A DNA stretch of 40,606 nt. It comes from Candidatus Gastranaerophilales bacterium. GTDB taxonomy: Bacteria > Cyanobacteriota > Vampirovibrionia > Gastranaerophilales > Gastranaerophilaceae. The notes under the pieces were generated by a model. That model was given only the letters and a program-made list of their open reading frames with translations. It did no database searches and was not told where the DNA came from. Shown here piece by piece: positions 1 to 40,606 of the stretch (position 1 is its first letter; each line of letters opens with the position of its first letter). The stretch covers positions 1-40,606 of the forward strand of contig CALURG010000017.1 in the NCBI GenBank assembly GCA_944323115.1, read 5' to 3'. Both the position numbers and the translations under genes were made by a program.

Positions 1-166
1 AATATTCCTGCATAGATTGTTTCATTATTAGGACCACCTTATGATAAATATTGAATTTACTGCCCAATTCTGATACAATTTTCTTGTCAAAGGGTTCTAA
101 AGTCGTGAGCTTAACGACACCATAAAACTCCTTCCTCGAGTTGGGGAAGGCTGGGATGGGGAACAT
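1..166 (-). CDS. possible partial ORF of unknown function, 3' end outside window
   Basis: On the minus strand an open frame runs from an ATG at 164-166 off the left edge (about 55 codons). Its first dozen codons fall in the left arm of a repeat (FPIPAFPNSRKE), so the ATG is probably not the native start. The rest (LEPFDKKIVSELGS, then FNIYHKVVLIMKQSM) has a protein-like composition. I recognise no family. A short stretch V-K-x-x-x-(L/M)-E-P-F-(D/E) recurs in the minus frame near 666-697 on the other side of the DUF559 gene. It may be a gene whose 5' end was disturbed by repeat insertion, or only repeat sequence. Confidence 0.3.
   Translation of the reverse strand, partial: MFPIPAFPNSRKEFYGVVKLTTLEPFDKKIVSELGSKFNIYHKVVLIMKQSMQEY
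141..164 (+). repeat. left arm of inverted repeat flanking the DUF559 gene
   Basis: The sequence TTGGGGAAGGctGGGATGGG (continuing GAAC) matches, at 20 of 24 positions, the reverse complement of 545-568 on the other side of the DUF559 gene. Both arms read inward. The arm lies just beyond the DUF559 stop codon. Confidence 0.7.
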
Positions 167-183
167 CTCGTAAGAGCTATTAA

Positions 184-522
184 TTATTCAATCAAATATT
201 TTAATATCTCCTGATAAACACCTTCTATATTATTATCAATATCATGATTCCAAAAACGAATTACTTTATAACCTTTAATTTCAAGGTATTTTGTTCTTTC
301 TAGGTCGTAGATTATGTTTTTATCTTCGTCATGCTGTCCGCCGTCAATTTCTATGATTAATTTCTTTTCATTACAAATAAAATCAACTATATAATTTCCA
401 AGAGGATATTGTCGTCTGAATTTAAGATTATTAATGTTTTTCTTTCTTAAAAACTGCCAAAGCTGCCTTTCTTGTTTAGTCATATTTTTTCTAAGAAATC
501 TTGCTTTTTCGATATCGTTCAT
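184..522 (-). CDS. DUF559 endonuclease-like protein
   Basis: A 113-residue protein of the DUF559 family, which is related to very-short-patch-repair (Vsr) and other PD-(D/E)XK-type endonucleases; no biochemical role is established for most members. The family pattern is clear: an N-terminal basic helix (RKNMTKQERQLWQFLR), then FRRQYPLGNYIVDFIC, the acidic core strand KLIIEIDGGQH, and near the end GYKVIRFWNHDI. I start at ATG 522 (MNDIEKARF). A longer frame reaches 597, but those 25 codons are low-complexity repeat sequence (PSPAWGG) matching a dispersed palindrome. The gene stands alone, with inverted repeats on both sides and shorter direct repeats outside them, suggesting acquisition or mobility as a unit. 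Family assignment is firm; activity is unknown. Confidence 0.82.
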   Translation of the reverse strand: MNDIEKARFLRKNMTKQERQLWQFLRKKNINNLKFRRQYPLGNYIVDFICNEKKLIIEIDGGQHDEDKNIIYDLERTKYLEIKGYKVIRFWNHDIDNNIEGVYQEILKYLIE

Positions 523-544
523 ATTTTTATGTTTATCATAAACC

Positions 545-568
545 GCTCCCCATCCTATCCCTCCCCAA
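545..568 (-). repeat. right arm of inverted repeat flanking the DUF559 gene
   Basis: Reverse complement reads TTGGGGAGGGataGGATGGG (continuing GAGC), 20 of 24 identical to 141-164. It lies 23 bases upstream of the chosen DUF559 start and partly overlaps the palindrome at 559-579. Confidence 0.7.
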
Positions 569-579
569 GCAGGGGAGGG
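559..579. repeat. dispersed palindrome, copy 1
   Basis: CCCTCCCC-AAGCA-GGGGAGGG: perfect 8-base arms around a 5-base loop. An identical 21-base copy is at 35798-35818, 35 kb away in a gene-free spacer, so this is a dispersed intergenic repeat. Confidence 0.85.
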
Positions 580-653
580 AACTAGCTCTCCACACATAAA
601 ACTGCTCTCACATTGTAATATTCTTGTGTTGACAGTTTTACAACACCAACAAG

Positions 654-842
654 TTGCTTATATATTCAAAGGGTTCCATAATAGCAACCTTAACAATATA
701 TAAAAAAGCTTGCAGAACTTTTTATTTTATACAGCCGGCTGATTCCGATAATGACTATACGGCAAATATGACATTTATCCCCAAACAAGATGATTTATAT
801 ACTGCGGCTAACTTAAATTTACAAACCTCAAAAGTCTCTTAA
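654..842 (+). other. short open frame, possibly a gene remnant
   Basis: A 62-codon open frame overlaps the 3' end of the minus-strand gene at 808 by 35 bases. Its second half (FYFIQPADSDNDYTANMTF and onward) looks protein-like, but there is no ribosome binding site and no family I recognise. Its first third (SKGSIIATLTI) resembles sequence at 87-118 (SKGSKVVSLTT in the same strand sense). I read this as either the tail of a degraded gene or a by-product of the repeat. Little supports expression. Confidence 0.2.
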
Positions 843-1266
843 CAAAACCTTTTAGACCTGAGTCATAAGATATAGGATCATCTTTATAAAACGGTTTGTA
901 TGCGTCGATAATATTTTGAGGCAGAGGGTTTCCGTCTTTGAATTCAAAAGCTATCATTTCCAACAGTTCTATCTGCTGGTCATTAAAAGCAATATCTCTT
1001 GCTTTTATATCCTCGTCGGCCTCGTAATGGCACAGAGCATGCCAAGCAGCATGGATTGAAGGGTCTTCGCAGCCTTTTGGAAACATAAGGAGTCCGTTTT
1101 TTACGCTTATACGCTCTGTTAACACGGCAATAATGATATTACCGACATATTTTCTCTGAGAGGTATAGTCGATTTCATCGGGTTTAGATGCTTTTACTTT
1201 GTTTAAAAAATTTATAAAAAAATATTTTATATTTGAAAAAATTATACCAATTCTGCTGTTTTGCAT
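808..1266 (-). CDS. conserved-looking hypothetical protein coupled to blaI-like gene
   Basis: A 152-residue protein that I do not recognise. The N-terminus is hydrophobic and basic (IIFSNIKYFFINFLNKVK), possibly an amphipathic or membrane-associated helix. The rest is soluble and acidic, with a His/Cys patch (HAAWHALCHYEADED) and a C-terminal basic helix (GFVKRLLRF). The start overlaps the end of the BlaI-like gene by 25 bases, so the two are probably translated together and functionally linked. Genes coupled to BlaI/MecI repressors often encode a sensor or a target, but there is no M56 protease signature (no HEXXH) and nothing beta-lactamase-like here. Coding is likely from the overlap and codon use; function unknown. 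Confidence 0.6.
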   Translation of the reverse strand: MQNSRIGIIFSNIKYFFINFLNKVKASKPDEIDYTSQRKYVGNIIIAVLTERISVKNGLLMFPKGCEDPSIHAAWHALCHYEADEDIKARDIAFNDQQIELLEMIAFEFKDGNPLPQNIIDAYKPFYKDDPISYDSGLKGFVKRLLRFVNLS

Positions 1267-1613
1267 TCTTTTTGTCTTTCACTCATACCGGCAACTGCCT
1301 GTGCTAGTGAATTCATATCATTGTTAAAGTATTGGCTTACAAGCTTTTTGATAGCTTTTTGAGCCATTTCATCACGGGAAGATACAGTTTTGTAGAAAAA
1401 CTTTTTGCCCTGTTTGTATCTGACAAGCATGTTTTTTTCAACCAGTCTGTCCATAACTGTTTTTACTGTGGTATATGCTCTTTCAGAACTTGATGTTCTG
1501 TTTATAGAATCTTGTACATCATTTACGGACACATCTGAATCAGAAATTTCTTCCATCATCCAGATTGTTTTCATTATTTCATTTTCAAGACTTCCGTGCG
1601 AATAATTCATCAT
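1242..1613 (-). CDS. BlaI/MecI-family transcriptional repressor
   Basis: A 123-residue winged-helix protein of the BlaI/MecI (penicillinase repressor) family. The signature is visible throughout: an N-terminal helix LENEIMKTIWMME, the recognition-helix region AYTTVKTVMDRLVEKNML, and the wing KQGKKFFYKT. A C-terminal dimerisation helix follows (MAQKAIKKLVSQYF). The length is typical. ATG codons at 1613 and 1610 are adjacent, after AAAAGGG. In staphylococci BlaI is cleaved by the membrane protease BlaR1; no BlaR1 homologue is next to it, so the signal and targets are unknown. The downstream gene overlaps it. The C-terminus carries two Cys-free turns before a short tail ending in KECKTAELV, a region that usually lacks conserved function. 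Confidence 0.85.
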   Translation of the reverse strand: MMNYSHGSLENEIMKTIWMMEEISDSDVSVNDVQDSINRTSSSERAYTTVKTVMDRLVEKNMLVRYKQGKKFFYKTVSSRDEMAQKAIKKLVSQYFNNDMNSLAQAVAGMSERQKECKTAELV

Positions 1614-1747
1614 TAATCCCTTTTATTGAATACATACATTACATTCATAGTAATATAAAATAAATTAAATTAAAACATTTTGGGCATAATTTTCCCTAAA
1701 AAAAATAAGTTTTTCAAGAAATTATATAAAATGTTCTTTAAATTCAA

Positions 1748-2020
1748 TTAAATACTGTCAAACAGCGGACCCATTTCGATTTTTTCATATCCGCCGCTAA
1801 GGTCTATCACTGCACCCGTACTTTTTGCAGTAGGTTTTGATACTTGTTTAATTTGACCGGATGTAGCGACTTTTTCCTGTAAACCACCCGTAAAATCACT
1901 CGAGTGAATAACAACACCGCTGCTTGCATTAATTACAGACACTTTGCTCTTATCACAGCCTGTCACAAACAGCAACAAACCGCACACAAGACAAATAATA
2001 CCGTATCTATTAATATTCAT
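1748..2020 (-). CDS. small predicted lipoprotein
   Basis: About 90 residues starting at ATG 2020 (MNINRYG), preceded by AGGA at suitable spacing; a longer frame to 2044 adds eight residues without a better site. The N-terminus is a lipoprotein signal: hydrophobic core IICLVCGLLLF and lipobox FVTGC, so the mature protein should be lipid-anchored at the Cys. The mature part is about 70 residues, rich in Ser, Gly and Val, without recognisable domain. It sits between the BlaI-like gene and the divergent NifX-like gene, with about 130 bases to the former, so co-transcription is uncertain. Function unknown. Confidence 0.6.
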   Translation of the reverse strand: MNINRYGIICLVCGLLLFVTGCDKSKVSVINASSGVVIHSSDFTGGLQEKVATSGQIKQVSKPTAKSTGAVIDLSGGYEKIEMGPLFDSI

Positions 2021-2283
2021 TTCAGTTCCTGCACTGTTAAACACACTATATAAAATGAGTAATTATTGCGGGCTTTTACTACTACTATTATAGCATATAT
2101 ATTTTAAAATGCACTATGTTTTTATAAAAAATCATACTATTGTACGACATGTTGTTTATATAACTTAACATATTAATTTTGTAATGTTTTATGCATTTTG
2201 TTATTAACTTTATAAAAATCGGAAAATGTGAGAGAATAATTTTACATAGTTGTTAAAAATCAAAATAAGGGGGATAAATTATT

Positions 2284-2673
2284 ATGAAAATTGCAGTAGC
2301 TTTTGACGAGAATGAAGATGTTTTTCAGCATTTCGGTCACACGGAACAGTTTAAAATATATGAGACAGACAACAATGAAATCATTTCGTCAAAAATTCTT
2401 TCATCAGACGGCGAAGGACACAGTGCACTGGCAAAAATGCTTGAATCGGAGAACATTGACAAACTAATCTGCGGAGGAATAGGAGGCTGTGCCGTGAAAG
2501 CTTTAAACGAAGCCGGGATTGAAATTTTTGCCGGTATTTCAGGAAATTCTGACGAAGCGGTAAAAGCACTGCTCAGCGGGACTTTAGAACAAACCACATC
2601 ACCTAATTGCAATCATCATGGAGAACATCACCACCACGAACAAGGCCATTCCTGCGGACATAACTGCCACTAG
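2284..2673 (+). CDS. NifX/NifB-C-terminal-like (dinitrogenase iron-molybdenum cofactor family) protein with His/Cys-rich tail
   Basis: A 129-residue protein of the family that includes NifX, NafY and the NifB C-terminal domain. The fold markers are MKIAVAFDENEDVFQHFGH at the start and LICGGIGGCAVKALNEAGI in the middle. Stand-alone members occur widely in non-diazotrophs, so this is not evidence for nitrogen fixation. The tail from about residue 108 is loaded with His and Cys (CNHHGEHHHHEQGHSCGHNC), which suggests metal binding. Start ATG 2284 follows AAGGGGG. The 240-base upstream region is gene-free and AT-rich. The aminotransferase starts 40 bases downstream, so an operon is plausible although the biochemical link is obscure. 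Confidence 0.85.
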   Translation: MKIAVAFDENEDVFQHFGHTEQFKIYETDNNEIISSKILSSDGEGHSALAKMLESENIDKLICGGIGGCAVKALNEAGIEIFAGISGNSDEAVKALLSGTLEQTTSPNCNHHGEHHHHEQGHSCGHNCH

Positions 2674-2713
2674 AAATGGTTTACGGATTAAGACAGTTTG
2701 AAGAGGGAAAGAT

Positions 2714-3862
2714 ATGAAAGATAAAACTTTTTTAATGATTCCGGGCCCTACTCCGGTTCCGGAAAGCGTGCTTTTGGCAATGGCAAAACATCCGATGGGT
2801 CACAGGAGTTCAGAGTTCTCTGCAATTTTGGAAGAAACTTATGCAGATTTAAAATGGCTCTTTCAAACCCAAAATGACGTCTTTATTTATACATCCAGCG
2901 GAACGGGTGCAATGGAAGCCGCTTTGTCAAACTTAGTAAATGAAGGAGACAAAGTGCTTTCTCTCGTAATCGGCAACTTTGGAAACCGTTTCGCAAAAAT
3001 TGCAAAATCGCTCGGTGCTGATGTTGAAAAAATAGAAGTCGAGCCAGGAGAAGCAATAAATCCGGATGTTTTAAAAGAAAGACTGGATGCTGACAAAAAT
3101 AAGGAAATAAAAATAGTTACACTCACCCACAATGAAACATCAACAGGAGTTACAAATCCTTTGAAAGAGCTTGTTTCAGTTATAAAAGAACACGGGGCGG
3201 TTTCTGTTGTTGACGGTGTAACATCTATCGGTGCAATTGAATGCAAGATGGATGAATGGGGTATAGATGTTTTGATTTCCGGCTCGCAAAAAGGTTTTAT
3301 GATTCCGCCGGGACTTGCTTTTCTTGCCGCAAGCGAGAAAGCTTTCAAAATGCATGAACAGTGCAAACGCCCTTCATTCTATTTTGACTGGAGTGCATAC
3401 AGAAAATCCGTCAGAGCAAATTCAACGCCTTATACACCGGCAGTAAACCTTATTGTGGCACTGCATGAAGCTTTGAAAATGATGAAAAAAGACGGGTTGG
3501 AAAACATTCTTGCACGCCACACAAAACATGCAAAAGCTTTGCGTGCAGCAATAAAAGCAATAGGACTAAAACCGATGGTACAAGATGATTCAATTGCTTC
3601 AAATGCAATTACATCCTTGTATCCGCCGGAGGGCATTAGTGTTCCGGATATCAGAAGCACGCTCAAAAAAGATTTTGATATTGTTGTTGCAAACGGTCAA
3701 AATGATCTTAAAGACAAAATTTTCAGAATGGGAACACTCGGTTTTGTATGTGACAGAGATGTTCTTGCTGCCGTTGCAGCTTTAGAGGCAAGCCTTTATA
3801 AACTCGGATACAAATTTGAACTCGGCTCTGGTGTCAAAGCGGCAATTGAAAATTTGGTTTAG
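2714..3862 (+). CDS. class V aminotransferase (alanine-glyoxylate / serine-pyruvate type)
   Basis: A 382-residue PLP-dependent enzyme of the fold-type I class V group that includes alanine-glyoxylate and serine-pyruvate aminotransferases and the old 'soluble hydrogenase 42 kDa subunit' of cyanobacteria. Typical elements are the N-terminal FLMIPGPTPVPESV with MGHRSSEF, the PLP-phosphate loop SSGTGAMEAA (about residues 61-70), VVDGVTSIGA (about 166-174) and the Schiff-base lysine K193 in SGSQKGFMIPPG. The length is normal. Start ATG 2714 follows GAGGGAAAG. Likely reaction: amino-group transfer between alanine or serine and glyoxylate or pyruvate; in some lineages this enzyme serves serine or glycine synthesis. 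The exact substrate pair cannot be read from sequence. Confidence 0.88.
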   Translation: MKDKTFLMIPGPTPVPESVLLAMAKHPMGHRSSEFSAILEETYADLKWLFQTQNDVFIYTSSGTGAMEAALSNLVNEGDKVLSLVIGNFGNRFAKIAKSLGADVEKIEVEPGEAINPDVLKERLDADKNKEIKIVTLTHNETSTGVTNPLKELVSVIKEHGAVSVVDGVTSIGAIECKMDEWGIDVLISGSQKGFMIPPGLAFLAASEKAFKMHEQCKRPSFYFDWSAYRKSVRANSTPYTPAVNLIVALHEALKMMKKDGLENILARHTKHAKALRAAIKAIGLKPMVQDDSIASNAITSLYPPEGISVPDIRSTLKKDFDIVVANGQNDLKDKIFRMGTLGFVCDRDVLAAVAALEASLYKLGYKFELGSGVKAAIENLV

Positions 3863-3886
3863 GTAAATGAAAAGAAGACTGTCTTA

Positions 3887-3928
3887 TTCAAACGTGGGTA
3901 CAGGGGATAACCCCAAACCCCGTTTGAA
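3887..3928. repeat. strong nested hairpin after the aminotransferase gene
   Basis: Outer arms TTCAAACG (3887-3894) and CGTTTGAA (3921-3928); inside, GGGT/ACCC and then GGGG-ATAA-CCCC pair as well. A run of A, not T, follows on the plus strand, so it is not a standard intrinsic terminator in that direction. It could stabilise the 3' end of the upstream mRNA or be part of the adjacent dispersed repeat. Confidence 0.6.
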
Positions 3929-3967
3929 AAAAAATTAAACGTTGCTCTGTTCCGGAGCCTGTTTTTT

Positions 3968-4071
3968 GTTATCCTGAGAGTGAAGCGAACTCAGGATATT
4001 GCCGAATAAGTGCTTACAAATCAATCCTGGTTTCTGTTCTCCTTCTCTTGAGACAAGCGAGGGTGGTTCAG
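3968..4071 (+). repeat. 104-bp dispersed intergenic repeat, copy 1
   Basis: Aligns without gaps to 35874-35977 at roughly 80% identity by eye. Both copies begin with (GTTATCC or GTCATCC)TGAGAG and end with GGGTGGTTCA. They are non-coding in appearance and GC-richer than their surroundings. The first 26 bases occur a third time at 35642-35667. Confidence 0.8.
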
Positions 4072-4135
4072 ACAATTTCTAATAAAAATACATATAAAGA
4101 AAACACAAATCTTTTGCTTGTTTTATAATACTGTT

Positions 4136-5989
4136 ATGTTTAAGTACGATGTAATAGTTGTAGGTGCAGGCCATGCCGGATGTGAAGCGGCTGTTTGTGC
4201 TGCAAAATTGGGTTTGAGATGTCTTTTGACAACATTAAATCTCGAACATATAGCTCTTATGCCTTGCAATCCTGCCATTGGCGGTCCGGCTAAATCCTCT
4301 CTTGTCAGAGAAATTGATGCTCTGGGCGGTGTAATGGGACTTGCGGCAGATGCCACTTACATACAAATGAAGACGCTTAATTCCTCAAAAGGTCCGGCTG
4401 TCAGAGCACTCCGAGCCCAATCCGACAAAAAAGAATACATAAACTACATGCGTAACCTTATTGAAGGTATACAGAATATTTCATTGAAACAAACAATGAT
4501 AACAGGGCTGCTTGTTGAAAATGACAGAATATGCGGTGTTATTGATGAATTTGGTCTTGAATACAGTGCACCGGCAGTAATTTTGACAACAGGAACTTCT
4601 TTGGAAGGGAAATGTTACATAGGCCTGCAATCCGTAAATGCAGGCAGAATGGGAGAACGTGCTGCTTCCGGGCTTTCGGAATCTCTTCAAAAACTCGGTT
4701 TTACCTTAAAAAGATTAAAAACCGGTACACCGGCAAGGGTTGACTCAAGAACAATAGATTACTCAAAAATGACAGTGCAGCCTGGTGATGATGAACTTCG
4801 CTTTTTCTCATTTGAGCCCGACCGACCGGTGAGAAAGCAAGTACCTTGTTACTTAACAAGAACAACTGAAAAAACACATGAAATTATAAAAGCAAATCTT
4901 GACAAGTCACCTCTTTATTCCGGACTTATACACGGTATCGGCCCGAGATACTGTCCTTCTATTGAAGATAAAGTCATAAGATTTGCACACAACCCGTCAC
5001 ATCACATATTTATAGAGCCGGAAGGAAAAGACACTTACGAAATATATGTTCAAGGCTTTTCAACCAGCCTGCCGGCAAATGTGCAAGTTCAGATGCTTCA
5101 TTCTTTACCAGGTTTGGAAAATGTACACATAATTAAACCTGCATACGCTGTTGAATATGATGCTTTGCCGGCATTGCAGCTCAATCATTCGCTTATGACA
5201 AAAAGGATAAAAGGCCTTTTCTGTGCGGGCCAAATTAACGGCACCAGCGGATACGAAGAAGCCGCAGCACAAGGTCTTGTTGCAGGTATAAATGCTTTCA
5301 ACTATTTAAACGAAAAAGAAATGCTGGAATTGCCGCGAAGTAACTCCTACATAGGCACTCTTATAGATGACCTTGTCACAAAAGATATTCAGGAACCTTA
5401 CAGAATGCTTACCTCACGTTCTGAATACAGATTGCTTTTAAGGCAAGATAATGCAGACGAAAGACTTACAGAAACAGGGTACAAAGTCGGGCTAATCAGT
5501 GAAGAACGATACAAAAGATTTTTAGATAAACAACAAAAAATTTCTCAAGAAATCGAACGAATGCAGCAAACAAAAGTTTCTCCTTCCGAAGAAACAAACA
5601 GAATTCTTTCCAAATACAATGAAAAAATTGAAAGAGGCATGAAGCTGTCTGAACTTGTAAAACGCCCGAATATTGATTACAAAGTTTTGAAAGAACTTGA
5701 TAAAAAGACAGCTGATTTAAATCTGCCTGCCGAAATTTATGAAGAGGCGGAAATAAAAATAAAATATGACGGATACATAAAACGTCAAAATCAGCAAATA
5801 GAAACAATGAGCCGGCTGGAAAAAATAAAAATACCTGAAAACATCAATTATGACGAAATCTCACATATTTCTACGGAGACAAAGGAAAAACTTACAAAAG
5901 TCCGCCCTGCCACACTCGGACAAGCATCAAGAATCGGCGGGGTGAAACCTGCTGATATTTCGGTTTTGATGGTTTTATTGAGCAGATGA
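4136..5989 (+). CDS. mnmG: tRNA uridine-5-carboxymethylaminomethyl synthesis enzyme MnmG (GidA)
   Basis: About 617 residues, the usual MnmG length. With MnmE it installs the carboxymethylaminomethyl group at U34 of certain tRNAs, using FAD, NADH and methylene-THF. Visible motifs: the dinucleotide-binding start YDVIVVGAGHAGCEAA, then MPCNPAIGGPAKSSLVREID, KTGTPARVDSRT, and the second FAD-contact block GLFCAGQINGTSGYEEAAA. The C-terminal helical domain ends with RIGGVKPADISVLMVLL. I start at ATG 4136; a frame from TTG 4118 adds six unlikely residues. No Shine-Dalgarno sequence is evident, and a TATAAT lies only six bases upstream (4124-4129), so a leaderless transcript is possible. It converges on rplL across a shared terminator. 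Confidence 0.96.
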   Translation: MFKYDVIVVGAGHAGCEAAVCAAKLGLRCLLTTLNLEHIALMPCNPAIGGPAKSSLVREIDALGGVMGLAADATYIQMKTLNSSKGPAVRALRAQSDKKEYINYMRNLIEGIQNISLKQTMITGLLVENDRICGVIDEFGLEYSAPAVILTTGTSLEGKCYIGLQSVNAGRMGERAASGLSESLQKLGFTLKRLKTGTPARVDSRTIDYSKMTVQPGDDELRFFSFEPDRPVRKQVPCYLTRTTEKTHEIIKANLDKSPLYSGLIHGIGPRYCPSIEDKVIRFAHNPSHHIFIEPEGKDTYEIYVQGFSTSLPANVQVQMLHSLPGLENVHIIKPAYAVEYDALPALQLNHSLMTKRIKGLFCAGQINGTSGYEEAAAQGLVAGINAFNYLNEKEMLELPRSNSYIGTLIDDLVTKDIQEPYRMLTSRSEYRLLLRQDNADERLTETGYKVGLISEERYKRFLDKQQKISQEIERMQQTKVSPSEETNRILSKYNEKIERGMKLSELVKRPNIDYKVLKELDKKTADLNLPAEIYEEAEIKIKYDGYIKRQNQQIETMSRLEKIKIPENINYDEISHISTETKEKLTKVRPATLGQASRIGGVKPADISVLMVLLSR

Positions 5990-6112
5990 GTTGTTAAAAC
6001 TAAAATCTTAAACCGGCAAGCAAAGATATGACAACAGCACTTCAAGATTCTGAAACGAAATCTTGTATAAAGCACATTAATTGCATTTTACTAAAATCCG
6101 AAATCTGATAAA

Positions 6113-6149
6113 TAAAAAACGCCTCCGATTTATTCGGAAGCGTTTTTTT
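6113..6149. terminator. bidirectional intrinsic terminator between mnmG and rplL
   Basis: AACGCcTCCGA and TCGGAaGCGTT form a stem with one mismatch, with a run of A on the left and TTTTTTT on the right. It can therefore end both the plus-strand mnmG and the minus-strand rplJL transcripts. Confidence 0.85.
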
Positions 6150-6164
6150 AATTTGAACCGAAAA

Positions 6165-6539
6165 CTATTTCAATTCTACTGTAGCACCAGCTGCTTCGAG
6201 TTGTTTTTTAATAGCTTCAGCATCTTCTTTTTTAACGCCTTCTTTGATAGCTTTAGGAGCAGCATCAACGAGGTCTTTAGCTTCTTTCAAGCCCAAGCCT
6301 GTGATAGCTCTAACTTCTTTCAATACAGCGATTTTGTTAGCACCGGCAGAAGCCAATACTACGTTAACTTCTGAAGCTTCTTCAGCAGCAGGAGCAGCAG
6401 CACCCGCAGCAGGAGCAGCAGCAACAGCTACAGGAGCAGCAGCGGATACGCCGAATTTTTCTTCCATAGCTTTTACCAATTCAGCAGCTTCTAACAAAGT
6501 TAATTTTTCAATTGATTCCAAAATAGATTCTACACTCAT
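6165..6539 (-). CDS. rplL: 50S ribosomal protein bL12 (L7/L12)
   Basis: A 124-residue protein with the standard L7/L12 layout. The N-terminal dimerisation domain ([22 protein letters not shown]) is followed by an Ala-rich hinge at about residues 35-55. The C-terminal factor-binding domain contains [20 protein letters not shown] and the ending [18 protein letters not shown]. It forms the flexible ribosomal stalk with L10 and recruits translation GTPases. It lies 60 bases downstream of rplJ, with an AAAGGAG-like site. The usual rplK-rplA partners are not on its upstream side in this window, so rplJL is a separate transcription unit here. Confidence 0.98.
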
Positions 6540-6599
6540 GATTTTCTCCTTTATTAATTTTTGAGTATTTTGTACTTGTAATTCAAAAGCACCTGAAAC

Positions 6600-7121
6600 T
6601 TAGGCACTTTTTTGTTTAGCCACAGCGTCGATAGCTCTGACAAGGCTGCTCATAACAGCATTGATAGAACCAACAATACCTGTAGCAGGTGAATTTACGC
6701 AGCCAAGCATTTTTGCGTAAAGTTCTTCTTTTGAAGGTGTTTTTGCCAATGCATCAACTTGTTTTGCATCAAGCAGTTGACCGTCTAATGCACCGCAGAT
6801 AATCTCTGCTTTCTTCTTTTCTTTGATGAATTTTTCAACTACTTTTGCAGCTGAAACTTCATCATCAAAACCGAATGCAATAGCTGTAGATTCTTTCATA
6901 GAATCTGAAAGTACTTCAAAATCTGTTCCTTTCATAGCTATTTTGGCTAATGTATTTTTTGTAACAGTATAGTCTGCACCTGCTTTTTGAAGTTCTCTTC
7001 TCAAAGCTGTAATTTCTTCAACAGTCAGACCTTTGTAGTTTGTCAAAATTGCTACCTTAGCTCTTTGTGCATAGTCTTTAATATGTGCAATTTTTTGTTC
7101 TTTAAAGGCTTTAGTTGCCAT
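6600..7121 (-). CDS. rplJ: 50S ribosomal protein uL10
   Basis: A 173-residue ribosomal stalk base protein that anchors L12 dimers and binds 23S rRNA. Family features: an N-terminal KEQKIAHIKDYAQRAKVAIL, then NYKGLTVEEITALRRELQKA, the TKNTLAKIA block, and a C-terminal amphipathic tail (VNSPATGIVGSINAVMSSLV, then RAIDAVAKQKSA) that carries the L12 dimers. AAAGGAG precedes ATG 7121. A structured leader upstream matches the L10 autoregulatory leader (see 7240-7338), so excess L10(L12) complex probably represses its own operon. Confidence 0.98.
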   Translation of the reverse strand: MATKAFKEQKIAHIKDYAQRAKVAILTNYKGLTVEEITALRRELQKAGADYTVTKNTLAKIAMKGTDFEVLSDSMKESTAIAFGFDDEVSAAKVVEKFIKEKKKAEIICGALDGQLLDAKQVDALAKTPSKEELYAKMLGCVNSPATGIVGSINAVMSSLVRAIDAVAKQKSA

Positions 7122-7239
7122 GATTTGCTCCTTTTGTATTACTTATGAATGTGTCGACCCAAATCATTTTTTCAAAATAAATTTATACAAAAAATGATTT
7201 CACGCAAAACCGCAAAATCATCAGACAAAACATTTTTCT

Positions 7240-7338
7240 TATTGTTTTCTGCCACCAGTCTAACCTTGTGCCAGATCTGATCCTCGATGAGCTTTTGTTT
7301 TAAGGAGTTTTTACTCCGCTCATTGTCTGCGGTTCGTA
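7240..7338 (-). ncRNA. L10 (rplJ) autoregulatory leader
   Basis: On the minus strand the rplJ 5' UTR holds CCGCAGACAATGAGC, a GGAG/CTCC hairpin and GCTCATCGAGGATC, so that GAGC pairs with GCTC, flanked by ACAAT and CGAGGA. This is the arrangement of the L10 leader bound by the L10-L12 complex in many bacteria. It is recognised by motif and position only; I have not scored it against a covariance model. Further downstream, CAGAAAACA and TGTTTTgTCTG could pair as an attenuator. Confidence 0.7.
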
Positions 7339-7341
7339 CAG

Positions 7342-7373
7342 ATTATATTATTTTAAACAAAACTAAAAATCAA
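7342..7373 (-). promoter_or_regulatory. sigma70-type promoter of rplJL
   Basis: Minus strand: TTGATT (7368-7373) and TATAAT (7342-7347) with a 20-base spacer; the overlapping TAATAT gives the preferred 17. Transcription would start just before the L10 leader. Confidence 0.55.
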
Positions 7374-7418
7374 CTGTTTGTTGTTACAAAGCTTAATGTA
7401 AATAATTTACACAATATT

Positions 7419-7440
7419 TGAGCCCGCTTTCGCGGGCTCA
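7419..7440 (-). terminator. hairpin downstream of flagellin
   Basis: TGAGCCCGC-TTTC-GCGGGCTCA, a perfect 9-bp GC-rich stem with a tetraloop, 37 bases beyond the flagellin stop. The U-tract on the minus strand is weak (AAATATTG), so it may act as a terminator or as a 3' stabiliser. Confidence 0.6.
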
Positions 7441-7476
7441 GAAAGAAGTATGTGTATTGTAAAATGAGTGAGCTTA

Positions 7477-8406
7477 TTATCCTTGTACAAGCTGAATAGC
7501 AATTTGAGGAAGTGCGTTTGCCTGTACCAACAGAGCAGATGAAGTTTGTTGCAGAATCTGGTTTTTTGTATATTCTGCGGATTCTTCTGCGATATCTGCG
7601 TCCATGATTGTTGATTTTGCTGCAGTAGCGTTTTCAATTGTAGTTACAAGTGATGTTTCTGCTGCTTCAAGTCTGTTCATAACAGCACCAATTGTGGACT
7701 TACGGCTTGAAATTGTATCAATAGCTGTATCAAGTACGGCAATGTAAGAAGATGCCGTTGTTGCAGCTTTGAACGCACCTGCATCAGTAATACCTGTTGC
7801 TACAGTTGTATCATCTGTAATATTTTTCGAACAGCCATCGACTTTTGTTGCTATATCCGCTGTTTTTCCGAGAGTGGATGCATCGGTTTTATCAAAAATT
7901 GTTTTGTCAATCATGATAGAGTTTGCATCTTTATCAGCGTTTGCACCGACTTGAAGTCTTAATCCGTCTGTTTTCAAATTAGAGTTGCCGCTTAACAGTT
8001 CCAAACCGTTGAAGTTTGAAGCCAGTGAAATTCTTTCTATTTCTTCAACACGTGCCAGTGCTTCTTGTTCCATCGCACTCATAGCATCTTCGTCATAGAT
8101 ACTGTTTGCCGCCTGGACAGCCAAGTCTCTGATACGCTGTAAGTTGTCAAGAATGTTGTCAAGGTCTCCTTCAACGGTTTGCAACACGTTAATTCCCGTA
8201 GCCGCGTTTGATTGGGCAGCTTTTGAACCCCTAATTTGTACATCTAAGCCTGTTGCAACATACAAACCGGCTGCATCGTCTTTTGCACTATTGATTTTAA
8301 AACCGGTTGACATTCTTTCCAATGCCTGGTTCATGGAGTTTGTTGCATTGTTCAAGTTTTTTTGCGTTTTCAACGCAGTAATGTTGGTGTTTACAATAAT
8401 TGCCAT
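7477..8406 (-). CDS. fliC: flagellin
   Basis: A 309-residue flagellin, the filament subunit exported by the flagellar type III apparatus. The conserved N-terminal D0/D1 helix starts MAIIVNTNITALKTQKNL and continues RMSTGFKINSAKDDAAGL. The conserved C-terminal D1/D0 helix has SAEYTKNQILQQTSSALLVQ and ends ALPQIAIQLVQG. The middle is short, a minimal flagellin with little D2/D3. I start at ATG 8406, preceded by AAAGGAG; the frame continues upstream to 8499, but those codons include a run of Cys and lie 5' of the ribosome site. The upstream 287 bases are otherwise gene-free. I did not find a convincing sigma28 site there. No other flagellar structural gene is in the window. Confidence 0.96.
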   Translation of the reverse strand: MAIIVNTNITALKTQKNLNNATNSMNQALERMSTGFKINSAKDDAAGLYVATGLDVQIRGSKAAQSNAATGINVLQTVEGDLDNILDNLQRIRDLAVQAANSIYDEDAMSAMEQEALARVEEIERISLASNFNGLELLSGNSNLKTDGLRLQVGANADKDANSIMIDKTIFDKTDASTLGKTADIATKVDGCSKNITDDTTVATGITDAGAFKAATTASSYIAVLDTAIDTISSRKSTIGAVMNRLEAAETSLVTTIENATAAKSTIMDADIAEESAEYTKNQILQQTSSALLVQANALPQIAIQLVQG

Positions 8407-8693
8407 AGTGATAGCTCCTTTCTGAGAGAGTTTTTTAAATACTTCCTTGTACTCTAATAAGCCGCATCGAGCTATCTGCCTGCACTGCACGCAAAACATA
8501 GCTCAAAAAGCCTTATTATTTCTGAGTTTAGAGGGATGGCATTCCTCTTACACATACATAATTCGGCCTTTGAGAGCGTTTCTGGATACTCAAAAAGTTA
8601 GAAATTTACGATACTAAAGTATGGTTTTTTCTTAAATACATCAGAATAAATTTTTCTAGACAATTTTCAAATGCATTTTGTTTTCATGTAAAT

Positions 8694-9467
8694 ATGGTAA
8701 GTGTCAACAAATTAAATGGTGTTTTTTCAAAACTGAACTTTCACACAGTGAAGGTAAATAATTGTGATGTCAAAATTTTTGACAAAATACATTTGAAAAA
8801 TTCTTTGAGCGACGACATATTTATGTTTGTAAATCACGAAGGTGATGAACATTTTAATATTTTTTTAGAGAGTGAAAAACTATGTAATCTCGGAAGGGAA
8901 CAAATTTCAATTGCTCCTCCTTATGACAGAATTTGGGGAACATATATAGGGGTAACTCAAAAATTCAGAAGCAACAAAAGCCCAAACGGAATCACGGAAG
9001 GCTCCAAACTGGGAGAAGCAATGCGGCTTGGTTCTATTATTGAAATGATAGAAAATAATATGAAATCGATAGATATAAATTCCATGCCTCAGGCGGTGTT
9101 CTTCCATACCAAATACGGTTTTGTACCAAAAACAAGTGCTTCCTATGATTGTGTCATGAGTATTTTGAACGATATAGCTTCAAACTCGAACAAGAAACTC
9201 CGTGAATGTTCTCAAAAAGCAAGAGATTTTATCAAAATTGTAGAAAGCAGAAAAAACAAAATTTGTGTGCCTGAAAAAATAGCCAAAGAAACGGACAAAA
9301 CAGCAAAAGAATATATAGACACAATCATCAGAGAAAATTTGTCTGTTAAAGACAACAATTTTACTGAAGATTTGGGCATGAGACTTAGTGCTGACACAAT
9401 CAAAAAAAACAAAAAATTCTACAACAATCTATTTGAAAAACACGGTATAGATTATAAAATTGTGTAA
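8694..9467 (+). CDS. hypothetical protein with GNAT-like C-terminal motif
   Basis: A 257-residue protein without clear family. In the middle, EGSKLGEAMRLGSIIEMIEN is followed about 20 residues later by SMPQAVFFHTKYGFVPK. This layout resembles the acetyl-CoA loop and helix, then the 'A..FY.K.GF' strand, of GNAT acetyltransferases. The canonical Q/RxxGxG/A loop is not intact, so this may be a divergent or inactive acetyltransferase fold. The first 80 residues and the Lys-rich last 80 are unassigned. ATG 8694 has no strong Shine-Dalgarno sequence. It is transcribed convergently with the hybrid-cluster-protein homologue, 27 bases apart. The start at 8694 is the least certain part. Confidence 0.6.
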   Translation: MVSVNKLNGVFSKLNFHTVKVNNCDVKIFDKIHLKNSLSDDIFMFVNHEGDEHFNIFLESEKLCNLGREQISIAPPYDRIWGTYIGVTQKFRSNKSPNGITEGSKLGEAMRLGSIIEMIENNMKSIDINSMPQAVFFHTKYGFVPKTSASYDCVMSILNDIASNSNKKLRECSQKARDFIKIVESRKNKICVPEKIAKETDKTAKEYIDTIIRENLSVKDNNFTEDLGMRLSADTIKKNKKFYNNLFEKHGIDYKIV

Positions 9468-9494
9468 TACAGTTTTTTATGAGTTTAACAAGTT

Positions 9495-11135
9495 TTAAGT
9501 TTGAATATCATAAAAATCTTTTTCAGGATTGTCTGTAACCTGTTTAAAATCAAATTTGGTTTTCAAAAAATCAATCATGCCGGGAGTTATTACATTAGAA
9601 GTGCACTTGGGCAGATAGATATTTTTTATTCCGAGATATTTTAAATTAAACAAATGAGAGATTGTATGAAGATTGCAGGTTGTGATAAAAACACTGGCCG
9701 AAAAGTCATAAAAATCCACATTATCTTTGATATGAGCCAAAATTTTGTATATAAGAGAAGAATTGAAAAAAGAATCAAAATACAAAATATTGTCTTTTTT
9801 TGAAGGAATTACTGTTGAAATAACAAAATAATCATCAGGCAGATTTTTTTCAAATTCAGAAAAATATTCGGAATGAACAATAGAATGATTGAGCAGTCCT
9901 ATTACTATCAGATGTTTTATTTCTTTGTTTTTTATTTTTTCTATGAGTTTATCAATTTTTTTCAGCACTTCTTTTTCATCATAACCGACCTTAATTGTTG
10001 TTATTTTATGACTTTGTAAAAAACCGTTTGAGTTTTCCGCAGCATCAATCAATGGTGAATAATCGCCTTTGGTTATTTTTGTCATGCCTTTGCCTGCAAT
10101 CAGGTTTGTTGTAAAAATTCTTCCTCTGTATATTCTGTCCAGAAGGTATTGAAAATTTCTCAAAACAACAACAGGACCCTTAAAAGAAGCAAAGTCAAAT
10201 TGTACACTGTCTAAAGACCTTTGAAAATGTCCTGCCAAGTTCTTATATTTTGCAAACTTCGGATACGCATGAGCAACTATCAGTCCGTCGTGAGTATATA
10301 CATTTATATCTGTATTTTTTGTAGCTTCCAAAATGTTTTCAAAGTCCTTGAGATTTTGTCCCGAAGCAAGAATGGATTTACCTTCCTTGACTCCCACACA
10401 GACATCATGAAGACATATTTTGCCGTAGTATTCTTCTTTAAATTTATGCAGTTTTATGTGAATATCATAATTTACTTTTGCAAAATCATTTATTTTTTTT
10501 ATCAGCTTTGTTTCTGTCATTGTTGAAAAATTGAGATTGTTAAACAATTTCAAGATAGCATCTTCTTCCGGCAGATAATCATTTGTATAACATTTTAGCT
10601 CTACCAATCTTATACCCGCACTTTTTATCAGATTCAAAATTATTTCATAAAGATTTTTTGTATCCGAATTTAAAAGTTTGTTGCGTTTTATTGCTTGTTG
10701 TTCGCCTTGTTTAACCAAATATGCCAGGTCAAATTTTTCAAATTTTACATTGGATTTTAAAATCTGACAGTCTATATTTTTCTTTTCACAAACAGAGACA
10801 AACGATTTTTCGGCACCTTCTTTTTGCACATGTATTTCTGACAAAAAAGACAAAAATTCTGAACGGTTAAATTCGTATCCGACAATGATTAGTGAGAGAT
10901 AATTTATGATTTTGTCTTTGAGTTTTTTGTTTTCGTACCCCAGCTCCTGCATTTTTATGTAATAGTATGTCAGCTGTTTCAATTCATACAAAAGAATTTC
11001 CATCAGGGAATAAACTATCGGGTCCATGCTGCAAAAGCCCTCTATGGCACATTCATCAGAAGAAATGTTTTCAAAATGCCCGTCATTGAAGCTGTTATCA
11101 AAATTTTTTCCGTAATTAATAAACTGGTTTGACAT
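9495..11135 (-). CDS. hybrid-cluster-protein (Hcp) homologue lacking cluster ligands
   Basis: A 546-residue protein that aligns by eye with hydroxylamine reductase / hybrid cluster protein. Retained hallmarks include SGQNLKDFENILE (Hcp SGHDLKDLEELL), NVYTHDGLIVAHAYP (NVYTHGEMLPAHGYP), RIFTTNLIAGKG, and the C-terminal YLGIKNIYLPK with VITPGMIDFLKTKF. The seven hybrid-cluster ligands of Desulfovibrio Hcp (H244, E268, C312, C406, C434, C459, E494) appear as Q260, G284, F328, L414, V442 or I443, F457 and N488. The spacings 24 and 44 between the first three are preserved exactly. Of the N-terminal four-Cys motif only the second pair remains (C29-x5-C35). The fold is therefore probably kept, but redox catalysis by the known mechanism is not expected. 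The frame is intact, arguing against a pseudogene. The cellular role is unknown. Confidence 0.8.
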   Translation of the reverse strand: MSNQFINYGKNFDNSFNDGHFENISSDECAIEGFCSMDPIVYSLMEILLYELKQLTYYYIKMQELGYENKKLKDKIINYLSLIIVGYEFNRSEFLSFLSEIHVQKEGAEKSFVSVCEKKNIDCQILKSNVKFEKFDLAYLVKQGEQQAIKRNKLLNSDTKNLYEIILNLIKSAGIRLVELKCYTNDYLPEEDAILKLFNNLNFSTMTETKLIKKINDFAKVNYDIHIKLHKFKEEYYGKICLHDVCVGVKEGKSILASGQNLKDFENILEATKNTDINVYTHDGLIVAHAYPKFAKYKNLAGHFQRSLDSVQFDFASFKGPVVVLRNFQYLLDRIYRGRIFTTNLIAGKGMTKITKGDYSPLIDAAENSNGFLQSHKITTIKVGYDEKEVLKKIDKLIEKIKNKEIKHLIVIGLLNHSIVHSEYFSEFEKNLPDDYFVISTVIPSKKDNILYFDSFFNSSLIYKILAHIKDNVDFYDFSASVFITTCNLHTISHLFNLKYLGIKNIYLPKCTSNVITPGMIDFLKTKFDFKQVTDNPEKDFYDIQT

Positions 11136-11244
11136 AACTGCATTTTAAACAAATAGAAAAACAAAACCATTAACCACAAGAGCTATTAAACAATAATCCG
11201 GTTTTCGTGTTATTAAGTTTATGCGTCTCTTTTCAAATCTATAG

Positions 11245-11250
11245 TATAAT
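11245..11250 (+). promoter_or_regulatory. -10 element upstream of the M16 protease gene
   Basis: A TATAAT 30 bases before the start codon of the M16 gene. No good -35 hexamer at 16-18 bases upstream, so only the -10 is claimed. Confidence 0.4.
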
Positions 11251-11279
11251 TTGGTATCAATGTTTAAGAGGATAAAAAA

Positions 11280-13910
11280 ATGAAAAAATTTTTGTTTTTG
11301 ATATTGTCTTTGTGCTTCTTTTCAATGAACACTGTTTTGGCACAAGACTACTGCACATACAAACTCGACAACGGACAGATTGTAATAATAAAAGAAGTGC
11401 ATGACAACCCTATTGTCACTATAGACACTTGGATAAAAACAGGCTCAATAAACGAAAATGACAGCAATAACGGAGTTGCACACTTTTTAGAACACCTGTT
11501 TTTTAAAGGTACAAAAAAATACCCGACAGGCGAATTTGATAAAATTCTGGAGTCAAAAGGTGCAGTTACAAATGCTGCAACCAGCAAGGATTTTACCCAT
11601 TATTACATTACACTGCCCTCAAACCATTTTCAAACAGCGTTGAATCTTCATGCCGATATGCTGCTCAACCCTTTGGTTCCAAGAAAAGAATTGGAAAAAG
11701 AAAGAAAAGTCGTTCTGGAAGAAATATCAAAAACTCTTGATGAACCTGAAAATAAGCTGTATGAAAACATGATTGGTGCGTTTTACGTAAACCATCCTTA
11801 CAAAAGAAAAGTCATAGGCAAAAAAGAAATAATAGAAAATATTTCTCGTGATGAGATTATGAATTTTTATACAACCTGGTACAACCCTTCAAACATGATT
11901 ACCGTTATTGTCGGTGACGTTGATACAGAAAAAGCACTGGAAGCGGTAAAACAAAATTTTAACAGAAAAGAAACCTCAAAAACCAAAATTCCTGTTTACA
12001 GAAAAGATAAAAATATTGAACATCAAATAGAAGTTGACGATAAAGGCAAAGTAAAAACAGGATATTTGATGATAGGATTCAGAGGTGTTTCTCAAGAAAA
12101 AAGATCCGACAGCTATGCATTGGATGTACTTGCTGTCGTTTTGGGAGAAGGCAGATCTTCAAAACTTTATCAGACAGTAAAAGAACAAAAACAACTGGCC
12201 TACAGCATTTCAGCCGGTCATGCGTCTATGAAAGATGACAGCATATTATACATAAGAGCAAATTTCATACCTGAAAATAAAGACAAATTAAAGAAAGCAA
12301 TATTTGATGAACTTCAAAAAATTGCAAACGGAAACATAGATGAACAAGATATCAACACAGCAAAAAGTATAATTGAGCGTGATACTTTTTACTCAAGAGA
12401 ATCAACCTCAAATATTGCCAATGAGCTTGGATATACGACTTTGGTTTACGGAGACTCAAAATATTACGATGAATACATTCAAAATATTAAAAAAGTGACA
12501 AAAGCCGATGTTGTACATGCCGCAAAAAAATATCTTAACCCGAATCATGCGGTTGTGTCAGTGATGCTTCCCGATTCTTTACCGGCAGAAAAAGTTAAAA
12601 AAATCAGCAGCATTGAAAAGAAACCTGCTGTTAAAGTAAAACAAATCAAGACAATTACACAGTACAAACTGCCAAACAACATAAACCTCATAATCAACCA
12701 CAATACTCTAAATGACATTGTCGCTATGCAAGTTTATGCAAAAGGCGGAAATTTTATTGAAAAGAAACACGGAACAGGTACTATCACAGCGGCTGCTATG
12801 ATGAAAGGAACAAGAAAATACTCCGCACTCGATTTGTCCCAAGTAATGGAGCAAAACGGTATAAAAATTGCACCGGCACAAGGTGCTGATGCGTTTTCAA
12901 TTTCAGTCAAAACAACCAAAAATGATTTGCCGTTAACATTCGAATTATTGGATGAAATTGTAAACAATGCATCTTTTGATTCACAGGAGCTTGAAAGAAT
13001 AAAAACAGAAAAAATTTATTCCATCCAAAAAATGAGAGATACTCCCGTCAATGTGGCATTTGAAGATTTTAAAACAACAATATGGCAGAATACTCCTTAC
13101 GGTATAACGGGGAAAGTGATTGAAAAAACAATTCCTCATATAACAAGAGATGATGTTTTGAGTTTTTACAACAGTATTTTTTGCCCGGAAAATCTTGTGA
13201 TTTCGATTAACGGAAATGTTGATGACAAAGCAGTCATAAAACAAATTACGGAAATTTTCTCGGAGAAAAAAGACTGTAATGCAAAGAAATTCAGCTTTGC
13301 CGACTACAAAAACATTTTTAAACCGCTTTGTACAAAAAAAGTAGTTAAAACACAAAAAGATTCCGAAGCCGCATGGGTGGTAATAGGCTGGCTTACTGAC
13401 GGTATCACCGAAAAAGATAAAAAAGATATTGCAGCTTTGCAGATTATTGATTCTATCTTAGGTTCGGGCATGAGTTCACGTTTGTTTGACAACTTGAGAG
13501 GAGAACAGGGTCTTGCTTATCAGGTGGGTTCTGCATTTCTTCCTAACGTAAATCAAGGCGTATTTGCAGTCTATATCGGTACAAACCCCAAAACTGCCCT
13601 CCATTCAAAAAATGAACTCTTAAAACAAATAAACATTTTGAAAAAAGAGTTTGTTTCCGACAAAGAACTTCAGGAAGCAAAAGACAAAATTTTGGGAAAT
13701 TTTGTTCTTTCTCAAGAAACCAACATGGAAAAAGCCTCCACGCTCGGATGGTTTGAACTCTCAGGCAGAGGATTTGAATACATAAATGAATTTCCAAATC
13801 TTATACAATCTATTACGCCGTCCGATATAATAAAAGCTGCAAACAAATATTTTGATGCACCGTACGTTACTACTGTAGTTGCACCTCAAAAATATTTGAA
13901 TCAGTTTTAA
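11280..13910 (+). CDS. secreted M16-family zinc peptidase, two-domain single chain
   Basis: An 876-residue M16 (pitrilysin/insulinase) protein with an N-terminal signal peptide (KKFLFLILSLCFFSMNTVLA, cleavage probably after A-Q). The zinc motif HFLEH is at residues 68-72, with the third ligand in RKVVLEEI near 147. The sequence then repeats the M16 fold: the second half, from about residue 465, has no HxxEH but keeps the R/Y-type region (GSGMSSRLFDNLRGEQGLAY). One chain thus carries an active and an inactive half, as in many envelope-associated M16 proteins; two-gene versions occur elsewhere. It should act outside the cytoplasm on peptides or small proteins. Start ATG 11280 follows AAGAGGA. 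Confidence 0.93.
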   Translation: MKKFLFLILSLCFFSMNTVLAQDYCTYKLDNGQIVIIKEVHDNPIVTIDTWIKTGSINENDSNNGVAHFLEHLFFKGTKKYPTGEFDKILESKGAVTNAATSKDFTHYYITLPSNHFQTALNLHADMLLNPLVPRKELEKERKVVLEEISKTLDEPENKLYENMIGAFYVNHPYKRKVIGKKEIIENISRDEIMNFYTTWYNPSNMITVIVGDVDTEKALEAVKQNFNRKETSKTKIPVYRKDKNIEHQIEVDDKGKVKTGYLMIGFRGVSQEKRSDSYALDVLAVVLGEGRSSKLYQTVKEQKQLAYSISAGHASMKDDSILYIRANFIPENKDKLKKAIFDELQKIANGNIDEQDINTAKSIIERDTFYSRESTSNIANELGYTTLVYGDSKYYDEYIQNIKKVTKADVVHAAKKYLNPNHAVVSVMLPDSLPAEKVKKISSIEKKPAVKVKQIKTITQYKLPNNINLIINHNTLNDIVAMQVYAKGGNFIEKKHGTGTITAAAMMKGTRKYSALDLSQVMEQNGIKIAPAQGADAFSISVKTTKNDLPLTFELLDEIVNNASFDSQELERIKTEKIYSIQKMRDTPVNVAFEDFKTTIWQNTPYGITGKVIEKTIPHITRDDVLSFYNSIFCPENLVISINGNVDDKAVIKQITEIFSEKKDCNAKKFSFADYKNIFKPLCTKKVVKTQKDSEAAWVVIGWLTDGITEKDKKDIAALQIIDSILGSGMSSRLFDNLRGEQGLAYQVGSAFLPNVNQGVFAVYIGTNPKTALHSKNELLKQINILKKEFVSDKELQEAKDKILGNFVLSQETNMEKASTLGWFELSGRGFEYINEFPNLIQSITPSDIIKAANKYFDAPYVTTVVAPQKYLNQF

Positions 13911-13925
13911 ATCATTAATTATTTT

Positions 13926-13974
13926 AACATTAAAAAGGATAAGCCCGTCACTCTTGCTTATCCTTTTTAATGTT
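13926..13974. terminator. long perfect hairpin after the M16 gene
   Basis: AACATTAAAAAGGATAAGC pairs perfectly over 19 bp with GCTTATCCTTTTTAATGTT around an 11-base loop, 16 bases past the stop. The T-run is inside the stem. Probable terminator of the protease mRNA. Confidence 0.7.
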
Positions 13975-14035
13975 GTCATCTAAATCATTATAGAAATTTC
14001 TTGCTTAAAATATTTTGAAGTTTTTCCAAATAGAG

Positions 14036-14041
14036 TATAAT
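14036..14041 (+). promoter_or_regulatory. -10 element upstream of the PilZ gene
   Basis: TATAAT with a weak -35 TTTTGA (14013-14018) at 17-base spacing, 38 bases before the TTG start of the PilZ gene and downstream of the protease terminator. Confidence 0.4.
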
Positions 14042-14078
14042 AAAAAACGAAACAGTTGTTTACCCTCAGGAGTACAAA

Positions 14079-14681
14079 TTGGACAAATACAGTTTTTTAA
14101 AACCTTCAAATAAACTGGAAATAATAGTAAATAATAAGAGTTATTTTTGCACTATTTATTATATAGATAATGAAAAAATTACTGTCTTTTTTGATAATCA
14201 AACTGAATTGCCCGAAAAAGAAATTGAAATAAACATATATGCAGAAGACGGAATATATAATGCGACAAGCCGTATACTCTCCAGCAATTATTTGAATGAG
14301 ACAACTTTTTATATGCTGTCATTTCCTTCCAACATAAAACACTCTCAGCGTCGTGAGTATTTGCGTGCAAATATAGAAACGGATTTTGCTCTTGTTATAA
14401 ATTTTGATGGAACAGAGGTGGACAAGATTATCTCCGTAACAAAAAATATTTGTGCAAAGGGTCTTGCTTTTATTGCTGACAAGCAGTTGGGTGCATACAC
14501 TTCGCTCGATGTGGATTTGTTTTTGGCCGGCAAAGAAATAAAAACTAAAGCCGAACTTGTTTATTCCACACCAATTAGAGTAGACAATACATTTAAATTT
14601 TTAACGGCTGTAACATTTACTACTATCAGCAAAGAAGAAATGAATTTTATTACGCTTCAATGTATGAAATTTAAGGGATAA
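14079..14681 (+). CDS. PilZ-domain protein, YcgR-like c-di-GMP effector
   Basis: A 200-residue protein with an N-terminal YcgR-type beta domain (LKPSNKLEIIVNN through about residue 85) and a C-terminal PilZ domain. The PilZ c-di-GMP signature is present: the arginine motif R92-x3-R96 in QRREYLRAN, then N123-I-C-A-K-G128 for the usual (D/N)xSxxG. The Ser is replaced by Cys, which may weaken or keep binding. YcgR proteins act on the flagellar motor or stator as a brake, which fits a genome carrying the flagellin at 7477. The start is TTG 14079 with CAGGAG at good distance; no ATG alternative would keep the domain. It converges with the MFS gene, 18 bases apart. Confidence 0.8.
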   Translation: MDKYSFLKPSNKLEIIVNNKSYFCTIYYIDNEKITVFFDNQTELPEKEIEINIYAEDGIYNATSRILSSNYLNETTFYMLSFPSNIKHSQRREYLRANIETDFALVINFDGTEVDKIISVTKNICAKGLAFIADKQLGAYTSLDVDLFLAGKEIKTKAELVYSTPIRVDNTFKFLTAVTFTTISKEEMNFITLQCMKFKG

Positions 14682-14699
14682 TTACATTGATTATACAAA

Positions 14700-15881
14700 T
14701 TAATCTTTCTCATCCGGCAGAAATTTTACAAAGTATGCCAAAACAAACGGTATGAAAGATATAATCAAAAGCGTTTTAATTATTCCTATATTCTGTGCAA
14801 CGTATCCTATCAAAGGAAGAAATACACCGACAATTCCCCAGCTGAATCCGCCGATAAATCCCGAAATCATGCTCTTGTACTGGGGCATTGTTTTTTGTGC
14901 CATAACCATATTTATTGAAACAGATAGCATTGCCACAAACCCTGTCAGTATAAACAGCACAAATGACAAAGCAGGGGCGGTTTTTATTACGCTCAAAAAG
15001 ACCAGTGTCAGCAAAAAAGGAACAACTAAAGAAATATAAAAAACATTTTTGTAACCAAGTATTTTTTCATACCTGCTGCTCAAATACGTACCCAGTGCAC
15101 CAACTGTCAAAAATAAAAAGACAGCTATACCGATTTGAAAAGCACTGTATCCGCAGTCTTTCCAGTAAAACGGCATAAGAATACTAAAACTTGAAGTCAC
15201 AAGCGATTTCAATGCCGAAACCATAATAAGTATTCTTACAATTTTATTTTTAAAAATATCTTTTATTGTTGTTGAAAAAGATTTTTCATTTTTTACAAAC
15301 GAAGATGCCTTAATTTTGGGTACAAACAAGAATACGCAAAAAGCAAAAATCAACCCCCAGCTTGCGGCAAGCGGCAATTTTGTAACCCCGAAAACCTGCG
15401 TTATTGATGAAGAAATAATAGGACCGAGTGAATACCCTATTGTGCCTGCTGCAATGAAAATACTCATGTTTTTTGCAAGATTTTCTCCGCTGTATCGGAC
15501 AACAAACCCTGTCGCCTGCGGATGGTAAAATCCGACCCCGAGACCTCCTATTATCAAACACAAAGCCAACTGCCAGATATTGTGAACAAGCCCTGAGAGA
15601 GAAAAAGCTACTGATGCCAGAATAGTTCCCCAGAAAATAAAAAATCTTTTTTGCCATTTGTCCGCAATAAATCCAAACACAGGCTGCATCATTGATGAAA
15701 ACAACTGTGAAGCACTCAAAGCACATGTCGCCATCGCAAGGCTTGCACCGATATTAGCAACAATAAAAGGCAAAATAGGATTTATAAAACTGGAATAACT
15801 GTCTGCCATACCGTGCCCGAGTGTGAGCCAGGCAAGAGCTTTTTTGTCTTCCTGATTTGTGTTTCTTGTATCTTCTGTCAT
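14700..15881 (-). CDS. MFS transporter, fosmidomycin-resistance (Fsr)-like
   Basis: A 393-residue membrane protein with about 12 hydrophobic segments. It is closest to the Fsr branch of the major facilitator superfamily: the start has WLTLGHGMADSYSSFINPIL (Fsr proteins open with a GH-x-D motif in helix 1). The helix 2-3 loop is FGFIADKWQKRFFIF, and helix 4 has IGGLGVGFYHPQATG. It probably exports a small molecule with proton antiport. Drug resistance is only one known role of the group and should not be assumed. Its start codon lies one base after the purH stop, so it is translated from the purH mRNA without its own Shine-Dalgarno sequence. Confidence 0.85.
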   Translation of the reverse strand: MTEDTRNTNQEDKKALAWLTLGHGMADSYSSFINPILPFIVANIGASLAMATCALSASQLFSSMMQPVFGFIADKWQKRFFIFWGTILASVAFSLSGLVHNIWQLALCLIIGGLGVGFYHPQATGFVVRYSGENLAKNMSIFIAAGTIGYSLGPIISSSITQVFGVTKLPLAASWGLIFAFCVFLFVPKIKASSFVKNEKSFSTTIKDIFKNKIVRILIMVSALKSLVTSSFSILMPFYWKDCGYSAFQIGIAVFLFLTVGALGTYLSSRYEKILGYKNVFYISLVVPFLLTLVFLSVIKTAPALSFVLFILTGFVAMLSVSINMVMAQKTMPQYKSMISGFIGGFSWGIVGVFLPLIGYVAQNIGIIKTLLIISFIPFVLAYFVKFLPDEKD

Positions 15882-15882
15882 A

Positions 15883-17409
15883 TTAATGTCTAAAGTGTCT
15901 GATACCTGTTGTAATCATTACCATATCGTATTTGTCGGCAGCTGCAATTACCTCTTTGTCTTTAATGCTTCCGCCCGGCTGGATTAGTCCTGCTATTCTG
16001 CATTGAGCGGCAGCTTGAATGTTGTCTATTGCCGGGAAAAATCCGTCAGAAGCGGCAACAGCTTCTTTTGCACCGTCACAAGCTCTGTTGAGTGCGGTTT
16101 CCATTGCATCTACACGGCTGGTCTGCCCTCCGCATATAGCAAGAGTTTTAAAATCTTTTGCTATGACAATGGCATTGGATTTTACATGTTTACAGACTTT
16201 CCATGCAAAAACCATATCCTCAATCATTTCTGCCGTCGGTTTTTTCTTTGACACAACTTTAAAAGTATCTTTGTCGAGTTCTTTTGCATCAATGTCCTGA
16301 ATTAACGTACCGAACGGAGTTACTTTTATTTCTTTTTGCACCAATGTTTTGTATGCTCTAAGCGGAGTAATGAGTTTTATCAATCTCAAATTCTTTTTCT
16401 GCTTCAAAATCTCAAGAGCCTCCGGTTCAAAATCAGGAGCGACAAGTACTTCGAGAAACATTGAAGAAGCATGTTTTGCGATTTCTTTATCTACGGGTTG
16501 TGTGAATGCTATTATTCCGCCAAAAGCACTGATAGGGTCAGCATCTATTGCTTTTAAATATGCTTCATTAATAGATTTTCCGAGTGCAACACCGCAGGGA
16601 GTATTGTGTTTTACGATTGCAACAGCATTTACGTCATAAAACTCGCTCACTATATTCAATGCAGCAGTCATATCGAGAATATTGTTGTAAGACAATTCTT
16701 TTCCGTTTAAAAATTCATATTCGGCGGTCTTTTGTTCCGGTTTGTACAATGCTGCTTTTTGGTGTGGATTTTCTCCGTATCTCAAATCTCCTTCTTTGTT
16801 TAAAAAGATTGGGTGATACTTTTCTTTGTCTTCTGATAATTCTTTCAGGATTACTGCATCGTATTTTGAAGTTGTCTCAAAAGCATCAAGAGCAAGCCCT
16901 CTTCTGAAAAATGCTGTGGTTTCACCGTTGTTTTCTTCAAGGTTTTTTAGAACCATATCATACTGATTTATGTTTGAAACAACAGTAACATTTTTGTGGT
17001 TTTTTGCAGCTGCACGCAGCAAAGCAACACCGCCTATATCTATATTATCAATAAGAGTCTGCTCATCATCAGTTTCTAACGCTGTTTGTTCAAACGGATA
17101 AAGATTTACCACTACCATTTGAAATGCTCCGATGCCGTTATCTTCCAGTTCTTTTGCTTCCTGTGCGTTTTGAATATCGGCGAGTATTCCGGCATGGATT
17201 GACGGGTGAAGTGTTTTTACTTTGCCCGAAAGCATTTCTTTTACGCCTGTAACCTCACTCACGGGAGTGGTTTTTATATTGTTTCGGTTTAACTCTTGGG
17301 CCGTACTGCCTGTAGAAACTATCTCATAGCCGTATTTTTCTGACAGTTCTTTTGCAAACGGAACAAGTCCTGTTTTGTCAAAAACGCTGATTATTGCTCT
17401 CTTTTTCAT
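15883..17409 (-). CDS. purH: bifunctional AICAR formyltransferase / IMP cyclohydrolase
   Basis: 508 residues, the normal PurH length, catalysing the last two steps of IMP synthesis. The N-terminal IMP cyclohydrolase domain (about 1-195) has FDKTGLVPFAKEL, STGSTAQELN and GRVKTLHP-like SGKVKTLHPSIHAGIL. The C-terminal transformylase domain has LRYGENPHQKAALY, AIVKHNTPCGVALG (the catalytic K-H pair), SAFGGIIAF and the ending MITTGIRHFRH. Start ATG 17409 follows AAGAGG. The MFS gene follows after one base. No other purine genes are in the window. Confidence 0.97.
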   Translation of the reverse strand: MKKRAIISVFDKTGLVPFAKELSEKYGYEIVSTGSTAQELNRNNIKTTPVSEVTGVKEMLSGKVKTLHPSIHAGILADIQNAQEAKELEDNGIGAFQMVVVNLYPFEQTALETDDEQTLIDNIDIGGVALLRAAAKNHKNVTVVSNINQYDMVLKNLEENNGETTAFFRRGLALDAFETTSKYDAVILKELSEDKEKYHPIFLNKEGDLRYGENPHQKAALYKPEQKTAEYEFLNGKELSYNNILDMTAALNIVSEFYDVNAVAIVKHNTPCGVALGKSINEAYLKAIDADPISAFGGIIAFTQPVDKEIAKHASSMFLEVLVAPDFEPEALEILKQKKNLRLIKLITPLRAYKTLVQKEIKVTPFGTLIQDIDAKELDKDTFKVVSKKKPTAEMIEDMVFAWKVCKHVKSNAIVIAKDFKTLAICGGQTSRVDAMETALNRACDGAKEAVAASDGFFPAIDNIQAAAQCRIAGLIQPGGSIKDKEVIAAADKYDMVMITTGIRHFRH

Positions 17410-17749
17410 TGTATGCCTCTTATTTCAATTTTTATTTTTAAATTTAACACAAAATCGGTACACAAATAAAAAAATGTACAAAATTTTTATATTCTTAAAA
17501 CCGGATTAAATATCTAAACTACCTGCCGGGCTTTGCGTTTGTAGACAGAGCCGAAAAGATTCTGAACGCAGCACAATCCTTGCCGCCAAGCCTCCTTAAT
17601 GCTTCAGATATATTATGCATATTTTTTATAACATTTCTTACAATGTAAACAATTGTAAATAAAATAATAAAAAAACTAAAGAAAATAAATTAAACACCCG
17701 ATAGAAATAATATACAAAAAGTCTATTCAGCTTAAGGGGTTCAATTCTT
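17410..17749. other. spacer upstream of purH with GC-rich islet
   Basis: 340 bases, mostly very AT-rich and without an evident gene. The exception is 17519-17620, which is markedly GC-richer. On the minus strand it holds a 33-codon open frame beginning MHNISEALRRLGGKDCAAF and ending STNAKPGR, with no ribosome site and codons (AGG, GGC, GCG) unlike the neighbours. The same stretch can fold (TGCGTT/AACGCA, CAGA/TCTG on the plus strand). I consider a dispersed repeat or a structured RNA more likely than a gene. Confidence 0.4.
17677..17704 (+). promoter_or_regulatory. possible sigma28-like promoter before the 51-residue ORF
   Basis: TAAAGAAA, 12 bases, then CCCGATAG, compared with the flagellar consensus TAAAGTTT-N11-GCCGATAA. 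Six of eight match in the -10, and the -35 is common by chance in AT-rich DNA. The site is 46 bases upstream of the small ORF. Confidence 0.25.
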
Positions 17750-17905
17750 ATGATAAAAAAAGCAGAAAAATCTATGAGTAATATAAATGACGGTGTAGCA
17801 TTTATTCTGCGTGGTGCAAAAAAAAGAAGATCAATGGCAATAGCCAGTGCAAAATTGATTAATTCTGATATGGGAATATGTGCAAAACTCGCCGCATTAA
17901 AATAA
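17750..17905 (+). CDS. small basic protein, 51 residues, unknown
   Basis: A complete short gene: ATG 17750 preceded by AAGGGG at proper distance, 51 codons, stop TAA at 17903. The product starts MIKKAEKSMSNINDGVAFIL, has a basic patch RGAKKRRSMAIASAK and ends ICAKLAALK. No transmembrane segment or known domain; the basic patch suggests nucleic-acid or protein binding. A hairpin terminator follows at 17968. The ribosome site, usual codon bias and terminator argue that it is expressed; function unknown. Confidence 0.6.
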   Translation: MIKKAEKSMSNINDGVAFILRGAKKRRSMAIASAKLINSDMGICAKLAALK

Positions 17906-17967
17906 AAGAGCTGAAAAGCAAGAACGAAGTAAGGTTTTTACTTCCGGTTTGAAACATTTTTAACTAA

Positions 17968-18001
17968 AAGCCTCTGTTTTGTTGTATAAAAACAGAGGCT
18001 T
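17968..18001. terminator. bidirectional intrinsic terminator
   Basis: AAGCCTCTGTTTT and AAAACAGAGGCTT, a perfect 13-bp stem with an 8-base loop, T-rich on both outer sides. It separates the plus-strand 51-residue ORF from the minus-strand divIC/ftsB-like gene, and can end both transcripts. Confidence 0.85.
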
Positions 18002-18005
18002 CCTT

Positions 18006-18389
18006 TTATTTCTTTTTTTGTATTTTTTTGTTTTTTGTTGTTTCCGTTTGAGGCGGCTGCGGCTTATTTATTATAACAAGCACCTCGTCTTTTCCCGCCA
18101 TTTTTAAGTTGTTTCTTGCAATAGCCTCAAGGCTTTTCATGGAACTAAAATCTTCCAATTCTTCTTTCAGTCTTTGATTTTCCATGTAAGCCTGCTGATT
18201 CAGTGCTTTCATTTTTTTAATCTTACCGTGATAACTTATACTTTTCGTAATATTTTGAAAAGCACTCACACCGATATGTACAAGACACACCAAAAGAAGT
18301 ATTGTCAAAAAAGAGTAATAGAAACGAATATTGTTTTTTCGTTTGTTATTTTTTTGCTGTGTTTTTTCGATTAAGTCAGGTCTGTTCAA
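18006..18389 (-). CDS. DivIC/FtsB-family septum formation protein
   Basis: A bitopic division protein of the FtsB/DivIC (septum formation initiator) family. It has a basic cytoplasmic N-terminus (KTQQKNNKRKNNIRFYY), one transmembrane helix (SFLTILLLVCLVHIGVSAF), a coiled coil (about 45 residues, MKALNQQAYMENQRLKEELE) and the family's membrane-distal motif LEAIARNNLKMAGKDEVLV. It should form the FtsQ-FtsL-FtsB type complex that activates FtsWI. I choose TTG 18389 because AGGGG lies eight bases before it. The open frame extends to ATG 18428 but with no ribosome site. The last gene of the cell-wall cluster, it also has its own promoter at 18452-18480. Confidence 0.82.
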   Translation of the reverse strand: MNRPDLIEKTQQKNNKRKNNIRFYYSFLTILLLVCLVHIGVSAFQNITKSISYHGKIKKMKALNQQAYMENQRLKEELEDFSSMKSLEAIARNNLKMAGKDEVLVIINKPQPPQTETTKNKKIQKKK

Positions 18390-18451
18390 TTTTTTAACCC
18401 CTGCCTGTGTCTTACATTCCCCATGCACACAACTGCATAAATGATAATGAC

Positions 18452-18480
18452 ATTATATCCTTAACAAGCACGGCTGGCAA
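18452..18480 (-). promoter_or_regulatory. sigma70-type promoter of the DivIC/FtsB-like gene
   Basis: Minus strand: TTGCCA (18475-18480), exactly 17 bases, TATAAT (18452-18457), in the murG-divIC gap. It lets the last gene be expressed apart from murF-murG. Confidence 0.65.
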
Positions 18481-18503
18481 GTTTTCAACCTGATTTTAAA
18501 ATT

Positions 18504-19646
18504 TTAATCGTTTAAAACATTTTTTATCTGCAATACAATATTTTTTGTTGCATCTTTTTTAACAAGTTTTTTCGCATTGTTTTGAAGAGTAATCATTTTT
18601 TGAGTATTTTCAATCAACTCCTGAAGCTTTTCAAACAAAGCCTCAGCGGTGCATTGAGAATCTTCAAGATAAAGTGCGGCACCGAGCTCTGCCATTTCTT
18701 TTGCATTTTTTCTTTGGTGATCAGCCGCAGCATAAGGATAAGGCACCAATATAGATGCAAGACCCGACACACAAATCTCTGAAATACTCAAAGAGCCTGC
18801 TCTTGAAACAGCAATATCAGAAGCCAGCATAGGAAGGTACATTTTTTTGAAATATGGTCTTATTATGTATTGAGAGTTTTCCGTATAGTTCGGATAAACT
18901 TTTTTAAGTTCTTTTACTGTTTCATCATAGTTTTTGAGACCGGTTTGGTGAATTATTTGAATATCATACTTTTTGAAAAGTTTTTTGAGGTTTTGTACAA
19001 TTACACTGTTCAGCCTTTTTGCACCCTGAGAACCGCCCATGACCATGATAGTCAGTCTGTCTTTGAGTTTCCATATTTGTCTTGCGTGGTATCTGTCCGT
19101 GCTCAAAAACTCCTCTCTTATAGGATTTCCGTTGACTTGAATTTTTTTTGCTTTCAAGCCCTCTACAGAACTTTCAAAAGCTACGGAAACTGCTTTTGCG
19201 TGCGGTGCAAGCAGTTTTGAAACTTTACCCGGTATTGCATCACATTCATGAATCACTATAGGAGTGCCTGTCAAAACCGCTGCAAAAAGCATCGGTGCAC
19301 TGACATATCCGCCTGTGCCAAAAACAAGGCTAGGTTTGTATTTAAAAATATATCCCATTGCTTTTACCGTTGCCAAAGATAATTGAATACCCCATTTGAG
19401 AAACTCAAAAGAAAGTGTTCTTTTAGGCATTGCACTAATTTTTACACCCAAAAAATCAAAAACCTTGTCTTCTGCAATCTTTTTTTCAAGATTGTCAGGG
19501 TTTCCTACATAAAAAACTTTTTTTGTATCAGGTTCTTTTTGTAATGCAAAACCAACCGCAACAGCTGGATATATATGTCCGCCCGTACCGCCGCCCGTTA
19601 CAAAATATGTGTATTTTTTATCCTGATTATTAGTATGCTCTGTCAT
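18504..19646 (-). CDS. murG: UDP-GlcNAc:lipid I N-acetylglucosaminyltransferase MurG
   Basis: 380 residues, GT28 family. It transfers GlcNAc to lipid I to make lipid II on the inner membrane face. Signatures: the N-terminal glycine loop FVTGGGTGGHIYPAVAVG, then VFGTGGYVSAPMLFAA, the inter-domain VMGGSQGAKRLN, and the donor-binding SRAGSLSISEICVSGLASIL followed by PYPYAAADHQRKNA. The start at ATG 19646 overlaps the end of ftsW by 17 bases, so translation is coupled. It is immediately followed by the DivIC/FtsB-like gene after a promoter-bearing gap. Confidence 0.97.
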   Translation of the reverse strand: MTEHTNNQDKKYTYFVTGGGTGGHIYPAVAVGFALQKEPDTKKVFYVGNPDNLEKKIAEDKVFDFLGVKISAMPKRTLSFEFLKWGIQLSLATVKAMGYIFKYKPSLVFGTGGYVSAPMLFAAVLTGTPIVIHECDAIPGKVSKLLAPHAKAVSVAFESSVEGLKAKKIQVNGNPIREEFLSTDRYHARQIWKLKDRLTIMVMGGSQGAKRLNSVIVQNLKKLFKKYDIQIIHQTGLKNYDETVKELKKVYPNYTENSQYIIRPYFKKMYLPMLASDIAVSRAGSLSISEICVSGLASILVPYPYAAADHQRKNAKEMAELGAALYLEDSQCTAEALFEKLQELIENTQKMITLQNNAKKLVKKDATKNIVLQIKNVLND

Positions 19647-20838
19647 AATTTCTAATCCTCTTTATTCTCTTTTTTGAAATATTTAAAAGTATTCCGACCA
19701 TGCACAAAGACACTATCAAAGATGTACCGCCGTAGCTTATAAAAGGGAGAGGTACACCGGTTGCCGGAATAAGCGAGCTTGAAACACTCATATTTATAAA
19801 TGCCTGCAAGCCTATTGAAAGTGTAATACCGACCGCCATAAGTTTTCCAAACATATCATTTGCTCTGGAAGAAATAATAATACCTCTGTGAATAAATGTC
19901 CAGAAAAGACCTATCACAAGCAGACATCCCAAAAAACCGAGTTCTTCGGCAATGACTGCAAATATAAAGTCCGTATGCCCTTCAGGCAGCCAGGCAAGTT
20001 TTTGTTTTGAATTTCCGTAGCCTACTCCCCAAAATCCGCCGGCGGCAAAAGCAAGCAAGGATTGAATAATATTGTACCCCGCTCCGTAAGGGTCAGAATT
20101 GGGATTCAGCCAGATTTGAATACGCTGCATCTGGTAGCCTTGCAGCAGTTTCTGTCCGAACAGCATAAATGTCCCGAAAGCAGCACTGATTCCCGCAAGA
20201 CCGAGTGCAATCATATACTTTATTGAACCCGCCACACTCAAATACATTACCATTGATGTAAGCAGCAGTAGTATAACCATAGACAAGTTCGGTTGTTTAT
20301 ACACAAGAAAAACCATAACAAGAATAGGCAAAAAGTAATTCATCATCTTGTGTGAGCTAAAAATAGAACCGTCACGATAAAAAGCATTTGACAAAAGCAT
20401 TATTACTGCCAATTTTGTCATTTCTGAAGGCTGAAATTGTATCGGCCCCAAAACTATCCATCTTCTTGCACCGTTTACTATAACACCCAAAGGTGTAAAA
20501 TCAACGAGAACAAGCATTATTATCACAAACCATGCAAACGGAACAGCCCAATCTTTCAGTTTTTTATAATCAAGATTTATAAAGTACTTCAAGCCAAGCA
20601 TTCCTACAGCGAGATATGCGAACTGTTTCAACGCAAAGGAAGCAGGATTTTCTCCCATTTCCATAGATTTTGGAGCACCCGCACTAAAAATTGCCATAAG
20701 GCCGATGACGACAAGAAAAGCTACAACAACCATCAACGTTGTATCAGGCGGTGACAGCACAACGTCATTCACAGGTTTATAGCTGTCTGTTTCATATTCA
20801 GTATTTCTTCTACGTCTGTTATTTCTTTGATAAGGCAT
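19630..20838 (-). CDS. ftsW: SEDS peptidoglycan glycosyltransferase FtsW
   Basis: About 402 residues, a polytopic (around ten helices) SEDS protein that polymerises lipid II at the septum with a cognate class B PBP. Typical blocks: VVVAFLVVIGLMAIFSAG in helix 1, the RWIVLGPIQFQPSEMTKLAV catalytic region, GHTDFIFAVIAEELGFLGC, and the final VPLPFISYGGTSLI. I start at ATG 20838 (MPYQRNN, AAGGA upstream); the frame extends to 20886 inside murD. The N-terminal 35 residues are highly basic (RNNRRRRNTEY), an extended cytoplasmic tail. It overlaps murD by 20 bases and murG by 17. FtsW is preferred to RodA from its position in a mur cluster. Confidence 0.95.
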   Translation of the reverse strand: MPYQRNNRRRRNTEYETDSYKPVNDVVLSPPDTTLMVVVAFLVVIGLMAIFSAGAPKSMEMGENPASFALKQFAYLAVGMLGLKYFINLDYKKLKDWAVPFAWFVIIMLVLVDFTPLGVIVNGARRWIVLGPIQFQPSEMTKLAVIMLLSNAFYRDGSIFSSHKMMNYFLPILVMVFLVYKQPNLSMVILLLLTSMVMYLSVAGSIKYMIALGLAGISAAFGTFMLFGQKLLQGYQMQRIQIWLNPNSDPYGAGYNIIQSLLAFAAGGFWGVGYGNSKQKLAWLPEGHTDFIFAVIAEELGFLGCLLVIGLFWTFIHRGIIISSRANDMFGKLMAVGITLSIGLQAFINMSVSSSLIPATGVPLPFISYGGTSLIVSLCMVGILLNISKKRIKRIRNYDRAY

Positions 20839-22195
20839 ATTCCTTGAACACTCTTCCTCGTTCTTCATATCCTGAGAACATATCATAACTTGAACAAGCA
20901 GGAGAAAGCAAAATCACTTCACTGTCTGTTTCAAATGCTTTATCTACGCCGTCTGTGAAAGAATCAGCAATTATGATATTTTCAAATCCGTTTTTTCTCA
21001 GTTCCGTTTCAAATCGTTCTTTTGCCGCACCAAGCAGCACAACGGTTTTTACATATTTTTTAACTGTTTCACAAAATTCCGTCAAATCCGTCATTTTGTC
21101 GGTTCCGCCTGCAATAAGTGTAAGCGTTCTGCCTTCAAATGATTTCAACGCAAAAATTGCAGCCTCCGGATTTGTTGCTTTTGAGTCATTATACACATCT
21201 TTACCCTGAATATTTGCGACAAACTCACATCTGTGCTCAGGTGCTTTGAACTCTTTTATTGCCTCTTTAATTTTTTCATTATCCACGCCTTCAATTTTTG
21301 CACAAATAACGGATGCCATTACATTCTGGTAGTTGTGGTTGCCCACAAGAGGTATTTCATTCAATTCAATTATTTTTTCCGCAACATTCTTTGGCTCCCG
21401 TTTAAAATATATCGCATTGTCTTTTATGTACGCACAGTTTGATTCCAATTCTTTTCCGAAAAAGAATTTTTCACCTGCGTATTTCTCACCGAATTCAAGA
21501 AGTTTTTCATCTTCCGCATTAAAAACGGCAAATCCCGGTCTTTTTTCCGGCATAAAAAGCGATGCCTTTGCTTCAAAGTATTTGTCCAATCCGCCATGCC
21601 AGTCAATGTGATCAGGTGTAAAATTCATCCAAACAGCAATTTGCGGTCTGAAGCTTGGGCTGTAAGTCAGTTGAAAAGAGCTTACTTCACACACAAAAAA
21701 GTCTGTTTCTTTTTCTTTATCAGTGTTCAAATCCCTGAGTAAAGAACACGGCGGAATTCCTATATTTCCGCATTTTTCAGCTTTGTATTCTTTGTTTAAA
21801 ATAAAATTTGTGAGTTCCGTTGTTGTTGTTTTCCCGTTTGTTCCTGTTATGGCAATAAACGGAATTTGTGTTTCCAGATAAGCAAGTTCTATTTCGCTTA
21901 TGACTTTTATATTTTTTTCTTTGAGTTTCTGCATAATTTCAGCGGCAGGAGGTATACCGGGGCTGGTTACGGCAATGTAAGCATCTTGAATAAACTCATC
22001 GGAGTGATGTTCAAACTCTGTTTTTATTCCTTCCGCATTTAATTCTTCAACGAGTTGTCTGTCTTTGTCTTCGAGAGACTTTTTTTCAGTAATAAAGCAC
22101 TGTGCACCCTTGTCATTAAGATATTTTGCCGCAGCTACACCGCTTTTTGATAAACCTAATATAAGAACTTTTTTGTCATACCATTTTCTAATCAT
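20819..22195 (-). CDS. murD: UDP-N-acetylmuramoylalanine--D-glutamate ligase
   Basis: 458 residues. Adds D-Glu to UDP-MurNAc-L-Ala with ATP in the cytoplasm. The N-terminal Rossmann domain starts KKVLILGLSKSGVAAAKYL and includes VTSPGIPPAA. The ATP loop is FIAITGTNGKTTTTELT, followed by the Mur-ligase NFTPDHIDWHGGLDKYF. The C-terminal domain has EFKAPEHRCEFV, YNDSKATNPEAAIFAL, LIAGGTDK and SPACSSYDMFSGYEERGRVF. Complete and of usual length. Thirteen bases separate it from mraY. Confidence 0.97.
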   Translation of the reverse strand: MIRKWYDKKVLILGLSKSGVAAAKYLNDKGAQCFITEKKSLEDKDRQLVEELNAEGIKTEFEHHSDEFIQDAYIAVTSPGIPPAAEIMQKLKEKNIKVISEIELAYLETQIPFIAITGTNGKTTTTELTNFILNKEYKAEKCGNIGIPPCSLLRDLNTDKEKETDFFVCEVSSFQLTYSPSFRPQIAVWMNFTPDHIDWHGGLDKYFEAKASLFMPEKRPGFAVFNAEDEKLLEFGEKYAGEKFFFGKELESNCAYIKDNAIYFKREPKNVAEKIIELNEIPLVGNHNYQNVMASVICAKIEGVDNEKIKEAIKEFKAPEHRCEFVANIQGKDVYNDSKATNPEAAIFALKSFEGRTLTLIAGGTDKMTDLTEFCETVKKYVKTVVLLGAAKERFETELRKNGFENIIIADSFTDGVDKAFETDSEVILLSPACSSYDMFSGYEERGRVFKEYALSKK

Positions 22196-22208
22196 TATTA
22201 ACCTGCCG

Positions 22209-23174
22209 TTACCTGTTTAAGTACCAGAAGAGCACAACTGCCGATACACAAAATATAAAATTTATAAAACAAAATACTTTTACTATTTTTGTTTCGTTCC
22301 ATCCGCAAAGTTCAAAGTGGTGATGAATCGGGCTCATTTTAAAAACTTTTTTCCCCGTAAGTTTAAAACTAGTTACCTGTATCATAACAGAAAGTGTTTC
22401 AACTAAATAAATTATCCCTATAGGAATAAGCCACAGTTCAAATTTTCCCATCACTGCCAGCGTACCCAAAACCCCGCCCAAAGCAAGCGAGCCTGTATCT
22501 CCCATAAAAACTTTTGCCGGATGCCTGTTGAAATACAAAAAACCCAGACACGCACCCATGATAGATGCACAGATTATTGCCATATCAACGTTACCCATAA
22601 TAAGGTTTATTGCAGCCAATGCGGTTAATGAAATAACCATGTTTGACGCAGCCAATCCGTCCAGCCCGTCTGTAAGGTTTACCGCATTTGAAACGCCGGT
22701 AACAAGGAAAATACCAAAAATCGGATAAAAATAACCGAGATTTATTGCATAATGTCCGAATGTCAAAAATGTTCTGCCGCTGATTGTAACAAACATAACA
22801 GGCAGACACGCAATAGCTATTTGCAAAATTAACTTGCCTTTTGCACTCAATCCTTTATTTGCATGGTGTTCAAATTTTTGTGCATCATCTTGAAATCCCG
22901 CAAACATATAAAATATAAAAGTTATCAATATCAAGAAAGCACCTGTCGGAGTTTTTTCCGCCATAAACAAAGAAATCACGGATGCCAGTACTGCGGCAAT
23001 AACAAGAAAAACACCTCCGGTTGTCGGAGTACCGCCCTTTTTTGCGTGAGTTTCAGGAGCTTCTTCTCTGATATATTGGCCGAGCATTCTTTTCTTTAAA
23101 AAATCTATATAAGGAACACCAAAAAGCAAAGACAAAACAAATGCCACAAGTGCCGCTACTATTACTAAAATCAT
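22209..23174 (-). CDS. mraY: phospho-N-acetylmuramoyl-pentapeptide transferase
   Basis: 321 residues with ten hydrophobic segments. It joins phospho-MurNAc-pentapeptide to undecaprenyl phosphate to make lipid I. Catalytic landmarks include KKGGTPTTGGVFLVIA, the Asp-rich FAGFQDDAQKF, NLTDGLDGLAASN, the FMGDTGSLALGG metal site and the loop MSPIHHHFELCGW. The start overlaps the murF stop by four bases (ATGA-type), the tightest coupling in this cluster. Slightly short compared with the E. coli enzyme, as is common outside Proteobacteria. Confidence 0.97.
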   Translation of the reverse strand: MILVIVAALVAFVLSLLFGVPYIDFLKKRMLGQYIREEAPETHAKKGGTPTTGGVFLVIAAVLASVISLFMAEKTPTGAFLILITFIFYMFAGFQDDAQKFEHHANKGLSAKGKLILQIAIACLPVMFVTISGRTFLTFGHYAINLGYFYPIFGIFLVTGVSNAVNLTDGLDGLAASNMVISLTALAAINLIMGNVDMAIICASIMGACLGFLYFNRHPAKVFMGDTGSLALGGVLGTLAVMGKFELWLIPIGIIYLVETLSVMIQVTSFKLTGKKVFKMSPIHHHFELCGWNETKIVKVFCFINFIFCVSAVVLFWYLNR

Positions 23175-24508
23175 TGTTTTTCCAACTCCTTAATTATTTC
23201 TTCAAATTTCATAAAACGAGACGCCTTAAAAAGCATGACTGTGCACGAGGGAATATTTTTTAAAATATATTCCGCTGCTGATTTGTTATCTTCAAAACTT
23301 ACCGCTTCTGATTGTTTTTCCGGCGACAAACCTTTTATGATATATTTCGCAAGCTCTCCGACTGTTATAACTTTTACGTCATCATATTGGTTTAAAAACT
23401 CACCGATTTCTTTATGATACGTCTGTTCATACTTGCCAAGCTCTCCCATGTCCCCCAAAACAAGCATTCGGGGTGATTTTTGAGTAGCCAAAAATGTTGA
23501 TATTGCAGCTTTCAAAGACTCGGGGTTGGAATTATAGCTGTCATTAATTATTTTGTATCCGCCGATATTGATTATCTCCCACCTTTTTTCAATAGGTTTG
23601 TAGTTTTGAAGACCTTTTGCAATCAAGTCAGGTGCTATTCCCAATACGTATCCGGCATTTATTGCAAAAAGGGCATTTTGAATATTGTGTCTGCCTTCTA
23701 CATTAAGCTTATACTTTTGATTTTTGTATACAAATTCACAAGAGCTGCTGTTTAGCTGAATATCTTTCAAATCTTTACACTCAAGACCAAGATAGACTGT
23801 TTGGCCTTCGTAAGTATTTGTTGATTTTATCAAATCTGTATCATGAGCAAGCAAAATGCCTTCGGGGCGAAGATATTTTGTTATTTCGCATTTTGCTTTG
23901 GCAATATTTTCAACGGAGCCAAGTCTTCCGATATGAGCAGAGCCGGTGTTTGCTATAATTGCTATATCCGGTTTTGCGTATTTTGACAGAAGTTCAATTT
24001 CACCAGGCCCTCTCATACCCATCTCGACAATCAAAACTTCAGTATCCTCAGGCATTGACAGCATTGTTTCACAAAGACCTATCTCATTGTTGTGGTTCAA
24101 AATTGATTTATGAATTTTATATTTTTGTTCCGCCACACAGGCTGTCATTTCTTTTGTTGTGGTTTTACCCGAACTGCCAGTTATTGCTATGGTGACAGGA
24201 TGTATTTTTGTTTTGTAATAAGATGCAAGTTTCAAATATGCGGTCAAAGTGTCTTCAACATACAAAATGTATTTTGCATCGTCAGAAATCAGGTTTTTGT
24301 CACCCGTAAAATAACCCTGAACGCCATCTTTTACAGCTTTTTCAATAAAATTGTGTCCGTCAAAATTCTCGCCTTTGAGCGGCAGATACAATTCGTCGGG
24401 TTTTATTTTTCTGGTATCTGTAGAAATGCCAAAAAATGCCGAATTGTCCTTACAACGTATAATTTGTGCATCTGTTGCTTTGGCTATTTCTTCAAAAGTA
24501 AACTTCAT
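23171..24508 (-). CDS. murF: UDP-MurNAc-tripeptide--D-alanyl-D-alanine ligase
   Basis: 445 residues. Adds D-Ala-D-Ala, completing the cytoplasmic pentapeptide precursor. Blocks in order: FGISTDTRKIKPDELYLPLK in the N-terminal substrate domain, GENFDGHNFIEKA, the ATP loop VTIAITGSSGKTTTKEMTA, LNHNNEIGLCETMLSM, VEMGMRGPGEIE and the C-terminal INDSYNSNPESLKAAI with LVLGDMGELGKYE. First gene of the cluster as seen here; 97 bases separate it from the upstream phosphohexomutase, so it may have its own promoter. murC, murE, ftsI, ftsQ, ftsA and ftsZ are not in the window. Confidence 0.96.
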   Translation of the reverse strand: MKFTFEEIAKATDAQIIRCKDNSAFFGISTDTRKIKPDELYLPLKGENFDGHNFIEKAVKDGVQGYFTGDKNLISDDAKYILYVEDTLTAYLKLASYYKTKIHPVTIAITGSSGKTTTKEMTACVAEQKYKIHKSILNHNNEIGLCETMLSMPEDTEVLIVEMGMRGPGEIELLSKYAKPDIAIIANTGSAHIGRLGSVENIAKAKCEITKYLRPEGILLAHDTDLIKSTNTYEGQTVYLGLECKDLKDIQLNSSSCEFVYKNQKYKLNVEGRHNIQNALFAINAGYVLGIAPDLIAKGLQNYKPIEKRWEIINIGGYKIINDSYNSNPESLKAAISTFLATQKSPRMLVLGDMGELGKYEQTYHKEIGEFLNQYDDVKVITVGELAKYIIKGLSPEKQSEAVSFEDNKSAAEYILKNIPSCTVMLFKASRFMKFEEIIKELEKQ

Positions 24509-24605
24509 ACTGCTTCCGGTTCAATTTTTCGGTTTTTACAAAAAACTCCGTCAACAAGAATTTTACTAAAAAATAATGTCAAATACAATTTCAAATTTGT
24601 AAAAA

Positions 24606-26021
24606 TTACTTGAAAAATTCTTTTAAAGTTTCTATTTTATCTTTTGAATCAGACTCAAAATAAATTCTCAACAGAGGCTCTGTTCCGCTCGGACGTACAA
24701 GAACCCAAGTTTTTTCATCATCAAGATAATATTTTATGCCGTCTTTTTTGTCCCTTGTTTTGACACGAAAATCCGCTATTGTCTCAAGAGAAAAATATTT
24801 TTTCATCAAAATATCCAGCTGCTGTTTATCTTGAAGCTTTACATCCACTCTTTCGTTAATAAAAGTACATCCGGCTTTTTGATGAAGCTCTTCTTGCAAT
24901 TCCCACAGCGGTTTGTCCTCATAAGCAATCATCTCTAATACAAGCAAATCGGCAAGTATACCGTCTTTTTCAGGAATATGTCCTTTTATACTCAAACCGC
25001 CTGATTCTTCTCCGCCTATGATGCTATCATATTCTCTCATTGCGGCACCAACCCATTTAAACCCAACAGGAGTTTCAATAGTATCAACATGATACTGTCT
25101 TGCTATGATATCCAGCATTTGGCTTGCTCCGACTGTTTTGATGAGTTTTCCGCTGTACCCTTTATTTTTTATAAGATGGCCCAAAAGCAAAGCAATTATT
25201 TCGTTTGGTGTAACAAATTCCGCTTTTTCATTTATCACCCCAAAACGGTCTCCGTCTCCGTCGTTGCTCAGACCGATTGCGTTTGTACGCCTTGATATCA
25301 TAGAAATAAGTTCAGAAAGATATTTTGCTTTCGGCTCCGGCATTCCTCCGCCAAAATTTGAATCATGAACCATATGAATTGATTCAAAGCTTATATCATT
25401 CCTTTTCAACAACTCGTCAAAAAATCCTATACTTGCACTGTACAAGCCGTCATATATAATTTCTCCGTCATCATCTTCACGGGTAAAGTATTCTTTAATT
25501 TTTTTAAAATCTATTATGTTCTCAATATGTTCAAAATAAGATTCTTTAAAGGATTTTAGTTCTATATCATACTGTTTGTCTGAATTTGAGGAAATATTTT
25601 CGCAGTTTTTTATATTTTCCACAATTGCATTTGTTATTTCCGTAGTGGCCGGGCCTGCATAATCCGGTATAAATTTTATACCCAGATACTCCGGCGGATT
25701 GTGAGACGCCGTAAACATCACAGCATTTGCATTCATATATTTTGCATTGAACGCAAGAACGGGAGTCGGAACTATTTCGGAAGACAAAAACACACGAAAC
25801 CCGAATTTTTGGAATATTTCCGCACTTTGTTTTGCAAACTCATCAGCTTTTCTTCTAGGGTCATAACCTATAATGACAGGTTTTTTAGCACCGTCTTTTT
25901 TTAAAATATAGTATGCAATTGCTTTTATGACTTTTTCCACATTTTCAAAATTGAAATCTTTATCAATTACCGCTCTCCAGCCGTCTGTTCCAAATTTTAT
26001 TTCTGTTTCAGAATTTGCCAT
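24606..26021 (-). CDS. phosphoglucomutase/phosphomannomutase family protein
   Basis: A 471-residue alpha-D-phosphohexomutase. The four family loops are visible. The phosphoserine loop is VMFTASHNPPEYLGIKF, with the catalytic Ser at about residue 104. The metal loop is SNDGDGDRFGVINE, the sugar-binding loop GGEESGGLSIKGHIPEKDG, and the phosphate-binding loop VRPSGTEPLLRIYFES. The N-terminus KFGTDGWRAVIDKDF is typical. The GEESGG loop favours glucose or mannose phosphates; GlmM (glucosamine) is less likely because its characteristic RP...A(S/T)G pattern differs, though I cannot exclude it. It diverges from feoAB and has a promoter at 26059-26087. It sits just upstream of the murF cluster and could supply hexose-1-phosphate for envelope synthesis. 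Confidence 0.88.
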   Translation of the reverse strand: MANSETEIKFGTDGWRAVIDKDFNFENVEKVIKAIAYYILKKDGAKKPVIIGYDPRRKADEFAKQSAEIFQKFGFRVFLSSEIVPTPVLAFNAKYMNANAVMFTASHNPPEYLGIKFIPDYAGPATTEITNAIVENIKNCENISSNSDKQYDIELKSFKESYFEHIENIIDFKKIKEYFTREDDDGEIIYDGLYSASIGFFDELLKRNDISFESIHMVHDSNFGGGMPEPKAKYLSELISMISRRTNAIGLSNDGDGDRFGVINEKAEFVTPNEIIALLLGHLIKNKGYSGKLIKTVGASQMLDIIARQYHVDTIETPVGFKWVGAAMREYDSIIGGEESGGLSIKGHIPEKDGILADLLVLEMIAYEDKPLWELQEELHQKAGCTFINERVDVKLQDKQQLDILMKKYFSLETIADFRVKTRDKKDGIKYYLDDEKTWVLVRPSGTEPLLRIYFESDSKDKIETLKEFFK

Positions 26022-26058
26022 TTAACATCCTTTTCAGTATTTCAAATAAATAAATTTA

Positions 26059-26087
26059 ATTTTACCAAATAAACATTTGAAGGTAAA
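26059..26087 (-). promoter_or_regulatory. sigma70-type promoter of the phosphohexomutase gene
   Basis: Minus strand: TTTACC (26082-26087), 17 bases, TAAAAT (26059-26064), about 37 bases from the start codon. Confidence 0.5.
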
Positions 26088-26125
26088 ACAAAAATAAATA
26101 CAATCCGGTGTAGCAAGCACATTTC

Positions 26126-26151
26126 ATATAGTCACACGACTCTGACTATAT
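26126..26151. promoter_or_regulatory. perfect inverted repeat (candidate operator) upstream of feoAB
   Basis: ATATAGTCA-CACGACTC-TGACTATAT: 9-base arms without mismatch around an 8-base spacer, in the divergent gap between the phosphohexomutase and feoAB genes. No T-tract follows in either direction, so it looks like a protein-binding dyad rather than a terminator. It does not match the Fur or IdeR consensus I know. Confidence 0.5.
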
Positions 26152-26184
26152 AAAACTGTTAAAAAAATGGGCTTTTTGAATCAG

Positions 26185-26212
26185 TTCTTATTCCAGAAGA
26201 TGGAGATATAAT
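26185..26212 (+). promoter_or_regulatory. promoter of feoAB with dyad over the -10
   Basis: TTCTTA (26185-26190), 16 bases, TATAAT (26207-26212). The -10 is centred in GATAT-A-ATATC, a perfect small dyad, so a repressor at that position would block the promoter. Confidence 0.45.
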
Positions 26213-26236
26213 ATCCATTGACAAGGAATAAAAATA

Positions 26237-28609
26237 ATGGAAAAAGCAGCAGAAAAAATTACGCTCGACACACTACAAAAAGGAAAAGATGCGATTATTC
26301 AATCCATAGACTGCGAGGACAAAGCACTCAGGCATCACATTCTTGATATGGGTTTGACGCCCGGTGTTGAAGTCACACTGGTGAAGGCCGCTCCTATGGG
26401 CGACCCTCTTGAAATCCGTGTAAGAGGCTACGAGCTAACTTTAAGAAAAGCCGATGCGGCTAATATTTCTGTATACGGTATACACGATGCCCACAATTGT
26501 CCGAGAAAAAATATAGCATTTGCTGATACGGAACATTCACAAAAAGGTGAAACCCAGTCTTACAGAAGAAGCAAAAAATTAAAATCCAATCCAAAAACAA
26601 AAATATCGTTTGCTCTTGCCGGAAACCAAAACAGTGGGAAAACTACACTTTTCAACAAACTTACCGGTTCACACCAGCATGTTGGAAATTTTCCCGGTGT
26701 TACCGTTGACAGAACGGACGGATTTTTAAAAGGATATAAAGATGTAACCATCACCGATTTACCGGGTATTTATTCTTTATCCCCTTACAGCAATGAAGAA
26801 ATTGTCACAAGAAATTTTATACTGGAAGAAAAACCCGACGCAATAATAAATATTGTAGATGCAACAAATATTGAGCGAAATCTTCTTTTAACCATGCAGC
26901 TTATTGAACTTGATGTACCTATGGTTATTGCACTAAACATGATGGATGAGGTAAATGAAAACGGCGGAAGTATTGACGTAAACGGTCTTGAAGCAGAACT
27001 CGGAATCCCTGTTATTCCTATAAGTGCATCTAAAGGTCAAGGTATTCAAGAGCTTGTCGAGCACGCAATAAATGTTGCAAAATACGAAGAACATCCCGGC
27101 AGGCTTGATTTTTGCGAAGCGGATGACGAAAAAGAAGGTGCCGTGCACAGATGTATTCACTCAATAATTCACCTTGTGGAAGACCACGCAAAGGCGGCAA
27201 AGATTCCTTTACGTTTTGCCGCAACAAAAATTACGGAAGATGATGAGCTTATTCTCAGTGCATTGAACCTTGATGAACAGGAAAAAGAAAACTGTGCACA
27301 GATAATAAAAACTATGGAAGAAGAGCGTGGGTTGGACAAAGAAGCTGCTCTTGCAGATATGAGATTTTCTTTTATTGAAAAGCTTTCTCAAAAATTTGTC
27401 CAAAAACCTTCGGAATCAGCCGGGTACAAACTTTCAAAAAACATTGATAAAATCCTGACCGGAAAATACACGGCAATGGCTGCATTTTTGGTTATTATGG
27501 CTTTTATATTCTATATGACTTTCGGGCCTTTCGGCACATTTCTTTCAAATATCATGGACATTGCCATAGAATGGGCAACAAATTTGACTGATAGTGCTCT
27601 TGATGCGTACGGGCTGAATCCTGTAGTCCATTCTTTAATAATCGATGGTATTTTTGCGGGTGTAGGCAGTGTATTGAGCTTTTTACCGATAATAGTTGTT
27701 TTGTTTTTCTTTTTATCAATTCTTGAAGATACAGGCTACATGGCACGTGTAGCTTTTGTTATGGATAAACTGCTCAGAAAAATAGGGCTTTCCGGCAGAA
27801 GTTTTGTTCCTATGCTTATCGGATTCGGTTGTTCTGTGCCGGCAATCATGGCGACAAGAACATTGCCTTCCGAACGTGACAGAAAAATGACCATATTTTT
27901 AACACCGTTTATGAGCTGTTCCGCAAAATTGCCTATATACGCTCTTTTTACGGCGGCATTTTTTGTACGTCATCAGGTGTTTGTAATTTTGGGTTTATAC
28001 ATTATCGGCATTGTTGTCGGAATAATATTTGCTTATTTTATGAAATTTTTTGTGTTTAAAGGTGAACCCGTGCCGTTTGTAATGGAATTGCCAAATTACA
28101 GAATGCCAAGTGCAATGAATGTCTACAGGCTGATTTATACGAAAGCGAAAGGTTTTGTAACAAAAGCGTTTACAATAATATTTTGGGCAACAATTTTTGT
28201 ATGGTTCTTGCAGACTTTTGATTCAAGATTAAATTTGGTTACAGACGCTTCACAGAGCCTTCTGGCTATGCTGGGCAGCTGTATTGTTCCGGTGTTTGAG
28301 CCTCTTGGTATTTCGGATTGGCGTGTTACGACTGCGTTTATAACCGGGTTTATGGCGAAAGAAAGCGTAGTCAGTACATTAACAGTATTATTAGGCGGAG
28401 AAACGGACAAGCTGCCTGCACTGTTTACACCGCTCAGTGCTTTTGTTTTTCTTATTTTTTCACTTTTGTACACTCCTTGTGTTGCAACTATCGCAACAGT
28501 CAAAAGAGAACTCGGGAAAAGGTATGCACTGCTTGTTGTCTTGATACAGTGTTCAATTGCGTGGCTTGTTGCATTTCTTGTCTATTTGTCAGGCAGTTTG
28601 ATTTTTTGA
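26237..28609 (+). CDS. feoB: FeoA-FeoB fusion, ferrous iron transporter
   Basis: A 790-residue fusion. Residues about 8-80 form a FeoA SH3-like domain (ILDMGLTPGVEVTLV, then GDPLEIRVRGYELTLR). After a basic linker (RRSKKLKSNPKTK) comes the FeoB GTPase domain: G1 GNQNSGKT (129-136), G2 region VGNFPGVTVDRT, G3 DLPGIYSL, G4 NMMDE, and the G5 region ISASKGQG. The membrane part has paired Gate motifs, VLSFLPIIVVLFFFLSILED and LIGFGCSVPAIMATRTLP with the conserved Cys. It imports Fe(II) through the inner membrane. Start ATG 26237 after AAGGAA. Separate feoA and feoC genes are absent, as expected for a fusion. Its end overlaps the convergent DUF3737 gene by 21 bases. Confidence 0.95.
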   Translation: MEKAAEKITLDTLQKGKDAIIQSIDCEDKALRHHILDMGLTPGVEVTLVKAAPMGDPLEIRVRGYELTLRKADAANISVYGIHDAHNCPRKNIAFADTEHSQKGETQSYRRSKKLKSNPKTKISFALAGNQNSGKTTLFNKLTGSHQHVGNFPGVTVDRTDGFLKGYKDVTITDLPGIYSLSPYSNEEIVTRNFILEEKPDAIINIVDATNIERNLLLTMQLIELDVPMVIALNMMDEVNENGGSIDVNGLEAELGIPVIPISASKGQGIQELVEHAINVAKYEEHPGRLDFCEADDEKEGAVHRCIHSIIHLVEDHAKAAKIPLRFAATKITEDDELILSALNLDEQEKENCAQIIKTMEEERGLDKEAALADMRFSFIEKLSQKFVQKPSESAGYKLSKNIDKILTGKYTAMAAFLVIMAFIFYMTFGPFGTFLSNIMDIAIEWATNLTDSALDAYGLNPVVHSLIIDGIFAGVGSVLSFLPIIVVLFFFLSILEDTGYMARVAFVMDKLLRKIGLSGRSFVPMLIGFGCSVPAIMATRTLPSERDRKMTIFLTPFMSCSAKLPIYALFTAAFFVRHQVFVILGLYIIGIVVGIIFAYFMKFFVFKGEPVPFVMELPNYRMPSAMNVYRLIYTKAKGFVTKAFTIIFWATIFVWFLQTFDSRLNLVTDASQSLLAMLGSCIVPVFEPLGISDWRVTTAFITGFMAKESVVSTLTVLLGGETDKLPALFTPLSAFVFLIFSLLYTPCVATIATVKRELGKRYALLVVLIQCSIAWLVAFLVYLSGSLIF

Positions 28610-29452
28610 TTCTCTGACACAGACTCTGCCCTTGCATTTGACAGCAGCATTTTCAAGTATAATATCTCCTATACTGTCTGCTTCTATAAGTCCTGATTTT
28701 GGATTTTTGACAGAATCTATGTGTCCTTGAATTTCTGCATTTACATCGGAATATTCAAATGCCAGGTCAGTGTGTTCCATAGTACAGTTTATGAGTTTAA
28801 GATTTTTGCAGTAACAAAGAGGTTGTGTGCCTATTATGTGACAATTTACAAAGGTAAGGTTTTGTGAAAACCATCCGAGATATTCCCCTTTGAGTGTACA
28901 ATTTTCTACCACAACATCTTTGCTGTGCCAAAAAGCGTCTTTTGTATCAAGTTTTGAATCTTTTATGTACAGGTTTTTCATGTATTGAAAAGAATATTTT
29001 CCTGTCATTTTCAGATTTTTAACTTTAACATTTTTTGATTCAAACAAAAAATACATAGAATCTATTGTTGAATTTTCTATGGAAATATCGTGACATCGCC
29101 AGCCAAACTCTTGAGAGTTTATTTCACAGTTTTTTATTGAAACATTTTTGCATTCTCTCAAACACTTGATGCCGTTTATTTTACAGTTTTCGATACTGCC
29201 GTTTTTGGAATACCACAAAGGTGCCCTTGTCAATTCGTTCATGCCGGAAGAAACGAGACAGAATCTGTCTGCATGCCACAGCGGATAACGCAATGAAAAA
29301 TTGCAATTTTTTACACAAAAATTTCTGCATTCTTTCAAAACGGATTCTCCGTCTGCCGGGCCTGCAAATGTGCAGTTTGCCACTTCCGTATTTTTTACGT
29401 TGTACAATGCACGTTCTTCGTCAAATGTTCGGTTAGTGATTAATTTTTTCAT
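28589..29452 (-). CDS. DUF3737 right-handed beta-helix-like protein
   Basis: A 287-residue protein of the DUF3737 family. The sequence is a regular series of short beta coils with ladder residues (NCKINGIKCLRECKNVSIKN, VVENCTLKGEYLGWFSQN, LTFVNCHIIGT), as in right-handed beta helices. The start MKKLITNRTFDEERALYNV is typical. Cys is unusually frequent. No catalytic motif is known for the family, and there is no signal peptide, so it is cytoplasmic. The divergent MerR gene and the 19-bp-spaced promoter (29481-29511) suggest that the MerR protein activates it. The gene overlaps the feoAB end by 21 bases tail to tail. Confidence 0.85.
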   Translation of the reverse strand: MKKLITNRTFDEERALYNVKNTEVANCTFAGPADGESVLKECRNFCVKNCNFSLRYPLWHADRFCLVSSGMNELTRAPLWYSKNGSIENCKINGIKCLRECKNVSIKNCEINSQEFGWRCHDISIENSTIDSMYFLFESKNVKVKNLKMTGKYSFQYMKNLYIKDSKLDTKDAFWHSKDVVVENCTLKGEYLGWFSQNLTFVNCHIIGTQPLCYCKNLKLINCTMEHTDLAFEYSDVNAEIQGHIDSVKNPKSGLIEADSIGDIILENAAVKCKGRVCVRESKNQTA

Positions 29453-29480
29453 AATTTAAAACCCTGTCAGCTACATTTTA

Positions 29481-29511
29481 AGTTTAACTCTTGAGAGTTA
29501 CTCTCAGTCAA
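29481..29511 (-). promoter_or_regulatory. MerR-type promoter and operator of the DUF3737 gene
   Basis: Minus strand: TTGACT (29506-29511), 19 bases, TAAACT (29481-29486). The over-long spacer carries TGAGAG-TAA-CTCTCA (29492-29506 on the plus strand), a perfect dyad with 6-base arms. Over-long 19-20 bp spacers with a central dyad are the hallmark of promoters that MerR-family activators untwist. An overlapping dyad, AACTCT-TG-AGAGTT, shares one arm. Confidence 0.75.
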
Positions 29512-29568
29512 TTCTTTTTGTGCTAAAATATAAAAAAATGTAAAACTTTTATGACAAGGAGTCTTTAT

Positions 29569-29985
29569 ATGTACACAATAAAAGAAGTTGCGGACAAAAT
29601 GGAAATATCCGAACACACATTGAGATTTTGGGCAAAAAGCGGTTTTTTCCCGTTCTTAAAAAGGAATCACAACAATATACGTTTGTTTTCTGATAATGAT
29701 TTGGAGTGGGTAAAAATTGTAAAATGTCTGCGTTCTGTCGGTACGGAAAACAAAGCTATCAAAAAATATATAGATTTATGCATTATCGGCGATTCCACTA
29801 TTCCGGAAAGATATGAGATTATAAAAACTACAAAAAATAAAGCATTGCAGCAGATGGAAGAACTAAAAAAACAGTTAGAATTACTTGATTACAAAGAAAA
29901 TTTTTATCAAAATCTGATAAAAAATAATCTGAAAGATGAATGGAATCCGATGAACAAATCAAAACCGGAAGAAGAAGCTGTTTAG
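29569..29985 (+). CDS. MerR-family transcriptional regulator
   Basis: A 138-residue regulator. The N-terminal winged helix begins MYTIKEVADKMEISEHTLRF, with wing 1 residues around RNHNNIRLFSDNDLEWVKIV. A long helix at 85-125 (IIKTTKNKALQQMEELKKQL) would form the antiparallel dimer coil. There is no Cys in the C-terminal part, so it is not a metal or redox sensor of the MerR, CueR or SoxR type; it resembles the NmlR/AdhR-like subgroup. I use ATG 29569 (AAGGAG eight bases upstream); an earlier ATG at 29551 lies in the ribosome-site region. It probably controls the divergent DUF3737 gene and its own transcription from the intervening dyad. Confidence 0.9.
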   Translation: MYTIKEVADKMEISEHTLRFWAKSGFFPFLKRNHNNIRLFSDNDLEWVKIVKCLRSVGTENKAIKKYIDLCIIGDSTIPERYEIIKTTKNKALQQMEELKKQLELLDYKENFYQNLIKNNLKDEWNPMNKSKPEEEAV

Positions 29986-30023
29986 TTGTAAATTTTTTTA
30001 ATAAAAACAGCAAAAAAAATATT

Positions 30024-30087
30024 TAGGGGTGTTAGTATACCAGAAATCAAAACTAATGTGTAAAGATTTCATTTTGCTAACCCCCTA
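30024..30087. repeat. imperfect inverted repeat between the merR-like gene and the next gene
   Basis: TAGGGGtGTTAG (30024-30035) and CTAACCCCCTA (30077-30087) can pair with one bulge around a 41-base loop. The region is otherwise AT-rich and has no T-tract; purpose unknown. Confidence 0.4.
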
Positions 30088-30121
30088 TAGTTTTCGAAAA
30101 CAAAAATAAAAAGAATCATAA

Positions 30122-31573
30122 ATGCAAATTTCTTCCGTCTCGTCGTACAAAAATTATTTAAATAATTCTCCTTCGGTTGACAGAAAAAAATTCTCCGGAG
30201 TGTCTTTTTGTGCAGCGGAAATTTCAAACAAAGATGTTATAGAGTTTGACAATGAGCGGATTTTGTTTAACAAAGCTCTTTCAAAACTGAATTATATAAA
30301 CAAAGAAGAATATGATTCACTTACGGAACAAGAAAAGAAAATTTTGTCAAAAAAACTTTCGAAATTGCAGGGTGCGAGGTACAAACAAGAGATAAAAGAA
30401 GATATTGAACTTCATCAATTTGCGGCTGAGGCAATAAAAAAAGTTTTGGATGCAGAGTATAAAAGAGGAAATTATGTTGTTATTACGATAGGCCGCTCTC
30501 TATCTTCAATATCCAAGCTTCTTGAAATGAAAATTGGCAAAGAAAATGTAAAAAATATTCCAATGTCATCACTGCACAGGTTTTATGTGATAGGTGACAG
30601 TTATAATGAATATGAAGATGTTACAAAAAATATAAATAAACTTAAAGGAATAGAAAATTTCAAAGCATACTTAAACAAGTTGGGTCTGAGCAGACAAGAA
30701 ATAAACAATTCAAAAAAACACTATATTATTATGGATTACACTGCAAGCGGTGCTTCTTTGCGAGGAGCATATACGGTTTTGACTTCCGACAAACTTTTGG
30801 GCAACGACAAAAGAAATATAATAACCGCTTCCATTGCTGATATAACTTATGCAACAAGCGAAAATGAAAAAGCTTACAAACTTGACCAATCTCTAAATCA
30901 TAGTTTGTTTAAAAGGTATTCTTTCGTAGACAGCTTGAGCAGGGATTTTGATAATATAGAAGACGCTGTAGGACCTGTATTTTCTGATGAGACTCAAGAT
31001 TCAGTCCAAAAACGCAAGCTTTTCGGATTTGGGCTGCTGGATAGCGAATATTCCCCAAAAAACAAAGACAAAAAAGATGATTTTATGCTGACTCCTCACA
31101 ATCATAAATATCCGTGCCAGGATAAAGAACTTTGGGCCACAAACAGAAAAAAATACCATTCTGATGTTAGAGAGGACGTTCAAGAAATTTATAAACTGAT
31201 ATATCGCTTGGAAAAAACTATCAAAGAATATCAAAAGAATAAAAGCCAAAATCTTGAAATAATAAAAAATACAGACAATGAGACTGTCCGGCATGTTTCA
31301 AAACTCTTTGAAGAAAGCGAATACAAAATGATAAAAACTCAAAACTTTTTGAAAAATATGGCAAAAAGTTTAAAGAAAAATTTTTCATTGTTAAACGAAA
31401 ACGACAAAATGATAACGGATTATTATACAGTAATTCGTCCCCGTGTACTAAAGTCAATAAATACGTTAAATCAAAGATATTCAATTGAAAAATGTCAAAA
31501 ATACGTTGAAAATTTAAACGAAATATTTTCAAAAAAGATTGAAAAAAAAGACGTCAGATTTTATAGTGCATAA
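30122..31573 (+). CDS. hypothetical protein with phosphoribosyltransferase-like core
   Basis: A 483-residue protein of no family I can name. Residues about 115-220 hold YVVITIGRSLSSISKLLE and, 80 residues later, HYIIMDYTASGASLRGAYTV. A buried beta strand followed by D-Y-T-A-S-G-A-S-L is the layout of the PRPP loop of type I phosphoribosyltransferases (hydrophobic strand, D-D/E-x-x-x-T-G-x-T/S). The exact acidic pair is missing, so it may be a divergent or non-catalytic member. The N-terminal 30 residues (MQISSVSSYKNYLNN, KKFSGVSF) look unstructured. The last 120 residues are Lys-rich coiled coil (LIYRLEKTIKEYQKN). Start ATG 30122 has no strong ribosome site. It lies between a MerR gene and accC without clear operon links. 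Confidence 0.55.
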   Translation: MQISSVSSYKNYLNNSPSVDRKKFSGVSFCAAEISNKDVIEFDNERILFNKALSKLNYINKEEYDSLTEQEKKILSKKLSKLQGARYKQEIKEDIELHQFAAEAIKKVLDAEYKRGNYVVITIGRSLSSISKLLEMKIGKENVKNIPMSSLHRFYVIGDSYNEYEDVTKNINKLKGIENFKAYLNKLGLSRQEINNSKKHYIIMDYTASGASLRGAYTVLTSDKLLGNDKRNIITASIADITYATSENEKAYKLDQSLNHSLFKRYSFVDSLSRDFDNIEDAVGPVFSDETQDSVQKRKLFGFGLLDSEYSPKNKDKKDDFMLTPHNHKYPCQDKELWATNRKKYHSDVREDVQEIYKLIYRLEKTIKEYQKNKSQNLEIIKNTDNETVRHVSKLFEESEYKMIKTQNFLKNMAKSLKKNFSLLNENDKMITDYYTVIRPRVLKSINTLNQRYSIEKCQKYVENLNEIFSKKIEKKDVRFYSA

Positions 31574-31639
31574 TCAGTGTACATTCAAAATATTGTAATT
31601 TGGGAAATTTATTAAAAAATCTAAAAAAGAAGTGCAAAC

Positions 31640-31668
31640 TTCACACAACTTTTTGTTTTTGATATAAA
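31640..31668 (+). promoter_or_regulatory. promoter of accC
   Basis: TTCACA (31640-31645), 17 bases, TATAAA (31663-31668), about 37 bases before the accC start. Confidence 0.5.
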
Positions 31669-31705
31669 ATTAAACTAACAATTAGACTTTAGGGATTTTT
31701 AAAAG

Positions 31706-33058
31706 ATGATAAAAAAAGTTTTAATAGCCAATCGAGGCGAAATTGCTGTCAGAATAATAAGAGCATGCAGAGAATTGGGAATAAAAACCGTTGCGGTTTA
31801 TTCACAAGCTGATGCGGATTCTTTGCATGTAAGTCTTGCAGATGAAGCATACTGCATAGGACCTGCACAGAGTGCAAAAAGTTATTTGAATATTCCGGCT
31901 ATTATATCCGTTGCTTTGACAAGCGGAGCAGACGCAATACATCCCGGATACGGATTTATGTCAGAACGTGCGGATTTTGTAGATATTTGTACAGATCACG
32001 GAATAAAATTTATCGGTCCTTCCGCAGAAGCTATGAGAAAAATGGGTGACAAAGCCACAGCAAGAAAAACAATGACAGCAAACGGTGTTCCAGTCACACC
32101 GGGAACAGATCTTGTTGATGATATGGAAGCGGCAAAAGAATTTGCAGCAAAAGCAAAATATCCCGTTATCGTAAAAGCTACGGCCGGCGGCGGCGGAAAA
32201 GGAATGAGAATAGCAAACAATGCTGACGAGCTTGAAGAAGCTATCACTCTTTGCCAGACAGAAGCACAAAATGCTTTTGGAAATGCCGGTGTTTATATAG
32301 AAAAATACATTATTAACCCCCGTCATATCGAAGTTCAGATTATTGCCGACAGTTACGGCAATGTTGTTCATCTGGGTGAACGTGATTGTTCGGTACAGAG
32401 AAGACATCAAAAACTTCTTGAAGAAGCACCGTCTCCGGCTATTGATGAAGAAACCAGAAAAGCAATGGGGGCTGCGGCTGTTACTGCTGCAAAAGTTATC
32501 GGATATGAAGGTGCCGGTACAATTGAATTTTTGCTTGACCATGACGGCAGCTGGTATTTTATGGAAATGAATACACGTATTCAGGTAGAACACTGTGTTT
32601 CTGAAATGATTTCAAGTGTTGATCTTGTGAAAGAACAAATACGTGTTGCTTCCGGTGAAAAATTGTCATTTACTCAAGATGATATAGTTCTTAGAGGGCA
32701 TGCTATAGAGTGCAGAATTAATGCAGAAGATGCAGACAAGGATTTTATGCCTTGTCCCGGTGAAATCAAAGGATATATTGCACCCGGCGGTTTTGGTGTT
32801 AGGGTTGATTCGCATTCATACACCGGGTACAAAATACCTCCTTATTACGATTCCATGATAGGAAAACTTATCTGCTGGGGTGTTGACCGTGAAGATGCCA
32901 GAAAAAGAATGCTCCGTGCTTTGAGTGAATATGTTATCACAGGAATAAAAACAACTATTCCTTATCACAAAAAAATACTTACGAATGACGTTTTTATCTC
33001 CGGTAAATTTAATACGGGCTTTATTCAAGAATGCATGACGCCTAAAAATGATGATTAA
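31706..33058 (+). CDS. accC: biotin carboxylase subunit of acetyl-CoA carboxylase
   Basis: 450 residues, the standard AccC size. It carboxylates biotin on AccB with ATP and bicarbonate, the first step of fatty acid synthesis. N-terminal domain: [20 protein letters not shown] and [21 protein letters not shown]-grasp: [35 protein letters not shown], and [20 protein letters not shown]. Active site: [23 protein letters not shown]-terminal: [13 protein letters not shown] and [15 protein letters not shown]. accB is not adjacent; in Cyanobacteria and some others accB and accC are also unlinked. The ORF ends 38 bases before the convergent hypothetical genes. Confidence 0.97.
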
Positions 33059-33095
33059 ACCTCCGGATGAAAAACCGAAATACAATCACAAATTT

Positions 33096-33464
33096 TTATA
33101 AGAATGTTGTAATATGTGACAAAGATTCTTTTATAAATTTGTTTAGATTGCCATGCAGATTGTCTACAGTCTGAGGAATTCCAAAAAATCTTTTCGAATT
33201 AAATTTACCTTTTGTTTTTAAAACAGCATTTCCGTTTTTGTCTGTTTTTATTGTTGCTGTACAAAAGTTTTTTTGTTTAAAAAGGTTTTTTATTTTTGAC
33301 AACAAAGTTAGATTTTTGTTTTCAGAAATACAATATTCTTTTCTAAATTCGTCATTTGCTATATTTATGGCTGTTTTTACAAATTCTTTTGAATATTTTT
33401 GTTCAAAAATCTTTTTTACGGAAGGTTTTACTTTCAATGTAACACTGTCAAATTTTATTTGCAC
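33096..33464 (-). CDS. hypothetical basic protein, tandem paralogue 2
   Basis: A 122-residue Lys-rich protein, not recognised. It parallels its upstream neighbour (33476-33895). Both start with a short beta-like segment, then a helix S-V-K-K-x-(I/F) (KPSVKKIFEQKYSKEF), a basic hydrophobic patch KIKNLFKQK and a beta hairpin KTDKNGNAVLKTK. Eleven bases separate the two genes. No signal peptide or transmembrane helix. It probably belongs to a lineage-restricted family and the pair arose by tandem duplication with strong divergence. Function unknown. Confidence 0.6.
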   Translation of the reverse strand: MQIKFDSVTLKVKPSVKKIFEQKYSKEFVKTAINIANDEFRKEYCISENKNLTLLSKIKNLFKQKNFCTATIKTDKNGNAVLKTKGKFNSKRFFGIPQTVDNLHGNLNKFIKESLSHITTFL

Positions 33465-33475
33465 TTCAGATCTTT

Positions 33476-33895
33476 CTATGATTTTTTATATTTGGGCATG
33501 TATTTTTTTAAACATTCAAGCAGTTTTTTTGTCAAATCCGGTTCAATTTGTTTTTGTGCGGCATTAACGACTTCATCAATTTTTTTTGAATCCGTAATGT
33601 ACATGGTTGGAGTTACAATTTTTTCATTCGGCATTGGAAAATACTCTGTTCTGAATACAACGGTATTTCCTTGTGTGTCGAGTATTATTCTTTTATCACC
33701 TTTGGGTTTAAAAAGTTTTATAAAAAAATTTTTTATAGGATTTTTTGTGTATAAAGGCTTTTCTACCCTTTTTTGAAAATCCATATAGTCTTTCAAAACC
33801 TCAGGCGAAAACATTTTTGCAATTTGTTTTTTCACACTTTGTTTTAAAATAACACGTGTTTTGCCAAATAAAGTATTTTGTACTTTTAGATTCAT
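33476..33895 (-). CDS. hypothetical basic protein, tandem paralogue 1
   Basis: A 139-residue Lys-rich protein, not recognised. Features shared with the next gene are QSVKKQIAKMFSPEVLKDYM, the patch KNFFIKLFKPKGDKR, and LDTQGNTVVFRTEYF. It has an extra C-terminal part with a helix (IDEVVNAAQKQIEPDLTKKL) that the neighbour lacks in that form. Start ATG 33895 is preceded by AAGGATG. Upstream is an 80-base gap to the asnS stop. Coding supported by the ribosome site and the duplication; function unknown. Confidence 0.6.
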   Translation of the reverse strand: MNLKVQNTLFGKTRVILKQSVKKQIAKMFSPEVLKDYMDFQKRVEKPLYTKNPIKNFFIKLFKPKGDKRIILDTQGNTVVFRTEYFPMPNEKIVTPTMYITDSKKIDEVVNAAQKQIEPDLTKKLLECLKKYMPKYKKS

Positions 33896-33982
33896 TTTTC
33901 ATCCTTTTTGCAAAGACAAAAAACCGTAAATAAAAAAATTATTTATATTTAAAGGTTTATTTTTACAAATATTAATAATGAA

Positions 33983-35263
33983 TTACGGTTTAATCCTGTC
34001 CATTAGTCTCGGGAACGGAATGGTCTCCCTGACATGATGAAGACCGCAAATCCAAGCAACCGTTCTTTCAATACCGAGTCCAAAGCCGGCATGTTTGCAG
34101 CTTCCGTATCTTCTCACATCAAGATACCAGTTGAAAACTTCTTCCGGCAGACCTTGTTCTTTGATTTTTGCTTTTAGTTTTTCGATATCTTCTTCTCTTT
34201 GTCCTCCGCCGATGATTTCACCGTATCCTTCAGGTGCAATCATATCTACACATGCGGCTTTGTCGCCTTCTTGTTTCATGTAGAAAGCTTTTATTGCCAT
34301 CGGATAATGGTGAATCATAACAGGCTTGTCAAATTCTTCCGAGATGAGAGTTTCTTCATCTCCGCCAAAATCCGCACCCCATTGCGTGTCATTTCCTTTT
34401 TTCTTAAGTATTTCAATGGCTTCGTCGTAAGAAATTCTCGGGAAGGGACGTTTGATATTTTCGAGTTTTGAAATATCTCTTTCGAGAACTTCCAAATCCG
34501 CTCTGTTGTTTTTTACAACCTCTTGAACGATATATTCAACAAATTCTTCAGCCAAATCCATGTCATCATAAATGTCAAAAAATGCCACTTCGGGCTCAAC
34601 CATCCAGAACTCTGTCAAATGTCGTCTTGTCTTGGATTTTTCTGCACGGAAGGTCGGACCAAAGCAGTAGGCTTTACCGACAGCCATTGCAGCAGCTTCC
34701 ATGTATAGCTGTCCGCTTTGTGTAAGGTAGGCATTTTCATCAAAATAATCTACTTTGAAAAGATTTGTTGTGCCTTCGCATGCATTTGGTGTAAAAATCG
34801 GTGCGTCAACAAGAGTAAAACCTTTGTTGTCAAAGAAATCACGTACCGATTTGATGATTCTGTGACGAATTCTCAAAATAGCTTTTTGTCTCAAAGAACG
34901 CAGCCACAAATGTCTGTGCTCCATCAAAAAATGTGTGCCGTGTTCTTTCGGTGTAATCGGATAATCTATGGATTCACCGATAACCTTAACATCCGTTGCA
35001 TCTATTTCATAACCTATTTTTGAGCGGTCATGTTTTTTTACGGTACCTGTAACTTCAACACTGGATTCTTGTGTAATTTTTCCGGAAAGTTCAAAAACTT
35101 CATCAGAAACATTGCCTTTAAAAACAACTGCCTGAATTTCTCCCGTACCGTCTCTCAATTGCAAAAAATGCAGTTTCCCGCTGGAGCGTTTATTGTACAA
35201 CCATGCTTGCAGTGTTATAGTTTGTCCTTCGTATTTTGCAATGTCTTCAATGTAAATTTTCAT
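33983..35263 (-). CDS. asnS: asparaginyl-tRNA synthetase
   Basis: A 426-residue class IIb synthetase. N-terminal OB-fold anticodon-binding domain: [20 protein letters not shown]. Catalytic domain: motif 1 near [19 protein letters not shown], motif 2 [20 protein letters not shown], motif 3 [16 protein letters not shown]. The EFWMVEPE sequence in motif 2 is characteristic of AsnRS, while AspRS has EFTQ-type residues. A dedicated AsnRS means Asn-tRNA need not be made only by transamidation. It has its own promoter at 35295-35323; an intrinsic terminator farther upstream isolates it from other transcripts. Confidence 0.96.
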
Positions 35264-35294
35264 GTAACTTCCTCGTAATGTTTAACTCCTTTTT

Positions 35295-35323
35295 ATTATA
35301 GCCAATTGGTATTTTTAGTACAA
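35295..35323 (-). promoter_or_regulatory. sigma70-type promoter of asnS
   Basis: Minus strand: TTGTAC (35318-35323), exactly 17 bases, TATAAT (35295-35300). AAAGGAG and the ATG follow within 40 bases. Confidence 0.7.
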
Positions 35324-35337
35324 ACTAAATAAAAAAA

Positions 35338-35360
35338 ACCTTTGTCGTTCGGACAAAGGT
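35338..35360 (-). terminator. intrinsic terminator, minus orientation, upstream of asnS
   Basis: ACCTTTGTC-CGAAC-GACAAAGGT followed by TTTTTTTT on the minus strand: perfect 9-bp stem and U-tract. It ends a transcript arriving from the spacer to the right, where I see no convincing gene; the nearest minus-strand gene (slipin) stops 645 bases away. Confidence 0.85.
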
Positions 35361-35641
35361 GTTGATTCGGTTAGTAATTTTGGTAGTTAGGTTTTAGAGT
35401 TTATGGAGTTATTAAATTAAAATTTCACACTAAAATCAGGGCTTAGAACACTTTTAACACTTTCGTACTTTTATAAGTTGTGTCAAAATACAAAATTGCC
35501 TGTTTTGTTTTTGTTTGTTGCAAAAGTTAACAATTTCATACAGTCAACCGGCTCCGGTTTCTCCTTTGGATTCCGTGCGGGGCTAAACAGCGGTGTTGAG
35601 GAATAAAAACAATTTCGAAATTCGGGGAGAACTGGCTTTCT

Positions 35642-35667
35642 GTCATCCTGAGAGCGAAGCAAACTCA
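35642..35667 (+). repeat. fragment of the 104-bp repeat
   Basis: GTCATCCTGAGAGCGAAGCA plus AACTCA matches the first 26 bases of the copy at 35874, differing at one base. The rest of the repeat is absent here. Confidence 0.75.
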
Positions 35668-35797
35668 AACAACAGTGACAGTGGTATTGGACAAGTATGT
35701 TGGTTTCATCCCTCACTACGACCCTCTGCCTTGAAATTGCTCCACACTCCCAAAGAGAGGGGGAGTATTTAACATAAATTCTATAGCCTCACAAAAA

Positions 35798-35818
35798 CCC
35801 TCCCCAAGCAGGGGAGGG
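35798..35818. repeat. dispersed palindrome, copy 2
   Basis: CCCTCCCC-AAGCA-GGGGAGGG, identical in all 21 bases to 559-579. Confidence 0.85.
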
Positions 35819-35873
35819 AAAATGTTTTTATTCTGACAGATAATAACAAACAGATTTCAGGGCAGAGCCATCT

Positions 35874-35977
35874 GTCATCCTGAGAGCGAAGCAAGCTCAG
35901 TATCTTACCGAATATGTGATTACAAATCAATCTTAATTTCTATTCACCCTATCTTGACACAGACAAGGGTGGTTCAA
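35874..35977 (+). repeat. 104-bp dispersed intergenic repeat, copy 2
   Basis: Gap-free partner of 3968-4071 at about 80% identity by eye, in the same orientation. It ends 29 bases before the slipin stop codon. Confidence 0.8.
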
Positions 35978-36005
35978 TAAAAACATGTTTTATATTTTGA
36001 CAAAT

Positions 36006-37016
36006 TTAGTTTTTCGGAACAGCATCGAGCATCTGTTTTATTCCGTCAACAGAACTCAAGATACCTGTTGCTTCATAAGGCATATAAACAACCTTGTTGT
36101 TTTCACCTTCGACCATTTGTTTCAATGTATCCAAATATCTTACGGCAATCAGGTATTTGTCAGGCTGACCGTGATCTTGGATAGCCTCTATAGTTTTTCC
36201 GATTGCAGTTGCTTCCGCTTCTGCCTGTTTTACCCTTGCAGCAGCCTGACCTTCTGCAACCAGCCTTGCCGCTTCCTTTTCGCCTTCAGCTTCAAGTATG
36301 GCCGCTTGTTTTTGGCCCTCTGCCTTATTGATAGCGGCTTCTTTTTCACCTTCCGCTTTCAAAATGGCTGCTTGTTTTTGACCTTCCGCTTCATAGATTG
36401 CGGCTCTTTTTTCTCTTTCGGCTTTTACTTGTTTTTCCATAGAAGCCTGAACATCTGCCGGAGGTGTAATTTCTTGTAATTCAATTCTGTTAACTTTTAC
36501 ACCCCATTTATTTGAAGCTTCATCAAGAGTTTCTCTGAGTTTTGCGTTTATTGTGTCACGGGAAGAAAGTGTTTCATCAAGAACCATATCTCCTATGACG
36601 TTTCTCATTGTCGTGAGTGTTAGTTTTTCAATTGCTTCCGGAAGATTTTGTATGCGGTACACAGCACTTTTTGCATCCATAATCTGGAAATATATCAAAG
36701 CATTAATAGATATAGAAACATTGTCTTTGGTAATTACATTCTGGCGGGGAATATCCATAACGGATTCTCGAAGGTCAATCAAAGTTCTTTCACTGTAATA
36801 TGAATATGTTCTTCCGTCAGGGCCTTTTTGTGAGTATTTCCATTGGATTTTTCTAGGATACTCAAAAAAAGGTATGATGATATGAAAACCGGCATAAAGA
36901 ACTTTTTCAAAAACACCGAGTTTTTCAACAATCATCGCTTCTTCCTGCTGGATAATTTTTATACCCGCAATAAAGTAAACAACAACAAGTGCTACAATAA
37001 TCAGTAAAAAAAACAT
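36006..37016 (-). CDS. SPFH/slipin (stomatin-like) membrane protein
   Basis: A 336-residue SPFH protein. One N-terminal membrane helix (FFLLIIVALVVVYFIAGIK), then the SPFH domain (IIQQEEAMIVEKLGVF to about residue 190, with NVITKDNVSISINALIYFQI). After that comes a long coiled coil with five 11-residue repeats at about 209-263 (AEGQKQAAILK, AEGEKEAAINK and so on), and a C-terminal region (GKTIEAIQDHGQPDKYLIAV) typical of the QmcA/paraslipin group. SPFH oligomers form microdomains and cages in the membrane, usually with an NfeD partner, which is encoded directly upstream here with a 30-base gap. The operon order nfeD-slipin is the usual one. Confidence 0.93.
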   Translation of the reverse strand: MFFLLIIVALVVVYFIAGIKIIQQEEAMIVEKLGVFEKVLYAGFHIIIPFFEYPRKIQWKYSQKGPDGRTYSYYSERTLIDLRESVMDIPRQNVITKDNVSISINALIYFQIMDAKSAVYRIQNLPEAIEKLTLTTMRNVIGDMVLDETLSSRDTINAKLRETLDEASNKWGVKVNRIELQEITPPADVQASMEKQVKAEREKRAAIYEAEGQKQAAILKAEGEKEAAINKAEGQKQAAILEAEGEKEAARLVAEGQAAARVKQAEAEATAIGKTIEAIQDHGQPDKYLIAVRYLDTLKQMVEGENNKVVYMPYEATGILSSVDGIKQMLDAVPKN

Positions 37017-37046
37017 TTTTCTTCCTTTCTATTCAACAGTAAAAAA

Positions 37047-37475
37047 TTATAACCTTTCAACATACATAACAATGCTGTCATTTTTGACAATCTTTACTTC
37101 TTCACCCGGCTCAAACACCTCTTCATTCAGAGATTTTGCCTGCCATTCTTCACCGAATATTGCTATTCTTCCGCCTTGCGGTGTGATTTTTTCAATAACT
37201 TTTGCGGGTTTTCCTATATACATTTCTATTGTTTCAGGTTCTCCGGAGTTTTTTTGTTTCAAAAGGAAAGGCCTGAGCCACAACAGAAAAATAACTGAAA
37301 ATACCGCAAAAACAACAACTTGTATGGTTAATGAAAAGTGTAATGCCGCTGATATTGCTGCGACAAAACATGCAAAACCCAGATTCAAAAAGAACATTGC
37401 AGGTGTAAAAATTTCAATAATACAAAGTATCACACCCGCAATGCACCAAATCTGCCACAAACTTATTGTATCCAT
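37047..37475 (-). CDS. NfeD-family membrane protein (short form)
   Basis: 142 residues with two to three N-terminal membrane helices (WCIAGVILCIIEIFTPAMFF, LGFACFVAAISAALHFSL, VVFAVFSVIFLLWLRPFL) and a C-terminal OB-fold (YIGKPAKVIEKITPQGGRI, then EVFEPGEEVKIVKND). It lacks the N-terminal protease domain of long NfeD proteins. It should bind the slipin encoded downstream. The ATG at 37475 is inside an arm of an inverted repeat with GGAG, and an internal promoter lies in the upstream gap (see 37475-37549), so its translation may depend on which promoter is used. Confidence 0.92.
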   Translation of the reverse strand: MDTISLWQIWCIAGVILCIIEIFTPAMFFLNLGFACFVAAISAALHFSLTIQVVVFAVFSVIFLLWLRPFLLKQKNSGEPETIEMYIGKPAKVIEKITPQGGRIAIFGEEWQAKSLNEEVFEPGEEVKIVKNDSIVMYVERL

Positions 37476-37549
37476 TAAGATGTCTCCTCAAAAATAATGT
37501 TTTAATTATATAGTATATTTTTCCAATAGTAAATAAAAAGACATCTTAA
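37475..37549 (-). promoter_or_regulatory. inverted repeat covering the nfeD ribosome site, with an internal promoter between the arms
   Basis: TTAAGATGTCT and AGACATCTTAA (plus-strand 37539-37549 and 37475-37485) are perfect 11-base partners 53 bases apart. The downstream arm takes in part of GGAG and the first base of the nfeD ATG. Between the arms is TTTACT (37528-37533), 17 bases, TATAAT (37505-37510). Transcripts from this promoter begin past the upstream arm; read-through transcripts contain both arms. Confidence 0.55.
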
Positions 37550-37565
37550 ATACTTTAAATGCAAG

Positions 37566-37844
37566 CTAATATCCGCCCTCGACTATACAATAATGCCCGT
37601 CTTCAAGGTCATATTTGTCATGGACTCTGCACACATTGCAAAGACATCCTTTATCTTCGTCTATACATCTGCTTTTTGTGTATGCACAAAACAAATTTTC
37701 CAGTCCTTCGGTATTTTCGATACCTTTCAGCATATCGAACATATTGTGCGGCATTTCTTTTACTTTGCAGGATGTTGTATAAGACGGACATTTCAGACAG
37801 TTGCACATTTCAAGATTTTCTTTTGTTTTTTCTACCTGTGACAT
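37566..37844 (-). CDS. DUF2769 Cys-rich protein
   Basis: A 92-residue protein with ten Cys residues arranged CNCLKCPSY, TSC, FCAYTKSRC, GCLCNVCRVH and a final HYC. This matches the Cys-rich DUF2769 family, which has no known function and is probably metal- or Fe-S-binding. ATG 37844 is preceded by AAGGAG; the longer frame to 37877 is less likely because it runs into the ferritin-like gene. It follows the ferritin-like gene by 10 bases, so both are in one operon. A role in handling iron or redox stress is an inference from the neighbour and the Cys content. Confidence 0.75.
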   Translation of the reverse strand: MSQVEKTKENLEMCNCLKCPSYTTSCKVKEMPHNMFDMLKGIENTEGLENLFCAYTKSRCIDEDKGCLCNVCRVHDKYDLEDGHYCIVEGGY

Positions 37845-37854
37845 TATTTTCTCC

Positions 37855-38166
37855 TTAATCTTTTTTCTTTTCTTCATCCATCATGTCTTCAACCTCATGA
37901 GCACCTTCCGAGTAAAATTTTGCTTCTTCAGGGTCAAGAGTAATCAAAAGTTTGAACAATTCTCCTACGTGTTCTCTTTCTTCGTTGGCAATATCTGTCA
38001 AAACAGTGTGCACAAGTTCATTGTCAGTTGATTCTTTGATTTGTTCATAAAGTTGAATAGCTTCGTATTCCGCAGCAATGTTAAAACGAATACCTCTTAT
38101 GAGTTCCTCTTTTGTGAGTTTTCTGTCACAATGCTGCACATTACAAGAATTTGAAAATTGCGGCAT
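37855..38166 (-). CDS. ferritin-like protein of the encapsulated-ferritin/rubrerythrin type
   Basis: A 103-residue ferritin-like four-helix half-bundle. Helix 1 is LTKEELIRGIRFNIAAEYEA continuing IQLYEQIK, with the ligand Glu in AAEYEA. Helix 2 is VHTVLTDIANEEREHVGELF, with the E-x-x-H metal pair in EEREH. The tail is acidic (YSEGAHEVEDMMDEEKKKD). Size and motif order match EncFtn-like or short rubrerythrin-type proteins that oxidise Fe(II), often as encapsulin cargo. No encapsulin shell gene is in the window. The N-terminal NSCNVQHCDRK adds two Cys not typical of EncFtn. RBS GGAG is part of a small dyad (38175-38194). Operon with the DUF2769 gene. Confidence 0.82.
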   Translation of the reverse strand: MPQFSNSCNVQHCDRKLTKEELIRGIRFNIAAEYEAIQLYEQIKESTDNELVHTVLTDIANEEREHVGELFKLLITLDPEEAKFYSEGAHEVEDMMDEEKKKD

Positions 38167-38174
38167 AATTTATC

Positions 38175-38194
38175 TCCGTATTGATTGATACGGA
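38175..38194 (-). promoter_or_regulatory. dyad at the ribosome site of the ferritin-like gene
   Basis: TCCGTAT-CAATCA-ATACGGA, perfect 7-base arms; the downstream arm supplies GGA of the Shine-Dalgarno GGAG. A -10-like TAAAAT (plus-strand 38198-38203) is directly upstream, so the dyad could be an operator at the start site or an RNA hairpin hiding the ribosome site. Confidence 0.5.
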
Positions 38195-38272
38195 ATTATT
38201 TTAGCCGTAGAGGACAAAAATTGAATTGCACAATAAAGCTAATTAAAAAAAACTTTTAAAAACAATTAAAAC

Positions 38273-38812
38273 TTATTTCTGCTCAATAATATCTTCAGAA
38301 GTACTGTAAGCGACGTCATTTGCTTCACTCTCTACAGGTGAAGCCTGGCCTGTTGTTTCGCCTTCTTGAGCCGCATCTTCTTCATTTTTTGGCTCAACTA
38401 CGGCAACACCCATTGATTTTAGAGCTTGTCTCGATTTTGGTGCTAGAGCTGTGTCAGGGAAATTTTCCAGTATAGTTTGGAAACAGTCTATTGCCTCCTG
38501 CTTATATTCACGGGCTTTGTACAAATTAGCCGCCTTGTAATACAAAGGTGCAAGACCGGTGTCGGGTGCTATCAGCATTTGGTTGTCCAATTTTATTTTT
38601 ATTTCAATCATTTCAGAATTGTCTTGAGGAGAAAACAAGGAATTTGCATAAACTTTTTTTGTAAGACGGTCAATAGTATCCGCCATAGTTGTCATATCTT
38701 CCTGTGACAGAGTCCCTGCTGATTTTTTAGATTTTTTTGCAGCAAGAGAATCAGTTGATGCCATCGAAAAAATTATCAATCCTACCAAAATTAATATAAA
38801 AGTCTTTTTCAT
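38273..38812 (-). CDS. secreted TPR-like repeat protein
   Basis: A 179-residue exported protein: signal peptide MKKTFILILVGLIIFSMAST continuing DSLAAKK. The mature part has a helix (DMTTMADTIDRLTKKVYANS) and a TPR-like pair (LAPLYYKAANLYKAREYKQE, then DCFQTILENFPDTALAPKSR), as in BamD/YbgF-type proteins. The C-terminal 45 residues are acidic and low-complexity. It may support envelope assembly, but there are no neighbouring tol, pal or bam genes. ATG 38812 preceded by AGGGGAG. It is 106 bases upstream of the ferritin-like gene, so co-transcription is uncertain. Confidence 0.72.
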   Translation of the reverse strand: MKKTFILILVGLIIFSMASTDSLAAKKSKKSAGTLSQEDMTTMADTIDRLTKKVYANSLFSPQDNSEMIEIKIKLDNQMLIAPDTGLAPLYYKAANLYKAREYKQEAIDCFQTILENFPDTALAPKSRQALKSMGVAVVEPKNEEDAAQEGETTGQASPVESEANDVAYSTSEDIIEQK

Positions 38813-38876
38813 TTTTTAGTATACTCCCCTGCAAATATCATATAATAAGTATTTTTTTTTGCACTCGACCAGATGG

Positions 38877-38905
38877 TTTAGAAAAATATCAATCACTGGT
38901 ATAAT
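38877..38905 (+). promoter_or_regulatory. extended -10 promoter of nagZ
   Basis: TTTAGA (38877-38882), 17 bases, TATAAT (38900-38905) preceded by TGg, an extended -10. It is 76 bases upstream of the TTG start of the glycosidase gene. Confidence 0.6.
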
Positions 38906-38981
38906 TTGTTTGTAATATTCATATATTTTGTCAAATTAAAAAAAATTTGCCGTATCAATCTGATTTTACGGGAGCCAAAAA

Positions 38982-39974
38982 TTGCAAAACCTCACATTAA
39001 ATCAAAAATTACACCAAATGTTCATAATGGGCTATGAAGGCACATCTCTTGAGTCGGAAAACAACAAGGGTTTTATTAAAGCACTTGAGAATGGACTTGG
39101 CGGAGTAATATTTTTTACACAAAACATCAATGACCGTGAAGAATTTAAAAAATCGGTCGAAAAAATAAATAATTATGCTTTGATAAAACCTTTTTTGAGT
39201 ATTGACCAAGAAGGCGGCAGGGTGGAACGCACTTTAAACCTTTACGGAGGAAGTCACTATTTGAGTGCAAGAGAAAGTGCAAAAAAAGGTTCAGAATTTG
39301 TCAAAAAACAAACCGAGACAATTGCAAAAGAATTAAAGGATTTTGGTTTAAACATGAATTTTGCACCGGTGCTTGATGTAGATACAAATCCTAAAAACCC
39401 GGTTATAGCCGAACGCTCGTTCTCTCAAGACCCAGATGAAGTTGCAAAATTCGGAAAGATTGTAATTGAAACATACAAAAAATATGGAATTATTCCCGTA
39501 GGAAAGCATTTTCCCGGTCACGGCGAAACTTGTGTTGACTCACACAAAGAAATGCCGGAACTTGATTTGTCTACAGAAGAATTGGAAAAAATCCACATAA
39601 AACCTTTTAAAAAACTTTTGCCGATTCTTCCGGCAATGATGGTTGCACACATACATTACAGTGCTTTTGATACAGAAAAGATTCCTGCTTCCGTCTCTCA
39701 AAATGTTATTGAAAAATATTTGAGAAAAAATCTCGGTTTCAAAGGACTTGTGATTTCCGATGACATGGTAATGGGAGGAATAAAATGTTTCAGCTCTCTT
39801 GAAGCTTGCATAAGAGGAATAAATGCAGGTATAAATATGTTTATTTTCAGGAATTCCGATGAAAAAACACTTAATCTTATCAACGATTTGGAAAAATCAG
39901 TTGAAAAAGGACAGATAAATATTGACAACGTCAATAAATCGGCAGAACTTGTTCATAGACTAAAATGTTGCTAA
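38982..39974 (+). CDS. nagZ: beta-N-acetylglucosaminidase, GH3 family (NagZ type)
   Basis: A 330-residue glycoside hydrolase family 3 enzyme. Active-site motifs: FLSIDQEGGRVERT, then the NagZ loop KHFPGHGETCVDSHKEMP (about 175-192) with the acid/base His-Asp pair, and the nucleophile in LVISDDMVMGG (D260). It removes GlcNAc from anhydroMurNAc-peptides during peptidoglycan recycling. No signal peptide is visible, so cytoplasmic. The start is TTG 38982 after GGGAG; no ATG lies close upstream in frame. It fits functionally with the peptidoglycan genes at 18006-24508 but is not in the same operon. No known link with rplS, 98 bases downstream. Confidence 0.9.
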   Translation: MQNLTLNQKLHQMFIMGYEGTSLESENNKGFIKALENGLGGVIFFTQNINDREEFKKSVEKINNYALIKPFLSIDQEGGRVERTLNLYGGSHYLSARESAKKGSEFVKKQTETIAKELKDFGLNMNFAPVLDVDTNPKNPVIAERSFSQDPDEVAKFGKIVIETYKKYGIIPVGKHFPGHGETCVDSHKEMPELDLSTEELEKIHIKPFKKLLPILPAMMVAHIHYSAFDTEKIPASVSQNVIEKYLRKNLGFKGLVISDDMVMGGIKCFSSLEACIRGINAGINMFIFRNSDEKTLNLINDLEKSVEKGQINIDNVNKSAELVHRLKCC

Positions 39975-40072
39975 TCATTAAGACAATAATTGCCAAAATA
40001 CTTGATAACAAACTGTGTTTTTATTAAGATTTATTTATTGTCATTAAAATTAATTAAAAAAGGAATAAAAAG

Positions 40073-40429
40073 ATGAACCCGATAGTTGAAGCATTAGGAA
40101 AAAAACACATCGAAAACAGCAATCTTCCTGAACTAAATCCGGGAGATACAGTGAAAGTTTTCGTAAGAATCATCGAAGGCAACAAAGAAAGAACTCAGGC
40201 TTTCGAAGGTATCATTATTAAAAAACGCGGTTCCGGAATTGGAAAGACTATTACTGTCAGAAAAACTTTTCAAGGTGTCGGCGTAGAAAGGGTATTCCCT
40301 GTATACTCTCCTCGTCTTGAAAAAATTCAAGTAGTAAGACGCGGTGATGTAAGAAGAGCAAAACTCTATTACCTCAGAGAACGTTCAGGTAAAGCTACAA
40401 GAATCAAAGAAAAAATCGAAAAAAGATAA
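40073..40429 (+). CDS. rplS: 50S ribosomal protein bL19
   Basis: A 118-residue protein, complete: [20 protein letters not shown], the conserved [20 protein letters not shown], and the ending [17 protein letters not shown]. It is at the 30S-50S interface. Start ATG 40073 after AAAAGGA. The usual partners (rpsP, rimM, trmD) are not upstream here; nagZ is, so rplS probably has a separate promoter in the 98-base gap or shares the nagZ one. Confidence 0.97.
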
Positions 40430-40448
40430 TTTTTTCAGTTTAAAAATA

Positions 40449-40480
40449 AAAAAGCACAAGGATTTTTCCTTGTGCTTTTT
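40449..40480 (+). terminator. intrinsic terminator of rplS
   Basis: AAAAAGCACAAGGA-TTTT-TCCTTGTGCTTTTT: perfect 14-bp stem followed by ATTTT. Confidence 0.9.
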
Positions 40481-40484
40481 ATTT

Positions 40485-40558
40485 TGGCTATGTCACAACA
40501 AACAGTTGATAAATAGCCATTTTTATAGGGGAGTATCAGAACTCCCCTACAAACTGTT
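40485..40558. repeat. cluster of inverted repeats after rplS
   Basis: Three pairings in 74 bases: TGGCTA (40485-40490) with TAGCCA (40514-40519); AACAGTT (40501-40507) with AACTGTT (40552-40558); and TAGGGGAGT-ATCAGA-ACTCCCCTA (40526-40549, perfect 9 bp). The last two nest; the first crosses the second. It is non-coding and beyond the terminator, near the right edge. Confidence 0.55.
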
Positions 40559-40606
40559 ATTTGCAGTTATCTATACTCATTTGGAATTTCGATATGAAGT
40601 GTCTCA

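Follow-up and report, generated by a model that had tools for sequence, protein, structure and literature searches.

Proposed regulation of DUF3737 by a divergent MerR-type gene

Is the gene of an uncharacterised protein family, DUF3737, switched on by the small MerR-type regulator encoded next to it, and if so, in response to what? The locus lies on contig G000:C17, 40,606 bases long and referred to here as the window, in an assembly of 1.88 Mb and 100 contigs; the named assemblies nearest to it by DUF3737 are 'Candidatus Gastranaerophilales', and the host most likely belongs to this gut lineage. An earlier note on this DNA had claimed a promoter of the form TTGACT-N19-TAAACT with the dyad TGAGAG-TAA-CTCTCA in front of the divergent DUF3737 gene, adjoined by a merR-like gene, and had proposed that the adjacent MerR protein runs this promoter. 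The promoter is indeed present at 29481-29511 on the minus strand, and the divergent pair was confirmed by profile matches to Pfam DUF3737 (PF12541; 6.8e-115, 383 bits versus a cut-off of 23.9) and to MerR_1, the N-terminal MerR winged HTH (8e-17, 61.5 bits versus a cut-off of 21.6). The genes are separated by an intergenic region of 116 bp (Table 1). DUF3737 is solitary in its direction and lies tail-to-tail with feoB.

Table 1. Features of the merR/DUF3737 locus (positions in the window)
Feature	Position	Strand	Remarks
feoB	26237-28609		convergent neighbour of DUF3737
DUF3737 gene	28589-29452	-	287 aa, predicted right-handed beta-helix
-10 element TAAACT of DUF3737 promoter	29481-29486	-	N19 from -35; N19 also family-wide (117/123 sites)
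Second perfect dyad TAACTCT-TG-AGAGTTA	29485-29500	strandless	overlaps the putative operator; judged non-functional
Spacer of DUF3737 promoter	29505-29487	-	19 bp
Putative operator dyad TGAGAG-TAA-CTCTCA	29492-29506	strandless	centre 29499; also written TGAGAG-TWA-CTCTCA
-35 element TTGACT of DUF3737 promoter	29506-29511	-	direct reading; retained in 5/5 same-genus adjacent pairs
Probable extended -10 of merR, TGCTAAAAT	29521-29529	+	inference from similar elements in orthologues
RBS AAGGAG of merR	29556-29561	+	direct reading
merR-like regulator gene	29569-29985	+	138 aa, NmlR/AdhR-like, Cys53 and Cys71
ORF	30122-31573	+	483 aa, 3' of merR on the same strand; N-terminus MQISSVSSYKNYLNN...KKFSGVSFCA

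The start of merR was moved from 29551, the position given previously, to the ATG at 29569, because AAGGAG stands in front of this codon and the orthologues align from that Met. A TG-N-TANNNT motif similar to the probable extended -10 element of merR is found upstream of most merR orthologues. With this element, the -35 position of merR would fall inside the dyad, and autorepression is therefore implied.

The centre of the dyad and the 3' end of the DUF3737 promoter's -35 box lie 7 bp apart, an offset described for odd-length MerR-family sites (PMC5045206). We rejected the 6-bp dyad by itself as a significant signal, because 36% of shuffles of the 116-bp intergenic region contain a perfect arm of at least 6 bp with a loop of at most 5. 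The joint architecture of -35, N19, -10 and dyad, however, arose in only 7 of 200,000 simulated random sequences. That the dyad arose by chance, the intergenic region being AT-rich, is thus vanishingly improbable despite the frequency of such arms, and the deep conservation described below already refutes it. The second dyad, on which the earlier note was silent, was rejected as an operator, since it is out of MerR register and not retained in relatives; a 7-bp arm arises in 13% of shuffles. A terminator-like prediction for the dyad was not credible, given its position between divergent genes.

Conservation of the promoter together with the regulator

The regulator is present in 21 of the 23 genomes of the genus, and in five of these (G000, G002, G007, G018 and G019) merR is adjacent to DUF3737. 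The earlier note had suggested comparing homologous merR/DUF3737 pairs for the dyad; when this was done, all five same-genus pairs found were seen to share both dyad and spacing, in the form TTGACT-GAKAG-YNR-CTCTC with exactly N19. Both architecture and conservation support a MerR-type activatable promoter for DUF3737, run by the MerR protein encoded beside it, as had been claimed.

The search was extended to 286 genomes of the order. The family pattern TTGACTGANAGNNNCTNTCA, which places no condition on the -10, matched in 96 of them, and a pattern including the -10 at N19 matched in 123, while the reversed-pattern control gave 0 matches in every genome. Using A2 and T6 as the -10 criterion, we found a -10 at exactly N19 in 117 of 123 distinct fetched sites, compared with N17 in two and N18 in six. 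This count is the strongest evidence that the 19-bp spacing is functional.

Orthologues of merR were defined by E<1e-50 (118 genomes), a threshold from which distant paralogues (best E 5e-26) are clearly separated by a gap. With the pattern that includes the -10 at N19, the site was found in 113 of the 118 genomes with an orthologue, but in only 10 of the 168 without; the Fisher p-value of 1.8e-60 ignores shared ancestry and overstates the association, because related genomes are not independent, although the ratio is nonetheless large. With the stricter pattern, the numbers were 89/118 and 7/168, respectively. The exceptions are ten genomes with a site and no merR orthologue, and five with an orthologue and no site. 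Across the 286 genomes, merR orthologue and predicted site occur together, and the same predicted switch and promoter recur in more than 100 related species.

Identity of the regulator and its candidate sensor cysteine

In sequence searches against the PDB, the best matches of the regulator were to HiNmlR (2e-24). The top NCBIfam model was NmlR with 83.7 bits, followed by the next model at 38 bits, but the equivalog cut-off of 175 bits was not reached. Because the searches place the protein nearest to NmlR yet below the curated cut-off, it is named here by sequence as NmlR/AdhR-like and not as an NmlR equivalog.

Cys53 of the regulator aligns in register with Cys54 of HiNmlR. It is invariant across the genus and is also found in a Firmicutes DUF3737-linked NmlR-like MerR protein (29% identity). 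Cys71 is invariant in the genus and is one residue off the second Cys of HiNmlR in the alignment. In the NmlR/AdhR clade this Cys is absolutely conserved, and both HiNmlR (Cys54) and AdhR (Cys52) require it to respond to formaldehyde (PMC4776306). Cys53 and Cys71 point to thiol-based electrophile or redox sensing, and because Cys53 aligns with the essential sensor Cys of the clade, we propose that the inducer class would be aldehyde/electrophile or disulfide stress. It had previously been argued that the inducer is probably not a metal, since the regulator has no C-terminal Cys. The argument is reasonable but incomplete: the two conserved cysteines were overlooked.

Genes preceded by the site

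The genome was scanned with the consensus plus N19 and -10, allowing up to two mismatches. Exactly two sites were obtained, and each fits the degenerate pattern perfectly: the site in the window and one at C77:10924-10954 (TTGACTTAGAGCTGCTATTAAGTAGTAATAT), which lies 10 bases 5' of the start codon (ATG) of a gene encoding a CxxCxxCC domain. Homologues of this gene are preceded by a site in three other fetched loci. The response is consequently not restricted to a single gene, contrary to the 'one-gene' response predicted earlier, and multi-operon regulons are predicted in relatives as well. The genes 3' of the sites in relatives encode Dxs-like proteins (20), CMD-cupin or cupin proteins (18), flavodoxin (13), aldo/keto reductase with a 4Fe-4S domain (13), FMN reductase (12), AIRC/LarB-like proteins (11) and DUF3737 (7), in addition to smaller groups; Fe-ADH and DLH hydrolase genes are also among them.

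Across the order, the gene that most often follows an N19 MerR-type site is the one for a 1-deoxy-D-xylulose-5-phosphate synthase-like protein (L183:1726-3471 and 19 further loci), a surprising predominance for an electrophile-stress regulon. The AIR-carboxylase-domain (LarB-like) gene was likewise found repeatedly 3' of a site, at L133:1547-2227 and ten other loci.

The gene divergent from merR is DUF3737 and not adhC/estD, and class III formaldehyde dehydrogenase (TIGR02818) gave no match over the cut-off in this genome. Formaldehyde detoxification as in Neisseria and Haemophilus is therefore not the output.

The DUF3737 protein and its other putative regulators

An AlphaFold2 model of DUF3737 (pLDDT 94.8) is a right-handed parallel beta-helix, and a Pfam Beta_helix match was obtained too. 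When this model was used in Foldseek, the matches were generic beta-helix carbohydrate-active proteins and tailspikes (TM of at most 0.64, approximately 10% identity). The fold predicted earlier, a Cys-rich beta-helix, was thus correct, but we rejected any assignment of an activity from this search, as the similarity is only that of beta-helices in general. The family is highly conserved: in 48 sequences drawn from gut lineages including Gastranaerophilales, W59-H60, W80-Y81, E100-C101, F116-G117-W118, W175-H176, E190, C213-Y214 and E233 are invariant; such residues would suit a substrate-binding face. The name DUF3737 is not mentioned in the literature searched.

In many relatives DUF3737 sits behind a different conserved upstream element, TATAAGTATTTGCTATTTTT...TAAATAATA, frequently together with a LysR gene in divergent orientation, and because of this the regulator of DUF3737 seems to have been swapped at least once. 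Where the MerR promoter is absent, TATAAGTATTTGCTATTTTT-N-GTAAATAATA was seen before DUF3737 or its operon (L066, L067, L073, L078, L224 and approximately 50 more loci), often accompanied by a divergent LysR-type gene (MEIRVLRYFLTVAREGSIT...). At most of the 80 loci used to look at the neighbours of Firmicutes DUF3737 genes, an NmlR-like MerR was not detectable. L242 and L254 are the only Firmicutes-assigned loci with a TTGACT-N19 promoter and a six-pair dyad. Their dyad differs in being even-centred and TTGAGCCGACTCCAA-like; in L242, an NmlR-like MerR gene with the same Cys lies immediately upstream of DUF3737.

We can tentatively imagine DUF3737 as a previously unassigned cytosolic effector of thiol/carbonyl stress whose redox-type regulator differs from one lineage to another, a reading that is plausible to us but short of our expectation. 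It takes together the right-handed beta-helix, the strictly conserved aromatic/ionisable face and the conserved Cys with the NmlR-like MerR found here, the promoter element that in many relatives appears to be linked to LysR, and the further NmlR-like MerR of Firmicutes. If it is true, the regulatory context would be a direct handle on the biochemical function of DUF3737.

Proposed mechanism and alternative explanations

From these sequence features we infer the following scheme, which we consider probable: an NmlR/AdhR-like, thiol-based MerR protein controls DUF3737 through the dyad in the spacer, is triggered at Cys53 and has the CxxCxxCC-domain gene as its second target. A MerR dimer would occupy TGAGAG-N3-CTCTCA within the 19-bp spacer and hold the DUF3737 promoter off; it would probably also repress merR, whose -35 region overlaps the dyad. 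Modification of Cys53 by an electrophile, aldehyde or disulfide stressor would then cause the dimer to kink and untwist the DNA; this would bring the -35 and -10 boxes into alignment and allow transcription of DUF3737. The same regulator would control the CxxCxxCC-domain gene on another contig of this genome, and in relatives it would govern a wider redox/carbonyl-stress regulon.

The dyad could instead serve merR autoregulation only, the -35 and -10 on the DUF3737 side being incidental and MerR not activating DUF3737. Indeed, at six merR loci without an adjacent DUF3737 (G013, G017, G035, G012, G022 and G009) the dyad is retained upstream of merR, while the -35/-10 on the divergent side has been lost or has degenerated. 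It is, however, just this difference that makes autoregulation alone very unlikely: an intact -35/N19/-10 on the divergent side occurs only at loci with a target gene on that side (7/7 merR loci with a divergent target gene, including G245 and G187, versus 0/6), and the N19 architecture also stands before many genes away from merR. The retention of the dyad where -35/-10 are lost, and the extended -10 of merR that puts its -35 region in the dyad, suggest that the dyad has a double role in merR autoregulation and control of the divergent gene. In G013 (L014) and G017 (L003), the feoB-merR neighbourhood is maintained without DUF3737, and a dyad persists beside a decayed divergent promoter, which looks like loss of DUF3737 followed by promoter decay.

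The position of feoB, which is the convergent neighbour here and also precedes merR in G013 and G017, would fit a regulator that senses iron or another metal, as would the second target, a CxxCxxCC putative Zn/Fe-chelating protein, and an NmlR/DNA structure with bound Ni that is on record (PMC9909328). Yet feoB itself has no consensus site, the genome having just the two sites described, and in addition to the missing C-terminal metal-loop Cys pair, the metal-sensor NCBIfam models score 28-38 bits compared to 84 for NmlR. As the targets in relatives are redox/carbonyl enzymes, we judge metal sensing unlikely. Activation by a drug-like or metabolite ligand independent of thiols, with Cys53 being structural only, appears improbable to a similar degree. 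Other small MerR proteins do bind ligands, and MFS and EamA transporter genes are occasionally preceded by a site, but the C-terminal part of this 138-aa protein is a short coiled-coil tail and not a ligand domain, and Cys53 is invariant exactly where HiNmlR and AdhR need their Cys (PMC4776306).

Comparison with known systems

For a gut lineage that is familiar chiefly from metagenome assemblies, the proposed switch provides a regulon that can be tested concretely, with its operator, regulator, sensor Cys and targets, and its promoter and gene context connect the DUF3737 family with thiol/carbonyl stress. Like CueR/MerR/SoxR-type promoters with spacers of 19-20 bp, it has a dyad in an over-long spacer, centred 7-8 bp from the -35; unlike these, it has another operator sequence and lacks a metal-binding or Fe-S loop. 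The closest solved relative by sequence is NmlR of Haemophilus influenzae/Neisseria (HI_0186; PDB 5e01, 5d90, 5d8c), with the match extending over residues 2-115. The two systems share the aligned Cys53/Cys54, the divergent gene arrangement and a MerR-type promoter, but differ in output (DUF3737 here, adhC-estD there), in the NmlR cut-off and in the register of the second Cys. AdhR (YraB) of Bacillus subtilis is also a Cys-based MerR protein; its regulon contains an alcohol dehydrogenase as well as YraC, a carboxymuconolactone decarboxylase (CMD) protein, and responds to carbonyl electrophiles (PMC4776306) and to allicin/polysulfanes (PMC6943732). In contrast to the AdhR system, an adhA-type partner above the cut-off was not found in this genome, and DUF3737, CxxCxxCC, Dxs and AIRC/LarB-like genes belong to the regulon predicted for Gastranaerophilales. 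An NmlR/AdhR-like MerR regulon is thus a kind of system already known; new are the host lineage, the targets and the link to DUF3737.
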